DNA of 64,000 nt from Cyanobacterium stanieri PCC 7202 (GTDB taxonomy: Bacteria > Cyanobacteriota > Cyanobacteriia > Cyanobacteriales > Cyanobacteriaceae). Where the stretch lies: positions 1,240,001-1,304,000 of the forward strand of contig CP003940.1 in the NCBI GenBank assembly GCA_000317655.1. The letters are read 5' to 3'. How positions within the stretch are numbered: position 1 is the first letter of the stretch; each line of letters opens with the position of its first letter. This document shows, piece after piece, positions 1 to 64,000 of this stretch. The translations under genes were made by a program, and so were the position numbers. Under the pieces are notes generated by a model. The model had not been told where the DNA came from. It was given only the letters and a program-made list of their open reading frames with translations, and searched no databases.

Positions 1-961
1 GAGGTTGTGGGCGGCGGCTAGTGGCTTGGTTCTCAATATCTGCGTTATTTGGTGCTGTGACGGTGGGAGAACCATTACCATTGGTAGTGGGGCGATTATT
101 TTGAGTCAGAGAATTTCTAAGGTTGTTTCTATCCCCTGATTGATTATTGAGGGAGTTAGGAGTACGAGAATTATTGTTGGTAATTCTGCCACTCGAGATT
201 TGTTGCTCATTATCAAAAAAGGTCGGTCTTTGGTCAGAATTAGCTTCATTACTCATTACTCGGGAGGATGAACCGATGGAGTTACGAAGAGTATTATTTG
301 AATTATTGTTTTCTAAAGATTGCACTCTTTGGTTTGAATTATTGTTGGTAATTCTGCCGCTTGAGATTTGTTGCTCATTATCAAAAAAAGTCGGTCTTTG
401 GTCAGAATTAGCTTCATTACTCATTACTCGGGAGGATGAACCGATGGAGTTGCGAAGAGTATTATTTGAATTATTGTTTTCTAAAGGTTGTACTGATGAG
501 GAAGTAGTGGGGTTCGTTTCGGGGGTAACTTCTGGGTTAACAGCAACAGAATTTTCTTGAGGTTGAGTAGTTTCTGGGGGTGGGGTGGGGGATTCTTGTT
601 GCTGATTTACAGGGGTTGGAGGCTGAACGGGTTCAACGACCGTAGGTGTTGGCTGAACGGGACTTACAGGAGTGGGGGTATTTTGAACGGGATTTACGGG
701 GGTTGGATTGGATGATGTGGTAGTAGTGGGGGAAGGTTCAGATTCTTGTGAGGGATTGGTTTCTGGTCTGTCTTTTTGAACCAAAATGAGTTCGATGGGT
801 TTTGCTTCTTCTTTGGTAATGGGGTTGGGTTGATTGGCAACGATGATCAACAAAACTCCATGAAGGGCGATGGAGCTAAATATTCCGAAGGTTACTAATT
901 TTTTTGTTTTTTCTGTTTCTTTTTGTCTTTGTTCTAAACACGAGGAGGAGGAGTAGGTCAT
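1..961 (-). CDS. TonB-like energy-transducing protein, C-terminus outside window
   Basis: Reading the minus strand from the ATG at 961 gives an open frame to the window edge (320 codons, no stop). The protein has a short cytoplasmic head rich in Ser, Lys and Glu, then one membrane segment (about residues 28-46, FGIFSSIALHGVLLIIVAN), then a long Pro/Thr/Gln-rich stretch with PTPV and PVQP motifs, then Asn/Ser-rich sequence. A single N-terminal anchor followed by a Pro-rich periplasmic spacer is the usual plan of TonB, which couples ExbB/ExbD to outer-membrane receptors. The globular C-terminal domain that would prove it lies outside the window. The gene follows a BtuB-like receptor on the same strand, and exbB/exbD lie just beyond that receptor, which supports the call. 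The Asn-rich part contains two nearly identical 56-residue copies. A different Pro-rich surface protein remains possible. Confidence 0.75.
   Translation of the reverse strand, partial: MTYSSSSCLEQRQKETEKTKKLVTFGIFSSIALHGVLLIIVANQPNPITKEEAKPIELILVQKDRPETNPSQESEPSPTTTTSSNPTPVNPVQNTPTPVSPVQPTPTVVEPVQPPTPVNQQQESPTPPPETTQPQENSVAVNPEVTPETNPTTSSSVQPLENNNSNNTLRNSIGSSSRVMSNEANSDQRPTFFDNEQQISSGRITNNNSNQRVQSLENNNSNNTLRNSIGSSSRVMSNEANSDQRPTFFDNEQQISSGRITNNNSRTPNSLNNQSGDRNNLRNSLTQNNRPTTNGNGSPTVTAPNNADIENQATSRRPQP
168..494 (-). repeat. 168-bp in-frame tandem duplication in the TonB-like gene
   Basis: The block starting at 168 recurs at 336 with a period of exactly 168 bp (56 codons) and only a handful of substitutions. 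The second copy fades out near 494. Both copies encode a segment running from SLENNNSNN to SSGRITNNN. Near-identity and an exact codon multiple indicate a recent in-frame duplication that lengthens the periplasmic spacer. Confidence 0.9.
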
Positions 962-1093
962 GGTATTTTTGCAAATTAATTGCAGTTAAGATCGTAATAG
1001 TGCCATGGTTAAGATCTTAAATTAATCAATAATATTTTGCAACTATTATTTAACTGAATCTTGAGGTTATGTGAGGGGGGAAATTGGGGAGAT

Positions 1094-1110
1094 GGTGGGC
1101 AATGCCCACC
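1094..1110. repeat. Dispersed palindrome GGTGGGC-AAT-GCCCACC
   Basis: Perfect 7-bp arms with a 3-base loop lie between the unknown membrane gene and the TonB-like gene. The same palindrome occurs at 15298-15320 (arms extended to 10 bp), at 45286-45302 (loop TAT), and imperfectly near 18139-18156. It may act as an mRNA hairpin within the operon. Confidence 0.8.
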
Positions 1111-1117
1111 CTACAAG

Positions 1118-1711
1118 TTATTTTGTTGATTTGGGGGAAAATTTGAGTTTTTGAGCGATAAAGAGGTTATGTAATAAGGTTAGGGCAACTGTCCAGAGGG
1201 CATTGATATAAAATACTTGCCATAATACGGGGACGTTGAAGCCGTGTAAGCCTCCCAAGACGACTCCACCAAGCCAAATCATTGCTTGATAAGCAATGTA
1301 ACCGATGACAAGAATTAAGACAATGGCGCAAAGATATTGACGAAAGTTTTTGCTTTGTCTCTCAAATTGTAATAAACCAAAGATAGTGGCTAATAATCCC
1401 CCTAATAAAATAACAATGCCCCATGCAAAGGTGCTAAAGTCGAGGGGATAGTCTCTCATGGTGAACCCGATAATTTGATTTACTAACCAGATGAGGGAAA
1501 TGGTAGTGATAGCTTTGGATTTTGGTAAAGTTTTAGAGGCGATCGCACCGAAGCCCACTAAAGGTAAAGCACAGGTAAACACCACATTGCTAAAACTACC
1601 CAAAGCCAGAAGAGTTATAAACCAAATACGGCTATTATTGACTGTTATTTGACCGTTTACCCAATTAAGGTGACGGGAATTGGTAGGAAACTTAGAAACT
1701 GAAATCGTCAT
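1118..1711 (-). CDS. Unknown polytopic membrane protein in the B12-riboswitch Ton operon
   Basis: I do not recognise a family. The 197 residues contain about five hydrophobic helices (roughly residues 28-57, 69-88, 94-114, 125-150 and 162-187). There is a short polar N-terminus and a basic C-terminus ending in KLKFSPKSTK. It starts 45 bp after the [2Fe-2S] protein gene on the same strand, downstream of the riboswitch-controlled receptor, so it is probably co-transcribed. By context it could be an inner-membrane partner for corrinoid or metal handling, since no ABC permease for B12 is visible nearby. That role is inference from position only. Confidence 0.7.
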   Translation of the reverse strand: MTISVSKFPTNSRHLNWVNGQITVNNSRIWFITLLALGSFSNVVFTCALPLVGFGAIASKTLPKSKAITTISLIWLVNQIIGFTMRDYPLDFSTFAWGIVILLGGLLATIFGLLQFERQSKNFRQYLCAIVLILVIGYIAYQAMIWLGGVVLGGLHGFNVPVLWQVFYINALWTVALTLLHNLFIAQKLKFSPKSTK

Positions 1712-1756
1712 GGTAAATACCTCATTAAATAATATTTATTTAGGTTGATAAAACCC

Positions 1757-2632
1757 CTAATGGGGACTAGGGGGATAAAGATGATTAGTGATTTTTTCAC
1801 CACCCACCACATGCTTCTGGACAATATCCTTGGCTACTTCGGGAGTAACTCGGGTGTACCAAGTTTTATCCCCCGAATAAAAAACCACAGGCCCCATTTT
1901 GCATACCTCTAAACAACCTGAAGTGATCACATGAACATCAAGATTTTCTTTTGTCACTTCCTGTTGTAGAGTATCCACAATAGGTTGCCAATTTTGGCTA
2001 GGATAACAACGTCCTGAACGGCATACCGCCAAATAAGGAGCTTTGAGGGGATTACTAGGATAAGGAATGGGTTTTTTGCCTAGTACATAAATATCCCGCA
2101 ACTGCTCATATAAACTCAGTTTTGTTAAATCTGGCTTGTGTTCGGGTAATAAATTTTCGTTTTCATCCACGAAAGGATTGGGAAAAAATATATTCATCAT
2201 CTTTTCCCCTGCACCATTCCAAAACTGAATACCCCAACTTCTAGGTTCGTTTTTTTCATTAAAACGACGATAAAAAGAAGCTCTATGAATAATTCTTTGC
2301 TGACGAAGGGATAAAGGGGTTTTTTCCTCCGGGCCTCCTCCATGTTCTTCTAAACAAAGATGTAAATGCCATGAATCGGTAACTACGGTTAAATAACCAT
2401 CATAGAGAATACATATTTTCGGGGGTTTGGTAAATTCTAATTCTAATACGCTACCCTCTACCACATGACCTACTTGGGTTTGATGCCAATTTTTTTGAAA
2501 CAGAGTATGTAGTAAACAACTGAGGGTGTCAATGTCGCAGGGAATATCCTCATATTCCATTACGCCCCCTGTGATCAGATGCTCTTTGATAGTTTGATTT
2601 AATGGTGTTACCCAAGGATTAAATTTGTTCAT
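1757..2632 (-). CDS. Thioredoxin-like [2Fe-2S] ferredoxin-domain protein
   Basis: The 291-residue protein has two parts. The first about 195 residues are a domain I do not recognise, with conserved-looking HLHLCLEEHGGG and SWGIQFWNG motifs. The last about 90 residues resemble a thioredoxin-like (Shethna-type) [2Fe-2S] ferredoxin. The putative cluster cysteines lie in AVCRSGRCYPSQ and SGCLEVCKMGP, followed by VVFYSGDKTWYTRVTPE, which is typical of that fold. It starts about 10 bp after the receptor gene ends, so the two are almost certainly in one transcript under the cobalamin riboswitch. A redox step on an imported corrinoid or metal is an attractive but unproven role. Confidence 0.75.
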   Translation of the reverse strand: MNKFNPWVTPLNQTIKEHLITGGVMEYEDIPCDIDTLSCLLHTLFQKNWHQTQVGHVVEGSVLELEFTKPPKICILYDGYLTVVTDSWHLHLCLEEHGGGPEEKTPLSLRQQRIIHRASFYRRFNEKNEPRSWGIQFWNGAGEKMMNIFFPNPFVDENENLLPEHKPDLTKLSLYEQLRDIYVLGKKPIPYPSNPLKAPYLAVCRSGRCYPSQNWQPIVDTLQQEVTKENLDVHVITSGCLEVCKMGPVVFYSGDKTWYTRVTPEVAKDIVQKHVVGGEKITNHLYPPSPH

Positions 2633-2641
2633 GGTTAATAG

Positions 2642-4687
2642 TTAAAAAGTTGCACTCAACCCGACTCGGAAATTTCTACCCAAGGCGGGGAAACCGGGAA
2701 ACTGCTCATATTGTCGATCAAATATATTATCGATCGCCCCGGTAAAATTCACATTACCCGATAGGGGGATACGAGTTTTAAAATCCATGGTGGTGTATCC
2801 GGGGAGGGATTCGGTATTAGCGTTATCCACAAAGTAACTATTGAGGTTACTAAGAATAAGAGCTAAATAAATATTTCTTTCATAGGCAATACCCACATTA
2901 AGACGATTTGCACCCCTAAAACTGAGTTGATTTCCTTCGATGGCGGGGTTATTATCCCGAAGAATGCGAGGATTGTTGAGGGTGTAGTTGGCAAAGCCGA
3001 AGATATTGGGCGCTATTTGAACATTCAAATCAGCTTCTAACCCTGTGGTTCTGATTTCACCGATGTTGGAGTAGGTGCTAGGGTTGCCAAATTCAAAATT
3101 GATCAGGTTATCAATGCGATTACTAAAAAAAGTTAGTCGTAATAAACCCCTATTACCCAACTGTTGATCGATGCCTATATCAAAACTATTGCCCCTTTCT
3201 GGTTTCAACTCAGGATTACCCACCACATTAAAAGCTCCCAAACCTTCTAGGTTAAGAACCTGGGGCGCTCGAAAACTTCTGCCATAATTGGCTCGAAGGG
3301 TAGTCTGGGGGGTGATATGATACCTTGCGCCCACACTAGGAGAAGTAAAAGAACCATTGACCAAACTATTAAAATCTTGTCTGAGTCCGAGATTAAGGTT
3401 AAATTGGGGGCTAAAATCCACTGCATAACTAGCAAAAATAGCCTGTTGTGCGATGTTGCCATCGTAGTTAAGGGTACTGAGGTTGTTGTTGATGGTGGTG
3501 TTGTCTGCCCTGGTGTTGCGGTAGTCAAAACCATAGGTAATGTTTTGGGTGGGGGTAATCTGCCAGTTGTGTTGTACCTGTAATCCCAAGGCTCGACGAT
3601 TAACTTGATCTTCTCCCCCAAAAGGTGTTGGGTTGTTGAAATTGTAGTCGAGGAAGTCTCCATATATTCTGGTGGTGAGCAGGGAGTCTTCACCCTCTCC
3701 TAGTTTGGAGGCTAGGGTGAGATCTAGTAATACCTCGTTGGTGGATTGCCTAGCAAGGGGGGTAAGGCTATTAAATGCCCCTGTGCTGTTGGGAATAGGG
3801 ATACCCCCTGCCACTCCAAAATCTTTATTTAGATAAAGGGCGTTGAAGGTAAGATTATGGCGATCGCCCATATTACCAGCTAACTGCACATTGAAGTTGT
3901 TATAAAGTACATCGGCATTTTCCCTTTGAGATTGTAAGCCGATGCGATCGATACGGAAAGGAAAGTTATTATCAGACTGGGTTCTGGTATATCCCACCGC
4001 CCAACTAACGCCGTTGGTTTCCCCCCGACTACTAATGGCTTGTTCATTCAAGCCAAAACTACCCACATTCGCCCTTACGCTCACTTGAGGAGTTTCCCCC
4101 GTACCCCTACGACTGACAATATTAATCACCCCCCCAAGGGCATCGGAACCATAAAGGGTAGAACTTCCCCCCGGTAATAGTTCAATGCGTTCGATGTTAT
4201 CAGTGGTAAAGTTGGATAGATCAAAACCCCCGAAAAAACCCACATCATTAATAGGTCTTCCATCCAATAAAATCAATACTTGAGCCGAATTGCCACCCCT
4301 GATAATTTGCCCACTCTGGGCGCCTAGTTGTCCCCCACTTGTTCCATCACTGAGAATGCCGGGTAAATATCTTAGGGCTTCTTGAACTGTTCTGGCCCCC
4401 TGTGCCTCCATTTGTTCTCGATTAATGACATACACAGGACGACTAGAATCCCTCACCGTGGCTTCGCGCCTAAAAGGGGCAAAAACAGGCTGGTTAAGGA
4501 TTTGATCTGTAATGATAATGAAAATTTCTTGCTCTTCTTCTTCGGTCAAATTTTGTTCAACCTCTGGCTCTTCTTTTGGTTGAGCGAACACTGGAAAATT
4601 ATGACCAAAAAGGACATTAACTACCAATAAAGGCGATGCCCAATAAAGACTTTTGCTCGGCAAAAGCCCCCAATATTTATTTTTCAT
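2642..4687 (-). CDS. btuB: TonB-dependent outer-membrane receptor, BtuB-like (probable corrinoid receptor)
   Basis: The product is a 681-residue outer-membrane beta-barrel receptor. A signal peptide (MKNKYWGLLP to about NFPVFA) is followed by an acidic stretch, a plug domain (PVYVINREQM, GQIIRGGNSAQVLILLDG, IERIELLPGGSSTLYGSDA, GGVINIV) and a long barrel ending in the terminal Phe expected for barrel assembly. The frame is open to an ATG at 4798, but that ATG lies inside the riboswitch. The ATG at 4687 gives a clean signal peptide and has GAGG seven bases upstream, so I chose it. B12-riboswitch control, exbB/exbD alongside and a TonB-like gene downstream support BtuB-type corrinoid uptake. 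Another substrate such as cobalt chelates or siderophores cannot be excluded from sequence. Confidence 0.85.
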   Translation of the reverse strand: MKNKYWGLLPSKSLYWASPLLVVNVLFGHNFPVFAQPKEEPEVEQNLTEEEEQEIFIIITDQILNQPVFAPFRREATVRDSSRPVYVINREQMEAQGARTVQEALRYLPGILSDGTSGGQLGAQSGQIIRGGNSAQVLILLDGRPINDVGFFGGFDLSNFTTDNIERIELLPGGSSTLYGSDALGGVINIVSRRGTGETPQVSVRANVGSFGLNEQAISSRGETNGVSWAVGYTRTQSDNNFPFRIDRIGLQSQRENADVLYNNFNVQLAGNMGDRHNLTFNALYLNKDFGVAGGIPIPNSTGAFNSLTPLARQSTNEVLLDLTLASKLGEGEDSLLTTRIYGDFLDYNFNNPTPFGGEDQVNRRALGLQVQHNWQITPTQNITYGFDYRNTRADNTTINNNLSTLNYDGNIAQQAIFASYAVDFSPQFNLNLGLRQDFNSLVNGSFTSPSVGARYHITPQTTLRANYGRSFRAPQVLNLEGLGAFNVVGNPELKPERGNSFDIGIDQQLGNRGLLRLTFFSNRIDNLINFEFGNPSTYSNIGEIRTTGLEADLNVQIAPNIFGFANYTLNNPRILRDNNPAIEGNQLSFRGANRLNVGIAYERNIYLALILSNLNSYFVDNANTESLPGYTTMDFKTRIPLSGNVNFTGAIDNIFDRQYEQFPGFPALGRNFRVGLSATF

Positions 4688-4728
4688 CCATACCTCGCAG
4701 ATGATTTTGTTATGTGTATATGTTTTTT

Positions 4729-4845
4729 GGCGGGCATCCTGACTAAAAGGCTGATATTGCCTTATCACAGTTGCGGGACAGCGTTGGATTTTCACCAAAT
4801 CTTTCCCCGTTACCTCTAATGGCTGATCCCCATTAGAACCAAATT
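4729..4845 (-). promoter_or_regulatory. Cobalamin (B12) riboswitch in the receptor leader
   Basis: On the minus strand the leader carries the conserved B12-element blocks in order: GGGGAAAG, GGTGAAAATCC, GCTGTCCCGCAACTGT, then AGTCAGGATGCCCGCC. These match the classical B12-box core. It lies between a good promoter (-10 at about 4865) and the receptor ATG at 4687, leaving about 40 bases that include the GAGG ribosome-binding site. The likely logic is adenosylcobalamin-dependent repression of receptor translation or of transcription read-through. The exact ligand is not visible, and many cyanobacteria make pseudocobalamin. Confidence 0.93.
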
Positions 4846-4862
4846 TTATTTAATAGTCATTT

Positions 4863-4891
4863 ACAATATCCTGATAGTGGTATTTTGTCAA
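4863..4891 (-). promoter_or_regulatory. Promoter of the riboswitch-Ton operon
   Basis: On the minus strand a consensus -35 TTGACA (4886-4891) is separated by 17 bases from a -10 TATTGT (4863-4868). The predicted start near 4856 would place the whole riboswitch in the leader. Confidence 0.7.
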
Positions 4892-5010
4892 ATATTTTCT
4901 TAATAGTATAAAAGATCTTATTGCCATATCTTGTATATAAATGATCCTTTTTGTTATATTATATTTCTGAAAGTAATTAATAACTATTTGCAACTAGCTT
5001 CAGTAATTAA

Positions 5011-5658
5011 ATGTTTCCTAGTAATCTATTAAGTATGGGGGGAGTGGTAACGATACCGTTATTCGCTTTCTCTTTGGTAACGGTGGCTTTGATCGTCGAG
5101 AGGTTTTGGTTTTGGACAAGGGTTAAGTCGAGGGAAAAGCCTTTAATTGTTGAGGTGCTGAAAATTTATCGTTCTGATTGTGTAACGGCGATCGCCCGTT
5201 TACGTAAAAATATAGACTTACCCATAGCCCGAATTTTTTTGGAAGCATTGGAACTAGAGGAGGCAAATTCTACGGAGTTTCGCCTTGCTTTGGAAACCGC
5301 AACCCAGGCCGAGTTACCTTTGTTAAAACGATTCAACACTTTTTTTCAAACCGTAATCACCGTCGCCCCGCTTTTGGGTTTATTAGGTACAATTTTGGGT
5401 TTAATTCAGTCTTTCGCTTCCCTTGATTTGGGTAATGCGGGGGGAACAAACACCGCAGGAGTAACGGGGGGGATTAGTGAAGCCCTTGTATCAACGGTAA
5501 TGGGATTGGTAGTGGCGATCGCAACGTTAATTTTTGCCAATGTTTTCCGTTCTTTCTATCTACGTCAAATCGCCTTGATCCAAGAATATGGGGGACAATT
5601 AGAGCTTTTATATCGTCGTCTATACGAAAAAGGAGAAAAACCCTATGCGAATACATGA
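5011..5658 (+). CDS. exbB: ExbB/TolQ/MotA-family proton channel subunit
   Basis: The 215-residue protein has the ExbB plan of one early membrane helix (about 10-32), a cytoplasmic loop and two C-terminal helices (about 115-140 and 155-182). It contains VAPLLGLLGTILGLIQSF and EALVSTVMGLVVAI, the conserved family signatures. With ExbD it uses the proton gradient to energise TonB. It is divergent from the receptor operon across a roughly 320-bp gap and overlaps exbD by 14 bp, so the two are translationally coupled. A second possible start (Met9) would lose eight residues. No strong Shine-Dalgarno is visible. Confidence 0.92.
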   Translation: MFPSNLLSMGGVVTIPLFAFSLVTVALIVERFWFWTRVKSREKPLIVEVLKIYRSDCVTAIARLRKNIDLPIARIFLEALELEEANSTEFRLALETATQAELPLLKRFNTFFQTVITVAPLLGLLGTILGLIQSFASLDLGNAGGTNTAGVTGGISEALVSTVMGLVVAIATLIFANVFRSFYLRQIALIQEYGGQLELLYRRLYEKGEKPYANT

Positions 5659-6052
5659 AGAAGAGAATGAGGTGCAAGGAGAGATTAATATTGTGCCGAT
5701 GATTGATGCTATTTTTTCTATTTTGGCATTTTTTATCATCTCCAGTCTAACTCTTGTTCGTTCCCAAGGATTGCCTGTTAATCTTCCCTCTGCCCAAACT
5801 TCTCAGGTCAACGAACGGGAAGAAATCAATATCACAGTCCAAGATAATGGCCGTGTTTTCCTTGATGGACAAGCCATTACGGTGGAAACCATTGCGACTC
5901 AGGTTAGCAGTTTGATTCCTGAAAATCAACAGGCGATGGTCATTATCAACGCTGATGAAAGTGTCTCCCATGGCATTGTCGTATCAGTAATGGATCAACT
6001 TAGACAGGTAGAAGGGGCAACCTTGGCGATCGCCACTGAGTCTCCCCAGTAG
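5645..6052 (+). CDS. exbD: ExbD/TolR-family biopolymer transport protein
   Basis: The 135-residue protein has a short acidic cytoplasmic head, one membrane helix (about 17-40) and a periplasmic domain of about 90 residues, the ExbD length and plan. The conserved membrane Asp is present (Asp21 in VPMIDAIFSI). The start overlaps the end of exbB by 14 bp. It is the partner of ExbB in powering the TonB-dependent receptor across the divergent promoter region. Confidence 0.92.
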   Translation: MRIHEEENEVQGEINIVPMIDAIFSILAFFIISSLTLVRSQGLPVNLPSAQTSQVNEREEINITVQDNGRVFLDGQAITVETIATQVSSLIPENQQAMVIINADESVSHGIVVSVMDQLRQVEGATLAIATESPQ

Positions 6053-6134
6053 CGGATCAAATAATCTCAATTTCATTATTTATCTTTAAAACTTTATAAT
6101 TGTTAATATAACTTAATAAAAATGAATATAAAGT

Positions 6135-7022
6135 ATGGAAGTTTTAAGCAAATCAATTCACGATGTGCCTTCCTTGCCCGGAGATTATTGGCAGTGGCGA
6201 GGGGAAAAAATTTATTATGTCAAAGCAGGATTGGAAAATCCTACCAAGCCCCCCTTATTATTGGTGCATGGTTTTGGGGCTTCCACAGATCATTGGCGTA
6301 AAAATATTCATATACTAAAAGAAAATTACCAAGTATGGGCGATCGACTTACTAGGTTTTGGGCGCTCAGGTAAGCCTCCATGGGAGTATAACGGCATCCT
6401 CTGGCGAGAACAATTAAACGACTTCATCCAAGCAAACATCGGACAAAAAACCATCCTTGCAGGAAACTCCCTCGGTGGTTATGGGTCCCTCTGTACCGCT
6501 TCCCAATTTCCTGACAGTGTAGCAGGATTAATCTTAATCAACAGTGCGGGCCCTTTTTCCGATGCCAAGAAGAAAAACCCCACCATCACCCAAAAAATCA
6601 GTGGTTTTGTTCTACGTCAATCATGGGTCACATATTTTCTATTCCAACGCCTAAGAAATAAAAAAAATATTCGTAAAACCCTTGAAAAAGTATATTTAGA
6701 CAATACAGCGATTACCGAGCAATTGATCGAAGATATTTACCGTCCATCTTGCGATGAGGGTGCATTACAAGTATTTGCATCAGTATTTAAAAACCCTGAA
6801 GGAGACAAAATAGATCAACTCCTAGAACAACTACAATGTCCTTTGATGACCATTTGGGGAGAAGCAGATCCCTGGATGAGAACCAAAGAAAGGGGAGCTA
6901 AATTCAAACAGTTTTGCCCTAATCTTACAGAACATTACCTCAATGCAGGACATTGTCCCCATGATGAAGCCCCAGAGGAAGTAAGTCAAATTATTAAAGA
7001 TTGGATCGAAAAATGTTTGTAA
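6135..7022 (+). CDS. Alpha/beta-fold hydrolase
   Basis: This is a 295-residue single-domain hydrolase. The oxyanion-hole HG motif is in LLVHGFGAS, the nucleophile elbow is GNSLGG (Ser112), the acid is likely the Asp in IWGEADPW and the base is the His in NAGHCPHDE. No signal peptide is seen. It resembles cyanobacterial haloalkane-dehalogenase-like or lipase-like hydrolases, but the substrate is unknown. A paralogue with the same GNSxG elbow lies at 22201-23115 and a more distant one (GHSLGG) at 36621-37505. It stands alone, about 80 bp after exbD and about 100 bp before ilvB. Confidence 0.88.
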   Translation: MEVLSKSIHDVPSLPGDYWQWRGEKIYYVKAGLENPTKPPLLLVHGFGASTDHWRKNIHILKENYQVWAIDLLGFGRSGKPPWEYNGILWREQLNDFIQANIGQKTILAGNSLGGYGSLCTASQFPDSVAGLILINSAGPFSDAKKKNPTITQKISGFVLRQSWVTYFLFQRLRNKKNIRKTLEKVYLDNTAITEQLIEDIYRPSCDEGALQVFASVFKNPEGDKIDQLLEQLQCPLMTIWGEADPWMRTKERGAKFKQFCPNLTEHYLNAGHCPHDEAPEEVSQIIKDWIEKCL

Positions 7023-7118
7023 AATGTAACAAATAAACAAAAACCTCTTACAAGATACCCCTGGGGGCTATAGAATAGTAAGGATAGAGATAATTGCCGA
7101 TGAAATAAATAAACTTAT

Positions 7119-8897
7119 ATGGTAGCTTCTAATTTTTCCCCAGTAAAACTGTCCCCAGATGCAGCTTCAGTTAAGAAAACTGGAGCTTTCGCACTTATGG
7201 ATAGCCTTCGCCGTCATGGTGTGGAGTATATTTTCGGTTATCCGGGGGGAGCTATTTTACCTATCTATGATGAATTATATCGCTCCGAAGCTAGAGGAGA
7301 ATTAAAACATATTCTAGTGCGCCACGAGCAAGGGGCCTCCCACGCCGCCGATGGTTATGCGAGGGCGACGGGTAAAGTGGGAGTCTGTTTTGGTACTTCA
7401 GGGCCAGGTGCTACTAACCTCGTGACGGGCATCGCTACAGCCCACATGGACTCTATCCCCATGGTTATTATTACAGGTCAGGTACCCAGAGCCGCCATTG
7501 GTTCCGATGCTTTCCAAGAAACGGACATTTTTGGGATTACTTTACCCATCGTAAAACATTCCTATGTGGCTCGTCATGCCCGTGATATTGCTTGGATTAT
7601 TGCGGAGGCTTTCCATATCGCTAGTACGGGGCGCCCTGGTCCTGTGTTGGTTGATATTCCCAAGGATGTGGGTTTGGAGGAATGTGATTATGTGCCTGTG
7701 AATCCGGGGGATGTGAAGTTAGCTAGTTATCGCCCTACGGTGAAGGGTAATCCTCGCCAGATTAATGCCGCTATTGAGTTAATGACTCAGGCGAAAAAGC
7801 CTTTGTTATATGTGGGTGGTGGTGCTATTTTAGCCAATGCCCATGAGGAAATTAAGGCTTTGGCTCATCGTTTCCAAATTCCTGTTACTACTACTTTGAT
7901 GGGATTGGGTGCTTTTGATGAACATGATTCCCTTTCATTAAATATGTTGGGTATGCACGGTACCGCCTATGCTAACTTTGCGGTAACGGGTTGTGATTTG
8001 TTGATTGCGGTGGGTGCAAGGTTTGATGATAGGGTAACGGGTAAGTTGGATGAGTTTGCTTCCCGTGCGAAGGTGATTCATATTGATATTGATCCTGCGG
8101 AGGTGGGCAAAAATCGCCGTCCTGATGTGCCTATTGTGGGGGATGTGCGTCAGGTTTTAACTCAAATTTTGGATCGTCTGAAGGAGTTGGGTTTACCTGA
8201 AGAGACGATTACGCAAGATTGGTTGGCTCAAATCGATGGATGGAAACGGGATTATCCTTTGGAAGTGCCTCAACCTGAAGGTGCTTTATCTCCCCAAGAG
8301 GTAATTGTGGAAGTTGGTCGTCAGGCTCCTAATGCCTGTTATACTACGGATGTGGGACAACATCAGATGTGGTCGGCTCAATTCCTCAAAACTGGCCCCC
8401 GTCGTTGGATTTCTAGTGCTGGTTTGGGAACTATGGGTTATGGACTCCCTGCGGCGATGGGTGCAAAGGTGGCGCTGCCTGATGAGGAGGTTATCTGTAT
8501 TAGTGGAGATGCTAGTTTTCAGATGAACCTACAGGAGTTGGCTACTTTGGCTCAATACAATATTAAGGCGAAGATTGTCATCATTAATAATGGTTGGCAA
8601 GGTATGGTGCGCCAGTGGCAGGAAACTTTTTATGGTGAGCGTTATTCTTCTTCTAATATGTCTACTGGGATGCCTGATTTTCAGCTTTTGGCTCAGGCTT
8701 TCGGAGTTAAGGGTATTTTAGTAGAAGATCGTAGTCAGTTGCAAGGGGCGATCGCCCAGATGCTAGAACATGATGGCCCTGTATTGATGGATGTTCATGT
8801 TAAACGGGATGAAAACTGCTATCCTATGGTGGCCCCCGGTAAATGCAATGCAGAGATGTTGGGTTTACCTAAAGAAGCTCCCCAATTTGAGGAATAA
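7119..8897 (+). CDS. ilvB: Acetolactate synthase large subunit
   Basis: The 592-residue protein is a thiamine-diphosphate enzyme of the acetohydroxyacid synthase type, the first common step of valine, leucine and isoleucine synthesis. It shows the N-terminal Pyr domain with the catalytic Glu (Glu70 in [14 protein letters not shown]), the central FAD/nucleotide-like domain ([15 protein letters not shown]) and the C-terminal PP domain with the [12 protein letters not shown] to IINN motif near residues 463-490 that binds ThDP and magnesium. The length is normal. The small regulatory subunit is not in this window. A hairpin with a T-run follows directly, so it is probably monocistronic. Confidence 0.96.
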
Positions 8898-8919
8898 TCT
8901 TGTCTAAGGATTAATATTT

Positions 8920-8947
8920 AGTCTCCCTATTATGGGGGACTTTTTTT
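8920..8947 (+). terminator. Rho-independent terminator after ilvB
   Basis: The stem AGTCTCCC / GGGGGACT (one G-T pair) with a six-base loop is followed by seven T residues, 23 bp after the ilvB stop. Confidence 0.85.
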
Positions 8948-9575
8948 ATGGGTTAAGTGAAATTTATTCAAATTAAAGACAAATATATTTTAAACTTAGT
9001 TAAATATTGCTTCTGAAGGTTGTCTGCTTATGTCTCGAATTCTCATTAACCAATACCGTAAAGAATTGGAAGATAGAAAACGTTATGGAGGCAGTCACAA
9101 TGAGGGGGCGATTCGTTATGCTTTTGCAAGTTTGTTAAATGGTTATTGTCGTCCGAGGGATTTTATCTTGGTGGAGGAATTAACCATTGCCTCTCGTCTG
9201 CAAACCAAAATTCGCCTAGATGGCATTGTCAAAGATGCCCTCAGACTTGATTGGGGATATTGGGAAGCCAAAGACGAAAAAGATAGCCTTGACGCAGAAA
9301 TTGAAGCGAAATTCAAAAAAGGTTATCCCACCGATAATATTTTGTTTGAGGATAGCAAAAATGCTGTCTTAATTCAAAATGGCAATGAATCTTTGCGCAT
9401 TAATATGGGTGATGATGATGCTTTAGATGCTTTAATTAATCAATTTTTGGACTATGAAAGGGCAGAAGTAAAAGATTTTCGAGGTGCGATCGCCACTTTT
9501 AGCCAAGACTTACCCACCATAATCAATACTCTCCGAAATTTGATCGATGCTCAAGATCCCCCCACCATCATATCC

Positions 9576-9827
9576 CCCTCTCCTGTGGGAGAGGGGTTAG
9601 GGGTGAGGGCAGATTCCCCCGCGGGAGAAAGTTTAGACGTGAGGGCAGATTCTCCTGTGGGAGAGGGGTTAGGGGTGAGGGCAGATTCTCCTGCGGGAGA
9701 AAGTTTAGACGTGAGGGCAGATTCTCCTGTGGGAGAGGGGTTAGGGGTGAGGGCAAATTCTCCTGCGGGAGAAGGTTTAGACGTGGGGGCAGATTCTCCT
9801 ACGGGAGAAGGCTTAAATGTGAGGGCA
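9576..9827 (+). repeat. Seven-unit array of a 36-bp in-frame repeat
   Basis: There are seven contiguous 36-bp units, each encoding variants of the 12-mer DSPVGEGLGVRA, inserted between the nuclease and methylase parts of the restriction gene. Two unit types alternate: VGEGLGVRA (with a perfect CCCCTCTCC/GGAGAGGGG hairpin in the first) and AGESLDVRA. The array is an exact codon multiple, so the frame is kept. Confidence 0.92.
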
Positions 9828-11826
9828 AAAAATCAACAATTCATAGAAGCAAGAAATAAATTTCTCAAAGTCTGCCAAGAATCCATCAACCCCGACATCT
9901 CCATTGATGACATCAGAGAGATGATTATTCAACACATTTTGACAGAAGATATATTCACCAATATTTTTAGTGATGCTCAATTTCACCAAGAAAATAACAT
10001 CGCCAAACAACTAAATGAAGTCATCAAAACCTTCTTTACAGGTAGCGTCAAAAGAAATACATTTAAAACGATCCAAAGTTATTATAACGCCATTATTCGC
10101 ACCGCTTCAAGCATTGTTAACCACCAAGAAAAACAAAAGTTTTTAAAAGTAGTTTATGAAAATTTTTATAAAGCCTATAACCCCAAGGAAGCCGATAGAT
10201 TAGGGATTGTTTATACCCCTAATGAAATCGTTAAATTTATGGTACAAAGTACCGATTATTTATTAGAAAAACACTTTAACAAAACTCTGGGGGATAAAGG
10301 GGTAGAAATCTTAGATCCTTGTACTGGCCGGGTACATTTGTCACAGAAATATTAGACTATTTATTAACAAGAGATATTGAGCATAAATATCAGCATGAGA
10401 TTCATTGTAATGAGATGTCAATTTTGCCCTATTACATTGCTAATCTCAACATTGAATATACTTACCAACAAAAAACGGGGGAATATTTAGAGTTTCAAAA
10501 TATCTGTTTAATGGATACTTTGGATAACAGTAATTTTGCAGGGAAACAATTTGATTTGTTTGCTATGAATCAAGAAAATACGGGCAGAATTAAGCGACAA
10601 AATGACAGAAAAATATCAGTAATTATTGGTAATCCTCCCTACAATGCTAAACAGGAAAATTTTAATGATAATAATGCTAATCGTAAGTATGAAACTATTG
10701 ATAAAAGAATTAAAAATACTTATATAAAAGAAGGTACCGCCCAAAATCAAATCGTTGTGTATGATATGTACACTCGTTTTATTCGTTGGGCTACGGATAG
10801 ACTAGATGATGAGGGGATTGTCGCTTTTATTTCTAATTCTTCTTTTATTGATGCTAGGGCATTCGATGGTTTAAGAAAGTGTTTGGAGGATGAATTTGAT
10901 TATATTTATATCATTGATTTAGGAGGAAATGTTAGGACTATTTCTGGGAAAGATGGCATTTTTATTTCTGAAAAACATACTATTTTTGGTACTGCTGCCA
11001 TGACTGGTATTGCAATTTATTTTTTAATTAAAGATAAAAGTGCGGTTAGTAAAAAATTATATTATAGTCATCCTTTTCATATTCATGAATTAAGAGAAAA
11101 TAAGTTAAATTATCTTAATACCAATCCTTTTAAGGATATTCCTTTTGAAAGTATAAAACCTGACAAAAAACATAATTGGATTAATCAAACAGATAATGAT
11201 TTTGATGATTTGATCGCTTTGATTGACAAGGATGTGAAGGCAGGTAAAACTAAAACAGTTAGGAATAAAAAACGGGAGAGTTAGAAAATAAAGTATGTGA
11301 TGAGGCAATTTTTCAGTTATTTTCATCGGGGTTAAAAACTCAAAGAGACGAATGGGTTTATGATATTGATAAAGAAAATTTAGAAGCAAAAGTTAATTTT
11401 TTAATTAAGACTTACCAAGCAACTTTAAAAGATAATAGTTATAAAGATAACAATAAAATAAAATGGGATGCTGAATTAAATAGTTATTTAAAAAGAGGAA
11501 TAGAAAAAAACTTTAATAGTGAACAAATTATTAAAAGTAATTATCGTCCGTTTTATACTCAGTATCTTTATTTTGATAAGCATTTTAACGGTAGGACTTA
11601 TCAATGGTTTAATATTTATAATCAAGATGATTTAGATAATAAAATTATTGTTTTACCTGGATTAGCTTCCCCAAAAGATTTTCATTGTTTAATCTCAGGA
11701 AATATTGTAGATTTAAACTGTTTACCTGCTGGTTGTCAGTGTTTACCACTGTATAGATATGAAGAAGGAGAGAGAATAGAAAATATAACCGATTGGGCGT
11801 TGGATTTGTTCAGCGAATATTATCAA

Positions 11827-12050
11827 CCCTCACCCCCCCAGCCCCCCTCTCCCAAAGGCGAGGGGGGAGAAACTTCCCCATCTTCATCTTCATTCCCCTC
11901 TCCTGCGGGAGAGGGGTTAGGGGTGAGGGCAGATTCCCCTGTGGGAGAAGGATTAGACGTGAGGGAAGATTCCCCCGCGGGAGAAAGTTTAGACGTGAGG
12001 GCAGATTCCCCTGTGGGAAAAGGCTTAGACGTGAAGGCAAATTCTCTTAC
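11827..12050 (+). repeat. Second in-frame repeat block, upstream side of the DUF559 insert
   Basis: The block opens with a C-rich repeat (PSPPQPPSPKGEGG, 11830-11869), then a short SPSSSSFP spacer, then four to five decaying units of the same 36-bp repeat from about 11895 (DSPVGEGLDVRE, DSPAGESLDVRA, DSPVGKGLDVKA). It lies inside the C-terminal part of the restriction gene, just after the DLFSEYYQ residues. Confidence 0.9.
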
Positions 12051-12087
12051 GAAAGAAGATTTATCGGAAATAGTTGGTGCAAAGCGT

Positions 12088-12426
12088 GAAATTCCACGAG
12101 AGTTATTAGAAAAAGCAAGGCAGTTACGGGCTAAACAAACTCCAACGGAAGTTATTTTGTGGGAATGTTTACGGGGAAATCGGTTATTTAATTTCAAATT
12201 TCGCCGTCAGCATAATATAGGTTCATTTATTGTGGATTTTTATTGTCATTCAGCAAAATTAGTAATAGAAGTTGATGGTAAAATTCATGAGAAATCAGAA
12301 CAAAAAGACAAGGATAAAAATAGAGATGAATGGTTAAAAAATCAAGGCTTAAAAGTGTTAAGAATTACTAACGAAATGGTAATCAATAACTTAGAAGAAA
12401 CCCTAAACATAATCACTCAAAACTTA
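12088..12426 (+). other. Nested DUF559 (Vsr/PD-(D/E)xK-like) nuclease domain
   Basis: About 113 codons encode a DUF559 domain in the same frame as the host restriction gene. Its features are RELLEKARQLRAKQTPTE, ILWECLRGNR, FKFRRQHNIGSFIVDFYC, LVIEVDGKIH and LRITNEMV. The D-(x)n-EVDGK arrangement is the expected nuclease core. DUF559 proteins normally stand alone, and here the domain is flanked on both sides by the 36-bp repeat and interrupts the target-recognition region. I see it as an inserted cassette carried by the repeat family. Whether it is still expressed is doubtful, given the upstream frameshifts. Confidence 0.85.
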
Positions 12427-12428
12427 TT

Positions 12429-12490
12429 CCCCTCTCCTGTGGGAGAGGGGTTAGGGGTGAGGGCAGATTACCCTATGGGAGAAAGGGCGC
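12429..12490 (+). repeat. Repeat unit closing the DUF559 insert
   Basis: One full 36-bp unit with the CCCCTCTCC/GGAGAGGGG hairpin (SPVGEGLGVRA) plus a degraded second unit (DYPMGERALG) lies directly after the DUF559 domain. The host reading frame resumes at INKEDIFNYVYGVLHNP. Confidence 0.88.
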
Positions 12491-12720
12491 TGGGTAGGCA
12501 ACAACGAATTATTAATAAAGAAGACATTTTTAATTATGTTTATGGAGTTTTACATAACCCCAAATATCGTCAAAAATACGAACTAAATTTAAAAAGAGAA
12601 TTTCCAAGAATTCCATTATATGAAGACTTTTGGCAGTGGGCAAGTTGGGGTAAAAAATTGATGGATTTGCATTTAAACTATGAAACAATCAAACCCTATG
12701 AATTAAGAAGGATTGATTTA

Positions 12721-12762
12721 CCCTCACCCCCCCAACCCCCCTCTCCCAAAGGCGAAGGGGGA
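12721..12762 (+). repeat. C-rich repeat PSPPQPPSPKGEGG, second copy
   Basis: The sequence is nearly identical to the copy at 11827-11869, including CCCTCTCCCAAAGGCGA. It is inserted in frame between LRRID and VKLKADK of the restriction gene. Confidence 0.85.
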
Positions 12763-13163
12763 GTAAAAGTGAAATTGAAAGCGGATAAAATTAAACATAA
12801 AATTATCCTTGATGAGATTACCACGTTGGAAAATATCCCTCCGACAGCATGGGAATATAAATTGGGAAATCGTAGCGCTTTGGAGTGGATTTTGGATCAA
12901 TATAAAGAGAAAAAACCGAGGGATAAAACCATCGCTGAAAAATTTAATAATTATCGTTTTGCTGACTATAAGGAGGAGGTAATTGATTTGTTGATGAAGG
13001 TGACGACGGTAAGTGTGGAAACGATGAAAATTATTGATGAAATGACAAAATAATACAATTGTTTCTCTCGTATTTATGATGTTGACTAAATAAATTGGAT
13101 AAGCTAACATTTGCTAATTAATTCTTTGACAGTTAAACTTTCTTCTAATCGGTAACTTACTAT

Positions 13164-13670
13164 ATGAATTCCCCCACCTGTGCTCTTTGGATTTTAGTCG
13201 CTAGAACGGATATTCCTTTTATGATGTTAACCGTTCCTCATTTAATCAGAATGAGTAATTTTCCTTTTACAGAGAGAGTTTTGGCGGTTGATACTGCTCC
13301 ATTATCAGGGGATAAGGTGAATCGTCCGGGGGTAGGTACAATGGAACAATTAAGAAAAAATACTCAAGAACTGTTAGAGAAAGGAATAATTGATAGGATT
13401 GTTGATATTAATTATGATGACGAATATCGTCGTCAAGTTTATCAAAAGCATTTTGGTTTTCCGTTACGTCAAAGTCATAATTATAAGGGGTATCCCATTT
13501 TAGGAACTATATTCACCATTGAAGAGCCTAAAACAGATTATATGTTGCATTTTGATAGTGATATGCTTTTATATCAGCATCCAGGTTTTAGTTGGGTAAA
13601 AGAAGCTATAAAACTATCAGAAAAACACCCAGAGATAATGTCTTTTCGTCCTTTAACAGGACCTCCTTTA
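13164..13670 (+). pseudogene. Probable glycosyltransferase, N-terminal part cut by an IS
   Basis: About 169 residues of a cytoplasmic protein with a Rossmann-like start (CALWILVARTDIPFMMLTVPHL) and a DxD-type motif in DYMLHFDSDMLLYQHPG suggest a GT-A glycosyltransferase. The frame runs into the left end of an IS5-type element at 13671 and stops at once, so the protein is truncated. A 37-codon tail after the IS (14377-14490) may be the original C-terminus. The exact family is uncertain. Confidence 0.65.
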
Positions 13671-14376
13671 GAACCTGTTTGAAAAGTCTTGATGTAGAAT
13701 ATGTCAGTAAAAAACTGATAAAAAAAAATGACAAGACTATCATACGATACTGACCTCACTGATTACCAGTGGGAAATTTTAAAATTATTAATTCCTCCTG
13801 CTAAAACTGGGGGCAGAAATCGCTCTGTGAATATTAGAGAGGTAGTTAATGCCATCTTTTATCTTCTTGCCAATGGAATAAAATGGAGGGCAATGCCTCA
13901 CGATTTTCCCAAATGGCAAACGGTTTACACTTATTTTCGAGGTTGGGAATCTGATGGTACATGGCGTGGCATTAATCAGCAACTACGGGAACAAGTACGA
14001 ATAGAAGCGGGAAGAAACTCAAAACCTAGTGCCGGTAGTATTGATAGTCAGTCGGTAAAAACCGCAATGGGTGGAGAAGAAATCGGCTTTGATGGTGGAA
14101 AGAAAGTCAAGGGTAGAAAAAGAACGATTTTGGTTGATACCATGGGTTTGGTACTAGATTTATGTGTTCATGGTGCAAAACGTTCAGATCATCAAGGAAT
14201 GGAATTGTTAGCCACTTTCACTTCGCAGTTTTGGGCATGTTTAAAAATAATTTGGGTGGATAGTACTTTTGCAGGGAAAGAATTTATCGCCACGATACAC
14301 AGAGAATTTGGCTGGAAATTAGAGCATGTAAAAAGGACAGATGAAAAACCAGGTTTCACGGTGATACCCAAAAGAT
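13671..14376 (+). mobile_element. IS5-family insertion element, right end deleted
   Basis: The left end reads GAACCTGTTTGAAAAGTC, typical of IS5-type terminal repeats, followed 40 bp later by the transposase start. No matching right end is present. The element stops within the transposase gene after VIPKR, and unrelated coding sequence begins. One deletion appears to have removed both the IS 3' part and part of the interrupted gene. The right boundary is estimated. Confidence 0.8.
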
Positions 14377-14378
14377 AG
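13728..14378 (+). pseudogene. IS5-family DDE transposase, C-terminally truncated
   Basis: The 216 residues open with a DUF4096-like N-terminus (LTDYQWEILKLLIPP, NAIFYLLANGIKWRAMPHDFP) and then enter the DDE core. The first Asp is in SIDSQSVKTA and the second in IWVDSTFAGKEF. Family members continue past PKR with a W(V/I)VERTFAWL helix that holds the catalytic Glu. That helix is missing here, so the protein should be inactive. It cannot move itself, though a full relative elsewhere might act on it. Confidence 0.88.
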
Positions 14379-14490
14379 GAGTCCTAAATTTATTAATGCT
14401 TTACCAGATATTATTAAAAAAATTGAAGCGGGAAATTTTCCAGCAGAACAAGCGGGGCATTATGATTTGATTTCTCATTTATGGTATTAG
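14377..14490 (+). pseudogene. C-terminal remnant of the IS-interrupted gene
   Basis: The frame after the IS breakpoint encodes about 36 residues (SPKFINALPDIIKKIEAGNF, ending AGHYDLISHLWY) with no start codon. Its position suggests it is the tail of the glycosyltransferase broken at 13670. The link is inferred, because the middle of the gene is gone. Confidence 0.5.
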
Positions 14491-14493
14491 CAA

Positions 14494-15297
14494 ATGAACA
14501 GAAAAACTAAGGATTTTTTAATAAAAAAATACTTTGATTTTAGGATCAACACAACAGAATTATACGATCATATTCGATTCAGAAAGTATCCATATAAATT
14601 TCTTTTTCTCTTTAGTCACATGAGATCTGGCTCTTCACTGTTAACTCATTTGATTATTAATAATCCAGAAGTTATTGGTTATGGGGAGACTCATCTTTGT
14701 TATAAGTCAACTGAAGATTTAAAAAAATTATTGTACAATGTTTATGAAAAAGTAAGATCTTATCAAATGAATGAGATTTATGTTTTAGATAAAATTTTGC
14801 ATAATCAAAGATTACAAAATAACGATTTTTTAAGTTCACAATCTATTAAGACAATATTTTTATTGAGAGAACCAAAAGCGACCATTAATAGTCTTCTCAT
14901 TCTAAAGCCTCATTGGACTTCAAAGGAAGCCTCAAACTATTATTGTGGTCGTCTTTTAACCTTGGTAAACTATGCTCAATCAATTAACGATAGAAATCGT
15001 TGCTTATTCATTACCTATGAGCAAATTATTGATCAAAGTCAATCTGTACTAGATAAATTACAAAATTATCTGAATACCAAAGAAGAATTTTCAGAACAGT
15101 ATCAAGTTACTAGAATAACTGGCTTAAAAGGTATTGGAGATTCTTCCTCCAATATTAAATCAGGTAAAATAATTAAAAAGTCCCCATCCAAACAGATGGA
15201 GATAGATCATGACTCTTTAAACCGTGCGATCGCCTCTTTTTCTCAAACCAGCGAAACCTTGTCCCAGTATTGCCAAACCATAAAAGATAACTTATAG
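14494..15297 (+). CDS. Sulfotransferase-family protein
   Basis: The 267-residue protein has the PAPS-binding signatures of sulfotransferases: a 5'-phosphosulfate loop in FSHMRSGSSLLTHLI (about residues 37-51) and the 3'-phosphate motif in TIFLLREPKATINSLLIL (about residues 122-139). It would transfer sulfate from PAPS to a carbohydrate or similar acceptor. No signal peptide is seen. It begins only a few bases after the remnant of a probable glycosyltransferase, so the pair may once have been an operon for modified surface glycan. The acceptor is unknown. Confidence 0.82.
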   Translation: MNRKTKDFLIKKYFDFRINTTELYDHIRFRKYPYKFLFLFSHMRSGSSLLTHLIINNPEVIGYGETHLCYKSTEDLKKLLYNVYEKVRSYQMNEIYVLDKILHNQRLQNNDFLSSQSIKTIFLLREPKATINSLLILKPHWTSKEASNYYCGRLLTLVNYAQSINDRNRCLFITYEQIIDQSQSVLDKLQNYLNTKEEFSEQYQVTRITGLKGIGDSSSNIKSGKIIKKSPSKQMEIDHDSLNRAIASFSQTSETLSQYCQTIKDNL

Positions 15298-15320
15298 TAT
15301 GGTGGGCAATGCCCACCATA
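15298..15320. repeat. Palindromic repeat TATGGTGGGC-AAT-GCCCACCATA
   Basis: A perfect 10-bp inverted repeat with a three-base loop lies between the convergent sulfotransferase and RNase genes. It shares its core with the copy at 1094-1110 and may serve as a bidirectional terminator. Confidence 0.8.
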
Positions 15321-15329
15321 CTTCAATGG

Positions 15330-17576
15330 TTACTCTTCAAAATCAGCATCCACAGCATCACTACCGCCACGCACAGTAACTAAATCAATTTGTTGACGAT
15401 AATAATCAACACTCTTGATTTCCACTTCTACCTTATCTCCCAGACGATAAGCGGTGCGGTTTTTTCTGCCGACAAGGCAGGTATGACGGGCGCGATATTC
15501 ATACCAATCATCTTTGAGTGAGCTAACATGAACTAATCCTTCTACTAAGGAGTCCTCGATTTGGACAAAGAAACCATAGGATTGTACCCCGGTGATTAAA
15601 CCGCTAAACACCTTACCTGTGCAATCCTTCATCTTCTCTGCTTTTTTCAACCCAGCCAAGTCTTTTTCGGCATCATGGGCAATTTTTTCGCGCTCGTTAA
15701 GGTGAGTAACAAGAGAATGTAAATCGGCTTCTAAGTTAGTTTGAATGGCAGGGGGTAAGACATTCCAGTTGATGTCACCATGGCAGGAGTTACTATGGAG
15801 GTTTACTCCTTTTTTGGTGTTACTATGTCTTCTGTCTCTTCCATGCTCGAATAACGCTTTTAAGACTCTTTGGATATGTAAGTCTATGTAGCGTTGCCCT
15901 GGGGAAACACAGTGGGTATAGATGGGATAGGCTAATCCAAAATGGGGGGCAGGGTGTTGGATATATTTATCGGCTTTGAGGGAACATAGAAGCAAGTAGT
16001 TAAGGACTTTTTCGTAATCGGATTTACTAAATTCTTGGGTAAGGTGATAGTAATCGAGGGGTAATAAGTCTTCTTCGGATTCTAGTTTAAAGTCGAGTTT
16101 GAGGTTGGCTACTAATTTGAGTAAGTCTTCTAATTCATCCCAATCGGGTTTGGCTTGGGTACAATAAATGGCGGGTAAGCCTAATTCGTGCAGATGTTCA
16201 GCTACTAATTTACCTACTAAGACCATTAATTCTGTCATTAATGATAACACAGGCAATTGAGCATAAGATGCGATCGCCCCTATTCTGCCCTCATCTTTAA
16301 AATAGGAAGTAATATCATCCAAGGCAATGTCAAAACCACCTCTTTGTAACCGTTGTGCCTTTACGAGGGGACTAAGGGTGAAAAACATCTCATTGAGGAG
16401 AGGAAAAACATCTTTTAATTCGGCTTTGGTAGTACCCAAACCGATAATATTTTGCACTTCCTTATAGGTTAAACTGTGATCAACTCTAATCACACTAGGA
16501 TGGATATTATATTCTATTACTTGCCCTTTATCATCAAAGGTGACAAATACGGAAATGGTTAAACGATCTTTATTGGGTACTAAAGAGCAACTTTTTTCCA
16601 CCTTGGGGGGCAGCATGGGAATAATTTTATCTCCCAAATGTACCGTGGTGGCTCGTTTACGGGCTTCCCTATCCAGGTGAGTTTCCGACTCCACAAAGTG
16701 AGCGACATCGGCGATATGCACCCCCAAACACCAGTTTCCATCCTCATTCTGTTCGAGGGTGAAGGCATTTTCTACCAATAAATCTAATTCTTTGACGTTA
16801 TCCTGTTCTAGGGTAATGGTTAGTTTATCTCGTAAATCAAGACGTTTTGCCAACTCTTCGTCGCCAAAATCAGCGGGAATTTCCTCCGCTTTTCTCAAAA
16901 TTTTCTCAGAAAATTCGTGGGGTAAGTCATGTTTGGAGGAAACAATGTCGGTGTCAGCGGCTTCCTCAGCATCACTACCCAATACCCTCATTACCTTACC
17001 CATGGGGGGATTTTGTCCGATGGGGTATCTTAACACATTGACATGGACAAGGTGATTGACTGCTTCGGAGATGGATTCGGGTTCATCTTTCAGCTTGACT
17101 TCAAATAAGAGGCGATCGTCTAGGGGTACAGCATGGTATTCTGAATTATCCTCCACAACCCTAGCCAGTACCGAGGGATTCGCCCTTTCTGTGATCAATT
17201 TTACTTCCCCTTCAGGTGATCTTCTCCTTGTACCTTCCTTAATGATTTTAACTAAGACGCGATCGCTATTCCACGCATTACTGAGATGACTTTCCCTAAT
17301 ATAAATATCATCAGCATCCTCTTCATCTTGAATGGCAAAACAAAACCCTTTACTAGAACAACGTAACTTCGCCTCTACCACATCAGCCTCTGATACTCGC
17401 CGATATTTACCCTTTTCCTTTGTCACCACCCCGACTTTAACCAATACATCGAGGGCAATTTGTAATTTTTCTAGTTCTTCAGGTTCTTCACAACCTAACT
17501 TCTTTTCTAAAACCTTCCCCGCCACCAGTTTATCTTGACTGAGATGGGAAAGAATTGTAGCGATTGAAAATTCCAT
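15330..17576 (-). CDS. RNase II/RNase R-family exoribonuclease (RNB plus S1 domains)
   Basis: The 748-residue protein has N-terminal winged-helix and cold-shock-like regions, a central RNB domain (GVHIADVAHFVESETHLDRE, IPMLPPKVEKSCSLVPNKDR) and a C-terminal S1 domain (GKVFSGLITGVQSYGFFVQI). The family degrades RNA 3' to 5' and processes rRNA and mRNA. The usual catalytic cluster D-x5-D-x-D-D is altered near residues 255-275: in TITLEQDNVKELDLLVENAF only one Asp aligns, with Glu at the first two positions and Leu at the last. The downstream SPxRRY motif reads SPGQRY. This could be a lineage variant or an enzyme with reduced activity. It converges on the sulfotransferase gene. Confidence 0.88.
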   Translation of the reverse strand: MEFSIATILSHLSQDKLVAGKVLEKKLGCEEPEELEKLQIALDVLVKVGVVTKEKGKYRRVSEADVVEAKLRCSSKGFCFAIQDEEDADDIYIRESHLSNAWNSDRVLVKIIKEGTRRRSPEGEVKLITERANPSVLARVVEDNSEYHAVPLDDRLLFEVKLKDEPESISEAVNHLVHVNVLRYPIGQNPPMGKVMRVLGSDAEEAADTDIVSSKHDLPHEFSEKILRKAEEIPADFGDEELAKRLDLRDKLTITLEQDNVKELDLLVENAFTLEQNEDGNWCLGVHIADVAHFVESETHLDREARKRATTVHLGDKIIPMLPPKVEKSCSLVPNKDRLTISVFVTFDDKGQVIEYNIHPSVIRVDHSLTYKEVQNIIGLGTTKAELKDVFPLLNEMFFTLSPLVKAQRLQRGGFDIALDDITSYFKDEGRIGAIASYAQLPVLSLMTELMVLVGKLVAEHLHELGLPAIYCTQAKPDWDELEDLLKLVANLKLDFKLESEEDLLPLDYYHLTQEFSKSDYEKVLNYLLLCSLKADKYIQHPAPHFGLAYPIYTHCVSPGQRYIDLHIQRVLKALFEHGRDRRHSNTKKGVNLHSNSCHGDINWNVLPPAIQTNLEADLHSLVTHLNEREKIAHDAEKDLAGLKKAEKMKDCTGKVFSGLITGVQSYGFFVQIEDSLVEGLVHVSSLKDDWYEYRARHTCLVGRKNRTAYRLGDKVEVEIKSVDYYRQQIDLVTVRGGSDAVDADFEE

Positions 17577-18194
17577 TTATTATAATCCTGTCAATATCTA
17601 AATAATGTTTTAGTACAATCAAATTAACTGGGCTAAATCGTAATAAAAACCATTTTTAATGAAAAGATTAAAAACCGTTTTATACAACCCACAAAAAATA
17701 AAAATCAGTCTATGAATAGTAGTATTTTTACCACATCTGTGTAAAATATTTACCCAGATTTGACAGTCAAAAATTTATCGTCGGCGTAGCATATTCATTC
17801 AGAAAAGTTTATCTTTAGTTACCTCTTTTTTAGTCAAAACTTTTGAGCCATGAGGATTTTTTTTGACTAATGTATTCTGAAAGTAACCTAGATGTTAAAC
17901 ATAGAAGTCGTTGGGCTTTTTTCTGAAATAGAACTCCTTAGATAAATTAATTTTTTACTGTCAAGGTACTTGCATCAGGTAAACCATTTTTGGAAAACAC
18001 TGATTAATTTTCCAAAACATAAAGGTTTTTAGTTAATTATTATGGTTGATACAAAGACCCCCATAGTACTGTTTTTATTCTTAAATTAATACTATAGCCT
18101 ATTTTCGGTCGTTAATAAATGGTAGTTGATTATTTTCTGGTGGACAAATGCCCACCCTACGGCTCAATGGAATTTAATGATTAATTGTTGCAAA
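17577..18194. other. 618-bp intergenic region, RNase to pilT
   Basis: No gene is supported. It holds a strong hairpin (10-bp arms TTTTGGAAAA / TTTTCCAAAA at 17988-18017, ten-base loop) and an imperfect copy of the GGTGGGC palindrome at 18139-18156. The rest is AT-rich with many short T-runs. A small RNA is possible but not shown. Confidence 0.5.
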
Positions 18195-19304
18195 CTAACG
18201 TTTTCTTGCCATATTCATGCCACTAACATTAGAACCTGCTAACAGCCGTTGCAACTCATCAGGTTTACTACTTTTTGCCAAGCCTTCCTCCATACTAATC
18301 ACCCCTGTTTTCACAAGGTTAGCAAGTGCTTGTTCCATGGTTTGCATACCCAATTTTACCCCTGTTTGAATAGATGAATAAATTTGCGGAGCCTTTGCTT
18401 CTCGGATCAAATTGGCGATCGCAGGGGTAACAATCATAATCTCCTGAGCCATAGCCCGTCCAAACTCTCCCGGTTTAGGATTGTGTTTTTTCGCCAAACA
18501 TTGGGCAAATACCGCTAACAAAGAGTTGGACAACATCGCCCTGATTTGGGCTTGTTCAGCGGCAGGAAAGACATCGATAATACGGTCAATAGTACCCGCC
18601 GCCGAGCTAGTGTGTAAAGTACCGAAAACGAGGTGTCCTGTTTCCGCCGCACTAATGGCTAGGGAGATAGTTTCTAAATCTCGCATCTCACCCACCAAAA
18701 TAATATCAGGATCTTCCCTTAAAGCCGCTTTTAGGGCATTGGCGAAACTCTTGGTATCTTCTCCTTTTTGTCTTTGGTGGAAAAGACTATTTACATTAGG
18801 GAAAACGTACTCAATGGGATCTTCTACCGTTAAAATATGTTCAGCACGGGTACGATTAATTAAATCTAACATCGCCGCTAGGGTAGTAGTTTTACCCGAA
18901 CCCGTTTGCCCCGTCACCAAAATTAAACCCCGGGGGCGGTTGGTCATTTCTTTAATAATATCAGGGAGTCCTAGTTGATCAAAGTTAGGAATTTTAGAAG
19001 ATAATGCCCTTAAACAGGCGGCATAACATCCCCTTTCCTTATAAACATTTACCCGAAAACGAGCCAACCCCTTCACTCCATAAGAACAATCCAACTCCCA
19101 GTTTTGCTCAAGAGTTTTACGTTGGGTGTTATTCAACATACTGAAAATCAGCTTTTGACATTCTTGGGGGCTTAAAGGGTCTTCTCCGATGGGGGTTAGT
19201 TTACCACTGATACGAAAGTAAACGGGGGCCCCTGCTTGGATGTGCATATCTGAGCCGCCCATTTCCACCAATTGCTCCATCAAGTCTTCTATCATTAAAT
19301 CCAT
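18195..19304 (-). CDS. pilT: Type IV pilus retraction ATPase PilT
   Basis: The 369-residue protein is a hexameric secretion ATPase of the PilT type. It has an N-terminal PAS-like part (GGSDMHIQAGAPVYFRISGK), Walker A GQTGSGKTTT (about 133-142), an Asp box (TVEDPIEYV), Walker B (DPDIILVGEMRDLETI), and HTSSAAGTIDRIIDVFP, which is characteristic of PilT. It powers pilus retraction for twitching and DNA uptake at the inner-membrane face. The length is normal. No pilB or pilC neighbour is present, so it stands alone here. The short Met-Asp start was kept because it gives the usual N-terminus. Confidence 0.93.
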   Translation of the reverse strand: MDLMIEDLMEQLVEMGGSDMHIQAGAPVYFRISGKLTPIGEDPLSPQECQKLIFSMLNNTQRKTLEQNWELDCSYGVKGLARFRVNVYKERGCYAACLRALSSKIPNFDQLGLPDIIKEMTNRPRGLILVTGQTGSGKTTTLAAMLDLINRTRAEHILTVEDPIEYVFPNVNSLFHQRQKGEDTKSFANALKAALREDPDIILVGEMRDLETISLAISAAETGHLVFGTLHTSSAAGTIDRIIDVFPAAEQAQIRAMLSNSLLAVFAQCLAKKHNPKPGEFGRAMAQEIMIVTPAIANLIREAKAPQIYSSIQTGVKLGMQTMEQALANLVKTGVISMEEGLAKSSKPDELQRLLAGSNVSGMNMARKR

Positions 19305-19430
19305 GGACTCTTTCTCCTCATGATTTCTTTACTCTAATATATCTATGCTTCCCTTGATTTTGATTAATTACTCATAAACATTAATATTTAACTCGAGTTC
19401 GGGATAACATTTTTAGTCTTTACAAATAAA

Positions 19431-19483
19431 GGTGTCAGGTATCGGGTATCAGGTGTCAGGTATCAGGTATCAGGTGTTAGGTT
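19431..19483. repeat. Short tandem repeat GGTATCAGGTGTC type
   Basis: Seven to eight imperfect 8-bp units of the form GGTGTCAG/GGTATCAG stand side by side between pilT and pstB. A shorter array of the same unit is at 35414-35430. This resembles the short tandemly repeated repetitive sequences of cyanobacteria. A related stretch of ACCTGCCACCTGCAACCTG type follows at 19571-19596. Confidence 0.85.
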
Positions 19484-19596
19484 AAAGAATTTACAAAAAG
19501 TCTATGTTAGGGGTTGATGAAAAAGTGGGGTCATGAGGGAGAATTGACAATGAACAATGAACAAACTATGACCTGCCACCTGCAACCTGCCGCCTG

Positions 19597-19636
19597 AAAC
19601 CTGTACGGACGTACCATGTTACGTCCGTACAGGTTT
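19597..19636 (-). terminator. 17-bp perfect inverted repeat after pstB
   Basis: Arms AAACCTGTACGGACGTA and its exact complement enclose a six-base loop, 9 bp beyond the pstB stop. The strong stem followed by AT-rich sequence suits a transcription terminator. The sequence also looks like a mobile palindromic repeat recruited to that position. Confidence 0.75.
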
Positions 19637-19645
19637 AAAATACTT

Positions 19646-20455
19646 TTAGCCAAAACGTCCACTGACATATTGCTGAGTGGCTTCTTCGGCTGGATTTTGA
19701 AATATATTTTCGGTTTTATCGTATTCCACCAAATAACCTAATTTTCCGCCCCCTCCTTCAACGCTACGGGCATTAAAAAAGGCGGTTAAGTCTGACACCC
19801 TCGAAGCCTGTTGCATATTGTGGGTAACAATGACGATGGTATAGTTACGTTTTAATTCATGGATAGATTCCTCTACCTTGAGGGTGGAAATGGGATCTAG
19901 AGCAGAGCAGGGTTCATCCATTAAAATAACATCAGGTTGAATGGCAATGGTACGGGCGATACATAGACGCTGTTGTTGTCCCCCAGAAAGGGCTAAACCG
20001 CTCTGTTTTAGTTTATCTTTCACCTCATCCCATACGGCAGCTTTACGCAAAGAATCTTCTACTAAGTCATCCATATTTCCTTTATAACCATTGAGTCTGG
20101 CACCCCAGGCGACATTTTCATAGATGGATTTGGGGAAGGGGTTAGGTTTTTGGAATACCATACCAATTCTAGATCTTAAACCCACAGGATCTACAGATTT
20201 GGCATAAATATCTTTACCTTTGAAGGTGATTCTACCTTTAACTCTAGCACTGGCGACTAAGTCATTCATACGGTTGATACATCTAAGGATGGTACTTTTG
20301 CCACATCCAGAAGGCCCGATGAAGGCTACGGCGTTATTTTTGGGGATGTCTAGGTTTACCCCCGCTACGGCTTTATGGGTGCCGTAATATACATCTACGT
20401 TTTCGATCTGAACTACGGGTTCTTGTGCTATGTTCTTATCTAGTTCTAGACTCAT
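19646..20455 (-). CDS. pstB: Phosphate ABC transporter ATP-binding protein
   Basis: The 269-residue ATPase has Walker [10 protein letters not shown] (about 43-51), the signature [16 protein letters not shown] (about 156-171), Walker [14 protein letters not shown] and the switch His in [15 protein letters not shown]. The RCINRMNDL motif and [10 protein letters not shown]-type insert are typical of PstB. It energises high-affinity phosphate import through PstC/PstA, which are not in this window. Upstream is a divergent glycosyltransferase gene, so pstB is transcribed alone or is the end of a rearranged pst operon. Two PstS-like proteins lie at 60.4-62.5 kb. Confidence 0.94.
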
Positions 20456-20627
20456 GATTATTTTTAGTAATTAAAATACGGTGTTAAATCTTTTCGATGG
20501 GGCTAAAGTTAAACTAAACTATTGTAAAGCTCTGACTAAATGTAAAAATACAATATAAATTTACAGTAATTATAGTCTGAGTGTAGCGATTATAAGTTAA
20601 GACTAAATTAACAAAGTTGAGAATCTG

Positions 20628-21821
20628 ATGACTAATATTGCCCTATGTATGATTGTTAAAAACGAGGCGAAGTCTTTGCCTAATTGTCTTAATAGTGTCA
20701 AGGATTTTGTGGCGGAGATGGTAATTGTCGATACGGGTTCGACGGATGATACTAGGGAGGTGGCGCAGGGTTTTGGTGCGAAGGTGGTGGATTATGAGTG
20801 GAATAATAATTTTGCGGATGCTCGTAATTTTGGTTTGGGTTTTGTGGAGTCGGATTGGGTTTTGGTGTTGGATGCGGATGAGGTTTTTAATGGGGAGGTT
20901 TTTCCTGCCATACAAAAGGCGGTAGGGAAGGATGATAATTTAGTGGTGAATTTGATTCGTCATGAGGTGGGGGCGAATTCTTCTCCTTATTCGTTGTTGT
21001 CTCGTTTGTTTCGTCGTCATCCTCAGATTAATTTTTCTCGTCCTTATCATGCTTTAATTGATGATGCGGTGGAGGGTTTACTCAAGGAGGAAAGCCATTG
21101 GCAGGTGGTGGATTTGGCTCAAGTGGCGATCGCCCATTATGGTTATCAACCTGCTATTATTGAGGCACAGGATAAGGCACAGAGGGGAAGAGTTGCCATG
21201 GAGTCTTATCTGAAGGATAATCCCAATGATAGTTATGTGTGCAGTAAGTTGGGGGCATTATATCTGCAGTTGGGGGAGAAAAAGAAGGGTTTAAAGTTAT
21301 TGACGAAGGGGTTAAAGTTACATGGTAGTAGTCCTGCGGTTACGTTTGAGTTACACTATCATCTAGCTAATGCTTTGGTAAGGGATAATCAGATTGATTC
21401 GGCGATTAAACATTACGAAAAAGCCATCGCTCTTCCCCTTTTACCGATCATAAAATTGGGGGCATATCATAATTATGCTAGTTTATCTTATCAACAAAAG
21501 GAATATCTAAGGGCGATCGAGTTATACCAAGAATGCCTAAAAATCCAGCCTGATTTTGCTCTGGTTTACTACAATCTAGGTTTATGTTACAAAGCCTTGG
21601 GGCGTAATTTCAAAGCCATTACTGCCTATCAGACTGCCATTAAACTTAATCCCACCGATGCCTATGCTTATCAAAATCTGGGGTTATTGTTATATAGACA
21701 GGCTCAATATGAAGATAGTCAGAAAGCCTTACAACAGGCTGTTATGTTGCACCGTCAACAAAATCCTCAATTTGCCATACAATTAGAAGAGGAGTTAAGG
21801 GCGATCGGTTTTTCGTTTTAG
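20628..21821 (+). CDS. Glycosyltransferase family 2 with C-terminal TPR repeats
   Basis: The 397-residue protein begins with a GT2 domain (IALCMIVKNEAKSLPNCLNS, IVDTGSTDDT, then the DxD motif in WVLVLDADEVF) lacking a signal peptide. From about residue 220 it carries four to five tetratricopeptide repeats (for example ALVYYNLGLCYKALGRNFKA and AYAYQNLGLLLYRQAQYEDS). Such fusions are common in cyanobacteria as protein- or glycan-linked glycosyltransferases organised by the TPR. It is divergent from pstB. The acceptor is unknown. Confidence 0.88.
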   Translation: MTNIALCMIVKNEAKSLPNCLNSVKDFVAEMVIVDTGSTDDTREVAQGFGAKVVDYEWNNNFADARNFGLGFVESDWVLVLDADEVFNGEVFPAIQKAVGKDDNLVVNLIRHEVGANSSPYSLLSRLFRRHPQINFSRPYHALIDDAVEGLLKEESHWQVVDLAQVAIAHYGYQPAIIEAQDKAQRGRVAMESYLKDNPNDSYVCSKLGALYLQLGEKKKGLKLLTKGLKLHGSSPAVTFELHYHLANALVRDNQIDSAIKHYEKAIALPLLPIIKLGAYHNYASLSYQQKEYLRAIELYQECLKIQPDFALVYYNLGLCYKALGRNFKAITAYQTAIKLNPTDAYAYQNLGLLLYRQAQYEDSQKALQQAVMLHRQQNPQFAIQLEEELRAIGFSF

Positions 21822-22200
21822 GGCGGGGAACAGGGAACGGTTAACAGGGAACAGTTTTTGATGGTTTATGGTTATCAATTGATAATCTCATCATTTTTAA
21901 CTACTTCTTAATCGTGACATTTACAAAACTCTGTATTCTTTTACTGGTAAGGGTTCAGGCGTTTTTGTATTCCTACTTTGAATCACTCCTGCCTTATGAT
22001 ACTAAATCCTTGAGAGATCGTATATCTATTTATTAACTTAAAATTGGGCTTCTCATAATCCTTAAAACTTGATATTTATAATCATTAGTAAAACACTATT
22101 CCCCGTTCCCTGTTCCCTGCCCTGATTGGTATATTATTGAAACAGGATTTAGTATGAAGGGGTATTTAGGGGGATCTAAAATTTTAATCACTCATGGCGC
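21822..22200. other. 379-bp intergenic region with inverted-repeat element
   Basis: No gene is supported. Near-complementary GGGAACAGGGAAC-type tracts lie at both ends (about 21826-21855 and 22098-22122). Inside, ATACTAAATCCT near 21997 and its exact complement AGGATTTAGTAT near 22143 enclose about 160 bp without coding potential, which looks like a small non-autonomous element. Confidence 0.5.
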
Positions 22201-23115
22201 ATGATAGAAAAGGTGACTTGGAAGGAAAAAACGGGAAATCAAAGGGATTGGCATTGGCGGGGATGGAAAATTCGCTATAGCTACCATAGAGTTAACCCAG
22301 AAAATAAAGCGAATGACATCCCTATCATCTTACTCCATGGCTTTGGGGCATCCATCGGACATTGGCGCCATAATGTACCTGTGTTGAAGGAAAATCACAC
22401 GGTTTATGCCCTTGACTTACTAGGTTTTGGGGCATCTCGCAAAGCCTATACTAATTATGATGTGACTGTGTGGTCAGAGTTGGTCTATGATTTTTGGAGA
22501 ACTTTTATTAATGTACCTGTAATTATCATCGGTAATTCCATTGGTTCATTAATTGCCCTTTATGGCACTGCCCAACATCCTGAGATGGTGCATCGGTTGG
22601 TAATGTTGAGTTTACCTGATTTATCGGCAAGGCAGAAGATGTTACCGAAGTTTGTTTTACCTGTGGTGAAAACCATAGAAAGTATCGTCGCTTCCCCTTT
22701 ACTCATTCGGCTGATATTTTTGGTTGCCCGTCAACCCAAGGTAATTCGTAAATGGTTGGGGGTTGCCTATGGGGATAAAACTGCGGTGGATGATGAATTG
22801 GTGGATATTATTGCCACTCCTCCCCAAGACAAGGGCGCTGCTCGTACTCTCATCGCCCTTACTAAGTCGGTTAATCAGTCTGATTTTTCCCTTTCTGCAA
22901 AGGATTTATTACGGCAGGTTAACATTCCTATGTTACTACTTTGGGGTAAGGGCGATCGCTTCATACCTCCTACCATTGCCCCCCAACTTGCCTCTGTTAA
23001 TCCTTTAATTACTCTCAACTTATTAGATGGATTAGGACATTGTCTCCATGATGAAAAACCTGATTTATTTCACCGTATTTTATTTGACTGGTTGAAAACT
23101 ATTCATAAGAAATAA
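22201..23115 (+). CDS. Alpha/beta-fold hydrolase, GNSIGS type
   Basis: The 304-residue hydrolase has an HG oxyanion motif in ILLHGFGASIGHW, the nucleophile Ser113 in GNSIGS, the acid in LWGKGDRFIP and the His in DGLGHCLHDEKPD. The cap helices lie between about residues 135 and 225. It is clearly related to the hydrolase at 6135-7022 (shared HGFGAS-x-x-HW, DLLGFG and GNSxG). No signal peptide is seen. The substrate is unknown. Upstream is an AT-rich gap carrying repeats, and downstream is a convergent gene 29 bp away. Confidence 0.88.
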   Translation: MIEKVTWKEKTGNQRDWHWRGWKIRYSYHRVNPENKANDIPIILLHGFGASIGHWRHNVPVLKENHTVYALDLLGFGASRKAYTNYDVTVWSELVYDFWRTFINVPVIIIGNSIGSLIALYGTAQHPEMVHRLVMLSLPDLSARQKMLPKFVLPVVKTIESIVASPLLIRLIFLVARQPKVIRKWLGVAYGDKTAVDDELVDIIATPPQDKGAARTLIALTKSVNQSDFSLSAKDLLRQVNIPMLLLWGKGDRFIPPTIAPQLASVNPLITLNLLDGLGHCLHDEKPDLFHRILFDWLKTIHKK

Positions 23116-23144
23116 TATGACAATGCCCTAATATATTATTGTTC

Positions 23145-23651
23145 TTAACTTTCGGTTTCAGGTAACTTAGAAGAATGATGATTAATAATTAACCATTCAC
23201 TACCATCCCAAGTGTAAGTGTAGCTGTAACGAGCCTGTACTTCCTCCCCTGTTTTATTAAAAGTAAAAGTATATAATCCACTATCAACAGCCGTATTACA
23301 ACCGATAAAAATAGTTCTTTGGTCAATAGTTCCTATGGGTTTATTTTCCAAAAATCTTTCAAAATATTCTATTTTATCCTCTGTATTTAATTTTGGATTA
23401 TTAGAAACCGTCGCCAAAAGAATAGCATTTTCTGCATAGTTAGTAACTACATTTTCGGGATTACCCGTACCCAAAGATTCATTCCAGCGATCAAATAAAG
23501 AGGCAATGTCTTCCTCTGTGACTCTTTCACAAATGGCGTTGGTTGTCTCTACCTCAGCATCAGCTTCATAATCTTGAGCAAAGGTAGCAGGAACATTCAT
23601 CCCCAATGTTAATAAAGAACTACACAAGCCTAAAAGAGATAGTATTTTCAT
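23145..23651 (-). CDS. Exported SnoaL/CaMKII-association-domain-like protein (SgcJ/EcaC type)
   Basis: The 168-residue protein has a signal peptide (about residues 1-25, cleavage near TFA-QDY) and one NTF2-like domain. Its motifs (LFDRWNESLGTGNPENVV, ILLATVSN, KPIGTIDQRTIFIGCNTA, YSYTYTWDGSEWLIINHHSS) match the SgcJ/EcaC or CaMKII-association subgroup of the fold. These are small periplasmic or secreted dimers of unknown ligand. It converges with the hydrolase gene, and the regions do not suggest an operon. Confidence 0.78.
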   Translation of the reverse strand: MKILSLLGLCSSLLTLGMNVPATFAQDYEADAEVETTNAICERVTEEDIASLFDRWNESLGTGNPENVVTNYAENAILLATVSNNPKLNTEDKIEYFERFLENKPIGTIDQRTIFIGCNTAVDSGLYTFTFNKTGEEVQARYSYTYTWDGSEWLIINHHSSKLPETES

Positions 23652-24079
23652 TTATTTTACTTCCTAAAATTTCGCATAAAATTATAACACGTTAATATTT
23701 CTGAAAATTGATGGAGGGGATCAAGCAAAAAATACTTATTTTGATTAATCTCTTTTTTTTCACTAATAATATTATTTGTGTAACTTTATATTAAAAAGGG
23801 CATTTTAGCTAGGCTTTTCTCCCGTGTATGGTGTATAATTAAATAATGGGAATATATCTGTTAATAATCAAAAATAGTCAGATTTCCATTATTAACAACC
23901 TACTCTCATTATCTTCTATTTGAGGGCAAAAGGCAAGAAAAAAAGGGTTTTTTGTAACAATTGTTAACAAAAAAAATTAAGCATAAATATTAACAACCGA
24001 TCGCACTTAATTTGTATATTATAAAATAGGTGTTAGGCTAAAGAGTAGCGAGACAAAGATAATAATCAGATAACGCCCC
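23652..24079. other. 428-bp intergenic region upstream of the GH57 gene
   Basis: No coding sequence is supported. It contains a 12-bp perfect palindrome TAACAATTGTTA (23955-23966) overlapping a second, TTGTTAACAA (23961-23970). Possible -10 boxes are TATAAT near 23835 and TATAAAAT near 24020. The palindromes could be an operator for the downstream gene. Confidence 0.45.
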
Positions 24080-26623
24080 ATGACTACAGTTACCGCAATA
24101 AACCCTAATAAATTAACCCTTGAAAGACAAGAAAATACCCTCAACACAGCTACAGGAATATATGTAACCGTCCATGGGCATTTTTACCAACCGCCCCGAG
24201 AGAATCCTTACTTAAATGCCATTGAGCGTCAACCGAGCGCCCAACCGTTCCATGATTGGAATGAGAGAATTTTCCATGAATGCTATCGCAACAACGTGTA
24301 TGCCCGTATATACAACGATCAAGGGCAAATTGTCGGCATCGTCAACAACTTTGAATATTTGAGCTTCAATATTGGTGCAACCTTGATGTCGTGGTTAGAA
24401 AAATATGATCGAGAAATTTATCAAAAAATCACCGAAGCGGATAGGGCTAGTTGTGAGCGGCTCAATGGTCATGGAAATGCGATCGCCCAGGTATATAATC
24501 ATATTATCCTGCCCCTAGCCAACGAAAGGGATAAATATACCCAAGTACGCTGGGGAATCACCGACTTTTATCAACGTTTTGGTCGTCATCCCGAAGGAAT
24601 GTGGTTAGCCGAAACCGCCGTGGATTATCCCACCCTAGGAGTATTAATCGATGAGGGCATAAAATTCATTATCCTAGCCCCCAGTCAAGCCAAAAAATGT
24701 CGCCCTATGAATGCCGATGGTACCACAGGGGAATGGTTAGAAGTAGGAGGAGGACAAATCGATCCTACCCGCCCCTATAGATGTTATGTTAAAGGACATG
24801 GTCACATTGACATATTCTTTTACGATGGCCCCATTTCAGGGGATATGGGCTTTGGAGATGTGTTATCCAGCAGTCATAACTTTTATTCCCGTCTCAAGTT
24901 AGCCGTAAGAGGAGATGAACGTCAATCTCAATTAATTTCTGTTGCCACCGATGGGGAAACCTTTGGACACCACAAAAGAGACACCGAAAGATGTATCGCC
25001 TATGCCTTTACGAGGGAATTTCCGCAACAGGGATGGAATGTTACCAACTATGCCCATTATCTTAGCCTAGTAGAACCCACTTGGGAAGTAGAACTTAAAT
25101 CCGTTACCGCTTGGAGTTGCTCCCATGGGGTGGATAGATGGCAGGATGACTGTGGCTGTGGAGGGGGTGGTGGTTTTCACCAAAAATGGCGCCGCCCCTT
25201 GCGTGATAGTCTCAACTGGCTACGGGATGAGTTGACGAAGGTATATAAAGAAGTTGCCCCCAGTTATTTTGCCGATATTTGGAAGGCAAGGGATGAGTAT
25301 GTAGAGGTTATTTTAGATCGTAGTTTGGAAAATGTAGAAAGATTTTTGGCAAAACATAGTCCTCAATCTTTACCCCCCTCTGAGCAAGTGGATGCTTTGC
25401 GGTTGTTGGAGATGCAACGCCATTCTTTGTTAATGTTCACCAGTTGCGGATGGTTTTTTGAAGAAATTTCCCGCCCCGAGGGTACACAAATATTACGTTA
25501 TGCTTCAAGGGCCATTGAGTTGGCAGGGGAAATTTCGGGCATTCAGTTGGAAAAGCAGTTTATTAAACGTCTAAAAAAAGCCCCTAGTAATGTAGAAAGT
25601 TTTGGTGATGGGGGAGAGGTATATTTACAGTCGGTAATTCCCAATCAAATTACCCTCAAACAGGTGGCGGCACATTATGCCATTAGTTCTTTATATACTA
25701 ATTATTCTACGGACGAAACTATCTATTGTTATGATGCCCATCAGTTGGATTATCAAAAACAGCAAATTGGTTCGTTGACTTTGGCAGTAGGACAGCTTAA
25801 ACTCACTTCTCAGATTACTTGGGAAAGTACCCATTATGTTTTTGGGGTGATTCATCTAGGGGGTTGGGATTTCCATTGCTGTATTCAGCCTTTTACCAGT
25901 CGCTTGGCTTATAGTCAGATTAAGTCTCAGTTATTTTCTGCCCTCAAGGATATGAGTGTGGTGGAGGTGATTTTGTTGATGAGTGATTTATTTGGTAATC
26001 AGTCTTTTGATTTACAACAAATTTTCGGCGAGGAAAGGTTGATTATCCGTGATAGGTTGATGGAAACTACGAAAAAACACCTTGATCAACTTTATACACA
26101 GGTATATCGTGATAATTATAGTATCCTCCTTGCTTATTATCGGGATGATGTGCCTGTACCTCAAGAGTTGCAAGTGGCGGCACAGGTAGCAATTTCCTAT
26201 CGTTGTACTCAGGTAATTCAGGAGTTGGCTACTAAATGCCCTGTTTCTTGTAATGTGGAGGGTTATTTGATGGAGTTAGAGGCGATCGCCCTTGAGGCAG
26301 ATCATTTAAACTGTAAGTTAGAGGTACCAGAAGCGAAAGTGACTTTGGAGAAATTAATGGGGGATTTTCTTTCCCAAATTTTGGATGGTACTTCTATCCA
26401 TACCATTGAGCATGATATTGATACCATTAAGAGTATTATTGATATAGGTAAACTGTTAAAAATTGACCTTTGTTTAAATCGGGCACAAGAACAGTTATAC
26501 TTTTTTGTTCATCAAAAATCCATTGAGAGTATCATTGAACAAGAAGTATCTATGCCCCATAGTCCTAAGTTGCGATCGCTCTTTAAACTTGGAGAATATT
26601 TATCAGTGTATTGTGGTAAATAA
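24080..26623 (+). CDS. Glycoside hydrolase family 57 protein with DUF3536
   Basis: The 847-residue protein opens with the GH57 signature VHGHFYQPPRENPYL (about residues 31-45), followed by WLAETAVDYPTL (likely nucleophile Glu) and VATDGETFGHHKR (acid). The C-terminal half (from about residue 480) is the DUF3536 extension usually attached to this cyanobacterial group. It probably acts on glycogen-type alpha-glucan in the cytoplasm. The precise activity (amylase, glucanotransferase or branching) is not set by sequence. The start was chosen because it is the first ATG of an uninterrupted frame. A second, distinct GH57 enzyme lies at 45315-46913. Confidence 0.88.
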   Translation: MTTVTAINPNKLTLERQENTLNTATGIYVTVHGHFYQPPRENPYLNAIERQPSAQPFHDWNERIFHECYRNNVYARIYNDQGQIVGIVNNFEYLSFNIGATLMSWLEKYDREIYQKITEADRASCERLNGHGNAIAQVYNHIILPLANERDKYTQVRWGITDFYQRFGRHPEGMWLAETAVDYPTLGVLIDEGIKFIILAPSQAKKCRPMNADGTTGEWLEVGGGQIDPTRPYRCYVKGHGHIDIFFYDGPISGDMGFGDVLSSSHNFYSRLKLAVRGDERQSQLISVATDGETFGHHKRDTERCIAYAFTREFPQQGWNVTNYAHYLSLVEPTWEVELKSVTAWSCSHGVDRWQDDCGCGGGGGFHQKWRRPLRDSLNWLRDELTKVYKEVAPSYFADIWKARDEYVEVILDRSLENVERFLAKHSPQSLPPSEQVDALRLLEMQRHSLLMFTSCGWFFEEISRPEGTQILRYASRAIELAGEISGIQLEKQFIKRLKKAPSNVESFGDGGEVYLQSVIPNQITLKQVAAHYAISSLYTNYSTDETIYCYDAHQLDYQKQQIGSLTLAVGQLKLTSQITWESTHYVFGVIHLGGWDFHCCIQPFTSRLAYSQIKSQLFSALKDMSVVEVILLMSDLFGNQSFDLQQIFGEERLIIRDRLMETTKKHLDQLYTQVYRDNYSILLAYYRDDVPVPQELQVAAQVAISYRCTQVIQELATKCPVSCNVEGYLMELEAIALEADHLNCKLEVPEAKVTLEKLMGDFLSQILDGTSIHTIEHDIDTIKSIIDIGKLLKIDLCLNRAQEQLYFFVHQKSIESIIEQEVSMPHSPKLRSLFKLGEYLSVYCGK

Positions 26624-26841
26624 AGTCACCCATAGCCCATAAGATTGCTATCCAAGCTCCCAAAAAAATCTAGAGTAGAGAATCATTGCTCAAACTCTCT
26701 AGCATTATGGGGGTTTGATGGCTACGCAAATTTTTTTAACGATTCCTAGAATTTCACACAGCACAAGCGTTATGTTATTAGTTATAGATAACAATAATAA
26801 TTAATTAAAAGGAAAAAACTAATAAAAGGAATAATTTAATT

Positions 26842-27054
26842 ATGGGAGAAGCTAAACGCAGACAAAAGAATTTAGGCGAAGAATATGGCAAGGAGGAGAG
26901 GGTTGTTTCTTGGTTTCCTCTTACCAAAACTCAGGCTTCTGATGCTTATAAGTTAACCACTAGAGGGGCATGGGTAGGTATTATTTCCCTCGGTATCACT
27001 TGGGTGATTATTCGTTTTGTGGGCCCTGCTTTTGGATGGTGGGAAGTTAATTGA
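26842..27054 (+). CDS. DUF2839 small membrane protein
   Basis: The 70-residue protein has a basic head (MGEAKRRQKNLGEEYG) and one C-terminal membrane helix (GAWVGIISLGITWVIIRFVG), matching the cyanobacteria-restricted DUF2839 family. The function is unknown. It is preceded by AGGA-type sequence and sits alone between two unrelated genes. Confidence 0.85.
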   Translation: MGEAKRRQKNLGEEYGKEERVVSWFPLTKTQASDAYKLTTRGAWVGIISLGITWVIIRFVGPAFGWWEVN

Positions 27055-27080
27055 TAATGGATAATGGATAATTGATAATT
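27050..27080. repeat. Degenerate ATTGATAATGGATA repeats
   Basis: Tandem 7-bp-related units (TTGATAA, TGGATAA) overlap the end of the DUF2839 gene. Inverted copies of the same units lie at 27966-28003, so the gene at 27287-27793 is bracketed by complementary repeats. Confidence 0.75.
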
Positions 27081-27173
27081 ACGAGGTTTAAAACTTTAAA
27101 TGGAGTATCAAAACATTCGTTTTTTACTATCAAGTAAATCTTTCTTAGACTTCTCCATAAATAATTTTTCGTT

Positions 27174-27200
27174 GGCTTGTAGTAAAGGCTTTAGCTTTTA
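27174..27200. repeat. REP-like half palindrome
   Basis: CTTGTAGTAAAGGCTTTAGC resembles the left half of the REP palindrome beside the transposase at 56400 (TTCGTAGTGAGGGCTTTAGC). It is probably a decayed single REP, and no transposase is adjacent. Confidence 0.55.
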
Positions 27201-27286
27201 AAATGCCTATTATTGGAGATGTCAAAGACAGAGGGGTAAAGATTTAAAGGAAAGAAAAAAATTCAGATAATTTTTAATATATACAA

Positions 27287-27793
27287 ATGAATTATTTAAT
27301 CGCAGTATTATCCGATAGAATTAAAGCGGAGGAGGCTTACACGGCTCTGGAAAAGGCTGATATTCCCCTCAAACAGGTATCGATTTTGGGTAAGGGTTAT
27401 AAAACCGCTGATGAGTTTGGATTTCTTGACCCTAATAAACAAGGGCGCGAAAATGCTATTAGGATGGCATATTGGTTGATTCCTTTTGGTTTTTTTGGGG
27501 GTTATACTTTTGATGCTATTACTGGTTTAGATACTTTTGCATGGGCTGGTGAGCCTTTTAACCATATTATAGGTGGTTTTTTAGGGGCGATCGGTGGTGC
27601 TATGGGTAGTTTTTTTGTCGGTGGTAGTGGTAGTTTATTACAGGGGGCTAGTGATGATTTACCCTATCGCAATCGCTTAAATGCTGGAAAGTATCTGATT
27701 GTGGTGCAAGGGGATGATTTTATAAAAAATAAAGCTACTCTTATTTTACAATCCCTCAAACCTGAAAATTTACAAGGTTATGTGGAAAATTGA
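27287..27793 (+). CDS. Conserved hypothetical protein, general-stress-like with two hydrophobic segments
   Basis: The 168-residue protein starts with a compact alpha/beta part (NYLIAVLSDRIKAEEAYTAL, PLKQVSILGKGY), then hydrophobic Gly-rich segments (about 66-80 and 99-120, including GGFLGAIGGAMGSFFVGG), then returns to a short soluble part (LNAGKYLIVVQGDDF). The plan resembles cyanobacterial proteins related to general stress protein YflT-like domains. The function is unknown. It is bracketed by complementary short repeats, which may only reflect their abundance in intergenic DNA here. Confidence 0.7.
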   Translation: MNYLIAVLSDRIKAEEAYTALEKADIPLKQVSILGKGYKTADEFGFLDPNKQGRENAIRMAYWLIPFGFFGGYTFDAITGLDTFAWAGEPFNHIIGGFLGAIGGAMGSFFVGGSGSLLQGASDDLPYRNRLNAGKYLIVVQGDDFIKNKATLILQSLKPENLQGYVEN

Positions 27794-28003
27794 CAATTAA
27801 CAATGGACAATTGACAATTAATTTCATGGTCAATTTGTCTAACTTATTTTACATTTGTTATATAAACATTATCTTGTTAAATTCTTTTTTGGGATTGGCA
27901 GAAATATATAAGAATAAAAAGCAATTATTTTTAGTGCTATAAATTTAAAATTTTTTCCTAAGTTCAATCATTATCCATTATCAATTATCCATTATCAATT
28001 ATT
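27791..28003. repeat. Short-repeat-rich spacer before the S4 gene
   Basis: TTGACAATTAACAATGGACAATTGACAATTAA units occupy 27791-27824 in broken form, and TCCATTATCAATTA units fill 27966-28003. The AT-rich middle holds no gene. Confidence 0.7.
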
Positions 28004-28005
28004 AG

Positions 28006-28785
28006 ATGTTACCGAGAGAAGATATTTTAAATAGAGTTGAAAACCGAGCCGAAATTGCTAAAGTTTTGGATAAAGCTGAACAAGCAATAAAAACATGGGA
28101 ATTGGTGGTAACAGATTTTTTGTCGCCCCCTGTATTGGCGGAAGTGAATGAAATTTTTGCCCAATTAACCGAGGTGCAAATTATCCCTTGGGGTGGTTTC
28201 CCCCAAGCGGAAAGGAAAAGGGTGGGTATTCATCGGGAGGAGATTCCCTGTGATGTTTCCCAGATGCCCGTGGCGGCTTTAGATATTGCTGGTAATTTTT
28301 TGTTTGATACTGCTACCCATCGAGACTTTTTGGGGGCGATTTTGGGTGCTGGGGTAGTGCGAGAAAAGGTTGGTGATATTATCGTTTTGGGGGAAAGGGG
28401 CGCTCAAGTGGTGGTGAATCCTGAAATGGTGGATTTTTTTGAATCTTCTTTGGTACAGGTGCGCTCTGTGCCTGTTAAAACCAAGAGAATTGAGCTTTCA
28501 GATTTGAAGGTAAGGGAACCCAAAAAGAAGGAAATGACCACCGTAGAGGCTTCTCTACGCCTAGATGCGATCGCATCTTACGGGTTCGGTTTATCCCGCT
28601 CAAAAATGGTCGATGCCATTAATAATGGTGACGTGAGGGTAAATTGGAAAGAAGTTACCCAATCTAGTTACAATCTCAAAACAGGTGATTTAGTCTCTTT
28701 TCGAGGTAAAGGTAGATTAGAAATCGGCGATATTAGTATTACTAAAAAAGAGCGTTATCGCATCGCCTTAACTAGATTTGTGTAA
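28006..28785 (+). CDS. Photosystem II S4 domain protein (YlmH-like)
   Basis: The 259-residue protein has an N-terminal RNA-binding-like domain (VVTDFLSPPVLAEVNEIF, IPWGGFPQAERKRVGIHREE) and a C-terminal S4 domain (about residues 180-245, SLRLDAIASYGFGLSRSKM, NNGDVRVNWKEV). This arrangement is that of the photosystem II S4 protein of cyanobacteria and plastids, related to bacterial YlmH. It probably binds RNA, and its link to photosystem II is by family naming. The length is normal. The ATG lies directly after the repeat tract. Confidence 0.88.
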   Translation: MLPREDILNRVENRAEIAKVLDKAEQAIKTWELVVTDFLSPPVLAEVNEIFAQLTEVQIIPWGGFPQAERKRVGIHREEIPCDVSQMPVAALDIAGNFLFDTATHRDFLGAILGAGVVREKVGDIIVLGERGAQVVVNPEMVDFFESSLVQVRSVPVKTKRIELSDLKVREPKKKEMTTVEASLRLDAIASYGFGLSRSKMVDAINNGDVRVNWKEVTQSSYNLKTGDLVSFRGKGRLEIGDISITKKERYRIALTRFV

Positions 28786-28824
28786 CTTATAGCCGGAATA
28801 GTTAATGGTATTAACAATAAAAAA

Positions 28825-28853
28825 CTATTGCCTATTGCCTATTGCCCATTGCC
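28825..28853. repeat. Heptamer tandem repeat CTATTGC/CCATTGC
   Basis: Four contiguous 7-bp units (CTATTGC, CTATTGC, CTATTGC, CCATTGC) stand between the S4 gene and dnaB. It is a short tandemly repeated sequence typical of cyanobacterial intergenic DNA. Confidence 0.85.
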
Positions 28854-28900
28854 TAATCTTCATCCAACCCTAATTAAACTTTTTCAGTATTATAGATATA

Positions 28901-31900
28901 ATGGACGATTTTACCCCAGATTTAGCAGGATCATCATTACCACCCCAAAATATAGAAGCAGAAGAAATCATATTAGGAGGTATATTATTTGATCCCAATG
29001 CCATGGGTAAAGTGGTTGATATACTACAACCAGAGGCTTTTTATGTTCAAGCCCATCGTCAAATTTATGAAGCCGCCAGACATCTTTATTTTCAAGGTCA
29101 ACCTATTGATTTAATGACCGTTTCTACTTGGTTAAATGACCAAAATTTACTGGAAAAAGTAGGCGGAAATACCAAAATAATCAGTTTATTAGATCGTACT
29201 GTTTCGGCGGCTAATATTGAAAGATATGTACCTTTAATTACTGAAAAATATATCAGACGTTTATTAATTTCCACCGCCAAAGAAATCGGTGAATTAGGCT
29301 TTGATACCACCAAAGATTTAGATAATGTTTTAGATGAATCTGAACAAAAAATATTTAGTCTTACTCAAGCAAGAATCCAAGAGGGTTTAGTACCCATTTC
29401 TAGTACATTATTAGATACTTTTACCGAAATTCAAGCCTTCCAAGAAAAAACCGCATTACCCGGTATTAGTTCAGAATTTTACGATTTAGATGGCATGACG
29501 GGGGGATTTCAGCGCTCGGATTTAATTATTATTGCCGCGCGTCCGTCCATGGGAAAATGTTTAAGTAGTGATGCAGAAATTGTGCTTGATGATGGTAGCA
29601 TTGCCACCATTGAGGAAATATATCATCGTCGTCAAGGGAAGGTTTTAACTCTCACCGATAATTGGCGATTTGGACTAACTCAACCGTCTAATTTTGTGGA
29701 TGATGGCATTAAGCCAGTATTTAGGGTAAAAACCAAATTAGGGCGTTATATTGAAACGACTTTAACTCATCCTTATCTAACTATTCAGGGATGGCGAAAG
29801 TTATCACAGCTACAGGAAGGGGATAAAATTGCCGTGCCTCGTCAGTTGCCAATTTTTGGTGAGGAAACCATGCCAGAGTATCAGGTAAAACTGTTGGCAT
29901 ATTTTATCGGTGATGGTTGTTTAACTCGTAGTTGTCCTCAATTTACTAATTCTAATCCTCTTTTACAACAGGATTTTATTGAATCTATTAGTTATTTTGA
30001 AGGGATAAAGGTTAAACGGGAAACATCACAAGATACTCGGATTCCTAGCTTTATTGTCAGTAAAGATTTAGAGTTTATCAAACAAAAAAGGTTATTATTT
30101 GCTCAAAATTTAATAACAATTATTAAGAATCATCAATTATCTTCTGTAAAAATAGCTGATTTAATAGGAGTACATCCTTCAGTAATTTCTAGTTGGAAAA
30201 AAGGTATTTATGCACCGAATAAGGAGCAATTAAATAAGTTATGTTCTATCTTGAATATAGAGCAACATCAATTATTAGATTCCGAGATAAATTTAATTAA
30301 TAAAAATCAAAAAAATATAGTTACTTTATGGTTAGAAAGTATAGAACTATGGGGAAAAAATTCCCATGATAAATTGATTCCTGATTCTATCTTTAAGTTA
30401 TCTAAGTATTTAGTAAGTTTGTTTTTAAATCGTCTTTTCTCTACGGATGGTTGGTTAACGGTTTTAAAAACTAATCAGGTACAATTGGGATATGCTACGG
30501 TGAGCGAAAAATTAGCTCGTCAAGTACAGCATTTGTTATTAAGGTTCGGTGTTATAGCTCATTTAAAACAACGTTCTGTTAAGTATAAAGATGGTAAAAA
30601 TAAACTATGGCAATTGAATATTACTGATGTCAATTCTATTAAGACTTTTATTGATGATATAGGTATTTTTGGCAAAGAAGGGGCTATAAATCGAGCAAAA
30701 GAAGCATTAGTAAATAAGAAAATTTATAGAACTAATTGCGATTTAATTCCTTTGGAAATATGGAAAGAAATCGAATTTCATAAAGGGAATGAAAGTTGGT
30801 CAAGTTTAGCTAAAAGGGCTGGAATTAAAGGTTATAAAAACATTCATCAAGGAAAACAATGTTTATCGAGAGAAAGATTATTTAAACTTGCTTTTGCCTT
30901 GGATAATTTACCTTTACAAAACCTTGCTACTAGCGATATTTATTGGGATGAAATTGTTTCCATTACATACATGGGTGAAAAACAGGTTTATGATTTAACG
31001 ATTCCCGAAACCCATAATTTTGTTGCCAATGATATTTGTGTTCATAATACAAGTTTTGCTCTTAATATTGCTTCTAATGTGGCAAAACATTCTAATTTAG
31101 CGGTGGCAATCTTTAGTTTGGAAATGTCGAGGGAACAGTTGGCGATGCGTCTGTTGTCGGGAGAGGCAAGGGTAGAGAGTAATCGCCTCAAGTCTGGCAG
31201 GATTACGGAACAAGAGATGGAGCCTTTGATGAGTGCCATGGGTACTTTGGCGGAGTTACCTATCTATATTGATGATACTGCTAATTTAACGGTGATGCAA
31301 ATGCGATCGCAAGTTAGACGTTTACAAGCAGAAAAAAAAGGAAAGTTAGGACTGGTACTATTAGACTATCTGCAATTAATGCAGGGAGGGGGTGATAACC
31401 GTGTGCAGGAATTGTCAAAAATGACAAGGGCGCTCAAAGGTTTAGCAAGGGAAATTAATGCCCCTGTAATTGCTCTATCTCAGTTGAGTAGGGCAGTTGA
31501 GCAACGCACAAACAAACGCCCCATGTTATCGGATTTGAGAGAGTCGGGCTGTTTAAGTGGTGATTCTTTGGTGACAATGGCAGACACTGGGGAAGAAATT
31601 CCCATCAAAGACTTGGAAGGTAAATCTGGGTTTGCCATTTGGGCTTTGAATGAAACTACCATGAAAATGGAAAGGGCTTTGGTTAGTAATGCTTTTTGTA
31701 CAGGTATTAAGCCCGTATGGAGGATAACAACTGAGTTAGGGCGTACTATCAAAGCAACGGCTAACCACAAATTTTTACGGTATGATGGTTGGCAGAGATT
31801 GGATTGTTTACAAAAGGGCGATCGCATTTCGCTCCCCCTTGATTTTTTAAAAGTACAAAAACCTAAAAAATCAGAACTTATAAAAGGTAATATTTATTGG

Positions 31901-32185
31901 GATAAAATTAAGAGTATTGAACTTGTGGGAGAAGAAAAAGTTTATGATCTAACGGTGCCTAATTTACATAATTTTGTTGCTCAAAATTTATATGTTCACA
32001 ACAGCATTGAACAAGATGCGGATTTAGTGTTAATGTTATATCGTGACGAATATTATCACCCTGACAGTGTTGATCAAGGGGTAGCGGAGGTAATTGTGGC
32101 AAAACATCGTAATGGCCCCACGGGATTAGTAAAACTCCTTTTTCGTCCTGAATTAACCCAGTTTTTAAACATGAAAAGAGGGTAA
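28901..32185 (+). CDS. dnaB: Replicative DNA helicase DnaB with two inteins
   Basis: The 1094-codon frame encodes a normal-sized helicase of 446 residues once two protein-splicing inteins are removed. Extein parts are the N-terminal DnaG-binding domain (LPPQNIEAEEIILGGILFDP), the RecA core with the P-loop ARPSMGK then TSFALN, and C-terminal motifs (FSLEMSREQLAMR, LVLLDYLQLMQG, LSQLSRAVEQR, LRESG then SIEQDADLVLML). Intein 1 sits inside the P-loop and intein 2 after LRESG, so unspliced protein cannot bind ATP properly. It drives fork unwinding. The gene is followed three bases later by a MOSC gene, suggesting co-transcription. Confidence 0.96.
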   Translation: MDDFTPDLAGSSLPPQNIEAEEIILGGILFDPNAMGKVVDILQPEAFYVQAHRQIYEAARHLYFQGQPIDLMTVSTWLNDQNLLEKVGGNTKIISLLDRTVSAANIERYVPLITEKYIRRLLISTAKEIGELGFDTTKDLDNVLDESEQKIFSLTQARIQEGLVPISSTLLDTFTEIQAFQEKTALPGISSEFYDLDGMTGGFQRSDLIIIAARPSMGKCLSSDAEIVLDDGSIATIEEIYHRRQGKVLTLTDNWRFGLTQPSNFVDDGIKPVFRVKTKLGRYIETTLTHPYLTIQGWRKLSQLQEGDKIAVPRQLPIFGEETMPEYQVKLLAYFIGDGCLTRSCPQFTNSNPLLQQDFIESISYFEGIKVKRETSQDTRIPSFIVSKDLEFIKQKRLLFAQNLITIIKNHQLSSVKIADLIGVHPSVISSWKKGIYAPNKEQLNKLCSILNIEQHQLLDSEINLINKNQKNIVTLWLESIELWGKNSHDKLIPDSIFKLSKYLVSLFLNRLFSTDGWLTVLKTNQVQLGYATVSEKLARQVQHLLLRFGVIAHLKQRSVKYKDGKNKLWQLNITDVNSIKTFIDDIGIFGKEGAINRAKEALVNKKIYRTNCDLIPLEIWKEIEFHKGNESWSSLAKRAGIKGYKNIHQGKQCLSRERLFKLAFALDNLPLQNLATSDIYWDEIVSITYMGEKQVYDLTIPETHNFVANDICVHNTSFALNIASNVAKHSNLAVAIFSLEMSREQLAMRLLSGEARVESNRLKSGRITEQEMEPLMSAMGTLAELPIYIDDTANLTVMQMRSQVRRLQAEKKGKLGLVLLDYLQLMQGGGDNRVQELSKMTRALKGLAREINAPVIALSQLSRAVEQRTNKRPMLSDLRESGCLSGDSLVTMADTGEEIPIKDLEGKSGFAIWALNETTMKMERALVSNAFCTGIKPVWRITTELGRTIKATANHKFLRYDGWQRLDCLQKGDRISLPLDFLKVQKPKKSELIKGNIYWDKIKSIELVGEEKVYDLTVPNLHNFVAQNLYVHNSIEQDADLVLMLYRDEYYHPDSVDQGVAEVIVAKHRNGPTGLVKLLFRPELTQFLNMKRG
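29558..31048 (+). other. DnaB intein 1, 497 aa, LAGLIDADG endonuclease plus HTH
   Basis: It runs from Cys220 to Asn716, between GK and TSFALN of the Walker A loop. Block A begins CLSSDAEIVLDDG, block B has TTLTHPYLTIQGW, and the C-terminal splicing block ends HNFVANDICVHN with Thr as the +1 residue. In the middle are two LAGLIDADG-type motifs (LLAYFIGDGCLT and LFLNRLFSTDGWLT) for homing. Between them is a Xre-like helix-turn-helix (SSVKIADLIGVHPSVISSWK). All splice-site residues are present, so splicing should be active. Confidence 0.93.
31550..32002 (+). other. DnaB intein 2, natural 151-aa mini-intein
   Basis: It runs from Cys884 to Asn1034, between LRESG and SIEQDAD, with Ser as the +1 residue. 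It keeps block A (CLSGDSLVTMADTG), block B (GRTIKATANHKFLRYDGW) and block F/G (VYDLTVPNLHNFVAQN, YVHN) but has only a short linker in place of an endonuclease. It matches the site and sequence style of the well-known Synechocystis DnaB intein, which carries an endonuclease, so this copy has lost or never had one. Confidence 0.94.
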
Positions 32186-32188
32186 CAA

Positions 32189-33040
32189 ATGAAGATAAAA
32201 GAACTTATTTTTTATCCTATCAAATCTTGCCGAGGGATTCATCTTTCCCATGCAAAAGTGGGCGACAAGGGGTTATCAGATTATAACAATAGTTTATATT
32301 ACGATCGCACCTTCATGATCGTTGATGAATCAGGTAAATTTATCACCCAAAGACAACACCCCCAACTAGCCAGAGTTATAGTAACCATTGACGGGGAAAA
32401 AATTACCCTCAGTTTTGATAACTCATCCATGGATTCTATTACCTTTACTCCTCAAAATCAGGGTAATATGGTTGAAGTACAAGTATGGGGCGATCGCACC
32501 CTAGCCATTGATCAAGGAAAAGAAGTCGCTCAGTGGTTTCAAGAAATCCTCTCGGTGAAAAATTGTCGCCTAGTGAAACAAGACGACTACAACATTCGAG
32601 CCATTAACCCCCAATATAGCACCCAATCAAATCAACCCGTCAGCTTTGCCGATGGCTTCCCCTATCTCCTCACCAACACCGCCTCATTAGACTATCTCAA
32701 TCAAAAATTAGAGGACAAATATCCCCACCAACAGCAACAAATATCCATGGATAGATTTCGCCCTAATATTGTCATTGAAACCGATACCCCATTCATCGAA
32801 GACACATGGGAAAATATTACCCTTGGTGAGATAAAATTTAAGATAGTAAAACCCTGTAGCCGTTGCCAAATAACCACCACCAACCAAAAAACAGGTATGG
32901 TAAACTCTCTCAATGAACCTTTAAAAACTCTCAGCACTTTTCGCAATATACCCCAACAAGGAATTATGTTCGGGCAAAATATGATCGCCCTTAACCACGG
33001 AAAATTAACTCAAAGTCCCCCCCTCTCCCCCTCCCCTTGA
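32189..33040 (+). CDS. MOSC domain-containing protein (YcbX-like)
   Basis: The 283-residue protein has an N-terminal MOSC beta-barrel (IKELIFYPIKSCRGIHLSHA) and a MOSC domain with the likely metal/sulfur-site Cys in KPCSRCQITTTNQKTG. Family members act on N-hydroxylated bases or sulfur-bearing cofactors with molybdenum cofactor. No C-terminal ferredoxin domain is seen, unlike some YcbX proteins. It starts three bases after dnaB stops. Its last residues (SPPLSPSP) are encoded by a C-rich repeat element that also supplies the stop codon, so the tail was probably reshaped by repeat insertion. Confidence 0.85.
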   Translation: MKIKELIFYPIKSCRGIHLSHAKVGDKGLSDYNNSLYYDRTFMIVDESGKFITQRQHPQLARVIVTIDGEKITLSFDNSSMDSITFTPQNQGNMVEVQVWGDRTLAIDQGKEVAQWFQEILSVKNCRLVKQDDYNIRAINPQYSTQSNQPVSFADGFPYLLTNTASLDYLNQKLEDKYPHQQQQISMDRFRPNIVIETDTPFIEDTWENITLGEIKFKIVKPCSRCQITTTNQKTGMVNSLNEPLKTLSTFRNIPQQGIMFGQNMIALNHGKLTQSPPLSPSP

Positions 33041-33107
33041 AAGGGGAGATGCCCAAAGCAGAGGGGTAGGGGAGATGTCGAAGACAACAGGGGTAGGAAT
33101 TTAGGGG
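33014..33107. repeat. C-rich repeat element at the end of the MOSC gene
   Basis: A CCCCCCTCTCCCC tract, a hairpin (CTCCCCTT / AAGGGGAG, two-base loop) and AGAGGGGTAGGGGAGATG follow one another. It is related in style to the C-rich repeats at 11827 and 12721. It encodes the last seven or eight residues of the MOSC protein. Confidence 0.7.
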
Positions 33108-33156
33108 GCAAAACTTATATTGATATTTCAGCTAATAGAATAAACCTCAAACTTTC

Positions 33157-34293
33157 ATGTTTTTAGAGCATTTATATCTCCAACATTTTCGTAACTATAT
33201 CCAACAAGAAATAAACTTTACCAGTAACAAAATAATACTACTAGGAGATAACGCTCAAGGAAAATCAAACATACTTGAAGCCGTTGAAATATTATCAACC
33301 TTAAAAAGTCATCGTAGTACCAAAGATATAGAATTAGTATATCAAGACCGTCTTTATGGACAAATAAAAGCCTCAGTCAAAAATAAATATGCTGACTATG
33401 ATTTAGCCATTACTATCCCTGCGAAAGGTAAAAAGGAATTAAAAATAAATCAGGAAAAAGTTAATCGTCATATTGATTTTTTAGGTATTTTAAATACCGT
33501 TACTTTTTCTAGTTTAGATATAGAATTAGTGCGAGGATCTCCTGAATATAGACGCAGTTGGGTTGATAGTTTATTGATTCAATTAGAGCCTATTTATTAC
33601 CAATTATTAAAAAACTATAATCATATTTTAAAACAAAGAAATGCTCTCCTAAAACAGATGAAAAAATCTGGTATTTCGACCATAGAACAAGTACCAGAAT
33701 TAAAGGCGATCGAGTTAAAATTATGGGATAACAAATTAGCAGAAGAAGGCTCCAGAATAAGTAGAAGAAGAGCAAGAGTATTAAAAAAAATAGAACCCCT
33801 AGCCAAGTTTTGGCATAATCAAATTAGCCATAAAACAGAAAAACTAATATTAAATTACGCCCCTAATGTACCATGGAAAAAAGATACTCCCACAGACGTA
33901 CAAAATGCCATCAAAAGTGAAATTGAACAAAAAAAAATTGCCGAAATCAACTTAGGAAATACCCTCGTAGGACCTCATCGAGATGAAATAGAGTTTATAA
34001 TAAATAGTAGTTTAGCAAGAAATTATGGATCACAAGGACAACAAAGAACTTTAGTTTTAGCCCTTAAGTTAGCCGAATTACAGTTAATAGAGCAAGTTGT
34101 TGGGCAACCACCACTATTACTTTTAGACGATGTCATGGCAGAATTAGATTTAAAAAGACAGGCGCAATTATTAGATTCCCTAGGCGATCGTTTTCAAACT
34201 ATAATAACAACAACCCACCTAAACTATTTTGAAACTGACTTACTAAATCAAGCTCAGATTGTGAAAGTTGAGGCGGGGAAACTATACTTCTAA
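33157..34293 (+). CDS. recF: DNA replication and repair protein RecF
   Basis: The 378-residue SMC-like ATPase has Walker A LGDNAQGKSNILEA (about residues 29-42), the signature YGSQGQQRTLVLALKLAE and Walker B PLLLLDDVMAELD. It loads RecA at single-strand gaps. The length is normal. The preceding repeat element and about 115-bp gap suggest its own promoter. The gene is often near dnaN/gyrB in other bacteria, and here it sits beyond dnaB/MOSC. Confidence 0.94.
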   Translation: MFLEHLYLQHFRNYIQQEINFTSNKIILLGDNAQGKSNILEAVEILSTLKSHRSTKDIELVYQDRLYGQIKASVKNKYADYDLAITIPAKGKKELKINQEKVNRHIDFLGILNTVTFSSLDIELVRGSPEYRRSWVDSLLIQLEPIYYQLLKNYNHILKQRNALLKQMKKSGISTIEQVPELKAIELKLWDNKLAEEGSRISRRRARVLKKIEPLAKFWHNQISHKTEKLILNYAPNVPWKKDTPTDVQNAIKSEIEQKKIAEINLGNTLVGPHRDEIEFIINSSLARNYGSQGQQRTLVLALKLAELQLIEQVVGQPPLLLLDDVMAELDLKRQAQLLDSLGDRFQTIITTTHLNYFETDLLNQAQIVKVEAGKLYF

Positions 34294-34417
34294 GTAAAAA
34301 AGTTATGGGTATTGAAATATTATTTTAATGTTTAAATCCCTTTGATAAAAAATGGATCTTACATAATAAAAATAGTTGATAATCAAAACAATAATAGTTT
34401 AGCTCTAATTATTCTTA

Positions 34418-35377
34418 ATGGCTGAATACAATCCAAAAAACTTTTTAATTCTGGCAGTAGATGATAATTCTATCAATCGTATCATGCTAGAAAAAATCCT
34501 TGCTAAAGCAGGGTATCAAATAAAAGTCCTAGCTGACAGCGAAGAATTTTTAAATATGATTGGTAGTGTCAAGCCAGACTTAATGTTATTGGATTTAATG
34601 ATGCCAAAAATAGATGGCTTGGAATTGTGCAGACTCATTAAAGCTAAAGCCAACTATAAGGAAGTACCAATTATATTTCTTACGGCCAGTGATTCCAAGG
34701 ATAATGTGATAGAGGCTTTTCGCTCTGGTGCGGTAGATTATGTTACTAAACCTTTCAATAATGAGGAATTACTGGCAAGGATAAAAACTCATATTGAATT
34801 AAAGTTTACTAGAGATCAACTCAGAAAGGCATTAGTTGATCTAGAAAAATTGGCTACTACCGATGAGTTAACGGAAATTGCTAATCGTCGTCACTTTCTC
34901 AATCTGGCAACCAGAGAATTTAATATTGCCAAAAGGCAAAAAAGATCATTTTCCATGATTATCTTTGACATAGACCATTTCAAGAATATCAATGATAATT
35001 ATGGGCATCCTGTGGGAGATATTGCCATTAAGTTGGTTGCCCAAAAGTGTCAGCAATCTATTCGAGGGGAAGATTTATGTGCGAGATGGGGAGGAGAGGA
35101 GTTTATTGTTGTGGTGTCTGATACCCTCATTGATGCGGCTAAAAGAGTAGCAAATCGTATTCGTAGGGAAATAGCTTCAATTTCCTTACCCATAGATGAT
35201 CATAATTTTAAAATTACTGTCAGTGTTGGCATTGCCCAATATCAAGAAAATGATAAAAGTTTAGATCAAATTGTTTCTAGGGCTGACAAAGCCTTATATA
35301 GGGCCAAAAATAACGGCAGGAATCAAGTGGTTTTAGAACATGAGTTACTTGATATACCCTCAGAAGAAGTTAAGTGA
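34418..35377 (+). CDS. Response regulator with GGDEF diguanylate cyclase output
   Basis: The 319-residue protein has a receiver domain (residues 8-125, phosphoacceptor Asp59 in LMLLDLMMPKIDG, acidic pair in VDDNS, Lys in YVTKPF) followed by a GGDEF domain (RWGGEEF active site). An upstream RGED motif fits the RxxD product-inhibition site, so it is probably an active, feedback-controlled c-di-GMP synthase. There is no partner kinase nearby. It is encoded alone, with an AT-rich leader. Confidence 0.93.
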   Translation: MAEYNPKNFLILAVDDNSINRIMLEKILAKAGYQIKVLADSEEFLNMIGSVKPDLMLLDLMMPKIDGLELCRLIKAKANYKEVPIIFLTASDSKDNVIEAFRSGAVDYVTKPFNNEELLARIKTHIELKFTRDQLRKALVDLEKLATTDELTEIANRRHFLNLATREFNIAKRQKRSFSMIIFDIDHFKNINDNYGHPVGDIAIKLVAQKCQQSIRGEDLCARWGGEEFIVVVSDTLIDAAKRVANRIRREIASISLPIDDHNFKITVSVGIAQYQENDKSLDQIVSRADKALYRAKNNGRNQVVLEHELLDIPSEEVK

Positions 35378-35516
35378 CTGATGTTATGCAAAAGATAATT
35401 AATGTTGGTTTGAGGTGTCAGGTGTCAGGTTAAAGAAAAATTTACTGTGAGAAATATGCTCATAGGAGGCAAAATAAACTAAAAGCGAGAATCAATCACG
35501 AATATGAGGAAAAAGA

Positions 35517-36284
35517 ATGACAACAAAGCCAATGATAATAGCTCATCGAGGTTTATCCAAAGAAAGTCCAGAAAATACTCTTTCAGCTTTTCGGTTGGCT
35601 ATAGCACAGGGTGCTGATGGTATAGAAGGAGATTTTCATTTAACCAAGGATAAGCAGATAGTTTGTATTCATGATACAAACACGGCGAGGGTTGCTGATA
35701 CTAAGTTAATTGTCAGAAATTCTACCCTAGCAGAATTAAAAAAACTTGATGTGGGACGTTGGTTTCATTCAACTTTTAAAAATGAAAAAATTCCGACCCT
35801 TGACGAAATTTTAGCTATATTACCTTCGCAAACAAAGTTATTTTTAGAAATAAAAACTGATCCTGAAATTGTGCCTTATTTATTGAGGATTATTACTGAT
35901 AATAAAGTTAATTTAAATCAGTTGGTTATTATTTCTTTTAATAGTCAGACTTTGAAATATATAAAACAGGAAATGCCAGAGCTAAAAACATTATTATTGT
36001 TGAGTCTTAAAACATTAAATGGGATGAAATTATCGAGCTTATCTGCCAATAGATTAATCAAACAATTAGATGATCTTCGTGCGGATGGAATCAGTACTTC
36101 TGTTTCTAATTTTCTCAATAAAGGTTACATTTATCAATTTATATCGAGAGGATATGAATATCATTTATGGACTATTGATAATAAAAGAGTTGCTGAACAA
36201 TTTATGAAAATTGGGGTAAACTCTATTACAACAAATACTCTCAATACTATTCGACAAATTAAGTATTCTCAGATAGAAAATTAA
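35517..36284 (+). CDS. Glycerophosphodiester phosphodiesterase
   Basis: The 255-residue protein shows the GDPD signature HRGLSKESPENTLSAFRLA, GADGIEGDFHLTKDKQIVCIHD and, later, LFLEIKTD and YHLWTIDN. It hydrolyses glycerophosphodiesters to glycerol-3-phosphate and alcohol. No signal peptide is seen, so it is likely cytoplasmic. It could recycle lipid head groups. It stands alone, about 140 bp after the GGDEF gene. Confidence 0.9.
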   Translation: MTTKPMIIAHRGLSKESPENTLSAFRLAIAQGADGIEGDFHLTKDKQIVCIHDTNTARVADTKLIVRNSTLAELKKLDVGRWFHSTFKNEKIPTLDEILAILPSQTKLFLEIKTDPEIVPYLLRIITDNKVNLNQLVIISFNSQTLKYIKQEMPELKTLLLLSLKTLNGMKLSSLSANRLIKQLDDLRADGISTSVSNFLNKGYIYQFISRGYEYHLWTIDNKRVAEQFMKIGVNSITTNTLNTIRQIKYSQIEN

Positions 36285-36374
36285 TCTTTATCGCTTAATT
36301 TAAATTTGTTCTCGGTGATGATTTGATCTTGGTTGATGCTATATTGAACATAATAGCAATACTTAACAAATATT

Positions 36375-36557
36375 ATGGATTCAACAACTATTAAAGAGAA
36401 AATAAAGGCGATCGCCTCTAAACGAGAAATGTTAGTGAAACTATCGGAAAAACCAGATTTAGGTAATCTAAAATTAGACGTTACCCAAGCCCTCGATGAA
36501 CTAGACGAACTGATCCAAGAATTACATCTTACCTTTCCCGAAACCGCTAAAAATTAG
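36375..36557 (+). CDS. Small hypothetical cyanobacterial protein
   Basis: The 60-residue acidic protein is predicted to be a helical hairpin (IKEKIKAIASKREMLVKLSE and VTQALDELDELIQELHLTFP). No membrane segment or known motif is seen. It lies between the GDPD and a hydrolase gene on the same strand. The coding pattern looks genuine, but I do not recognise the function. Confidence 0.65.
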   Translation: MDSTTIKEKIKAIASKREMLVKLSEKPDLGNLKLDVTQALDELDELIQELHLTFPETAKN

Positions 36558-36620
36558 TATGATCAGATAACAAAACCCTTTTTATGGGAAAATAGGAGGG
36601 GAACATTACAAAACCTGTCA

Positions 36621-37505
36621 ATGAGTAAAATCAAAATTGGTGGTGTCGAACATTTTTATCAGTTAAGCACCCCCCCTGATCAAAATTCATCCCCTCCTAC
36701 CCTTGTTTTTATCCATGGATGGCTTCTCAGTTGCAAATATTGGCAACCCCTCATGCACCAACTTCAAGACCAATATCCCTGTTTAGCTTATGATTTAAAA
36801 GGTTTTGGTAATTCCCCTGTCAACCTCGGTAGTTATGATGGTTCTGCTTTTAGTCTCAAAAGCTATGCCCACGATTTACAAGAATTATTATCTGCCCTCA
36901 ATATTAAACGCGCTTGGTTAGTGGGTCATTCCTTGGGGGGTAGTGTTGCCATTTGGGGTGCTGATTTATGCCCTTCGGTGGTGGAGGGAGTTATCTGTAT
37001 CAATGCAGGGGGTGGCATTTATCTTAAAGAAGAATTTGAACAATTTAGGGGTGCCGGGGAAAAAATGGTCAAGTTTCGCCGAGAGTGGTTGAGTTATATT
37101 CCTTTCCTTGATGTGGCTTTTTCTCGCATGATGGTTAAAAAACCCCTGCCCCTTTTATGGGGTAAACAACGGTTAAAAGACTTTTTACAGGCTCAAGAAC
37201 AGGCTGCGATCGCCTCTTTATTACAATCTACCACAGAAGAACAGGTTCACTACTTACCCCAAATAGTTGCCCGTCTTTCTCAACCCCTCCACTTCATCGC
37301 AGGAAAACAAGATAAAGTGATGGAACCCAAATACGTCAAACATCTAGCCAGTTTTCATGAACTATTTAAGAACCATCAAAATAACGTTTGTGAACTGGAT
37401 AACTGTGGACATTTTGCCATGTTGGAACAAACAGAATTAGTACAGAAACAAATTTTAACAATTCTTGAAAAATACGAACATAATCAAAATAAAGTGTTAC
37501 CATAA
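36621..37505 (+). CDS. Alpha/beta-fold hydrolase, GHSLGG type
   Basis: The 294-residue hydrolase has the oxyanion HG motif (FIHGWLLSCKYW), nucleophile Ser104 in GHSLGG, acid in AGKQDKVMEP and His in DNCGHFAMLEQ. No signal peptide is seen. It is more distant from the two GNSxG hydrolases elsewhere in this window. The substrate is unknown. It starts about 60 bp after the 60-residue gene and may be co-transcribed with it. Confidence 0.88.
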   Translation: MSKIKIGGVEHFYQLSTPPDQNSSPPTLVFIHGWLLSCKYWQPLMHQLQDQYPCLAYDLKGFGNSPVNLGSYDGSAFSLKSYAHDLQELLSALNIKRAWLVGHSLGGSVAIWGADLCPSVVEGVICINAGGGIYLKEEFEQFRGAGEKMVKFRREWLSYIPFLDVAFSRMMVKKPLPLLWGKQRLKDFLQAQEQAAIASLLQSTTEEQVHYLPQIVARLSQPLHFIAGKQDKVMEPKYVKHLASFHELFKNHQNNVCELDNCGHFAMLEQTELVQKQILTILEKYEHNQNKVLP

Positions 37506-37856
37506 TGGGGAGTCTTATCAAAAATTAGATCTTAAGCCAGACTAAATAAATAAAGAATGATACAAATAACGTTCTCTCCACTGCTAGGGCTTCAACAACT
37601 AAGCCTCACCAATTATTTTAAGCCCCAAGCTGTATTGAAACTTTTGTTATTTTTTAGAAAGAAAGCCAAGATCAAGGAAAAAATTTACTCATCAATATTT
37701 GTGGCTTAAACCAATTCTATTTTATTTAAAGGGTTCAGAAATTAGTTACAATATACTATTTAAACCTAGTTCTGTTCGCCCAAAATTTCCCCTCGGAAAT
37801 TATCGTTTACTATTACCGTAAAAAATTTGATCTTTAGCAATGTTAAGGGAAAGTCT
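37506..37856. other. 351-bp leader region before DUF6679
   Basis: No gene is supported. The frame can be extended to an ATG at 37827, but I place the start at 37857. The rest is AT-rich and may hold the promoter and a long leader. No riboswitch motif was recognised. Confidence 0.5.
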
Positions 37857-38162
37857 ATGCTAGACCGCAAGATTTATCAAATGTACAAAGAAGGTTGTGA
37901 TGTCTCTGTTTTCTTGCGGGATCAACAACGATGGATTGAAGATGCGCAAATCATCGGGATTGAAGGAGATGTCGTAACTATTCGTTATGAAATGGATGAA
38001 GATTACGAAAATAGTTCTTGGGAGGAGTTTGTTCGTTTAGAAAGCATTGGTGCCGTTAGTCGCAAACTCGCCTGTGTACCTCGGGGCAACACAGAAATTA
38101 ATGTTTCGGAAGATTGCCCCGAGGCCGAACAAATTTATCCCCGTCGTCAAGATCAAGAATAG
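37857..38162 (+). CDS. DUF6679 family protein
   Basis: The 101-residue protein starts MLDRKIYQMYKEGCDVSVFL and continues QQRWIEDAQIIGIEGDVVTI, SSWEEFVRLESIGAVSRKLA and CVPRGNTEINVSEDCPEAE, the DUF6679 pattern found across cyanobacteria. I start it at 37857 because the family begins MLxRKIY and AGGGA lies upstream; the ATG 30 bp earlier adds unlike residues. The function is unknown. It is followed by a hairpin terminator and then rnd. Confidence 0.85.
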   Translation: MLDRKIYQMYKEGCDVSVFLRDQQRWIEDAQIIGIEGDVVTIRYEMDEDYENSSWEEFVRLESIGAVSRKLACVPRGNTEINVSEDCPEAEQIYPRRQDQE

Positions 38163-38196
38163 GTCATTGACAATTGATAATTGAGCGTTGAAAATT

Positions 38197-38223
38197 AAGG
38201 GAGTTGATTTATTCAACTCCTTT
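38197..38223 (+). terminator. Hairpin after DUF6679
   Basis: AAGGGAGTTGA and TCAACTCCTTT pair around a five-base loop, 35 bp after the stop. It is a likely intrinsic terminator, though the T-run is short. Confidence 0.7.
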
Positions 38224-38246
38224 GACACTCATCGGGATAATATTAA

Positions 38247-38876
38247 ATGTCTTTAGATAATTTTTTGGTTTGCGAGGAAGATTTACCTCTCAATATTTTT
38301 GAGCAATACTATCAAAGCGATGTTCTCGCCATTGATACCGAAACTATGGGTTTAGTTCCTCAGCGCGATCGCCTCTGCTTGGTTCAACTGTGCGATCGCC
38401 AAGGTTTTGTGACCGCCATTCGCATCAAAAAAAATCAAACCCAAGCTCCTAATCTCGTTAAACTATTAGAAGCGCAACATATCACCAAAATTTTCCACTT
38501 TGCCCGTTTTGACGTAGCCCAATTTTTATACACCTTTGGAGCAAAAACAGAGCCGATATTCTGTACCAAGGTAGCGAGTAAAATGGCAAGGACTTACTCC
38601 TCTAGCCATGGCTTAAAAACCATCGTCCAAGAATTAGAAGGTATAGAACTAGATAAGAAGGCTCAAAGCTCAGACTGGGGAAATGTTGCCAGTCTTTCTC
38701 CTGCACAGTTAAGCTATGCCGCCAATGATGTGCGTTATCTTATTCCCATGAGGGAAAAATTAATCGCCATGCTAGAAAGGGAAGAGCGTTGGGATTTGGC
38801 GAAAAGATGTATTGACACTATTTCCCTATTCGTAGAACTAGATTTAAACTATTACAAAGATATTTTTGAACATTAA
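38247..38876 (+). CDS. rnd: Ribonuclease D family 3'-5' exonuclease
   Basis: The 209-residue protein is a DEDDy exonuclease. Exo I is AIDTETMGL (Asp30, Glu32), exo II is KIFHFARFDVAQFL and exo III is QLSYAANDVRYLIPM with the Tyr-x3-Asp. It lacks the HRDC domains of E. coli RNase D, as is usual for the short cyanobacterial form. It trims tRNA or other RNA 3' ends. A strong bidirectional hairpin follows. Confidence 0.9.
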   Translation: MSLDNFLVCEEDLPLNIFEQYYQSDVLAIDTETMGLVPQRDRLCLVQLCDRQGFVTAIRIKKNQTQAPNLVKLLEAQHITKIFHFARFDVAQFLYTFGAKTEPIFCTKVASKMARTYSSSHGLKTIVQELEGIELDKKAQSSDWGNVASLSPAQLSYAANDVRYLIPMREKLIAMLEREERWDLAKRCIDTISLFVELDLNYYKDIFEH

Positions 38877-38879
38877 AAA

Positions 38880-38905
38880 AAATCCCCCACGTTGGGGGAT
38901 TTTGG
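38880..38905. terminator. Bidirectional terminator between rnd and the next gene
   Basis: The stem AATCCCCCA / TTGGGGGATT is flanked by A-runs and T-runs between two convergent genes. Confidence 0.85.
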
Positions 38906-38914
38906 GGATAAAAC

Positions 38915-39421
38915 TTAAATCGAGCAAGTGTTGCTATAGCACCAACGGAAGAGATTACCTACCAATAGATATTTAATTGCTTCTAATACCCAATAACCTT
39001 CGTGCCAAGAAACCATTTGATGGGGCATTTCGGTACTGGCACTAAATTGATTGATGGATAAACCCCAAGCGCTCATCTGGGGGATAAAAACATAGGTATA
39101 TGCCAAGGCGATTAGTAGTAATAAATTGGCGAATACCAAGAAAATAGTTTGTCTTTGTTCGGGGAATTGATGATTAAAATAAAATACCAGAGACACCGTT
39201 AACACCAAAGCCGCACAAATTACCTCGATGCGGTTGAACACTCCAAAAACGAGGAAACCTACCGTAGCAAAGCCTCCATCATTCATCATCCCACTTACCG
39301 ATAAACTGGGAATTAATACAAAATCTAAAAATAAACTGGTACTGAGCCAAAATCCCAAGGTACAAAGAATAATCGCATTCCAGTTTAAATCTTTATTGAC
39401 TACCCTAGAAATTATGTTCAT
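38915..39421 (-). CDS. Four-helix membrane protein, DUF4149-like
   Basis: The 168-residue protein has four hydrophobic segments (about residues 15-37, 52-75, 78-105 and 140-160) with small polar loops. An early FWLSTSLFLDFVLIPSL and the overall length resemble DUF4149-type membrane proteins, but I am not sure of the family. No catalytic motif is visible. It is convergent with rnd across a shared terminator. Confidence 0.65.
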   Translation of the reverse strand: MNIISRVVNKDLNWNAIILCTLGFWLSTSLFLDFVLIPSLSVSGMMNDGGFATVGFLVFGVFNRIEVICAALVLTVSLVFYFNHQFPEQRQTIFLVFANLLLLIALAYTYVFIPQMSAWGLSINQFSASTEMPHQMVSWHEGYWVLEAIKYLLVGNLFRWCYSNTCSI

Positions 39422-39578
39422 AATAATAATACCTATTTTTATCTATATTTCTAGGATAACTTACCCTCTAGCTCACTTACATTAAGTATTCTAAATTTTT
39501 TTCTTAAGTTTAATTAAGCTATGCTTTAGTTATTTTTACTTATATTTTTCGCTGTAAATTAACTTTTGTTTATTTTTG

Positions 39579-40763
39579 TTATCGTCTTGTAATATTTGCT
39601 CCTGATTTATATATTTCTATTAACTTAAGGGCGATCGCACTCCAACTATATTTCTGCTGTGCTAGGTTAAAACCATTAATTCCCCTTGTGTGTCTTTCCT
39701 GCTTATCTTCGAGGGCAAGGATTAACTTTTGTAATAAATCATCCTCATCCAGACGACATACCCATCCTGCCCGTGCCTTCTGGATTTCCTGATAGATATA
39801 GACTTGATCTGAAATTATAACAGGAGTATTAAAGGCGATCGCTTCTACCACCGCAATGCCAAAATTTTCATAAAAAGAAGGAAGTAAAAACAAATCCGCT
39901 TTTTGCAGTAAAGCCACCTTATCATCCCCCGTCACAAATCCTGTAACCGTACTATGGGCAGACAAACTAGAAGAAGTAACTCTCTGGGCGATGCTTCTTT
40001 CATACTCCCTATCTTGAGGATTTGCCCCTGCCAAAACAAAATGAAAATCATATCCCTGATTCAACAACCTTTCAAGGGCAGGAATTAAAAAATTTAGACC
40101 CTTTTTCGGTTCAATGCGAGACATAAACAACAATAACGGTTTATCAGACGGTATGCCATACTTACCATATATAAAATTATCATCTATGGGGCGATCGATA
40201 ATTTTGACCCCCAAAGGCACCACCAAACGATTTATATTTGCCCCAAAATCATCAGAAACATCCGCCTCCTGCCCACTGGTAAAATGAACCCCCACACTAC
40301 CCCTGAGATTGGGTTTTTCCAACAAATTACCATAGATATATTTTAAACCCTGCTTTTTTCTTAAATCCTTCGGGTCTAAAGTTCCTAGAGGACGTAATAT
40401 ATAAGGTAAACCCTTCCAACGACAAATAGAAGCCGCCATAGTCGTCACAGGGGAAAACAAAGCATGGATATGTGCCACATCATAATCATCACCATGCACC
40501 CATAACCAGCGCAACAAATCCAAAGAAAACTTATAACGGCGAAAAGGAGAACAATTAAAATAAATAATCTGATAACCATCCCTTTGTACCACCGACTGCA
40601 AAGGTACATCCAAAGGGGGTTGCCCTTGATCACCATTGGCATTAGTTGTGATAATAGTCACATCCTGCCCTTGTTTTGCCAAAGCCTCACATAAATCTAA
40701 AATCACCTGTGAAGGGCCACCATAAACCAAAGAGATAGCAGGTATAATTTGTAAAATTTTCAT
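39579..40763 (-). CDS. GT4-family glycosyltransferase
   Basis: The 394-residue retaining GT-B enzyme has an N-terminal half starting MKILQIIPAISLVYGGPSQV and a C-terminal half with FMSRIEPKKGLNFLIPAL and the E-x7-E motif in SFYENFGIAVVEAIAFNTPV. It probably adds a sugar to a polysaccharide or lipid-linked oligosaccharide in the cytoplasm. It lies 19 bp downstream of another GT4 gene on the same strand, so the two likely form an operon. Together with gmd they suggest deoxyhexose-containing exopolysaccharide. Confidence 0.9.
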   Translation of the reverse strand: MKILQIIPAISLVYGGPSQVILDLCEALAKQGQDVTIITTNANGDQGQPPLDVPLQSVVQRDGYQIIYFNCSPFRRYKFSLDLLRWLWVHGDDYDVAHIHALFSPVTTMAASICRWKGLPYILRPLGTLDPKDLRKKQGLKYIYGNLLEKPNLRGSVGVHFTSGQEADVSDDFGANINRLVVPLGVKIIDRPIDDNFIYGKYGIPSDKPLLLFMSRIEPKKGLNFLIPALERLLNQGYDFHFVLAGANPQDREYERSIAQRVTSSSLSAHSTVTGFVTGDDKVALLQKADLFLLPSFYENFGIAVVEAIAFNTPVIISDQVYIYQEIQKARAGWVCRLDEDDLLQKLILALEDKQERHTRGINGFNLAQQKYSWSAIALKLIEIYKSGANITRR

Positions 40764-40782
40764 AAAATTAATTCAAATAATC

Positions 40783-41970
40783 TTAGTTACCCCTTACTTT
40801 TTCGCCCAAAACCTGCCCATAAAACTCTAATAAATCCCTTGCCAAAGCCTTATTAGTGTATTTTGCCATGGTTTTTTGATAACCCTTTTCTGCTAACTCC
40901 CTAGCCAAATCAGGATTATTCATTAACTGCTCAAGACAATCTTTTAAACCCTGATCATTTTTCTCCTGAAACACCAATCCATCATCCCCAATCACATAGG
41001 GAATTTCTCCCGAATCAGAACCAATTACAGGCACTTTACAAGCCATAGCCTCTATTAAAACATGACCAAATTGTTCTTTCCAGCCCTTGGCGGAAATGGT
41101 TTTGAAAGTGTCATCGGTTTCCGAAGGCAATACCAAAGTATCCATCAAATTTATATAACGAGGTACTTGATCATGAGCAACACTAGGAATAATAATTAAA
41201 TTATCTTTTAATCCTAAAGCTGTAATTTCTGAGATAATTTTTTCTTCTAATTCTCCCCTGCCTAATAGTAATAATTTCCAGTTTTTATTACTTAATTTAC
41301 TCACCGCTTTGATGAGGGTTAAAATACCTTTTTCCCTAACAAATCTACCCACAAAACCGATGACAAAATCATCATTTTTTATAGCTAATTCTGCTTTTAA
41401 ATTAGGCTCAGGTTGAGGAGAAAATAACATCTCATCAATACCCAAATTAGGGGCTACTATGGATTTCCCATCATAACCATGATCCCTAATAATATCCAAT
41501 GCCTCTTGATTTCCAGCAATGAAACCATCGGTATTATTAAGATTAAATTTCTCTAGCCAACTAAAAGGAAATTTTAGATCGTAGGGGATATTCCACCAAG
41601 TGAAAAAAAAGTTTTTTGCCTTCAGTTTCAGTAGTTTGTTGAGAATGATTAACTGAGCATAAGCAAAAGATTTTATACCTTGTTCTACATGAATAATATC
41701 GGGTTGAAAATCCTTGAGAAAATCAATAATCTCTATGCCAAAGGTCAATAAACCTTGGTGATTTTGACTATAATTGGAAATAGGAACTATTTTAAAATTA
41801 CCTTCATCTTTAAATTCAGGTCTGACAATTTTATTTTGTACCCCCCCCGGATTCCAAACTTTAGGCACAACCACCCTAACTTGAATCTGAGGGCTAATTT
41901 TGGCTAATTCCCTTAATTTCTCACAATTGAGATCTACTATATAGGAATGTCCCACTATTAATATATTCAT
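40783..41970 (-). CDS. GT4-family glycosyltransferase
   Basis: The 395-residue enzyme starts MNILIVGHSYIVDLNCEKLR and has the GT4 donor-binding core (FVGRFVREKGILTLIKAVSK, EQFGHVLIEAMACKVPVIGS, DGLVFQEKND). It is a retaining glycosyltransferase for an unknown cytoplasmic acceptor. It is the first gene of a two-gene operon with the GT4 at 39579-40763. No signal peptide or membrane helix is seen. Confidence 0.9.
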   Translation of the reverse strand: MNILIVGHSYIVDLNCEKLRELAKISPQIQVRVVVPKVWNPGGVQNKIVRPEFKDEGNFKIVPISNYSQNHQGLLTFGIEIIDFLKDFQPDIIHVEQGIKSFAYAQLIILNKLLKLKAKNFFFTWWNIPYDLKFPFSWLEKFNLNNTDGFIAGNQEALDIIRDHGYDGKSIVAPNLGIDEMLFSPQPEPNLKAELAIKNDDFVIGFVGRFVREKGILTLIKAVSKLSNKNWKLLLLGRGELEEKIISEITALGLKDNLIIIPSVAHDQVPRYINLMDTLVLPSETDDTFKTISAKGWKEQFGHVLIEAMACKVPVIGSDSGEIPYVIGDDGLVFQEKNDQGLKDCLEQLMNNPDLARELAEKGYQKTMAKYTNKALARDLLEFYGQVLGEKVRGN

Positions 41971-42044
41971 GATAATGGCAATTATTGATAATGCTTAATC
42001 AAATCATAGTGGAAAACCAAAAATATTAACAAATTTGGGGTTAA

Positions 42045-42317
42045 TTATTCAGTTTTTGAAGCTGTGTTGTCGTTGGGGGTAGGAACTTTTTCCTCTTCTT
42101 TACCAGATTCTATTTGAGCATTCATAGAAATAGTTTCTTCGATTTGTTGAGCTTCTTTTTTAAACTCGTCTTGAAACTCTTTAGAGGCATCTTGAAAACC
42201 TTTGAGGGTTTTTCCTAAAGTTCTACCGATTTCGGGTAGTTTTTTGGGACCAAAAACCAAAAGAGCCACCACAAAAATTACAATCATCTCAGGAAGTCCG
42301 ATGCCAAAAACATTCAT
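42045..42317 (-). CDS. tatA: Twin-arginine translocase subunit TatA/E
   Basis: The 90-residue protein has one N-terminal membrane helix (GLPEMIVIFVVALLVFGPKK), the FGPKKLPEIGR hinge and an amphipathic helix (TLGKTLKGFQDASKEF), then a charged tail. It forms the pore for folded proteins crossing the thylakoid or plasma membrane. One PstS-like protein in this window (60420) carries a candidate Tat signal. It lies 73 bp downstream of psbH on the same strand. Confidence 0.92.
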   Translation of the reverse strand: MNVFGIGLPEMIVIFVVALLVFGPKKLPEIGRTLGKTLKGFQDASKEFQDEFKKEAQQIEETISMNAQIESGKEEEKVPTPNDNTASKTE

Positions 42318-42390
42318 AATAATATTTTTTTTCTTAACTAAAGAGTCTTCTGTAAATCAACAATCAACCTTATACGAAATTGAGAAACAA

Positions 42391-42594
42391 TTATCTTCCC
42401 AAACTTGACCAATCAACAGTGACACCATCAAGGATGAGAGAAGAGTTATAAATTTGTAAAATGATCAACAAGAATACTAAAAACAGAAGCATGAAAACAC
42501 CCATTAGAGGGGTGGTACTCCAACCGGGGGCTACTTTCCCGTATTCGGAGTTAAGGGGTTTGAGTAAATCGCCTAAAGGGGTACGTTGTGACAT
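42391..42594 (-). CDS. psbH: Photosystem II reaction centre protein H
   Basis: The 67-residue protein matches PsbH in length and sequence ([20 protein letters not shown], then the single helix [20 protein letters not shown]). It stabilises photosystem II and binds near CP47 in thylakoids. psbN, which is often next to it in cyanobacteria, was not found in the 106-bp upstream gap. Confidence 0.95.
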
Positions 42595-42700
42595 ATTGAA
42601 TCTTATATATATTTTTATTTTTTCTATTGTCTTTTTGACAAGATGATTATAGCAAAATATGGGGGTATTTTTTGCAATCGAATCTATGACTGACTTGATT

Positions 42701-43771
42701 TTAGCTCATATTATGCTGGACGCTGTGACGGATATAGGCTTGATCTTTTACGGGTTCTCCTGTTTGAGTTTTTAAACCGAAGGCTTCTAAATCTGCGTCA
42801 ACCATGAGGGCGACTAATTCGGGGAAGGTAACAGAGGGTTTCCAGCCAAGGACTTCTTTTGATTTTGTAGGATCTCCTATCAATAAGTCAACTTCGGCGG
42901 GGCGTAAATAGCGTTCGTCAAAGCGCACATAATCTTCCCATTTTAGGTTTACGTAGTTGAAGGCTAGTTCTAAAAATTCTTTGACGGAGTGGGTTTCTCC
43001 TGTGGCGATGACGTAGTCATCGGGTTTTTCTTGTTGTAACATTAGCCACATGGCAACTACATAATCTTTGGCATAGCCCCAATCTCTTTTGGAGTCGAGG
43101 TTTCCTAAGTATAATTCTTTTTGTTGTCCTGCCACGATACGGGCGATCGCCCTTGTAATTTTACGAGTGACAAAGGTTTCTCCACGGCGGGGGCTTTCAT
43201 GGTTAAAGAGGATACCATTACAAGCGAACATATTATAGGATTCCCGATGGTTGACAGTTTGCCAATGGGCGTAAACTTTGGCACAAGCATAGGGGCTACG
43301 GGGATAAAAAGGAGTGGTTTCTTTTTGAGGAATTTCCACCACTTTCCCAAACATTTCCGATGAACCTGCCTGATAATATTTTACCTGGGTATCATGGTAA
43401 TTTTGATAGTCTCGGATGGCTTCTAAAAGTCGGAGAGAACCCATAGCGACGGTATCTACAGTAAATTCAGGGGCATCAAAACTAACTCTGACATGGGATT
43501 GAGCGCCAAGATTGTAAACCTCATGGGGTTGTACTTCTTCCAAAATTCTTCTGAGGGTAGTACCATCGGTTAAATCTCCATAATGCAAAAATAATTGAGC
43601 ATCAGGCTGATGGGGATCTTGATAAATGTGATCAATTCTGTCAGTATTAAATGTAGAAGTACGACGAATAATGCCATGTACTTCATAGCCTTTACTTAAA
43701 AGTAACTCGGCTAAATAAGAACCATCTTGCCCTGTAATTCCTGTAATTAGTGCCTTGGTGCGGTTTTCCAT
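42701..43771 (-). CDS. gmd: GDP-mannose 4,6-dehydratase
   Basis: The 356-residue short-chain dehydrogenase has the nucleotide loop [32 protein letters not shown] and the catalytic Tyr-x3-Lys in [12 protein letters not shown], with [20 protein letters not shown] as in Gmd. It converts GDP-mannose to GDP-4-keto-6-deoxymannose, the precursor of GDP-fucose or rhamnose. The next enzyme (fucose synthase) is not in this window. It probably feeds the nearby glycosyltransferases. Confidence 0.94.
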
Positions 43772-43969
43772 TTTAGTTTTATTAATAGTGAATCATCAAA
43801 CAAATGGACGGTGAAAAATTAATAACGTCTGTCCATCAAGTATATACAGCAATCTTAGTTTGTGTTCAGAAATTTCCCCCCTAAATGAGGGGTAATCAAC
43901 GCCATCATTTTTGACGATTTATCGAGGAATGCTATACTTCTGCAATTCTACATGGTAAATTTGAAATTC

Positions 43970-45166
43970 TCAATTATCTGGCAACTGATATTGAGAAACA
44001 ATCTTTTTGGCATAACTAGGCACATGGGCATCTAATTTTTCAGGATAGTTACGCTTAACGTATAGATAATTGCGAGTGAAATGGGAATCGATGGAAAATC
44101 TGGCATATTCCAACCCTTGAGGCCCTACTTTTTCGATGACAACTCCCATCAATTTCGCTGCCCACATGGGTAGTGTAACCCCTTTATCATAGGCAGGGAT
44201 GCTATTTTGTACTGCCTGTTTACGGTTTCCCTTGGACATCACAGGCTGGGTTTTAAGTTGATCTTGTACTAAATCTAACATCTCTTTTCCTGTATCGTTT
44301 CTAACCACAATCCATTGCCAACCAAAAGGCGAACCCATATAACCCACCACCAAATCGGCGAGGGAGTTGACATAGTCAAAACAAGTCATACAAGAGGGGG
44401 CAAATACATCTTTTAATTGATTGGTTTTTAAGCCGAAAAAGGGTACTTTTTCTACCCTGCCATCTTCATGTTTAAAATGAACTCGAAAATCCTGCATAAA
44501 TTCATAAGCTACCACGGTATCGGGGGAGTCGCTGGTGGTGTCTAAAAATTTTTGTAATCCTTCACGGGTAACGTTATCAACGCAAGGAGTACCTAAAACA
44601 TAGAGTTTTTCTAAGCCTAATTTGTCTTCTACTTCTCGTAAGGCTTGAATTTGACATCCTACCCCAATCACTAGCAATCGTTTCATACCTGATTGTTCAA
44701 TTTGTTCTAACACTGATAGGTTAGGAGATAGGGTGGGTTTATTTACCCTTGCCCCCAAGATTTCCTCGGTGGTGGTGGCAATAATAGGTTTAGGTTGAAA
44801 ACGATCATTTTCGCTGTTTTGAACGCATACAACCCCTTCTACAAGTCCCTCTGTTAACATTTTACAGGCGATCGCACTTACAATCCCTGTCCATTGCGCC
44901 CCTGCGATGGGTTCTTTTTTCTGGGCAGTAATCATCTCCTGATATACTCCAAAATAGAGATCATTTTCGTTATCTAAATCGCGCGATCGCCCATGGGCTT
45001 GGGTTTCCAACTCCGCAATCTGTTGATGAATAAAAGCACAGGCTTCCTTGACATAGTGGATATAGTAGGTATCGCACAATCCACACTCACTACACAATTC
45101 CTTTGCAGGGCGACGACTGCCCGGTTTGAGGGCTTTGGCTTTCTTATGGCTCGTAGTTGCAGACAT
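43970..45166 (-). CDS. bciB: F420H2-dehydrogenase beta-like ferredoxin oxidoreductase, BciB/HCAR type
   Basis: The 398-residue protein has the CSECGLCDTYY Fe-S motif, LVIGVGCQIQALREV and YVLGTPCVDNVT, then FAPSCMTCFDYVNSLADLVV. This is the family of ferredoxin-dependent divinyl (proto)chlorophyllide 8-vinyl reductase (Synechocystis Slr1923) and plant 7-hydroxymethyl-chlorophyll reductase. In cyanobacteria it usually makes monovinyl chlorophyll. Acting on another chlorophyll step is possible. It is encoded alone. Confidence 0.88.
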   Translation of the reverse strand: MSATTSHKKAKALKPGSRRPAKELCSECGLCDTYYIHYVKEACAFIHQQIAELETQAHGRSRDLDNENDLYFGVYQEMITAQKKEPIAGAQWTGIVSAIACKMLTEGLVEGVVCVQNSENDRFQPKPIIATTTEEILGARVNKPTLSPNLSVLEQIEQSGMKRLLVIGVGCQIQALREVEDKLGLEKLYVLGTPCVDNVTREGLQKFLDTTSDSPDTVVAYEFMQDFRVHFKHEDGRVEKVPFFGLKTNQLKDVFAPSCMTCFDYVNSLADLVVGYMGSPFGWQWIVVRNDTGKEMLDLVQDQLKTQPVMSKGNRKQAVQNSIPAYDKGVTLPMWAAKLMGVVIEKVGPQGLEYARFSIDSHFTRNYLYVKRNYPEKLDAHVPSYAKKIVSQYQLPDN

Positions 45167-45285
45167 TTAATTTATTAAATTGAGTTATCTTATAGCTTTT
45201 CTCTTTATTTTAACCAACCGAGGACCATGGAGAATTGATAATAAAAGAAATTATCTGTCAGGTTTTGATAACCCCAAATCAAAAA

Positions 45286-45302
45286 GGTGGGCTATGCCCA
45301 CC
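45286..45302. repeat. Palindrome GGTGGGC-TAT-GCCCACC
   Basis: It has the same 7-bp arms as the copies at 1094 and 15298, with a TAT loop. It lies just past the GH57 gene end and beyond the bciB start. Confidence 0.75.
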
Positions 45303-45314
45303 ACAACACAACAA

Positions 45315-46913
45315 CTACATGGGACGATATACACGATAATTAATATTTGGGAAAATATTATCGATCGCCTCTACCTTTTCTAACCAACCAGAATCAATTT
45401 GTCCGCTCCAAATATCCTCCTCCAATTTTTTCAAGCGTAATAAATGACTTTTAGTGCGTCTTTCGGCGTAGGGTACCATGGTACCAGTACGCATAATAAA
45501 CGCCCAGTCAGAAGATTGAGCCAACAACAACTCCCTCGCCGCTTGATTGAGGGCGCGCCATTGCAACTCATCCTCTGGTTCCTTGGTAGCCAAATTAATC
45601 ATCTTTTCTGCCCCCTTATGGAGATGGGGATAAATCCAAGCATTGGTATGATTTAACCAATATTCATGGAAACCCTTATAACCCCAACTAGACTGGGAAG
45701 GAATCGCCACCTGCTGATTAGGATGCCCTTTGAGATAGTCCGCTAGGTGAATCATATACAAAGTATCTTGATCAAACCATGCTTTGCGGAAAAGATAATC
45801 GATAAATTTGGGGCCTTCATACCACCAATGCCCATATAATTCCGCATCGTAAGGAGATACCACAATAGGCTCCCTTTGCATAATTCCCGCTAGATGTTGA
45901 ATCTGTTGCATTCTGTTATACAAAAAGTTTCCAGCATGTTCTGCCGCCTTTTCGTTTGCCCAATAAGGATCATAAAGGGCTTTGTCCGATAAACCTGCTT
46001 GACGACTGGTAATTTTGTGGTACTTCACCCCCACATTTTTTCGCTGTCCATTGGGCATGATATAGGGTTTGATGTAATCGTAATCGGCTTCCCAACCAAT
46101 ATCCTTATAAAATTCCCGATAAACAGGATCCCCCGGATAACCCACTTCCGATGACCATACCTGCTGAGAGGACTCATGATCCCTACCAAACACGGCCACC
46201 CCCGTTTCGGTGAAAATGGGGGCATAGGTACCAAAACGAGGACGAGGACGGGCATAGAGCAAACCATGACCATCGGTGAGGAAATAACGCAAACCTGCAT
46301 CGGCGAGCATTCTTTCTAAACCTTCATAATAAGCACATTCAGGCAACCAAATTCCCCGAGGACGAGTGCCAAAGTTTTCCTCATAATGTGCACAGGCGAC
46401 TTCTACTTGAGCCCACACTGCTTGAGGATACATTTTCATGAGGGGCAGATAACCATGGGTAGCGCCGCAGGTGATAATTTCGAGGTTATTGCTGTCTTGA
46501 AATTCCTTGAAGGCAGTAACCAAGTCTCCTTTATAGTATTCCCATACTTTGCGAATTTCGCTAAATTCTTGGGCATAATATTCGGCAAGGTATTTGATAT
46601 GACCGTTATCTTGATTATGCTCTATTTCTTTTTGGATTAGTTCCTCTAATTTGGTGAGGTGTTCGTCATATCTTTCTTGTAGTAGTTTATCCCTGAGCAT
46701 GGACACGAGAGGGGGTGTCATACTCATGGTCATTTTAAATTCAACGCCATCTCTTTTTAATCCGTTGAATACTTGTAGGAGTGGTATGTAAGTTTCTGTG
46801 ATTGCTTCATACAACCACTCTTCTTCTAGGACATAGTCACTTTCGGGATGGCGAACAAAGGGTAAATGTGCGTGTAGCACTAAGGCAAGATAGCCAAGAG
46901 CCATAATTGTCAA
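45315..46913 (-). CDS. GH57 1,4-alpha-glucan branching enzyme-like protein
   Basis: The 532-residue protein has the GH57 start LALVLHAHLPFVRHPE, the nucleophile Glu in GIWLPECAYYEGLE (about residue 189) and the acid in SPYDAELYGHWWYEGP, with a DUF1957-like helical C-terminus. This is the pattern of GH57 branching enzymes. It likely shapes glycogen in the cytoplasm. It is distinct from the larger GH57 at 24080. The gap before ureD is long, so it has its own promoter. Confidence 0.88.
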   Translation of the reverse strand: MTIMALGYLALVLHAHLPFVRHPESDYVLEEEWLYEAITETYIPLLQVFNGLKRDGVEFKMTMSMTPPLVSMLRDKLLQERYDEHLTKLEELIQKEIEHNQDNGHIKYLAEYYAQEFSEIRKVWEYYKGDLVTAFKEFQDSNNLEIITCGATHGYLPLMKMYPQAVWAQVEVACAHYEENFGTRPRGIWLPECAYYEGLERMLADAGLRYFLTDGHGLLYARPRPRFGTYAPIFTETGVAVFGRDHESSQQVWSSEVGYPGDPVYREFYKDIGWEADYDYIKPYIMPNGQRKNVGVKYHKITSRQAGLSDKALYDPYWANEKAAEHAGNFLYNRMQQIQHLAGIMQREPIVVSPYDAELYGHWWYEGPKFIDYLFRKAWFDQDTLYMIHLADYLKGHPNQQVAIPSQSSWGYKGFHEYWLNHTNAWIYPHLHKGAEKMINLATKEPEDELQWRALNQAARELLLAQSSDWAFIMRTGTMVPYAERRTKSHLLRLKKLEEDIWSGQIDSGWLEKVEAIDNIFPNINYRVYRPM

Positions 46914-47286
46914 TCACTATTTTTTTGTACAGTTTAACAGTTTAAATTTTTACCGTTACTAGCAATATTAAGCGACTTTGAGCATTTTTATCACTTAAAA
47001 TTATTGCTTCTTTTGTATTGTTTTTTACTTTTATTGTTTTAGTTTTCTGATTTTGGCTATTTTTTTGTTGATCCCTTTTTTGTAATTATTGATTTTGATA
47101 GTTTTTTTATCTGGTTTAAGCATCTACTGCTATCAAAATAACTATTAAAGGGGTGCCGATTAGTTTGCGATCGCCATTTATTCGTGGGTACTTTGGAATG
47201 GAGGATTATGGGAAGATTTGCCTTCATACTTTCTGATTGTATCCAAATTTAATATAATTATGAAGTTAGATTTTTTTCAATAAAAT
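46914..47286. other. 373-bp intergenic region, divergent GH57 and ureD
   Basis: No gene is supported. It is AT-rich with many T-runs. A consensus -10 TATAAT is at 47253-47258, about 29 bp before the ureD start. One HIP1-like GCGATCGC is present. Confidence 0.5.
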
Positions 47287-48126
47287 ATGGATATAAATAA
47301 CAATAAAAGCTGGGTGGGAAAAATTGCATTAGTTTATAAAAAAGAAGCTGACCAAACTAATATTGAATATAGCTATACTCAAGCCCCTTTTCGATTACAA
47401 AAACCTTTTTATCCTGAAGGAAAATCAATGTGCCATACGGTGATTTTGCACACAGCAGGGGGTATTGTGGGGGGTGATGTTTTAGAGCAGAATATTAGCC
47501 TAGAGGAGGGGGCTGAGGTTTTTATCACTACTCCTGCCGCTCATAAAATATACCGTAGTGAGCAAAAATTCGCTTTTAATACTATTAATTTTAATCTAAA
47601 AAATAACTGTTATTTAGAATATTTACCCCAAGAAACTATTTTTTTTAATCAAGGATATTTTTGTCAAAACACAAGGATTAATTTAGGAGATAATTGTCTT
47701 TATTTTGGCTGGGAAATAGTAAGATTTGGCAGGACTGCTAGGGAGGAGATAATTGATCGAGGGGAATGGAAAAATTACACAGAAATTTGGCAAAATCAAC
47801 AACTTTTATGGGTTGATAGGCAATACTTGAAGGGAGAGAGTCATTCATTTTTTAGTCCTAATGGTCTGGCGGCTAAACCTGTGGTAGGTAGTTTGGTTAT
47901 GGTGGGCAGGGAAGTTGAACAGGATTTGTTGGCAGAAATTAGGGAGTTGGATTTTGTTCGACAAGCAGGGGATAGTCTTGGTTTAACTAAATTAGAAAAA
48001 GGACTGCTATGTCGTTATCATGGTGATTCTGTGAGCAAATGCAAAAAGCATTTAATAAGAGTTTGGCAGTTTTTACGAGCAAAAGAAGGTAAATCTCCTT
48101 TTCTTAAGTCTAGGATTTGGCAATAA
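47287..48126 (+). CDS. ureD: Urease accessory protein UreD
   Basis: The 279-residue protein has the UreD core (MCHTVILHTAGGIVGGDVLE, VFITTPAAHKIYRSE, LEYLPQETIFFNQGYF). It recruits UreF/UreG to apo-urease for nickel insertion. No ureABC or other accessory gene is in the window, so it is isolated here. The rest of the urease genes may be elsewhere, as is common in cyanobacteria. Confidence 0.93.
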   Translation: MDINNNKSWVGKIALVYKKEADQTNIEYSYTQAPFRLQKPFYPEGKSMCHTVILHTAGGIVGGDVLEQNISLEEGAEVFITTPAAHKIYRSEQKFAFNTINFNLKNNCYLEYLPQETIFFNQGYFCQNTRINLGDNCLYFGWEIVRFGRTAREEIIDRGEWKNYTEIWQNQQLLWVDRQYLKGESHSFFSPNGLAAKPVVGSLVMVGREVEQDLLAEIRELDFVRQAGDSLGLTKLEKGLLCRYHGDSVSKCKKHLIRVWQFLRAKEGKSPFLKSRIWQ

Positions 48127-48344
48127 TTATTTTATATTTTTTTTATATTTGTCTATTCTTTTTACTGTTTATGGTTTTTAGGACTTTTTGATAGATGAAT
48201 TTTATATTTTTTTATTAAGGTCATTGTCAATAACTATTGTCAATAAGAAAAAATAATTGAGAGAAGCTATAACTAGATTGGGTTTTAACCTTGCAGTTTT
48301 ATTGAGAATGGTATATGATGAAATGGTAACACAAAGGTGGAAAT

Positions 48345-48809
48345 ATGGAAGGTAATATAGATGTTAAAGGTCAACTTAATGCGGTTTTAAAAATTAAGTT
48401 GACTGCGATTAACCAGTTTTTTTTACACGCTAGAATGTGTAAAAATTGGGGTTTAAATCGCTTAAATGAATATGAGTATCGTTACTCAATTAAGTTGATG
48501 AAACAGGCTGATAAAATTATTGAGCGTGTTTTCTTTTTGGAAGGTTTACCCAATTTACAAGATTTGGGTAGTCTTCTGATTGGGGAGGATGTGCCTGAGA
48601 TTTTGGCTAATGATTTGACTTTGACTAGGGATATGGCTGAAAATTTACGAGGTGCGATCGCCCTTAGCGAAAATTTACAGGACTATGTGACTAGGGATTT
48701 ATTCCAAGAATTATTGGAGGAAACCGAGGAACAAATTGATTGGATTGAATCCCAACAGTGGTTAATTGCCGAATCAGGTTTACAAAATTTCTTACAGTCA
48801 ATGATGTAA
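48345..48809 (+). CDS. Bacterioferritin subunit without ferroxidase site, heme-binding type
   Basis: The 154-residue four-helix protein aligns along its whole length with bacterioferritin (INQFFLHARMCKNWGLNRLN, FFLEGLPNLQDLG). Ferroxidase ligands are lost: E18 is Lys, E51 Leu, H54 Gln, E94 Thr and H130 Gln. The heme ligand Met52 is kept (KLMKQAD). It therefore resembles the heme-type BfrB of Synechocystis. It is followed 77 bp later by a subunit with the opposite pattern, suggesting a mixed shell. Confidence 0.9.
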   Translation: MEGNIDVKGQLNAVLKIKLTAINQFFLHARMCKNWGLNRLNEYEYRYSIKLMKQADKIIERVFFLEGLPNLQDLGSLLIGEDVPEILANDLTLTRDMAENLRGAIALSENLQDYVTRDLFQELLEETEEQIDWIESQQWLIAESGLQNFLQSMM

Positions 48810-48886
48810 ACCGTTAACACAAAAATAACTCTCAAAGAGTTATCACCTGACACAAGCCTAAAAAAAATTATAGAAAAGAGGAAACA

Positions 48887-49357
48887 ATGAAAGGTAACGA
48901 AAAAGTCATTAAGGAATTACAGAAATTACTTCGCAGTGAGTTGTCCGCAAGGGATCAATATTTTACCCATTCTCGTATGTATCAAGATTGGGGTTTGCAC
49001 AAACTCTATGAACGCATTGATCATGAAATGCAAGACGAAACCCATCACGCTGATATGTTAATTAAACGTATTCTATTCTTAGAGGGTTCTATTGATTTGA
49101 GCGATCAAGCTGATTTGAATGTGGGTAAAAATGTTACTGAAATGCTCAAAAAAGACCTCGAATTGGAATATGAGGTAATTGGCAATCTTAAGAGTGCGAT
49201 CGCCATTTGTGAGCAGGAACAGGATTACGTATCCAGAGATTTACTCCGTCAGATGTTGGATGACACCGAGGAAGATCATGCGCACTGGTTAGAACAACAA
49301 TTATGGCTCATTGATAATATCGGTTTACCCAATTATTTACAATCTCAGATGGGTTAA
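48887..49357 (+). CDS. Bacterioferritin subunit with ferroxidase site
   Basis: The 156-residue subunit keeps the ferroxidase residues (E18, E51 in the QDETHHAD stretch, H54, and the EEDHAHW Glu/His pair), but Met52 is replaced by Thr, so it should not bind heme on its own. This matches the BfrA type of Synechocystis. It probably co-assembles with the preceding gene product to store iron. The 3' end overlaps the convergent YjbQ gene by four bases. Confidence 0.92.
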
Positions 49358-49770
49358 TTGTTGATATGAACCACAACTTGGCGTAGGTGCGATCGCTCCC
49401 TATGTTCCCAAACATATACCCCCTGCCAAGTTCCCAACAAAAGACGACCATTATTAACAGGAATAGTTAGAGAGGTGTTGGTTAAAACCGAGCGAATATG
49501 GGAGGGCATATCATCAGGCCCTTCCGCACTATGATAATAGTCCGTGGTGCTTTCTGGTACCAGTTTACTAAAAAAATTACTTAGATCCGTTAACACATCA
49601 GGATCTGCATTTTCTTGGATAATTAGACTAGCGCTGGTGTGCATGATAAAAACCGTACACAATCCCGTTTTTATGCCCGACTCCGCCACCACTGCCCCCA
49701 CATCACGGGTAATATTATGTAAACATTTACCGCTAGTTTTTATTTTGAGTATGTTTTGATGACAAGTCAT
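49354..49770 (-). CDS. YjbQ/UPF0047 family protein
   Basis: The 138-residue protein has [37 protein letters not shown] and [20 protein letters not shown], the UPF0047 pattern with its conserved His residues. E. coli YjbQ shows weak thiamine-phosphate-synthase-like activity, but its native role is unclear. It overlaps the bacterioferritin 3' end tail to tail by four bases. Confidence 0.92.
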
Positions 49771-49814
49771 AAGAATGATTGTTGTAGGACAGACTTTTTT
49801 CTAAGATACCATGA

Positions 49815-49837
49815 AAGTCCCCCAGAATTGGGGGATT
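49815..49837 (-). terminator. Hairpin after the heparinase-like gene
   Basis: The stem AATCCCCCA / TGGGGGACTT lies between the stop of the minus-strand gene at 49863 and the YjbQ start. The T-run is short, so termination is moderate. Confidence 0.6.
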
Positions 49838-49862
49838 TAGGGGGCAGTCAAGGTAATATTGG

Positions 49863-52181
49863 TCACAACTTATTACTCGAACTTGAATAATGAGAAAATA
49901 GGATGCGATCGCCCCTAAAACTAATTTCTTGTCCTCCCACCCTCACCGTAGAATTAATACCCACAGGATTAACTATCTCCATCGGCGGTAAACTCCCCTC
50001 ACCCATCGCCATCACCACCAAAAATTGATGACCCCCCGTCGCCATAATTTTAGAACCATAATCAGTTTTTTCCTCCGTAATCACCACATCTAACGGTGCC
50101 GCAAAAACACCCCGAAAAATTGAGCCCGAATCATCCCTTATGGTAAAGCTATTACCCTCGATGGTCACATCCCCCTCCGTGTGCATCGTCCAGACTTTCT
50201 CCTGAAAATTAGGATCATTCACATCACCCCGAAAAATATCGGCAATGGCAAAGATACCATCCGCCCCCGAAACCTTGCTATAGTCCACCCCAAAAGAGCG
50301 TAAATACTCCAGTTGAGCATTTTCTGACCGATTTTGACTAACCATGGACACCACCCCTGAGCCGTCTTCTGCTTCGGCAAAATGAATCATCTGACTACCA
50401 CGCCAACCAGAAGCATTAGGAAGATAGACAATATTTTCCCTTTCCCTTTCCCCCTCACTCGGTGCCGCCATGGCCCAATTTACCCCTAATCCCCTGAGTC
50501 GGAAACTGGTAGCCTCGGGAAATAACCAACCTCCGCGCACAGGATTGGCATTAAGATAAATACTGGCAACCGTATCATCTTGGTTTTGCCATTGATTACG
50601 AAACACATACAAACCCCTGATGTGATCGACAAATACTCGTGGCAGGAATGACTGGGGAGGCTGAGGGGATACATTGTGCGGATAATTAGCAAGGGCGTAA
50701 ATGGCTTGATCGGGATAAGATGAACTAATACCAAAAGTTAAATCCCCTTCCATGGCAAAATAGCGATCATAAATCCATCGGGCGGAGGGCAAAAAATCCT
50801 CGGACAGGATGCCTAAACCAGAGGCAAAGAGGAAACCACTGGCACCATGGCGATGTCTGCCGTAGGCGGGGGTGATGGGGCTATCATTTTCCCTTGGTAT
50901 CATCCGCATCATACTATTGGGTATTAGCTGATTGGCGTGGGTTTGGGTGGCAATGTCTTTGCCCATGACATTACCATAGGCTTGTAAAAAAGGTAACATC
51001 TGGTTAGCAGAATGGCTGGTGTAGGCATCCCCTTCAATGCCAAAACCTCCATCCCCTAGGGCAGTATTGATATATCGAGAGACATTCCTTTGGGCGGTAG
51101 CTAAAATTAAGTGGAGGTGGTTTTCGGGTTGATAAAATTCATTGTCTGGGAAAAAATGGTCAGGTTCATTTTTGATGGCGAGGGCGGCGATTCCTGCTGC
51201 ACTTCTTGCCCTTACATTCCAATTGCTGACGGTGCTATTATTCCAGCCACTACCTCCTCCCTGAGACAATTCTAGGGCTTGTTGAGCTAACCATTTGGTC
51301 ATTTCTTGTTGTTGATTTTCATTCCATAAAGGGTAACAATGGTCGTAGGCAAGGGCAACACCAATGACGAGTCCTGCTCTTTCTAATATTCTTGGTTTTG
51401 ATTGTCCATCTAATCCACGGCTAAGGGCGATCGCATCTTGAACTGTATTCCACCCTTGTTGAGCCAAAGAAAGATCATCATTAATAAGGGCTAAAAAACA
51501 ATATCCTGCCCCATGGGAACCACCATTTAAGCCATAGCCACTGTAAAATATTTCACCATTTAAACTATTCTTTAATCGAGTTAAAATTGCTTGTCCAATG
51601 GGAGTATTAATTTTATTTTTAATGTCTTCTATATCAAATTTTCGAAAAATTAAGCGAGGATGTTCTTGAGATTCAATGGGTTGATAATTTTCTATTTTTA
51701 AAATGTAATTATCATTAATTTTACCAGTAACAGGGCCTAGTAAAAAACGATTATTTAACCTACCAGAATAACTACCTAATAGTTGATTATTTTGATCATA
51801 AATTACATCAATACTATAGGTAGCTCGGTTACTATCCATACTAAAAGGACTAGGTCTAACATCCAATTCAATCTCGAAGGTAAAGTAATTATTTTGAGGA
51901 ATTACCCTGACTTTTCCCTGATGTTCTACATCTTGATTATATTTAGGTGACCATCCATAAATATCAGAATCACACTCATTTTGATGACAATCTAAATCAA
52001 GATAAATATCTTGATAAATGGGTTCTTCTTCTAACAAACGCCACACAGCATTTCTTAACTGTAAGGTGATATTTCCTGATAAAGGTTGTAACTCTTTTTG
52101 TCTTGGTTCATGTCTAGCACCACCAATAAATAATAGTCCCAAAAACAAAAAAGATTGTAAATAAAATTTCTTAAATGGCAT
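49863..52181 (-). CDS. Heparinase II/III-like exported protein
   Basis: The 772-residue protein has a signal peptide (about residues 1-22). It has a beta-rich N-terminal part, then a helical part from about residue 180 (HPRLIFRKFDIEDIKNKI, GLVIGVALAYDHCYPLW, WNVRARSAAGIAALAI), which looks like an alpha/alpha toroid, then a C-terminal beta-sandwich. This is the layout of heparinase II/III or alginate-lyase-like polysaccharide lyases. The likely substrate is an acidic polysaccharide, perhaps its own capsule. Catalytic residues could not be assigned with certainty. Confidence 0.7.
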   Translation of the reverse strand: MPFKKFYLQSFLFLGLLFIGGARHEPRQKELQPLSGNITLQLRNAVWRLLEEEPIYQDIYLDLDCHQNECDSDIYGWSPKYNQDVEHQGKVRVIPQNNYFTFEIELDVRPSPFSMDSNRATYSIDVIYDQNNQLLGSYSGRLNNRFLLGPVTGKINDNYILKIENYQPIESQEHPRLIFRKFDIEDIKNKINTPIGQAILTRLKNSLNGEIFYSGYGLNGGSHGAGYCFLALINDDLSLAQQGWNTVQDAIALSRGLDGQSKPRILERAGLVIGVALAYDHCYPLWNENQQQEMTKWLAQQALELSQGGGSGWNNSTVSNWNVRARSAAGIAALAIKNEPDHFFPDNEFYQPENHLHLILATAQRNVSRYINTALGDGGFGIEGDAYTSHSANQMLPFLQAYGNVMGKDIATQTHANQLIPNSMMRMIPRENDSPITPAYGRHRHGASGFLFASGLGILSEDFLPSARWIYDRYFAMEGDLTFGISSSYPDQAIYALANYPHNVSPQPPQSFLPRVFVDHIRGLYVFRNQWQNQDDTVASIYLNANPVRGGWLFPEATSFRLRGLGVNWAMAAPSEGERERENIVYLPNASGWRGSQMIHFAEAEDGSGVVSMVSQNRSENAQLEYLRSFGVDYSKVSGADGIFAIADIFRGDVNDPNFQEKVWTMHTEGDVTIEGNSFTIRDDSGSIFRGVFAAPLDVVITEEKTDYGSKIMATGGHQFLVVMAMGEGSLPPMEIVNPVGINSTVRVGGQEISFRGDRILFSHYSSSSNKL

Positions 52182-52204
52182 ATTTTTTATAACTTCATCT
52201 TTTT

Positions 52205-53299
52205 ATGAACATATTGAGAAAAAATACATCAATGTTTGCCGAAGATGATCAAAATGCGATAACTTCGATAGTATGGCAATGGTGTGATAACAAAATACTA
52301 ACTGATATGTTTGAGAAAATTTTAATTCCTAATTCTTCTGCCCAACAACCATCCTTTATTCGTCCTCGTAAAGGAGTTATTATCGGTTTAGGACAAGTGG
52401 GTTTAGCCTGTGCCTATTCTTTTTTAATTCAAGATTGTTTTGATGAGTTGATTTTACAAGATATTGCCCCAGAAAAATTGGAAGGGGAAATTATGGACTT
52501 ATCCCACGGAATGCCTTTTATTTCTCCCACTGATTTAAAAATGGGTACGGTGGCAGATGAAGGAAAAGACGCAGACATAGTTATTATCACCGCAGGAGTT
52601 GCTCAAAAACAGGGAGAAAGTCGTTTAAGTTTGGTTGAGCGTAATATTGCTATTTATAAAAAGATTCTTGCTGATGTGGTCAAATATTGTCCCGAGTCTA
52701 TTATTTTGGTAGTCAGTAATCCTGTGGATATTATGACCCATGCCACCCTCAAGATAACAGGTTTTCCTAGTTCTAGGGTAATTGGTTCTGGTACAGCATT
52801 GGATACCGCTCGTTTTCGTTCTTTATTAGCCAAGGAAATGGGTATTGATTCTCGTAGTGTCCATGCTTATATTATAGGGGAACATGGAGACAGCGAAGTT
52901 CCTGTGTGGAGTACCGCAAATGTCGGTGGTGTAAAAATTGTGCCTAATGGTTGGGAAAATTTGACTCCCCCAGAGCAAAAGATTTTGTCAGGTATTTATG
53001 ATAATGTTAAAAATGCCGCCTATGAAATTATTAAGCGTAAAGGTAGCACTTCCTATGCTATTGGTTTGGCTACCAGTGATATTGTAAAGGCGATCGTTAA
53101 TTCTCAGGAACGCATTTTAACTGTTAGTGGTTTAATGACGGGGATGTATGGCATTGATGATATTTGTTTGAGTATTCCTCGGGTAATTAATGAAAAAGGA
53201 ATTTTACAAACTGTCAATTTAACCCTTCATCCAGAAGAAGAAAGATTATTGCAAAATTCAGCCCAAATTTTGAAAGATATATTCAAACAACTAGGATAG
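52205..53299 (+). CDS. ldh: L-lactate dehydrogenase
   Basis: The 364-residue protein is longer than the usual 310-330 because of an N-terminal extension; a start at Met35 (52307) would give the normal size. It has the NAD loop GVIIGLGQVGLACAYS, ITAGVAQKQGESRLSLVERN with Gln at the position that favours pyruvate over oxaloacetate, GSGTALDTARFR and the catalytic His in GEHGDSEVPVW. It interconverts pyruvate and lactate. An SRPBCC gene follows eight bases later. Confidence 0.88.
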   Translation: MNILRKNTSMFAEDDQNAITSIVWQWCDNKILTDMFEKILIPNSSAQQPSFIRPRKGVIIGLGQVGLACAYSFLIQDCFDELILQDIAPEKLEGEIMDLSHGMPFISPTDLKMGTVADEGKDADIVIITAGVAQKQGESRLSLVERNIAIYKKILADVVKYCPESIILVVSNPVDIMTHATLKITGFPSSRVIGSGTALDTARFRSLLAKEMGIDSRSVHAYIIGEHGDSEVPVWSTANVGGVKIVPNGWENLTPPEQKILSGIYDNVKNAAYEIIKRKGSTSYAIGLATSDIVKAIVNSQERILTVSGLMTGMYGIDDICLSIPRVINEKGILQTVNLTLHPEEERLLQNSAQILKDIFKQLG

Positions 53300-53307
53300 T
53301 TATTGAT

Positions 53308-53763
53308 ATGCTCAAATTTGAATATTCCAGTTTAATTAAAGCACCCTTAAAAACTGTTTGGGAGTTTCACGAGAGGGAAGATATTTTAGATATTTTAACT
53401 CCCCCATGGCAACCAGTAAAAGTCGTTGAGCGTCAGGGAGGTTTGGAAATTGGTGCCATGACTAAATTTAACCTAATGTTTGGTTTTGTTACCATTCCCT
53501 GGTGCGCTCGTCATGTAGAATACGAGAAATATCATTTATTTACTGATCAACAAACCGAAGGCCCTTTAAAACTGTGGATTCACCGTCATCAATTTCAAGC
53601 CGAAGGAGACTATACAAGGTTAACTGATAACATTCAGTATGACATTACAGGAGAACCTTTAATAAATTATTTGATGGGTTGGTGGGTAGAAGAAAGACTC
53701 AAGGATATGTTTGCCTATCGTCATCGCATTACCAAAGAAAATTGCGAATCTCAACCACTATAA
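53308..53763 (+). CDS. SRPBCC (START/Bet v 1-like) family protein
   Basis: The 151-residue protein starts KFEYSSLIKAPLKTVWEFHE and continues with LTPPWQPVKVV and TPW-like beta strands, ending in a helix (LINYLMGWWVEERLKDMF). This is the SRPBCC cavity fold, often called cyclase/dehydrase-like in cyanobacteria. The ligand is unknown. It is eight bases downstream of ldh and is probably co-transcribed. Its end overlaps the next convergent gene by six bases. Confidence 0.85.
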   Translation: MLKFEYSSLIKAPLKTVWEFHEREDILDILTPPWQPVKVVERQGGLEIGAMTKFNLMFGFVTIPWCARHVEYEKYHLFTDQQTEGPLKLWIHRHQFQAEGDYTRLTDNIQYDITGEPLINYLMGWWVEERLKDMFAYRHRITKENCESQPL

Positions 53764-54429
53764 GGATTGTATCACCCTACCATAACTCCATAATTGTTGG
53801 TAGTAATTACGACTAACTTGATCAAGATCATCGGTTAATTGATTAATACCAATACCATTATTACCCATATCTTTACCTGAGCTATGGATATAGCGATTAT
53901 TTCCTAAGTAAAGGGCTACATGGGTAACTTTTTTTACACCAAAGAAAATTAAATCTCCTTTTTCCAACTCCTCCCTCATAATTTTCTGACAAAAATCTTC
54001 CTGTTGATAAGAATCCCTAGGTAACCATACCCCTTGACTAGCAAAGGCTGACTGCATTAAACCCGAACAATCATAGTTAGGTGCCACAGTGCCACCCCAG
54101 AGGTAATAGTTAGGCACTTGATGGGCTTGTAAACAAAAGTCGATAATGGCAGGAATTTTTTGGGAAATATATTCACGAAAAACTGTTTCTTTCTGATAGC
54201 CATTCTCGGCAGGTTGTAAGTATTCTAAGGATGATAATGGCAACCATCCCTGATAATTGTCTTCACACAGACACACTTCGAGCGCACCGTGTTTTGGTGT
54301 ATCGGAAATTGGTTTTAAATATCTTCCCTTTGCACTTTGGGTTGATAATTCCTGACAATCAACACTAACGAATAAGTCTATATTTTTTGAACAAATATAT
54401 TCTCCTGTCTTGGATGGAGGCAGAAACAT
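53758..54429 (-). CDS. NlpC/P60 cysteine peptidase with SH3 domain
   Basis: The 223-residue protein has an N-terminal SH3-like part (GALEVCLCEDNYQGWLPLSS) and a C-terminal NlpC/P60 domain with Cys in NYDCSGLMQSAFASQG and His in KVTHVALYLGNNRYIHSSG. This matches the cyanobacterial gamma-D-glutamyl-diamino acid endopeptidase type that cleaves cell-wall peptide stems. No signal peptide is seen. It overlaps the SRPBCC gene tail to tail. Confidence 0.9.
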   Translation of the reverse strand: MFLPPSKTGEYICSKNIDLFVSVDCQELSTQSAKGRYLKPISDTPKHGALEVCLCEDNYQGWLPLSSLEYLQPAENGYQKETVFREYISQKIPAIIDFCLQAHQVPNYYLWGGTVAPNYDCSGLMQSAFASQGVWLPRDSYQQEDFCQKIMREELEKGDLIFFGVKKVTHVALYLGNNRYIHSSGKDMGNNGIGINQLTDDLDQVSRNYYQQLWSYGRVIQSL

Positions 54430-54571
54430 AGTAATTAATAATTGAGAATGGATAATTGAGAGTTATATTTTAATAAATTAATGGTAATTTGGGGATTATG
54501 AAAAAATATCAAGAGGATAGGAAAGATTTATCTCAACCTGAAACTTTTGTTTTTGCTTAAATTTTGATCAT

Positions 54572-55447
54572 CTAAGTATTTTCAGCATTAGTGCAACTGA
54601 AAATATAACTAACGATCGCCCCTGTAACAAACATCATAATAGAGTATATGGCAGGAGGTATGGCAATTTGAGGATTATTTAATAGTGTAGCAGAAGAGGC
54701 GATCGCAATGGCTAAAGTTCCATTTTGCATACCAGCTTCGATAGAAATAGTAGAAGACTGCTTCCAACTTAAATTCACACTTTTAGCAATCAAAAAACTA
54801 ACTAACAAAGTAACCACATTTAGGGTGAGAGTAGGAAAACCAGTAGCTTGAATAAAAGGGATTAAATTTTCTCGCTCCGCCAAAATCGCCCCTAACACCA
54901 CCAACACCATAAACAAACCAGAAGCGATTTTAACGGGTTTATCAGCACGAAGGGCAAAGTTAGGTTTATAACTGCGAATAATCATACCCAAAAAAACAGG
55001 AATTAAGGTAACAACAACAATTTGTGTAATAGTTTTTAGTACAGGTAAACTAACATAAGTGCGATCGTGCATAAATAATTCCATACCATAATTGACAATA
55101 AAAGGTAAAGAAACAATAGTAATCATACTGGACAAAGCAGTTAAACTAATAGATAAAGCAGTATCACACTTCCCTAAATAAGAGTATAAATTAGAAGTAG
55201 CTCCTCCCGGACAAGCCGAAAGCAAAATAATTCCCACAGCAAACTCAGGAGCTAAATTCCAAAACCTCATCAACAAAAAGGCAACCATAGGTAACATAAT
55301 TAATTGACAAAATAATCCTGTAAATATAGCCTTGGGGTCAACAATTATTCTATGAAAATCTTGTTTTGTAAGGCTTAAACCCATACCTAACATAATGGTA
55401 ATTAAAGCAATGGGTAGAAATATCTCAGTAATAAAATTGGCTTCCAT
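54572..55447 (-). CDS. BASS family sodium symporter
   Basis: The 291-residue membrane protein has about nine helices with family motifs (FLPIALITIMLGMGLSLTKQ, LLSACPGGATSNLYSYLGKC, ISIEAGMQNGTLAIAIA). BASS proteins carry bile acids, pyruvate or other organic anions with sodium. The substrate here is unknown. It is a single gene with no obvious partner. Confidence 0.88.
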   Translation of the reverse strand: MEANFITEIFLPIALITIMLGMGLSLTKQDFHRIIVDPKAIFTGLFCQLIMLPMVAFLLMRFWNLAPEFAVGIILLSACPGGATSNLYSYLGKCDTALSISLTALSSMITIVSLPFIVNYGMELFMHDRTYVSLPVLKTITQIVVVTLIPVFLGMIIRSYKPNFALRADKPVKIASGLFMVLVVLGAILAERENLIPFIQATGFPTLTLNVVTLLVSFLIAKSVNLSWKQSSTISIEAGMQNGTLAIAIASSATLLNNPQIAIPPAIYSIMMFVTGAIVSYIFSCTNAENT

Positions 55448-55626
55448 CTCTATGGTTATCAGTAACTATTATTTTATCAAGCACTATATATTTTATTCTT
55501 TTGACTGTACTATTTTTCGCTCAATATTATTATTTATTTAACCTGAGTTCGGGTTAACTATTAACAATTAAATTTTATTCATAAAGTTCTTAAGTAGGAT
55601 AATATACCTCCCACCAAAACCTCACC

Positions 55627-55645
55627 TAAGCACTAAAATACTTAG
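55627..55645. repeat. 19-bp direct repeat, left copy (flanks the RAYT segment)
   Basis: TAAGCACTAAAATACTTAG matches 18 of 19 bases with 56455-56473, which contains the stop region of metH. The two copies bracket an 828-bp segment holding the REP-associated transposase. Confidence 0.75.
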
Positions 55646-55706
55646 ATTGGCTCGAAAGTAGTGTGTATTGCTGCTATTTGGAGGACGAAGGTAGAGAATT
55701 GTTAAG
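55645..55706 (+). pseudogene. Remnant of a RAYT transposase 3' end
   Basis: This stretch matches the transposase C-terminal coding region at 56281-56340: the translation DWLESSVYCCYLEDEGREL parallels DWFESSVHWYLQEKGRE, with one extra in-frame codon. It has no start. It is a decayed partial copy preceding the intact gene. Confidence 0.8.
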
Positions 55707-55727
55707 AATTAAAAAATCAACTTTTAG

Positions 55728-55793
55728 GTTTGTAGTTGCCACTTTAGTGGCATTATTATCAGTAGAATCAAGGCTAAAGCCATTACTACAAAC
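55728..55793. repeat. REP-like palindrome upstream of the transposase
   Basis: Outer arms GTTTGTAGT and ACTACAAAC enclose inner palindromic pieces GCCACTTTAGTGGC and GGCTAAAGCC. It has the same plan as the REP at 56400-56453. Confidence 0.75.
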
Positions 55794-55800
55794 TAGGATT

Positions 55801-56394
55801 ATGTATGAGTATCATAAATTAAGTCATCAACAAAAATTGGAATTAGTGCAAGAGAGACTTAAAAAAGGATTTCCCGCCCATTCTCCTCCTCATCCCATAC
55901 AAATTGAGAGTTTTTATTTGCTTACTATTGCCTGTTATCAACATCAAAAAATTTTAAATACTCCATCTCGCCGCCAACAATTATTAAACCTCTTGTTTGA
56001 AAAATTTATTCATGAAGGAATAGAAATTAGAGGATGGGTAATTTTGGTGAATCATTATCATTTATTGGTCTATTTGCCCAATTTATCAATTCTCTCCTCA
56101 ATTTTTAAAGCAATTCATGGTTTTACTTCCTATCAATGGAATTTAGAAGATAATCAAAGAGGACGTAAAGTATGGTATCGTTTTAGCGATCGCGCCATTC
56201 GCTCCAAAAGACATTATTACACAACCCTGAACTACATACATTATAATCCTGTGAAACATAACTACGTTAACTCTCCTTATGACTGGTTCGAAAGTAGTGT
56301 ACATTGGTATTTACAGGAGAAAGGTAGAGAGTGGTTAAGAGATAGTTGGGTGAAATACCCTGTAAAAGACTATGGAAAAGGATGGGATAATTAA
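55801..56394 (+). CDS. REP-associated tyrosine transposase (RAYT, IS200-like Y1)
   Basis: The 197-residue protein is a Y1 transposase with the HUH metal motif in WVILVNHYHLLVYLP and the candidate catalytic Tyr in HYYTTLNYIHYNPVKHNYV. The frame is open to 55663, but the first 46 residues read through a transposase remnant and a REP, so the start at 55801 (MYEYHKLSHQQ, with AGGATT before it) is preferred. Such enzymes mobilise or maintain REP palindromes, which lie on both sides here. Activity is plausible because both motifs are intact. Confidence 0.88.
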   Translation: MYEYHKLSHQQKLELVQERLKKGFPAHSPPHPIQIESFYLLTIACYQHQKILNTPSRRQQLLNLLFEKFIHEGIEIRGWVILVNHYHLLVYLPNLSILSSIFKAIHGFTSYQWNLEDNQRGRKVWYRFSDRAIRSKRHYYTTLNYIHYNPVKHNYVNSPYDWFESSVHWYLQEKGREWLRDSWVKYPVKDYGKGWDN

Positions 56395-56399
56395 ACCAG

Positions 56400-56453
56400 G
56401 TTCGTAGTGAGGGCTTTAGCCCTTCAAAAAGCCCTAAAGGGCTTACTACGAAC
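56400..56453. repeat. REP-like palindrome downstream of the transposase
   Basis: Arms GTTCGTAGT and ACTACGAAC enclose two perfect inner palindromes, AGGGCTTTAGCCCT (56410-56423) and AGCCCTAAAGGGCT (56430-56443). It lies between the transposase stop and the metH stop. It may also act as the metH terminator. Confidence 0.88.
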
Positions 56454-59400
56454 TTAAGCACTAAAATATTTAGCCACAGGGTGATAACAAATAATCGCAC
56501 TGGTGGACTGTTCAGGGTATATTTGTTCAGACTCATCCATATACATATCAATGCGCTTAGTATCCAACAAATCTAACTGCACATATTGATCTAACATATT
56601 AGGACAGGCAGGATAACCAAAACTATACCGTGAACCCTGATAACGTTGTTTAAACATATCACGGATATTATCTGGCTCTAAATCGCCAAAACCCAACTCC
56701 CGTCGAATCCTTGCATGACACCATTCCGCCATGGCTTCCGCCGTTTGTACCGCCATACCATGATAATAGAGGTAATTGGTATATTCATCATTGGCAAACA
56801 GTTTTTGAGCGTATTCTGTGGCAATTTCGCCCACCGTCACCGCCTGCATGGGAAAAACATCGATGATACCCGAATCTTTAGAAGCGAAAAAGTCCGCAAT
56901 ACATAGCCTTTTACCAGACTTTTGGCGGGGAAACTCAAATTTGGCAATTTCTTCCCTAGCTTCAGGATTTTCAGGGTTATAAATATATAAAGTATTACCT
57001 TCCGATTGACAGGGGAAATAACCATAAATGAGAGTAGGATGTAATAAATTTTCCGCTTTTATTTTTGCTTTCCATTCATCTAAAATAGGATGTACTTTTT
57101 CCGCTAAAAATTCATTATATTCCTCCCTTGGTTGCCCTTGGGGTTTACGGAATTGCCACTGTCCTGCAAACAAGGCTTGTAAATCTAAATACCAGAAAAG
57201 ATCGTCAAAATCAAACTCATCAGGATACATAATTTTTGTACCCCAAAAAGGAGGAGTCGGACGTTCAATATTAGGATCAACTGCATCACTTCTACGGGTA
57301 TCAATTACCTGCTCTTTTTCTTCTTCTTTCTCTTTCTTCTCCTCAGTTTTTACCTCTCCAGAATCATCAAAGTTACGACCTTTAAAGAGATTATTTTCTT
57401 CTTCAAATTCTCCTAAAAATCCTTGTAAATTATCCCATTGACTGCTATTTTTGGCAGGCATTAATTTATCCATAAAGTGTAAATCGGCAAAAGCATCTTT
57501 ACCATAAACCACTTTACCGTTATAAGCATTTTGACAATCTTCATAGACAAATTTAGGAGTTAGGGCAGCACCCCCCAAGATAACGGGAACATTTATTCCC
57601 TCTTGGTTAAAGGTTTCTAAGTTATCTTTCATAAACGCCGTGGATTTTACTAATAAACCACTCATGGCGATACAATCTGCATTAGATTCTCGATAGGCTT
57701 TAATGATATTTTCCACAGGTTGTTTAATACCAATATTGACCACTTTATAACCATTATTAGAAAGAATAATATCGACCAAATTTTTGCCAATATCATGGAC
57801 ATCTCCTTTCACTGTGGCAATTAAAAATGTACCTTTACCACTACCATCACTATCAGCTTTATCCATAAAAGGTTCGAGGAAAGCTACGGCAGATTTCATG
57901 GTTTGGGCAGATTGTAAAACGAAAGGCAATTGCATTTGTCCACTACCAAATAACTCCCCAACAACCTTCATACCATCCAATAAAAAGACATTAATAATAT
58001 CTAAAGGAGGATACTTGTCTAGGGCAATATTTAAAGCATCTTCTAAGCCAATTCTTTCCCCTTCAATAATATGTTGTTTTAACCTTTCTTCGATAGGTAA
58101 ATCAGCGACATTTTTCTTATTACTTTTCGTGGTTTTACCCTGAAATAAGGTGGTTAATTCTCCTAAAGGATCATAAGTACAAATATCCCCATCAAATTTT
58201 CTATTATCGTAGATTAAATCCCTACAAATTTCTAAAGATTTTTCGTCAATCTTAGCTAATGGTAATATTTTATTAGGAGAAACGATCGCACCGTCCATCC
58301 CTACCTGCATCGCCTCATGGAGAAACACCGAGTTTAACACCTGACGGGCGGCAGGATTCAAACCAAAGGAGATATTAGAAACCCCCAACATAAAATGACA
58401 TTCGGGGAAATCTGCATGGATGCGCCTGATAGATTCGATAGTCGCCTTACCATTTTCCCTGTCTTCCTCAATCCCAGTGGAAATGGGCAAAGCAAGGGTA
58501 TCAAAAAAGATTTCATGGGCAGGAATACCAAACTTCAGCGCATCATTATAAGCACGTTTAGCAATCTCATATTTTTTGTCCGCCGTGCGCGCCATACCAT
58601 CCTCATCGATAGTACCAATTACCACCCCAGCACCATATTGTTTCGCCAATTCCAACACCTTAAAAAATCTTTCCTCTCCATCTTCATAGTTAGTAGAGTT
58701 GAGGATACATTTACCCCCCACCACCTTTAATCCTGCCTCCATTTTTTGCCATTCCGTGGAGTCTAACATGAGGGGGAGGGTGATATTATTCACCAGACGA
58801 GAAGCCAATTCGTGCATATCTTTTTCCCCATCCCGCCCCACATAATCCACGTTAACATCAAGGATGTGGGCGCCTTCTTTTACCTGACTTTTGGCAAGGG
58901 ATACCAAACCATCCCAATCTTCAGCGTTGAGCATATCACGGCATTTTTTCGAGCCACTGGCGTTGAGTCTTTCACCCACAATTAAGAAAGAATTATCTTG
59001 ATGGTAGGGTTGAGTGCCATAAATAGAAGCGGCGGAAGGCTCATAATTATAATGACGCTCTTTGGGTTTGAGGGTACTGGCAATTTCTGCCAAGGCTTTG
59101 ATATGATCAGGACGAGTACCACAACAACCGCCGATAATTTGTACTCCCAAATCTTCGATAAAGTGCATCAAGTGCATTTTTAACTCAATGGGAGATAGTC
59201 TGTAGTGCGCTTGTCCTCCTACATTTTCAGGTAAACCTGCATTGGGTACACAGGAAACTACGAAGGGGGAATTTTCGCTTAAATACTTGATGTGGGGTTT
59301 CATCAAATCAGGGCCTGTGGCACAGTTTAAGCCTAATACATCAATAGGATAAGGCTCAAGAATAGCAAGGGCTGCACTGATTTCTGTACCTACTAACATA

Positions 59401-60005
59401 GTACCCATGGTTTCCATGGTGACGGATACCATCAGGGGGAGTCTTTCTCCTTTTTCTTTGAATACTTCTTCGATGGCGTTGAGGGCGGCTTTAATTTGTA
59501 GTACGTCTTGACAGGTTTCCACTAACAGTAAGTCGGCACCACCATCGTATAACCCTTGAACTTGGGTGACGTAGGCATCTTTTAGGGTATCATAGTCGAT
59601 GTGTCCGAGGGTGGGTAGTTTTGTACCTGGGCCAATGCTTCCTGCCACGAAACGGGGTTTTTCGGGGGTGGAATATTCTTGGGCTACTCTTTTGGCTAAC
59701 TCAGTGGCGGTTTTATTAAGATAGTAGGAGCGATCGGCAAGATCATATTCTGCTAAGACTAGGGGTGTACCCCCAAAGGTGTCGGTTTCAATAACATCGG
59801 CGCCTGCTTCTAAAAAGCCCCTATGGACGATTTCCACTGCTTCGGGTTTGGTATGGACTAAATATTCGTTACATCCTTCATATTCTGCCCCGCCAAAGTC
59901 TTCGGCGCTCAAGTTTTGTACTTGTAGGTTTGTACCCATGGCACCATCTAATACTAGCACGGGGCGATCTTTGCTATGGAGTCTTTCTAAGAATAGGCTT
60001 TTCAT
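56454..60005 (-). CDS. metH: Cobalamin-dependent methionine synthase
   Basis: The 1183-residue multidomain enzyme has an N-terminal homocysteine-binding domain ([19 protein letters not shown], zinc Cys pair in [10 protein letters not shown] near residue 293), a pterin-binding domain ([18 protein letters not shown]), a B12-binding domain with [18 protein letters not shown] near residue 735 and a C-terminal AdoMet reactivation domain ([30 protein letters not shown]). It methylates homocysteine using methylfolate. All key motifs are present. It is a likely consumer of corrinoid from the Ton cluster. Its stop codon lies in a 19-bp repeat adjoining the REP element. Confidence 0.96.
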
Positions 60006-60194
60006 GGAGTAGTTATTTATATATGATTGCTTCTATAAGGTATGTATATTAACTACTTTAGCTTATTTGAGGGCGATGATAAGTTAAAATGAGTATTTCT
60101 TATCTCTTTAATTTTTAAATACTTTGACGAGAAATTAAAATATAATTTTGACTGGAATCTGGATAGGGAAAAACGGAATATAGGCAAACACGTT

Positions 60195-60332
60195 ATGAAT
60201 TTTCATAAAGCCTCCAGTATTTTTCGAGATTCTTCCCAATTATCAATTTATGATGAAGATCGATGGATTACTCCAGAAACGGGATGGCTATTATTTCCAT
60301 CAAAACTTAATACAATATTAAACTATTTTTAA
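60195..60332 (+). CDS. Small ORF, possible 2OG-oxygenase fragment
   Basis: The 45-codon frame starts MNFHKASSIFRDSSQLSIYD and ends TGWLLFPSKLNTILNYF. The H-K-A-S-S-I-F and L-L-F-P-S-K-L pieces recall the tail of TIGR02466-type 2OG-Fe(II) oxygenases, with the second metal His missing. It may be a gene relic or a chance frame. It lies in the gap between metH and the PstS-like gene. Confidence 0.35.
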   Translation: MNFHKASSIFRDSSQLSIYDEDRWITPETGWLLFPSKLNTILNYF

Positions 60333-60346
60333 CTCTTTCTTAATTG
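60328..60346 (+). promoter_or_regulatory. Candidate PHO box upstream of the PstS-like gene
   Basis: TTTAACTC-TTT-CTTAATTG forms two imperfect 8-bp repeats 11 bp apart, the spacing of cyanobacterial PHO boxes (consensus CTTAACCT). It lies about 75-90 bp before the gene at 60420. Confidence 0.5.
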
Positions 60347-60419
60347 ACATCATCTCTTCTTATTTTAAAATTTACAAGTCTATGATTTATGAAGATAATT
60401 AAATTTTTATTGAAGTTGA

Positions 60420-61310
60420 ATGAATAATTTAAAGCTAGGAAGACGTAATTTTTTGTGGGGATTAACGGGGTTATATGCCAGTCTCTTGATACCTCATCAT
60501 CCTTCAAAAAACATTCTTAGGGGGGAGGGAGAAATATATTCCGAGTTATTTTTAAGGTCTTGGTTTGAAAAATACGGGAGCAATAATTTTCCTCTGAAAT
60601 TAGATTATCGTTTAAATTATAATATTGATACTATTCTTCATAATTTGGAAAAAGGTTCCATTGATTTTGCTACTACTAATTTACCATTTTCTGATCAAAA
60701 AGTAGCTCATCTGAAGGATAAAAATATTAAAATATTATTTATTGGTTTAGGGGCGATCGCCCTTATATATAATAACAAAGAGATAGAAAATTTATCATTA
60801 ACGCAACAACAAATAATAGATATATTTTCAGGAAAAATTAAAAATTGGCAAGAGTTAGGAGGAAAAACATATAAACCTATTCAAGTAATATATCAAGCCA
60901 ATAAAAGCGGAACTAATAATTATTTTAACTCCTATCTAAATAATTTTGAAAGTTTGCACAATATAAGAAAAATAACTGGTATTAGTGCAAGGGGTAACGG
61001 TGCGATCGCATCTACGGTTAAACAAATAGATGGAGCAATTAGTTATATAGAATATAGCTTTATCCCAGACGATGATCTTTTGCAAGTTGCCAAATTACAA
61101 AATAAAGTAGGTAATTTTACGACCCCAAAATTAAGGGATAATTTTACAACAAAGCTAAAGGAAATTAGCCGCACACAAAATATACAACCAGATTATCCTC
61201 TATTAACACTTAATAAACTTTTAATCAATAAAGATAACCTTAATAAAGAACAAAAAAACACCTTAGAATATTTTATATCCTCAGCCACCAAGCAAAACAA
61301 TCAGGGATAA
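60420..61310 (+). CDS. PstS-like phosphate-binding protein with Tat-type signal
   Basis: The 296-residue protein begins LGRRNFLWGLTGLYASLLIP, with a twin-Arg motif suggesting Tat export. The rest is a PstS-like periplasmic binding fold (IDFATTNLPFSDQKVAHL, QQIIDIFSGKIKNWQELGG, ANKSGTNNYFNSYL, ISARGNGAIASTVKQIDGAI). It lacks some residues of classical PstS, so ligand specificity is uncertain. A candidate PHO box lies upstream. It is convergent with a second phosphate-binding protein gene. Confidence 0.85.
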   Translation: MNNLKLGRRNFLWGLTGLYASLLIPHHPSKNILRGEGEIYSELFLRSWFEKYGSNNFPLKLDYRLNYNIDTILHNLEKGSIDFATTNLPFSDQKVAHLKDKNIKILFIGLGAIALIYNNKEIENLSLTQQQIIDIFSGKIKNWQELGGKTYKPIQVIYQANKSGTNNYFNSYLNNFESLHNIRKITGISARGNGAIASTVKQIDGAISYIEYSFIPDDDLLQVAKLQNKVGNFTTPKLRDNFTTKLKEISRTQNIQPDYPLLTLNKLLINKDNLNKEQKNTLEYFISSATKQNNQG

Positions 61311-61415
61311 AAAAGTTTCAACTAAACATTATTGATAAGCTAGTTTTAATTATTTTTTACCCCTAAACCTAAAAAAATATTTATTTTCTACCACAAAAAT
61401 AGACCGATGGAGTGA

Positions 61416-62456
61416 TTAAAACACCTCATCTAACTTAACTCCAATGGTTGAAATATCCACAAATACCGAACCTGTCTTCATTTGTTGCAAACGACTATTT
61501 GCCTTATCATAAAGTGTACTAGGCAAATCAACCTGTCCTGCTTCCCTAGTTAATTGAGCATTTTCTTCACTTAAGTAGAAATCAACAAAAGCCCTCACCT
61601 CTGGACGTTCCAAAGAAGCCTTTTTAACATAAATAAACAATGGACGGGCAAGAGGTTGATAAATACCTGCCTCAACGTTTTGTAAACTAGGCTCAATACA
61701 ACCGTCACCACCATCATTAGGATCTTCATTATCCAGAGAAACCGCCCTCAAAGAGCCCAAATTCTCCTCAAGATAAGATAAACCAAAATACCCCAATCCA
61801 CCAATATCATTACTCACCCCCTGCACAATTACGTTGTCATCCTCACTAGCCGTAATATCTCCTCGGCTCAAACCTTCCTCACCATTAATCGCCTCAGTAA
61901 AATAATCAAAAGTACCAGAATCAGTACCCGGAGCATACAAACTTAAAGGTACATCAGGAAAACCTGCCCTAACCTGATTCCAATTATTAATTACCCCCTG
62001 AGATTCAGGACTCCAAATGGTCTGTAATTCACGGGCAGTCAAACAAGTAGCCCAATCATTTTCCCTATTAATCACCACCGAAAGAGCATCAAAAGCCACA
62101 GGTAACTCGATAAATTCAATGCCATTTTGCTCACATTGTTCGATTTCTGATGCCCGAATAGGGCGAGAAGCATTAGAAATATCCGTTTCTCCTGCACAAA
62201 ATTTACTCAATCCCCCTCCGCTTCCTGAAATACCAATGGCAATGCGCACATTGGGGTTATCTCTCTCGAATTCCTCACTCATCACCTCAGTGATGGGGTA
62301 AACCGTTGACGAACCATCAATGACAATATCCCCCGTTAAATCACTATTGCTAGTCATTGCAGACTGATTCGCACATCCTATCAATCCTGTTGCAACTACC
62401 AAGGATGTCGTTAGGGTACTTGTCCAGATTTTCTTTTTGTTCATGGAAATAATCAT
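61416..62456 (-). CDS. sphX: PstS-family phosphate-binding lipoprotein
   Basis: The 346-residue protein has a lipoprotein signal (lipobox TGLIGC, Cys28 if started at 62456; a start at 62444 gives MNKKK) and the PstS core (IVIDGSSTVYPITEVMSEEF, ISGSGGGLSKFCAGETDISN, LSLYAPGTDSGTFDYFTEAI). Gly-Ser-Ser-Thr and the DSGT motif bind phosphate. It resembles cyanobacterial SphX/PstS. Two candidate PHO boxes lie upstream. It would deliver phosphate to a Pst transporter using PstB (19646). Confidence 0.88.
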   Translation of the reverse strand: MIISMNKKKIWTSTLTTSLVVATGLIGCANQSAMTSNSDLTGDIVIDGSSTVYPITEVMSEEFERDNPNVRIAIGISGSGGGLSKFCAGETDISNASRPIRASEIEQCEQNGIEFIELPVAFDALSVVINRENDWATCLTARELQTIWSPESQGVINNWNQVRAGFPDVPLSLYAPGTDSGTFDYFTEAINGEEGLSRGDITASEDDNVIVQGVSNDIGGLGYFGLSYLEENLGSLRAVSLDNEDPNDGGDGCIEPSLQNVEAGIYQPLARPLFIYVKKASLERPEVRAFVDFYLSEENAQLTREAGQVDLPSTLYDKANSRLQQMKTGSVFVDISTIGVKLDEVF

Positions 62457-62522
62457 ATTATTTATGAATAAGTAATAAAATAAAACTGCCTATACAAATA
62501 GAAGCATAAAAAAGAAAAGATT

Positions 62523-62541
62523 AAATTAACAACAGGTTAAG
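62523..62541 (-). promoter_or_regulatory. Candidate PHO box 1 of sphX
   Basis: On the minus strand, CTTAACCT-GTT-GTTAATTT: the first repeat is an exact consensus unit and the second is weaker, spaced 11 bp. It lies about 67 bp before the sphX start. Confidence 0.6.
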
Positions 62542-62597
62542 AAAAAAGGATTTTATCTATCAGTAAAAATACGTAATTACCCCTCGCAAAACAATTA

Positions 62598-62616
62598 AAG
62601 TTAAGAAAAGATTAAG
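62598..62616 (-). promoter_or_regulatory. Candidate PHO box 2 of sphX
   Basis: On the minus strand, CTTAATCT-TTT-CTTAACTT: two good repeats with 11-bp spacing lie about 140 bp upstream of sphX. They could also act on the divergent gene at 62694. Confidence 0.6.
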
Positions 62617-62693
62617 AAGAATATTGTTGAAAAAAAAACTTTTATTTTTTACAATAATCTTATGTAAATTCATGAGCAATTCTGCTAAACAAG

Positions 62694-63833
62694 ATGCCCA
62701 CTAGGTTAAAAATTGCAGAGAAAAAAAATACTTTAGCTGACCTTTCACTAGATAACTATAGAGTTAACATAGATGTTTCAACTACTTTGGTAGAAAATCA
62801 TCTCTTAGCAAATCCGACTCTATCAGGATTTTTTGTGGTGGAAGATAGACAAATTATTGGGGTTGTTTCTCGGCAAAAATTCTTTGAAATTATGAGTAAA
62901 GAATATGCCAGAGATATATATACTAAACGACCAATTAAACTATTTGTTAAAAATAACAATTATCAGTCGTTAAAAATTGATGTTTATACAGAAATAAATG
63001 ACGCAGTTCAAAAAGCCTTAGCTCGTCCTCCCAAATATATTTATAGTCCTATTGTGGTCACAGAAGATGATCAAGAAATAGGAATGTTGGAGTTAAGTTC
63101 TTTGATTTTGGCTCAAGCTCAAATGTTTTCTACTATTAATGAAAAATTAATTAGCCAAGAAAGAGATTTGAGACGTTACGCTCGAAAAATAGAAAAAGAA
63201 AAAGAGAAAGTTAAGGAATATTCTGAACAGTTAGAGGAACAACAGATTAATTTACAAACCAGTAATAAGTTGTTGAAAACTCAAACGGAAAGACTAGAAG
63301 AACAAAAAGAAGAATTATCGAAACAAAGTCGTGAAATTCATCTTTTGAATAAAAGTTTTGCTGATTTAGGTTCTTTACTTTCTAGGAAGGGGAAAAATAC
63401 ATTTAATTCTTTGGCAAAAAGTATTGATTCTATTATTCATTTTACGGGGGAAGTTAATCAAGTTTGTGATAGTTTTAGGGAAAAATTTAAAGGTATTGAT
63501 CGTAGTACATTTTTAATTGAAAGAATTAGTAAAAAAGTAGATAATTTATCGCAACAAGTTTCTATTGTTTCGGCAAATTTACCCTCTGATAATAGTCGCA
63601 GTAGTTCTTTTAAGGTAATTGCAGATGAGATTGCAAGTTTAGGAACTCAAATTAGTGAGGCGAATACCACTATTAATAGTATGGCACAACAATTAAAGCC
63701 TGAAATTAAATTTTTATTGAAAATTTCTGAAAAAAATAAGACTGTGGTTAAAAATTTAGAACGAGATGCCCAAGGTACTCAGTCGGCTTTGAATGATTTA
63801 ACTAAATTAATTGGTCAGGGGAAGAATGATTAA
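62694..63833 (+). CDS. CBS-domain protein with long coiled coil and methyl-accepting-like tail
   Basis: The 379-residue protein has paired CBS-like domains (about residues 20-145, LSGFFVVEDRQIIGVVSRQK, YSPIVVTEDDQEIGMLELSS), then a coiled coil (about 145-225, RRYARKIEKEKEKVKEYSEQ), then helices resembling the signalling tip of chemoreceptors (SFKVIADEIASLGTQISEAN). No membrane segment is seen. It could be a cytoplasmic sensor of nucleotides or small molecules. It overlaps the next gene by eight bases, so they are coupled. Confidence 0.75.
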   Translation: MPTRLKIAEKKNTLADLSLDNYRVNIDVSTTLVENHLLANPTLSGFFVVEDRQIIGVVSRQKFFEIMSKEYARDIYTKRPIKLFVKNNNYQSLKIDVYTEINDAVQKALARPPKYIYSPIVVTEDDQEIGMLELSSLILAQAQMFSTINEKLISQERDLRRYARKIEKEKEKVKEYSEQLEEQQINLQTSNKLLKTQTERLEEQKEELSKQSREIHLLNKSFADLGSLLSRKGKNTFNSLAKSIDSIIHFTGEVNQVCDSFREKFKGIDRSTFLIERISKKVDNLSQQVSIVSANLPSDNSRSSSFKVIADEIASLGTQISEANTTINSMAQQLKPEIKFLLKISEKNKTVVKNLERDAQGTQSALNDLTKLIGQGKND

Positions 63834-64000
63834 GAAAATAAGTTATTTTAGTGGTTTTATTGGGGCTAATTTTGGGAGTCTACTTTTAGAGTTTTTAATC
63901 ACTATTCTTGGTTTTGTTCCTATTTTTATTACCTTGGGAATTTCCTTGATTTTTGTCAATCAAACTTGGCAATTTTTTGGGGAGGTTTCAGTGGTTGATT
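63826..64000 (+). CDS. Hydrophobic membrane protein, C-terminus outside window
   Basis: The frame from the ATG at 63826 is open to the window edge (58 codons) and starts MIKKISYFSGFIGANFGSLL. It is strongly hydrophobic, with at least two predicted helices. The start overlaps the CBS-protein stop by eight bases, typical of translational coupling. The family cannot be judged from this part. Confidence 0.65.
   Translation, partial: MIKKISYFSGFIGANFGSLLLEFLITILGFVPIFITLGISLIFVNQTWQFFGEVSVVD

Follow-up and report, generated by a model that had tools for sequence, protein, structure and literature searches.

A riboswitch-controlled btuB-like operon of Cyanobacterium stanieri PCC 7202 with a candidate corrinoid membrane protein in the position of BtuFCD

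In E. coli, vitamin B12 is taken up by BtuB—a receptor energised by TonB–ExbB–ExbD, with a riboswitch over its gene—together with BtuCDF. In Anabaena sp. PCC 7120 a cobalamin riboswitch is found with the gene order alr4027-btuB2-alr4030-btuFCD; alr4030 has been reported as part of this riboswitch-controlled B12 operon, with no function given (PMC10878165). BtuM of Thiobacillus denitrificans, a small protein of ~22 kDa that spans the inner membrane with six helices, is associated with btuB in the absence of BtuCDF and has no dedicated ATPase in its operon (PMC6072759). A cytoplasmic parallel is offered by the ferric-siderophore reductase FhuF, a [2Fe-2S] protein that acts on imported chelates by reducing their metal (PMC8068687).

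The DNA analysed here, referred to as the window, is a stretch of 64,000 nucleotides from C. stanieri PCC 7202. On its minus strand a cobalamin riboswitch is followed by a btuB-like receptor gene, a gene for a DUF7676 protein with a [2Fe-2S] domain, a gene for a polytopic membrane protein (MP) and a TonB-like gene, while exbB and exbD are divergent on the plus strand (5011–6052). This layout, given in a preliminary description of the locus, is borne out by RF00174, Pfam, NCBIfam and a reading of the sequence (Table 1). As far as the DUF7676–ferredoxin gene the order is that of the Anabaena operon, but MP replaces btuFCD and the operon contains no DUF1636 gene. Unlike in E. coli, BtuC, BtuD and BtuF are missing from the operon, and the DUF7676–[2Fe-2S] and MP genes are additional. 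The locus is likely to be a riboswitch-switched, TonB-energised corrinoid operon in which MP performs the inner-membrane step of BtuF–BtuC–BtuD and the DUF7676–[2Fe-2S] protein is a cytoplasmic redox or upper-ligand partner.

Table 1. Features of the window, with positions counted from its first nucleotide
Feature	Position	Strand	Remarks
TonB-like gene	1..961	-	TonB-like N-terminus; runs past window edge
MP, 197 aa	1118..1711	-	Six-helix membrane protein; candidate solitary inner-membrane corrinoid importer
Terminator-like hairpin	1754..1773	-	At stop of DUF7676 gene
DUF7676 + thioredoxin-like [2Fe-2S] protein, 291 aa	1757..2632	-	Counterpart of Anabaena alr4030
[2Fe-2S] domain	1814..2050	-	C204-x4-C209 ... 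C240-x3-C244
DUF7676 domain (PF24724)	2087..2575	-	Invariant H89-x-H91-x-C93, R113, R122, W133, N139
btuB-like TonB-dependent receptor, 681 aa	2642..4687	-	Plug and beta-barrel domains
Expression platform CATCTGCGAGGTATGGATG	4685..4703	-	Ribosome-binding GAGG and btuB start codon within small hairpin
Cobalamin riboswitch aptamer RF00174, L5 GTCCCGCAAC	4712..4858	-	58.5 bits, E 6e-12
Sigma-70-like promoter TTGACA-N17-TATTGT	4863..4891	-	10/12 matches; directly upstream of aptamer
exbB	5011..5658	+	PF01618, 1.7e-32
exbD	5645..6052	+	PF02472, 1.8e-28
MetH	56454..60005	-	Read from sequence

The aptamer passes the RF00174 gathering score of 31.5 bits, and the 3.16-Mb genome contains no other. The single promoter proposed earlier stands in part: promoter-like matches in the region are no more numerous than expected by chance, but one sigma-70-like site abuts the aptamer, a position that makes it plausible. 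The loop of the expression-platform hairpin can, as judged from base complementarity, pair with aptamer loop L5; TGCGAGG is present in 19 of the 24 riboswitches compared, with near-variants in four more. Translational switching of btuB is proposed: the ligand-bound aptamer of a B12-replete cell would turn the operon off by pairing of L5 with the loop that contains the btuB ribosome-binding site. The btuB start is the ATG at 4687; a start at TTG 4798, suggested by the open reading frame call, was rejected because it lies inside the aptamer, through which the gene would then run.

The top NCBIfam model for the receptor is that of the B12 receptor (TIGR01779; 2.7e-59), although its 201.3 bits fall short of the equivalog cut-off of 599.7 bits, and it is for this reason called BtuB-like, a name resting on position and best model. 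It is 48–79% identical to the receptors immediately 5' of DUF7676 in other cyanobacteria, including ~53% to Trichormus and Nostoc receptors sharing the Anabaena btuB2 gene order, an order observed in the close relative Trichormus variabilis (L072). The TonB-like gene continues outside the window with a C-terminal domain that also reads as TonB-like, and congener G388 has the same order, this gene included. MetH, which had been noted as a consumer of corrinoid, is indeed present and is the only recognisable methionine synthase of the genome, from which MetE is absent.

The DUF7676 protein matches PF24724 at 6.8e-68 (227.7 bits, against a gathering cut-off of 27). Its C-terminal domain scores 23.1 against PF01257, just under the Pfam cut-off of 24.8; its identity as a thioredoxin-like [2Fe-2S] domain follows from profile matches to solved NuoE/HoxF-type and Aquifex [2Fe-2S] proteins, down to 2e-11, and from the four cluster cysteines (C204, C209, C240 and C244), all of which are kept in cyanobacterial DUF7676 fusions. 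DUF7676 occurs in 17 of 244 cyanobacterial genomes, each time immediately 3' of btuB; all 17 genes thus follow a close btuB homologue, as opposed to the iron or copper receptors that might have been their usual neighbours, and an upstream cobalamin aptamer is present at 14 of the 16 evaluable loci. DUF7676 is also found in cobalamin-riboswitch operons of Alpha- and Betaproteobacteria and of one actinobacterium, which with the Cyanobacteria makes three phyla. No relative of the DUF7676 gene or of MP was found in the viral contigs scanned. A terminator-like hairpin at the DUF7676 stop, between this gene and MP, may reduce MP expression and counts against the proposed reading of the operon; the region holds five such sites where 4.0 are expected.

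A cytoplasmic redox role for the DUF7676 protein is suggested by its fusion to a [2Fe-2S] domain in cyanobacteria and by its pairing in Rhodococcus and Streptomyces with an FhuF_C-type [2Fe-2S] protein, whose gene precedes that of DUF7676. In this it would resemble FhuF, though the [2Fe-2S] domain of the window protein is of the thioredoxin-like type, its N-terminal domain is unrelated and its substrate is only proposed here. A less probable but still serious alternative is that the protein works ahead of membrane passage or in the course of it, for instance by docking to the transporter as a chaperone for corrinoids, and carries out no redox chemistry. Such a function would suit the presence of DUF7676 beside both importer types and the proteobacterial members, which have no fused ferredoxin domain; electron transfer is favoured instead by the [2Fe-2S] partners, fused or paired, that DUF7676 has in Cyanobacteria and Actinobacteria, and by the conservation of all four cluster cysteines in the cyanobacterial fusions.

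On the 3' side of DUF7676, 20 loci have a BtuF(C/D)-type ABC importer and 9 have MP; no locus has the two together. BtuF is encoded at 13 cyanobacterial loci of the first type, with BtuC alongside in 12 of the 13, and ABC importer genes are found at seven plasmid loci. Strict exclusivity would arise by chance with a probability of 1/C(29,9) = 1e-7 if the loci were independent, and they are related. On the DUF7676 tree the MP/ABC label takes at least three changes. A phylogenetic artefact produced by one ancestral swap was considered and discarded: a single clade of MP operons is rejected, although the long branches of Methylocella, Rhodococcus and Paracoccus contribute. In Methylocella tundrae, a member of another phylum, a plasmid carries a riboswitch (123.6 bits), btuB, DUF7676 and MP. 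No BtuF homologue was detected in any of the nine genomes with MP or an MP remnant, using a query that matches the 12 other cyanobacterial BtuF proteins by blastp. The absence of a visible BtuC/D/F permease, remarked on in the preliminary description, therefore holds for the operon and, for BtuF, genome-wide. That description had also proposed the two genes as an inner-membrane or redox step, which these data support. Within the pair, MP is the likely inner-membrane component, because DUF7676 also accompanies BtuFCD and MP never does. MP and the DUF7676 protein are thus probably responsible for inner-membrane passage and chemical processing in B12 uptake, given the position of MP at that of the relatives' three-gene importer and the occurrence of DUF7676 in B12-riboswitch operons of three phyla.

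It is rather unlikely that MP has an accessory role or modifies corrinoids in the membrane, for example as a redox partner of DUF7676, with a promiscuous iron-type FecCD ABC importer encoded elsewhere carrying out the inner-membrane step. Strong FecCD permeases, at least one per genome, are present in C. stanieri and its three congeners; the one of C. stanieri (genome positions 1877858–1878778) lies in a cluster with a receptor, a binding protein and an ABC ATPase, which could carry corrinoids, and uptake in Anabaena is hardly changed by an insertion in btuF, which suggests that paralogues may stand in (PMC10878165). Yet this sole FecCD cluster is without a cobalamin riboswitch, as the only one of the genome is in the window. 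Moreover, two genomes have MP and no convincing FecCD permease: in G129 (6.9 Mb, 99% complete), with riboswitch-btuB-DUF7676-MP, none exceeds the cut-off, and in G320 the best match spans only part of the model. The exchange of MP and BtuFCD at one position, at least three times, also speaks against an accessory function.

Less likely still is import of cobalt, zinc or another metal chelate, with the B12 level read by the riboswitch only standing in for cobalt. In G129 and G195 some cobalamin riboswitches are followed by DUF1636-cobW pairs. The Gloeocapsopsis cassette, which may import a metal chelate, lacks a riboswitch and is part of an island that resembles a zinc-starvation response: DUF1636 and COG0523 genes occur there, and the surrounding thrS, cobW-like, folE, hisI and cysS genes are typical of zinc starvation. 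But the best model of the window receptor and its resemblance to receptors in the btuB2 gene order point to B12, and Anabaena btuB2 and btuD mutants take up less cobalamin (PMC10878165). Further evidence against a metal chelate comes from congener G387, in which MetE and cobB were not detected and which is predicted to be unable to make B12; it retains riboswitch-btuB, DUF7676 and MP, on three contigs, and is thus no case of MP without DUF7676. C. stanieri itself carries cobB and may therefore make its own corrinoid. Chance co-location was rejected in view of the sole riboswitch of the genome and the same order in at least four distant lineages.

MP matches no family in Pfam or NCBIfam, and searches of the PDB with the single sequence and an 11-row profile detected no relative; BtuM in particular gave no match up to E=10 with either. 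The preliminary description considered neither unfamiliar gene to have a known role in corrinoid uptake; this applies fully to MP, of which no earlier description was found in the literature, whereas the B12-operon context of the DUF7676 counterpart alr4030 was already known. The predicted topology of MP is consistent with charge statistics: K+R is 2.4–3.4 in cytoplasmic stretches against 0–0.9 in periplasmic loops. AlphaFold2 gave pLDDT 48 for MP and 42 for the DUF7676 protein, each from an alignment of two rows (window and L046), values too low to assign a fold, whether that of an S-component or another. C47, in predicted periplasmic loop 1 (T-C-A-L-P), is kept in 9 of 11 aligned MPs and missing from both G320 copies; PHVP replaces the motif in these two and in an Acaryochloris copy. 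MP may work like BtuM, by analogy and with no detectable homology to any solved protein: both are small six-helix proteins that accompany btuB in the absence of BtuCDF, neither has a dedicated ATPase in its operon, and in both a cysteine of the family is predicted to face the periplasm. In contrast to Cys80 of BtuM, which lies in L3, C47 of MP is in predicted loop 1 and is not invariant.

In the proposed route, BtuB with TonB–ExbBD would move the corrinoid into the periplasm, where MP, with both termini cytoplasmic, would take it up; Cys47, or His in some paralogues, is probably a cobalt ligand. MP would then hand the corrinoid to the cytoplasm with no ABC ATPase, and the DUF7676–[2Fe-2S] protein would receive it there, its cluster supplying electrons for reduction of Co(III) and removal of the upper ligand. 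MetH could then use the processed corrinoid. A broader reading is more tentative, namely that MP founds a new family of ATPase-free B12 importers in Cyanobacteria and Alphaproteobacteria and that DUF7676 with its [2Fe-2S] partner is a cytosolic cob(III)alamin reductase and upper-ligand remover across Cyanobacteria, Proteobacteria and Actinobacteria.

To our knowledge, the identity of the bacterial protein that reduces cobalamin after import and strips it is largely an open question. Many bacteria that import B12 have an inner-membrane importer still to be identified (PMC6072759). The operon offers a candidate for each gap: MP, found repeatedly in the place of BtuFCD, and DUF7676, found in uptake operons of three phyla. 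If these assignments are true, they would allow better prediction of which cyanobacteria are able to take B12 from their neighbours.

On reanalysis, the window's first 6 kb showed the gene order and riboswitch given in the preliminary description (table). A genome-wide search found the aptamer listed there to be the single cobalamin riboswitch of the C. stanieri genome. The best curated model for the BtuB-like receptor is a B12 receptor; a longer reading frame was rejected as it overlaps the aptamer. The iron-sulfur protein consists of DUF7676 (PF24724) and a thioredoxin-like, NuoE/HoxF-type [2Fe-2S] domain. The 197-residue membrane protein, here MP, had no match in Pfam, NCBIfam or the PDB (the last also searched with a profile). 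The linker of the TonB-like protein (130-540) carries a tandem duplication of ~55 residues with nearly identical DNA copies. Elsewhere in the window (28901-32185), the DnaB helicase gene reads as a frame apparently split by two intein-like insertions.

Features of the btuB operon and its surroundings in the window
Feature	Position	Strand	Remark
Cobalamin riboswitch aptamer	4712-4858	minus	58.5 bits
Counterpart of TGCGAGG element	4703-4685		CATCTGCGAGGTATGGATG
BtuB-like receptor	start ATG 4687	minus	downstream of aptamer
DUF7676-[2Fe-2S] protein	1757-2632	minus	behind receptor
MP	1118-1711	minus	behind DUF7676 gene
TonB-like gene		minus	behind MP
exbB-exbD			divergent from btuB operon

DUF7676 occurs in 17 of 244 cyanobacterial genomes, in all 17 directly behind a close btuB homologue. 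When the suggested check of DUF7676 against cobalamin riboswitches across cyanobacteria was run, a riboswitch was found upstream of btuB-DUF7676 in 14 of the 16 loci with a readable upstream region; at L040 and L042 no riboswitch exceeded the threshold, and L041, which begins at a contig end, was left out of the count. DUF7676 also lies in cobalamin-riboswitch operons on plasmids of Azospirillum, Paracoccus, Diaphorobacter, Methylocella and Rhodococcus, and of Acaryochloris, Trichormus and Nostoc. Because Trichormus variabilis L072 shares its gene order with the DUF1636-btuB2-alr4030-btuFCD operon of Anabaena (PMC10878165), we regard alr4030 as the Anabaena counterpart. That operon is under riboswitch-linked control and cobalamin is taken up by btuB2 and btuD, with no function assigned to alr4030 (PMC10878165). 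A family of ~150-residue proteins also lies near cobalamin riboswitches (L028 10917-11366, L128 8698-9138, L062 6134-6592); the one member searched, at L062, matched no Pfam family.

The absence of BtuC/D/F from the operon was borne out: MP occupies their place, and BtuF was undetectable anywhere in any MP genome. Few genomes carry MP (7 of the 386 cyanobacterial genomes in an evenly drawn sample, and four of its own genus). A BtuF(C/D)-type ABC importer follows btuB-DUF7676 at 13 loci of the phylum (BtuC found in 12) and seven plasmid loci, whereas MP stands there in the window, genomes G056, G388, G129, G177, G332 and G320 (in G320 without adjoining btuB), Gloeocapsopsis and Methylocella, the last carrying the same btuB-DUF7676-MP cassette in another phylum. 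Among the loci compared, the two never occur together behind DUF7676. In G129 (6.9 Mb, 99% completeness) no permease of the BtuC family scored above the cut-off; G320 gave only a weak and partial match. Mapped onto the DUF7676 tree, exchanges between MP and the ABC importer number at least three and a single MP-operon clade is rejected; the exchange therefore happened repeatedly. Three or more exchanges is a safer figure than the chance probability of exclusivity, 1e-7, which assumes independent loci and overstates independence because the loci are related.

At L028 (8192-9863, contig C6 of G129) and L059 (7807-8543) a cobalamin riboswitch directly precedes a degenerate or possibly frameshifted MP copy without btuB, and at L028 genes for a fatty-acid desaturase and a methyltransferase come next; an MP remnant adjoins the same desaturase at L029 (100-1554). 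On a Gloeocapsopsis dulcis plasmid (L057 2944-15414), btuB-DUF7676-MP lies among thrS, DUF1636, cobW-like, folE, hisI and cysS paralogues, an island typical of zinc starvation that lacks a riboswitch; a zinc/cobalamin cross-link is possible.

The literature search found no experiment on MP. In an 11-row alignment its hydrophobic stretches fit six helices, and the distribution of its positive charges predicts a cytoplasmic location for the two termini and for loops 2 and 4. A conserved T-C-A-L-P segment (C47) falls in predicted periplasmic loop 1, and five residues that do not vary across the alignment (N78, Q79, G82, Y88 and P89) at the predicted periplasmic end of helix 3. BtuM is a solitary six-helix importer, whose cysteine ligates cobalt (PMC6072759), and MP resembles it in helix pattern and in a conserved cysteine on the predicted periplasmic side. 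However, MP is not classed as BtuM because no homology was detected, its cysteine lies in another predicted loop, and PHVP replaces the C47 segment in three copies (two in G320, one in Acaryochloris).

DUF7676 accompanies the ABC importer as well as the candidate importer MP, and it occurs in the actinobacterium Rhodococcus; it is thus tied neither to one importer nor to an outer membrane. The [2Fe-2S] domain is fused to it in cyanobacteria; in Rhodococcus and Streptomyces an FhuF_C-type [2Fe-2S] protein precedes it, and FhuF reduces imported ferric siderophores (PMC8068687). The conserved H-x-H-x-C, R113 and R122 could bind corrinoid. Our best guess is a cytoplasmic step in which DUF7676-[2Fe-2S] would reduce cobalt and remove the upper ligand. 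A Rhodococcus plasmid (L068 3058-12736) carries two opposed cobalamin-riboswitch operons: one is BtuFCD-FhuF_C-DUF7676, the other holds an ABC importer and a protein joining a weak, below-cut-off CbiX match to a thioredoxin-like [2Fe-2S] domain.

A sigma-70-like promoter lies immediately 5' of the aptamer. Twenty-four cobalamin riboswitches were compared, almost all of them from cyanobacteria. The aptamer loop has the sequence GTCCCGC(A/G)(A/G)C in 21 of these, and TGCGAGG follows within ~5-14 bases 3' of the aptamer in 19, with near-variants in four more. The window counterpart is a small hairpin that includes the GAGG ribosome-binding sequence as well as the start codon of btuB. Since the L5 and L13 loops of cobalamin riboswitches kiss on ligand binding, the ligand-bound aptamer should hide the btuB start. 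At L122 (3488-4220) and L123 (5495-6227), metE is preceded by a cobalamin riboswitch at a distance of ~585 bases. The conserved hairpin there contains a start codon, and a leader reading frame may run between riboswitch and gene.

MetH, named earlier as a corrinoid consumer, is present in the window. C. stanieri itself has cobB and lacks MetE; G056 and G388 have lost cobB and keep MetE behind a second riboswitch. In the congener G387, riboswitch-btuB (C20), DUF7676 (C8) and MP (C12) are intact although they lie on three separate contigs, and neither B12-independent methionine synthase nor cobB was detectable, so that this genome should depend on imported corrinoid. Judged from gene content, these four genomes of a single genus form a recent gradient of B12 dependence.

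Follow-up and report, generated by a model that had tools for sequence, protein, structure and literature searches.

A Type ISP restriction gene with an in-frame insert

The window (the whole 64,000-nucleotide stretch of DNA that was analysed) lies in a cyanobacterial genome of 3.16 Mb in one contig and carries, on the plus strand, the gene for a Type ISP restriction-modification enzyme of the single-polypeptide type (9030-13053; Pfam ISP_coupler, N6_Mtase, Eco57I and Type_ISP_C). The coupler and methylase parts are encoded by ORFs 5' of the ORF at 11800-13053 (Pfam), and in this last ORF we found a DUF559 domain (PF04480, 5e-34, residues 102-209) directly before the Type_ISP_C specificity domain (PF18135, 8.5e-50). 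Hence, the sequence-only reading was correct in placing a complete DUF559 domain in frame inside a restriction gene. In the sister species (genome G056, locus L036), the host gene is intact, with 1289 codons and the same DUF559 fusion. Nucleotide comparison with L036 showed that the window's host gene is split by one single-base frameshift near 10327 and another near 11266, and the DUF559 reading frame stays open despite both. Since its host gene is frameshifted, the window copy of the cassette may be decaying. Just downstream, a short ORF (13164-13682) is apparently interrupted by an IS-type transposase ORF (13728-14378).

The nuclease domain (12103-12426, plus strand; PF04480 5e-34, family alignments and an AlphaFold model with a pLDDT of 92) is bracketed by palindromic repeats, which we identified by repeat comparison and DNA folding. 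On the left, an outer REP on the minus strand (11827-11867, found by direct and inverted comparison) consists of the tail CCCTCACCCC (11827-11836) and a hairpin (11842-11867), and an inner REP on the plus strand (11895-11930) consists of a hairpin (11895-11916) and the tail GGGGTGAGGG; together they make a REPIN-like pair with its tails pointing outward. The region 11826-11931 folds as tail-hairpin-hairpin-tail, with the two hairpins inside a stem of the tails CCCTCACCCC and GGGGTGAGGG (z -4.1, with 0 of 200 shuffles equally stable). We call the window's repeats class A, and a class-A end here reads CCCCTCTCC-loop-GGAGAGGGG-TTA-GGGGTGAGGG. On the right of the domain are a REP with a hairpin at 12429-12450 and a G-rich tail (12428-12466, plus strand, fold z -3.1) and a second, degenerate unit (12467-12500, plus strand, repeat comparison) that reaches the host joint INKEDIF, as set by the homologues whose joint is empty.

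Also on the left, tandem 36-bp (12-codon) units occupy 11899-12078 on the plus strand (repeat family D1), and the later units have lost the perfect hairpin and translate to PSPVGEGLDVRAD-like peptides. The units start at 11899, 11935, 11971 and 12007 (spacing 36) 5' of DUF559 and at 12433 3' of it, and they are 63-83% identical in 72-nt windows. The 36-bp repeat reported on both sides of the domain is therefore real, with four units upstream and one downstream; as for the repeat of the cassette, there are several classes, and this unit is no more than a local tandem version of one of them.

Class-A repeats also occur without the nuclease in the same gene. A solo REP on the minus strand (12720-12766; family D2, 94% identical to 11826-11872) lies in frame farther 3' in the host gene, where it reads DLPSPPQPPSPKGEGG, and an array of seven repeat units lies in frame at 9573-9830 on the plus strand (fuzzy match). 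At the site of this array, L036 has one unit only and its protein reads PSPTGEGLDVRA; place by place, the window copy and L036 carry different numbers of 36-bp units. With up to 3 mismatches, the 32-bp repeat core occurs seven times genome-wide, five times in the host gene and twice in one other place, and the reversed-pattern control gave 0 matches in the whole genome. The Rfam search of the repeats returned nothing beyond weak, sub-threshold matches, among them Whalefall-1 RNA (E 0.03-0.09) lying exactly on the repeats at 9574-9610, 11894-11930 and 12428-12464; the Whalefall-1 family may include REP-like hairpins such as these.

We found that the DUF559 family core, D..E.DG..H, is nearly invariant in the family alignments. 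The AlphaFold model matches Ngo0050 (3hrl; profile match 5e-33) and the catalytic domain of the EDxHD homing endonuclease I-Bth0305I (3r3p; profile match 7.7e-6, Foldseek 6.9e-5, TM 0.64-0.75), and its structural matches to PvuRts1I/AbaSI and Vsr are weak (1vsr, E 0.075). No HUH or catalytic-tyrosine domain was detected in the cassette enzyme. The predicted fold thus matches the PD-(D/E)XK/EDxHD-like type, of the EDxHD homing kind, and not the HUH transposases. One paper places the DUF559 of Thermosynechococcus inteins in the EDxHD homing family (PMC9403480).

Hairpin repeats around DUF559 genes

We searched 146 genomes of the phylum for DUF559, found 76 positive and took the flanking DNA. An independent scan of bacteria and archaea, with one genome per species, gave 80 further named DUF559 loci, which are weighted to the clade of the query, the closer alignment set A2. 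These 80 loci span the Chloroflexi, Bacteroidota, PVC group, Elusimicrobia, Thermodesulfobacteriota, Myxococcota, Proteobacteria, Kryptoniota, one Methanophagales archaeon and others.

Perfect GC-rich hairpins occur at 4-8 per kb within 100 bp of DUF559, compared with about 0.1-0.2 per kb at 1-4 kb. Both flanks carry hairpins at 53 of 90 cyanobacterial and 42 of 82 other DUF559 loci; in comparison, this was so at 7 of 2523 random positions of the same loci (0.28%) and at 0 of 30 loci of Uma2, another small nuclease-like family used as a control. Flank-to-flank similarity reached at least 16 at 74% of 167 DUF559 loci and at 2.8% of control positions, leaving about a quarter of DUF559 loci without matching flanks, and G-quadruplex motifs were found on both flanks at 44 of 167 loci versus 0 of 869 controls. 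Hence, the predicted enrichment of repeats next to DUF559 genes is strong. Stand-alone DUF559 genes are flanked by the same repeats as the cassettes inside genes. Flanking hairpins are absent at the intein-borne DUF559 (L092) and at several phage copies.

The general unit is a GC-rich hairpin with a G-rich tail, mostly in inverted copies. We found this hairpin-plus-tail pattern in 45 of the 146 phylum genomes and the reversed pattern in none. DUF559 is present in 38 of the 45 genomes with the pattern versus 38 of the 101 without it (Fisher p 1e-7). Of 150 listed hairpin-plus-tail sites, 19 were counted by hand as having a DUF559 domain no more than 1 kb away; repeats outnumber nuclease genes in some genomes, and seven repeat-bearing genomes are without DUF559.

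The window genome has two other DUF559 genes, both bracketed on each flank by hairpin families unlike the window's, which we call classes B and C. These two families are CCCCCCTT..AAGGGGGG with the tail TTAGGGGGATC and CCCCCCAAGTTTGGGGGG with the tail TTTAGGGGGCTACCC. Mapped on the nuclease tree, repeat class requires 17 changes versus 40 for shuffled labels (7 versus 25 in the cyanobacteria alone). The host gene is likewise clustered on this tree (15 changes versus 34), and linked inheritance may contribute to the pairing of repeat and nuclease; indeed, it alone could explain their co-variation. The idea of a nuclease travelling with its own repeat is supported in that bracketing is typical of the family, and naming one 36-bp repeat was too narrow in that the partner differs between nuclease clades.

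Viral contigs (L182-L193 and L198) carry DUF559 genes bracketed by inverted copies of other GC-rich hairpins (CCGCCCCCTATGGGGGCGG with CAGGTGGGGGCAAG). A search of viral contigs with the window protein as the sole query found one relative. We had also considered DUF559 as the missing partner of the alphaproteobacterial CGTC REPs and dropped this candidate, as L143, L168 and the viral L182-L193 carry other GC-rich hairpins.

Many cassettes lie within long reading frames. In-frame hosts confirmed by NCBIfam are LeuRS, IleRS, MetRS, MetH, UvrA, PriA, IspE, HsdM, HsdR, HydE, HisF and an MpaA-like amidase. The cassettes thus occupy many genes that are unrelated to one another and are often essential. 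In LeuRS, one site is filled in nine Bacteroidota loci, and in HsdM one loop is filled in six phyla; for the HsdM set, a single nuclease clade was not rejected (p 0.43). The repeats are translated in both orientations and in several registers, into peptides such as PSPxGEGLGVRA, PSPPxPLPRGEGG, PLPLRERVGVRGE and others. Since the peptides differ, conservation acts on the DNA. We found no splicing domain in the window ORFs, L318 or L322; an intein is present in L092 only, where (in genome G011) DUF559 lies within an intein-like segment of a DNA methylase, the same nuclease family by a splicing route.

Filled and empty insertion sites

The joint that is filled in the window is empty in most cyanobacterial homologues, which read NITDWGLTQFQTHYSDPT followed directly by ITKEDIFHYTYAVLHHPAYR or by ITKEDIFHY. 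These are the related restriction genes with an empty site that the sequence-only reading had called for, and they confirm its view that the host residues join smoothly once the insert is removed. A class-A DUF559 occupies this ISP joint in the window genus, L094, L318-L320 and L323. At L322 the joint holds a class-B DUF559 whose nuclease belongs to a distant clade, and at L326 it holds class-B repeats alone, arranged tail-hairpin-hairpin-tail. At a further locus, L321 (genome G275), a RAYT lies in frame at the joint (Y1_Tnp 2e-14, NF047646 2.6e-18). This RAYT sits between ACAAGGGGCTTAAGCCCCTTG palindromes, two on each side, and so forms an in-frame REPtron at the DUF559 joint.

For the whole set of DUF559s at the ISP joint, one origin, and with it a vertical-only history of these cassettes, was rejected (p = 1.6e-6). 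For the window and one other genus, one origin was not rejected (p 0.33). Hence, at least two independent DUF559 insertions have occurred at this joint. Vertical inheritance of the fusion, which had been named as evidence against mobility, was found only within the genus, as L036 has the same fusion; in the cyanobacteria at large, different DUF559 clades and a RAYT entered the joint in independent events.

A second site, in PriA, was followed in one uncultured family of the phylum. It is full in 7 of 50 genomes, and the rest have remnants or scars, or are empty, so that the element has been lost here with scars. Occupancy changes seven times on the host tree, with at least two changes forced by well-supported branches. 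The closest pair of full and non-full genomes (G098 and G104) looks from its sequences like a recent loss with one end left behind. Both the PriA site and the ISP joint thus show filled and empty alleles of the same site in related genomes, as homing endonuclease genes do. No target-site duplication was identified. For the empty site of the window genome's second DUF559 gene, a synteny search among near relatives gave scattered matches only. Movement between strains was not seen: in Azospirillum, the copies are vertical, with no empty site found. On plasmids of Azospirillum brasilense (L299 and L300), this vertically inherited DUF559 gene lies near prfA and has repeats at just one of its flanks.

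A candidate mobile nuclease cassette

The insert is probably, in our view, a mobile nuclease cassette bracketed by palindromes, a REP/RAYT-like unit that uses a homing-type nuclease. The cassette would consist of a small endonuclease of the Vsr/EDxHD type (DUF559) between two inverted REP-like ends, which in some cases are doubled to form REPIN-like pairs. The case for its mobility comes from comparison of loci, from which we infer cleavage and copying: DUF559 would recognise or cut either the repeats or the still empty site, break repair would then copy the cassette in, as in homing, and occasional jumps would carry it to new sites. Repeat pairs without the gene would be non-autonomous copies served in trans. 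The cassette would need no splicing because its repeats are stop-free in some frames and because the insertions that survive are those where the host protein tolerates extra residues; the in-frame state is probably the survival of harmless insertions and not a targeting rule. The earlier proposal of a homing-type or RAYT/REP-like selfish pair that inserts in frame is therefore supported at the level of sequence comparison.

The repeats could instead be moved in trans by a RAYT (an HUH transposase), with DUF559 a passenger caught between REPs, which we consider improbable. In agreement with this explanation, the ISP joint of another cyanobacterium is occupied in frame by a RAYT, and the window genome has a single RAYT of its own, which is in the window (55663-56394, plus strand; identified from its ORF, its flanks and an NF047646 match, E 7.6e-26, at G000:C1:1295906-1296286). 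However, the RAYT at the joint has a different palindrome, the window RAYT is flanked by repeats other than A, B or C, and repeats of these three classes were found at 0 of 30 RAYT loci. RAYTs are common in the phylum, yet none was detected in 29 of the 76 DUF559-positive genomes (hand count), and repeat class tracks the DUF559 tree.

Still less probable in our judgement is that DUF559 is a house-keeping, Vsr-like mismatch-repair enzyme encoded in hairpin-rich spots such as terminators. The Caulobacter DUF559 protein VsrA, reported to cause SOS damage upon loss of a cytosine methylase, was proposed to be Vsr-like (PMC12907096); nevertheless, hairpins that occur in pairs within an open frame are not terminators, control genes of the same phylum are without such hairpins, the patchy occupation of one site ill suits a house-keeping gene and the fold match to Vsr is weak compared with that to I-Bth0305I. 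Least probable of all is an adaptive domain fusion, in which DUF559 is a functional module of the restriction enzyme and the repeats are mere flexible linkers. Many hosts are indeed restriction or methylation genes, and the fusion is conserved in two species of the window genus. Against this, the same cassette is found in LeuRS, MetH, UvrA, PriA and IspE, gene-less repeats occupy the same joint, stand-alone DUF559 genes share the flanks, and the use of several registers and both orientations indicates that DNA, not peptide, is conserved.

The mobile cassette resembles several known systems in part. With REP/RAYT elements (REPtrons and REPINs; PMC3733652), it shares hairpins with a one-sided tail, inverted pairs around an enzyme gene, and gene-less copies that are dispersed or intragenic. 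It differs in that its enzyme is of the Vsr/EDxHD type (PF04480) and not an HUH/Y1 transposase, and in that its tails are G-rich (GGGGTGAGG, GGGGGATC) and not of the GTAG type. With I-Bth0305I it shares the catalytic fold, core residues, location in genes and repeated occupation of one site; unlike the homing endonucleases of inteins and introns, it is bracketed by palindromes, has no intron or intein, and stays in an open frame, presumably translated with the host. Rickettsia palindromic elements (RPE) and intragenic CGTC REPs similarly place palindromes in frame in unrelated genes (PMC10969869, PMC3733652), but they have no known associated enzyme and their sequences are unlike the cassette repeats. 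Ngo0050 (PDB 3hrl), solved without an assigned function, and the E. coli YcjD-type DUF559 proteins belong to the same protein family.

REP/RAYT pairs, in-frame palindromes (RPE and intragenic REPs) and DUF559 in inteins are thus each already known. Our search of the open-access literature turned up no paper on such cassettes or on a connection between DUF559 and palindromic repeats, so novelty is provisional. Together, these results point to a widespread selfish element, apparently not described before, whose insertion leaves the host gene unbroken. We are more tentative, and lean slightly towards doubt, about the wider proposal that DUF559 marks a separate and very widespread class of mobile element, in which a self-sufficient homing-type nuclease with cognate hairpin and G-rich ends enters bacterial and archaeal genes in frame without splicing and gives rise to a large part of those G-rich, REP-like repeats whose mover has so far been unknown.

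If the mobile-cassette explanation is true, it gives a biological role to a large nuclease family of 'unknown function', an enzyme to REP-like repeats without a known mobiliser, and a third mode in which selfish DNA persists within essential genes, as an in-frame insert that is tolerated without being spliced out of either the RNA or the protein. It would further suggest that selfish inserts make up many of the extra domains annotated in tRNA synthetases, helicases and restriction enzymes, and would point to the G-rich hairpin and tail, often a G-quadruplex motif, as the DNA structure recognised. A protein of some 115 residues and a DNA oligonucleotide of some 40 nt would allow each step to be tested directly.

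Elsewhere in the window genome (L004, G000:C1:3092500-3096800), pieces of all three repeat classes are combined in composite clusters of about 110 bp, which occur three times. These clusters surround a partly duplicated gene that resembles an Rpn/PD-(D/E)XK nuclease and lies between pilin-like genes.
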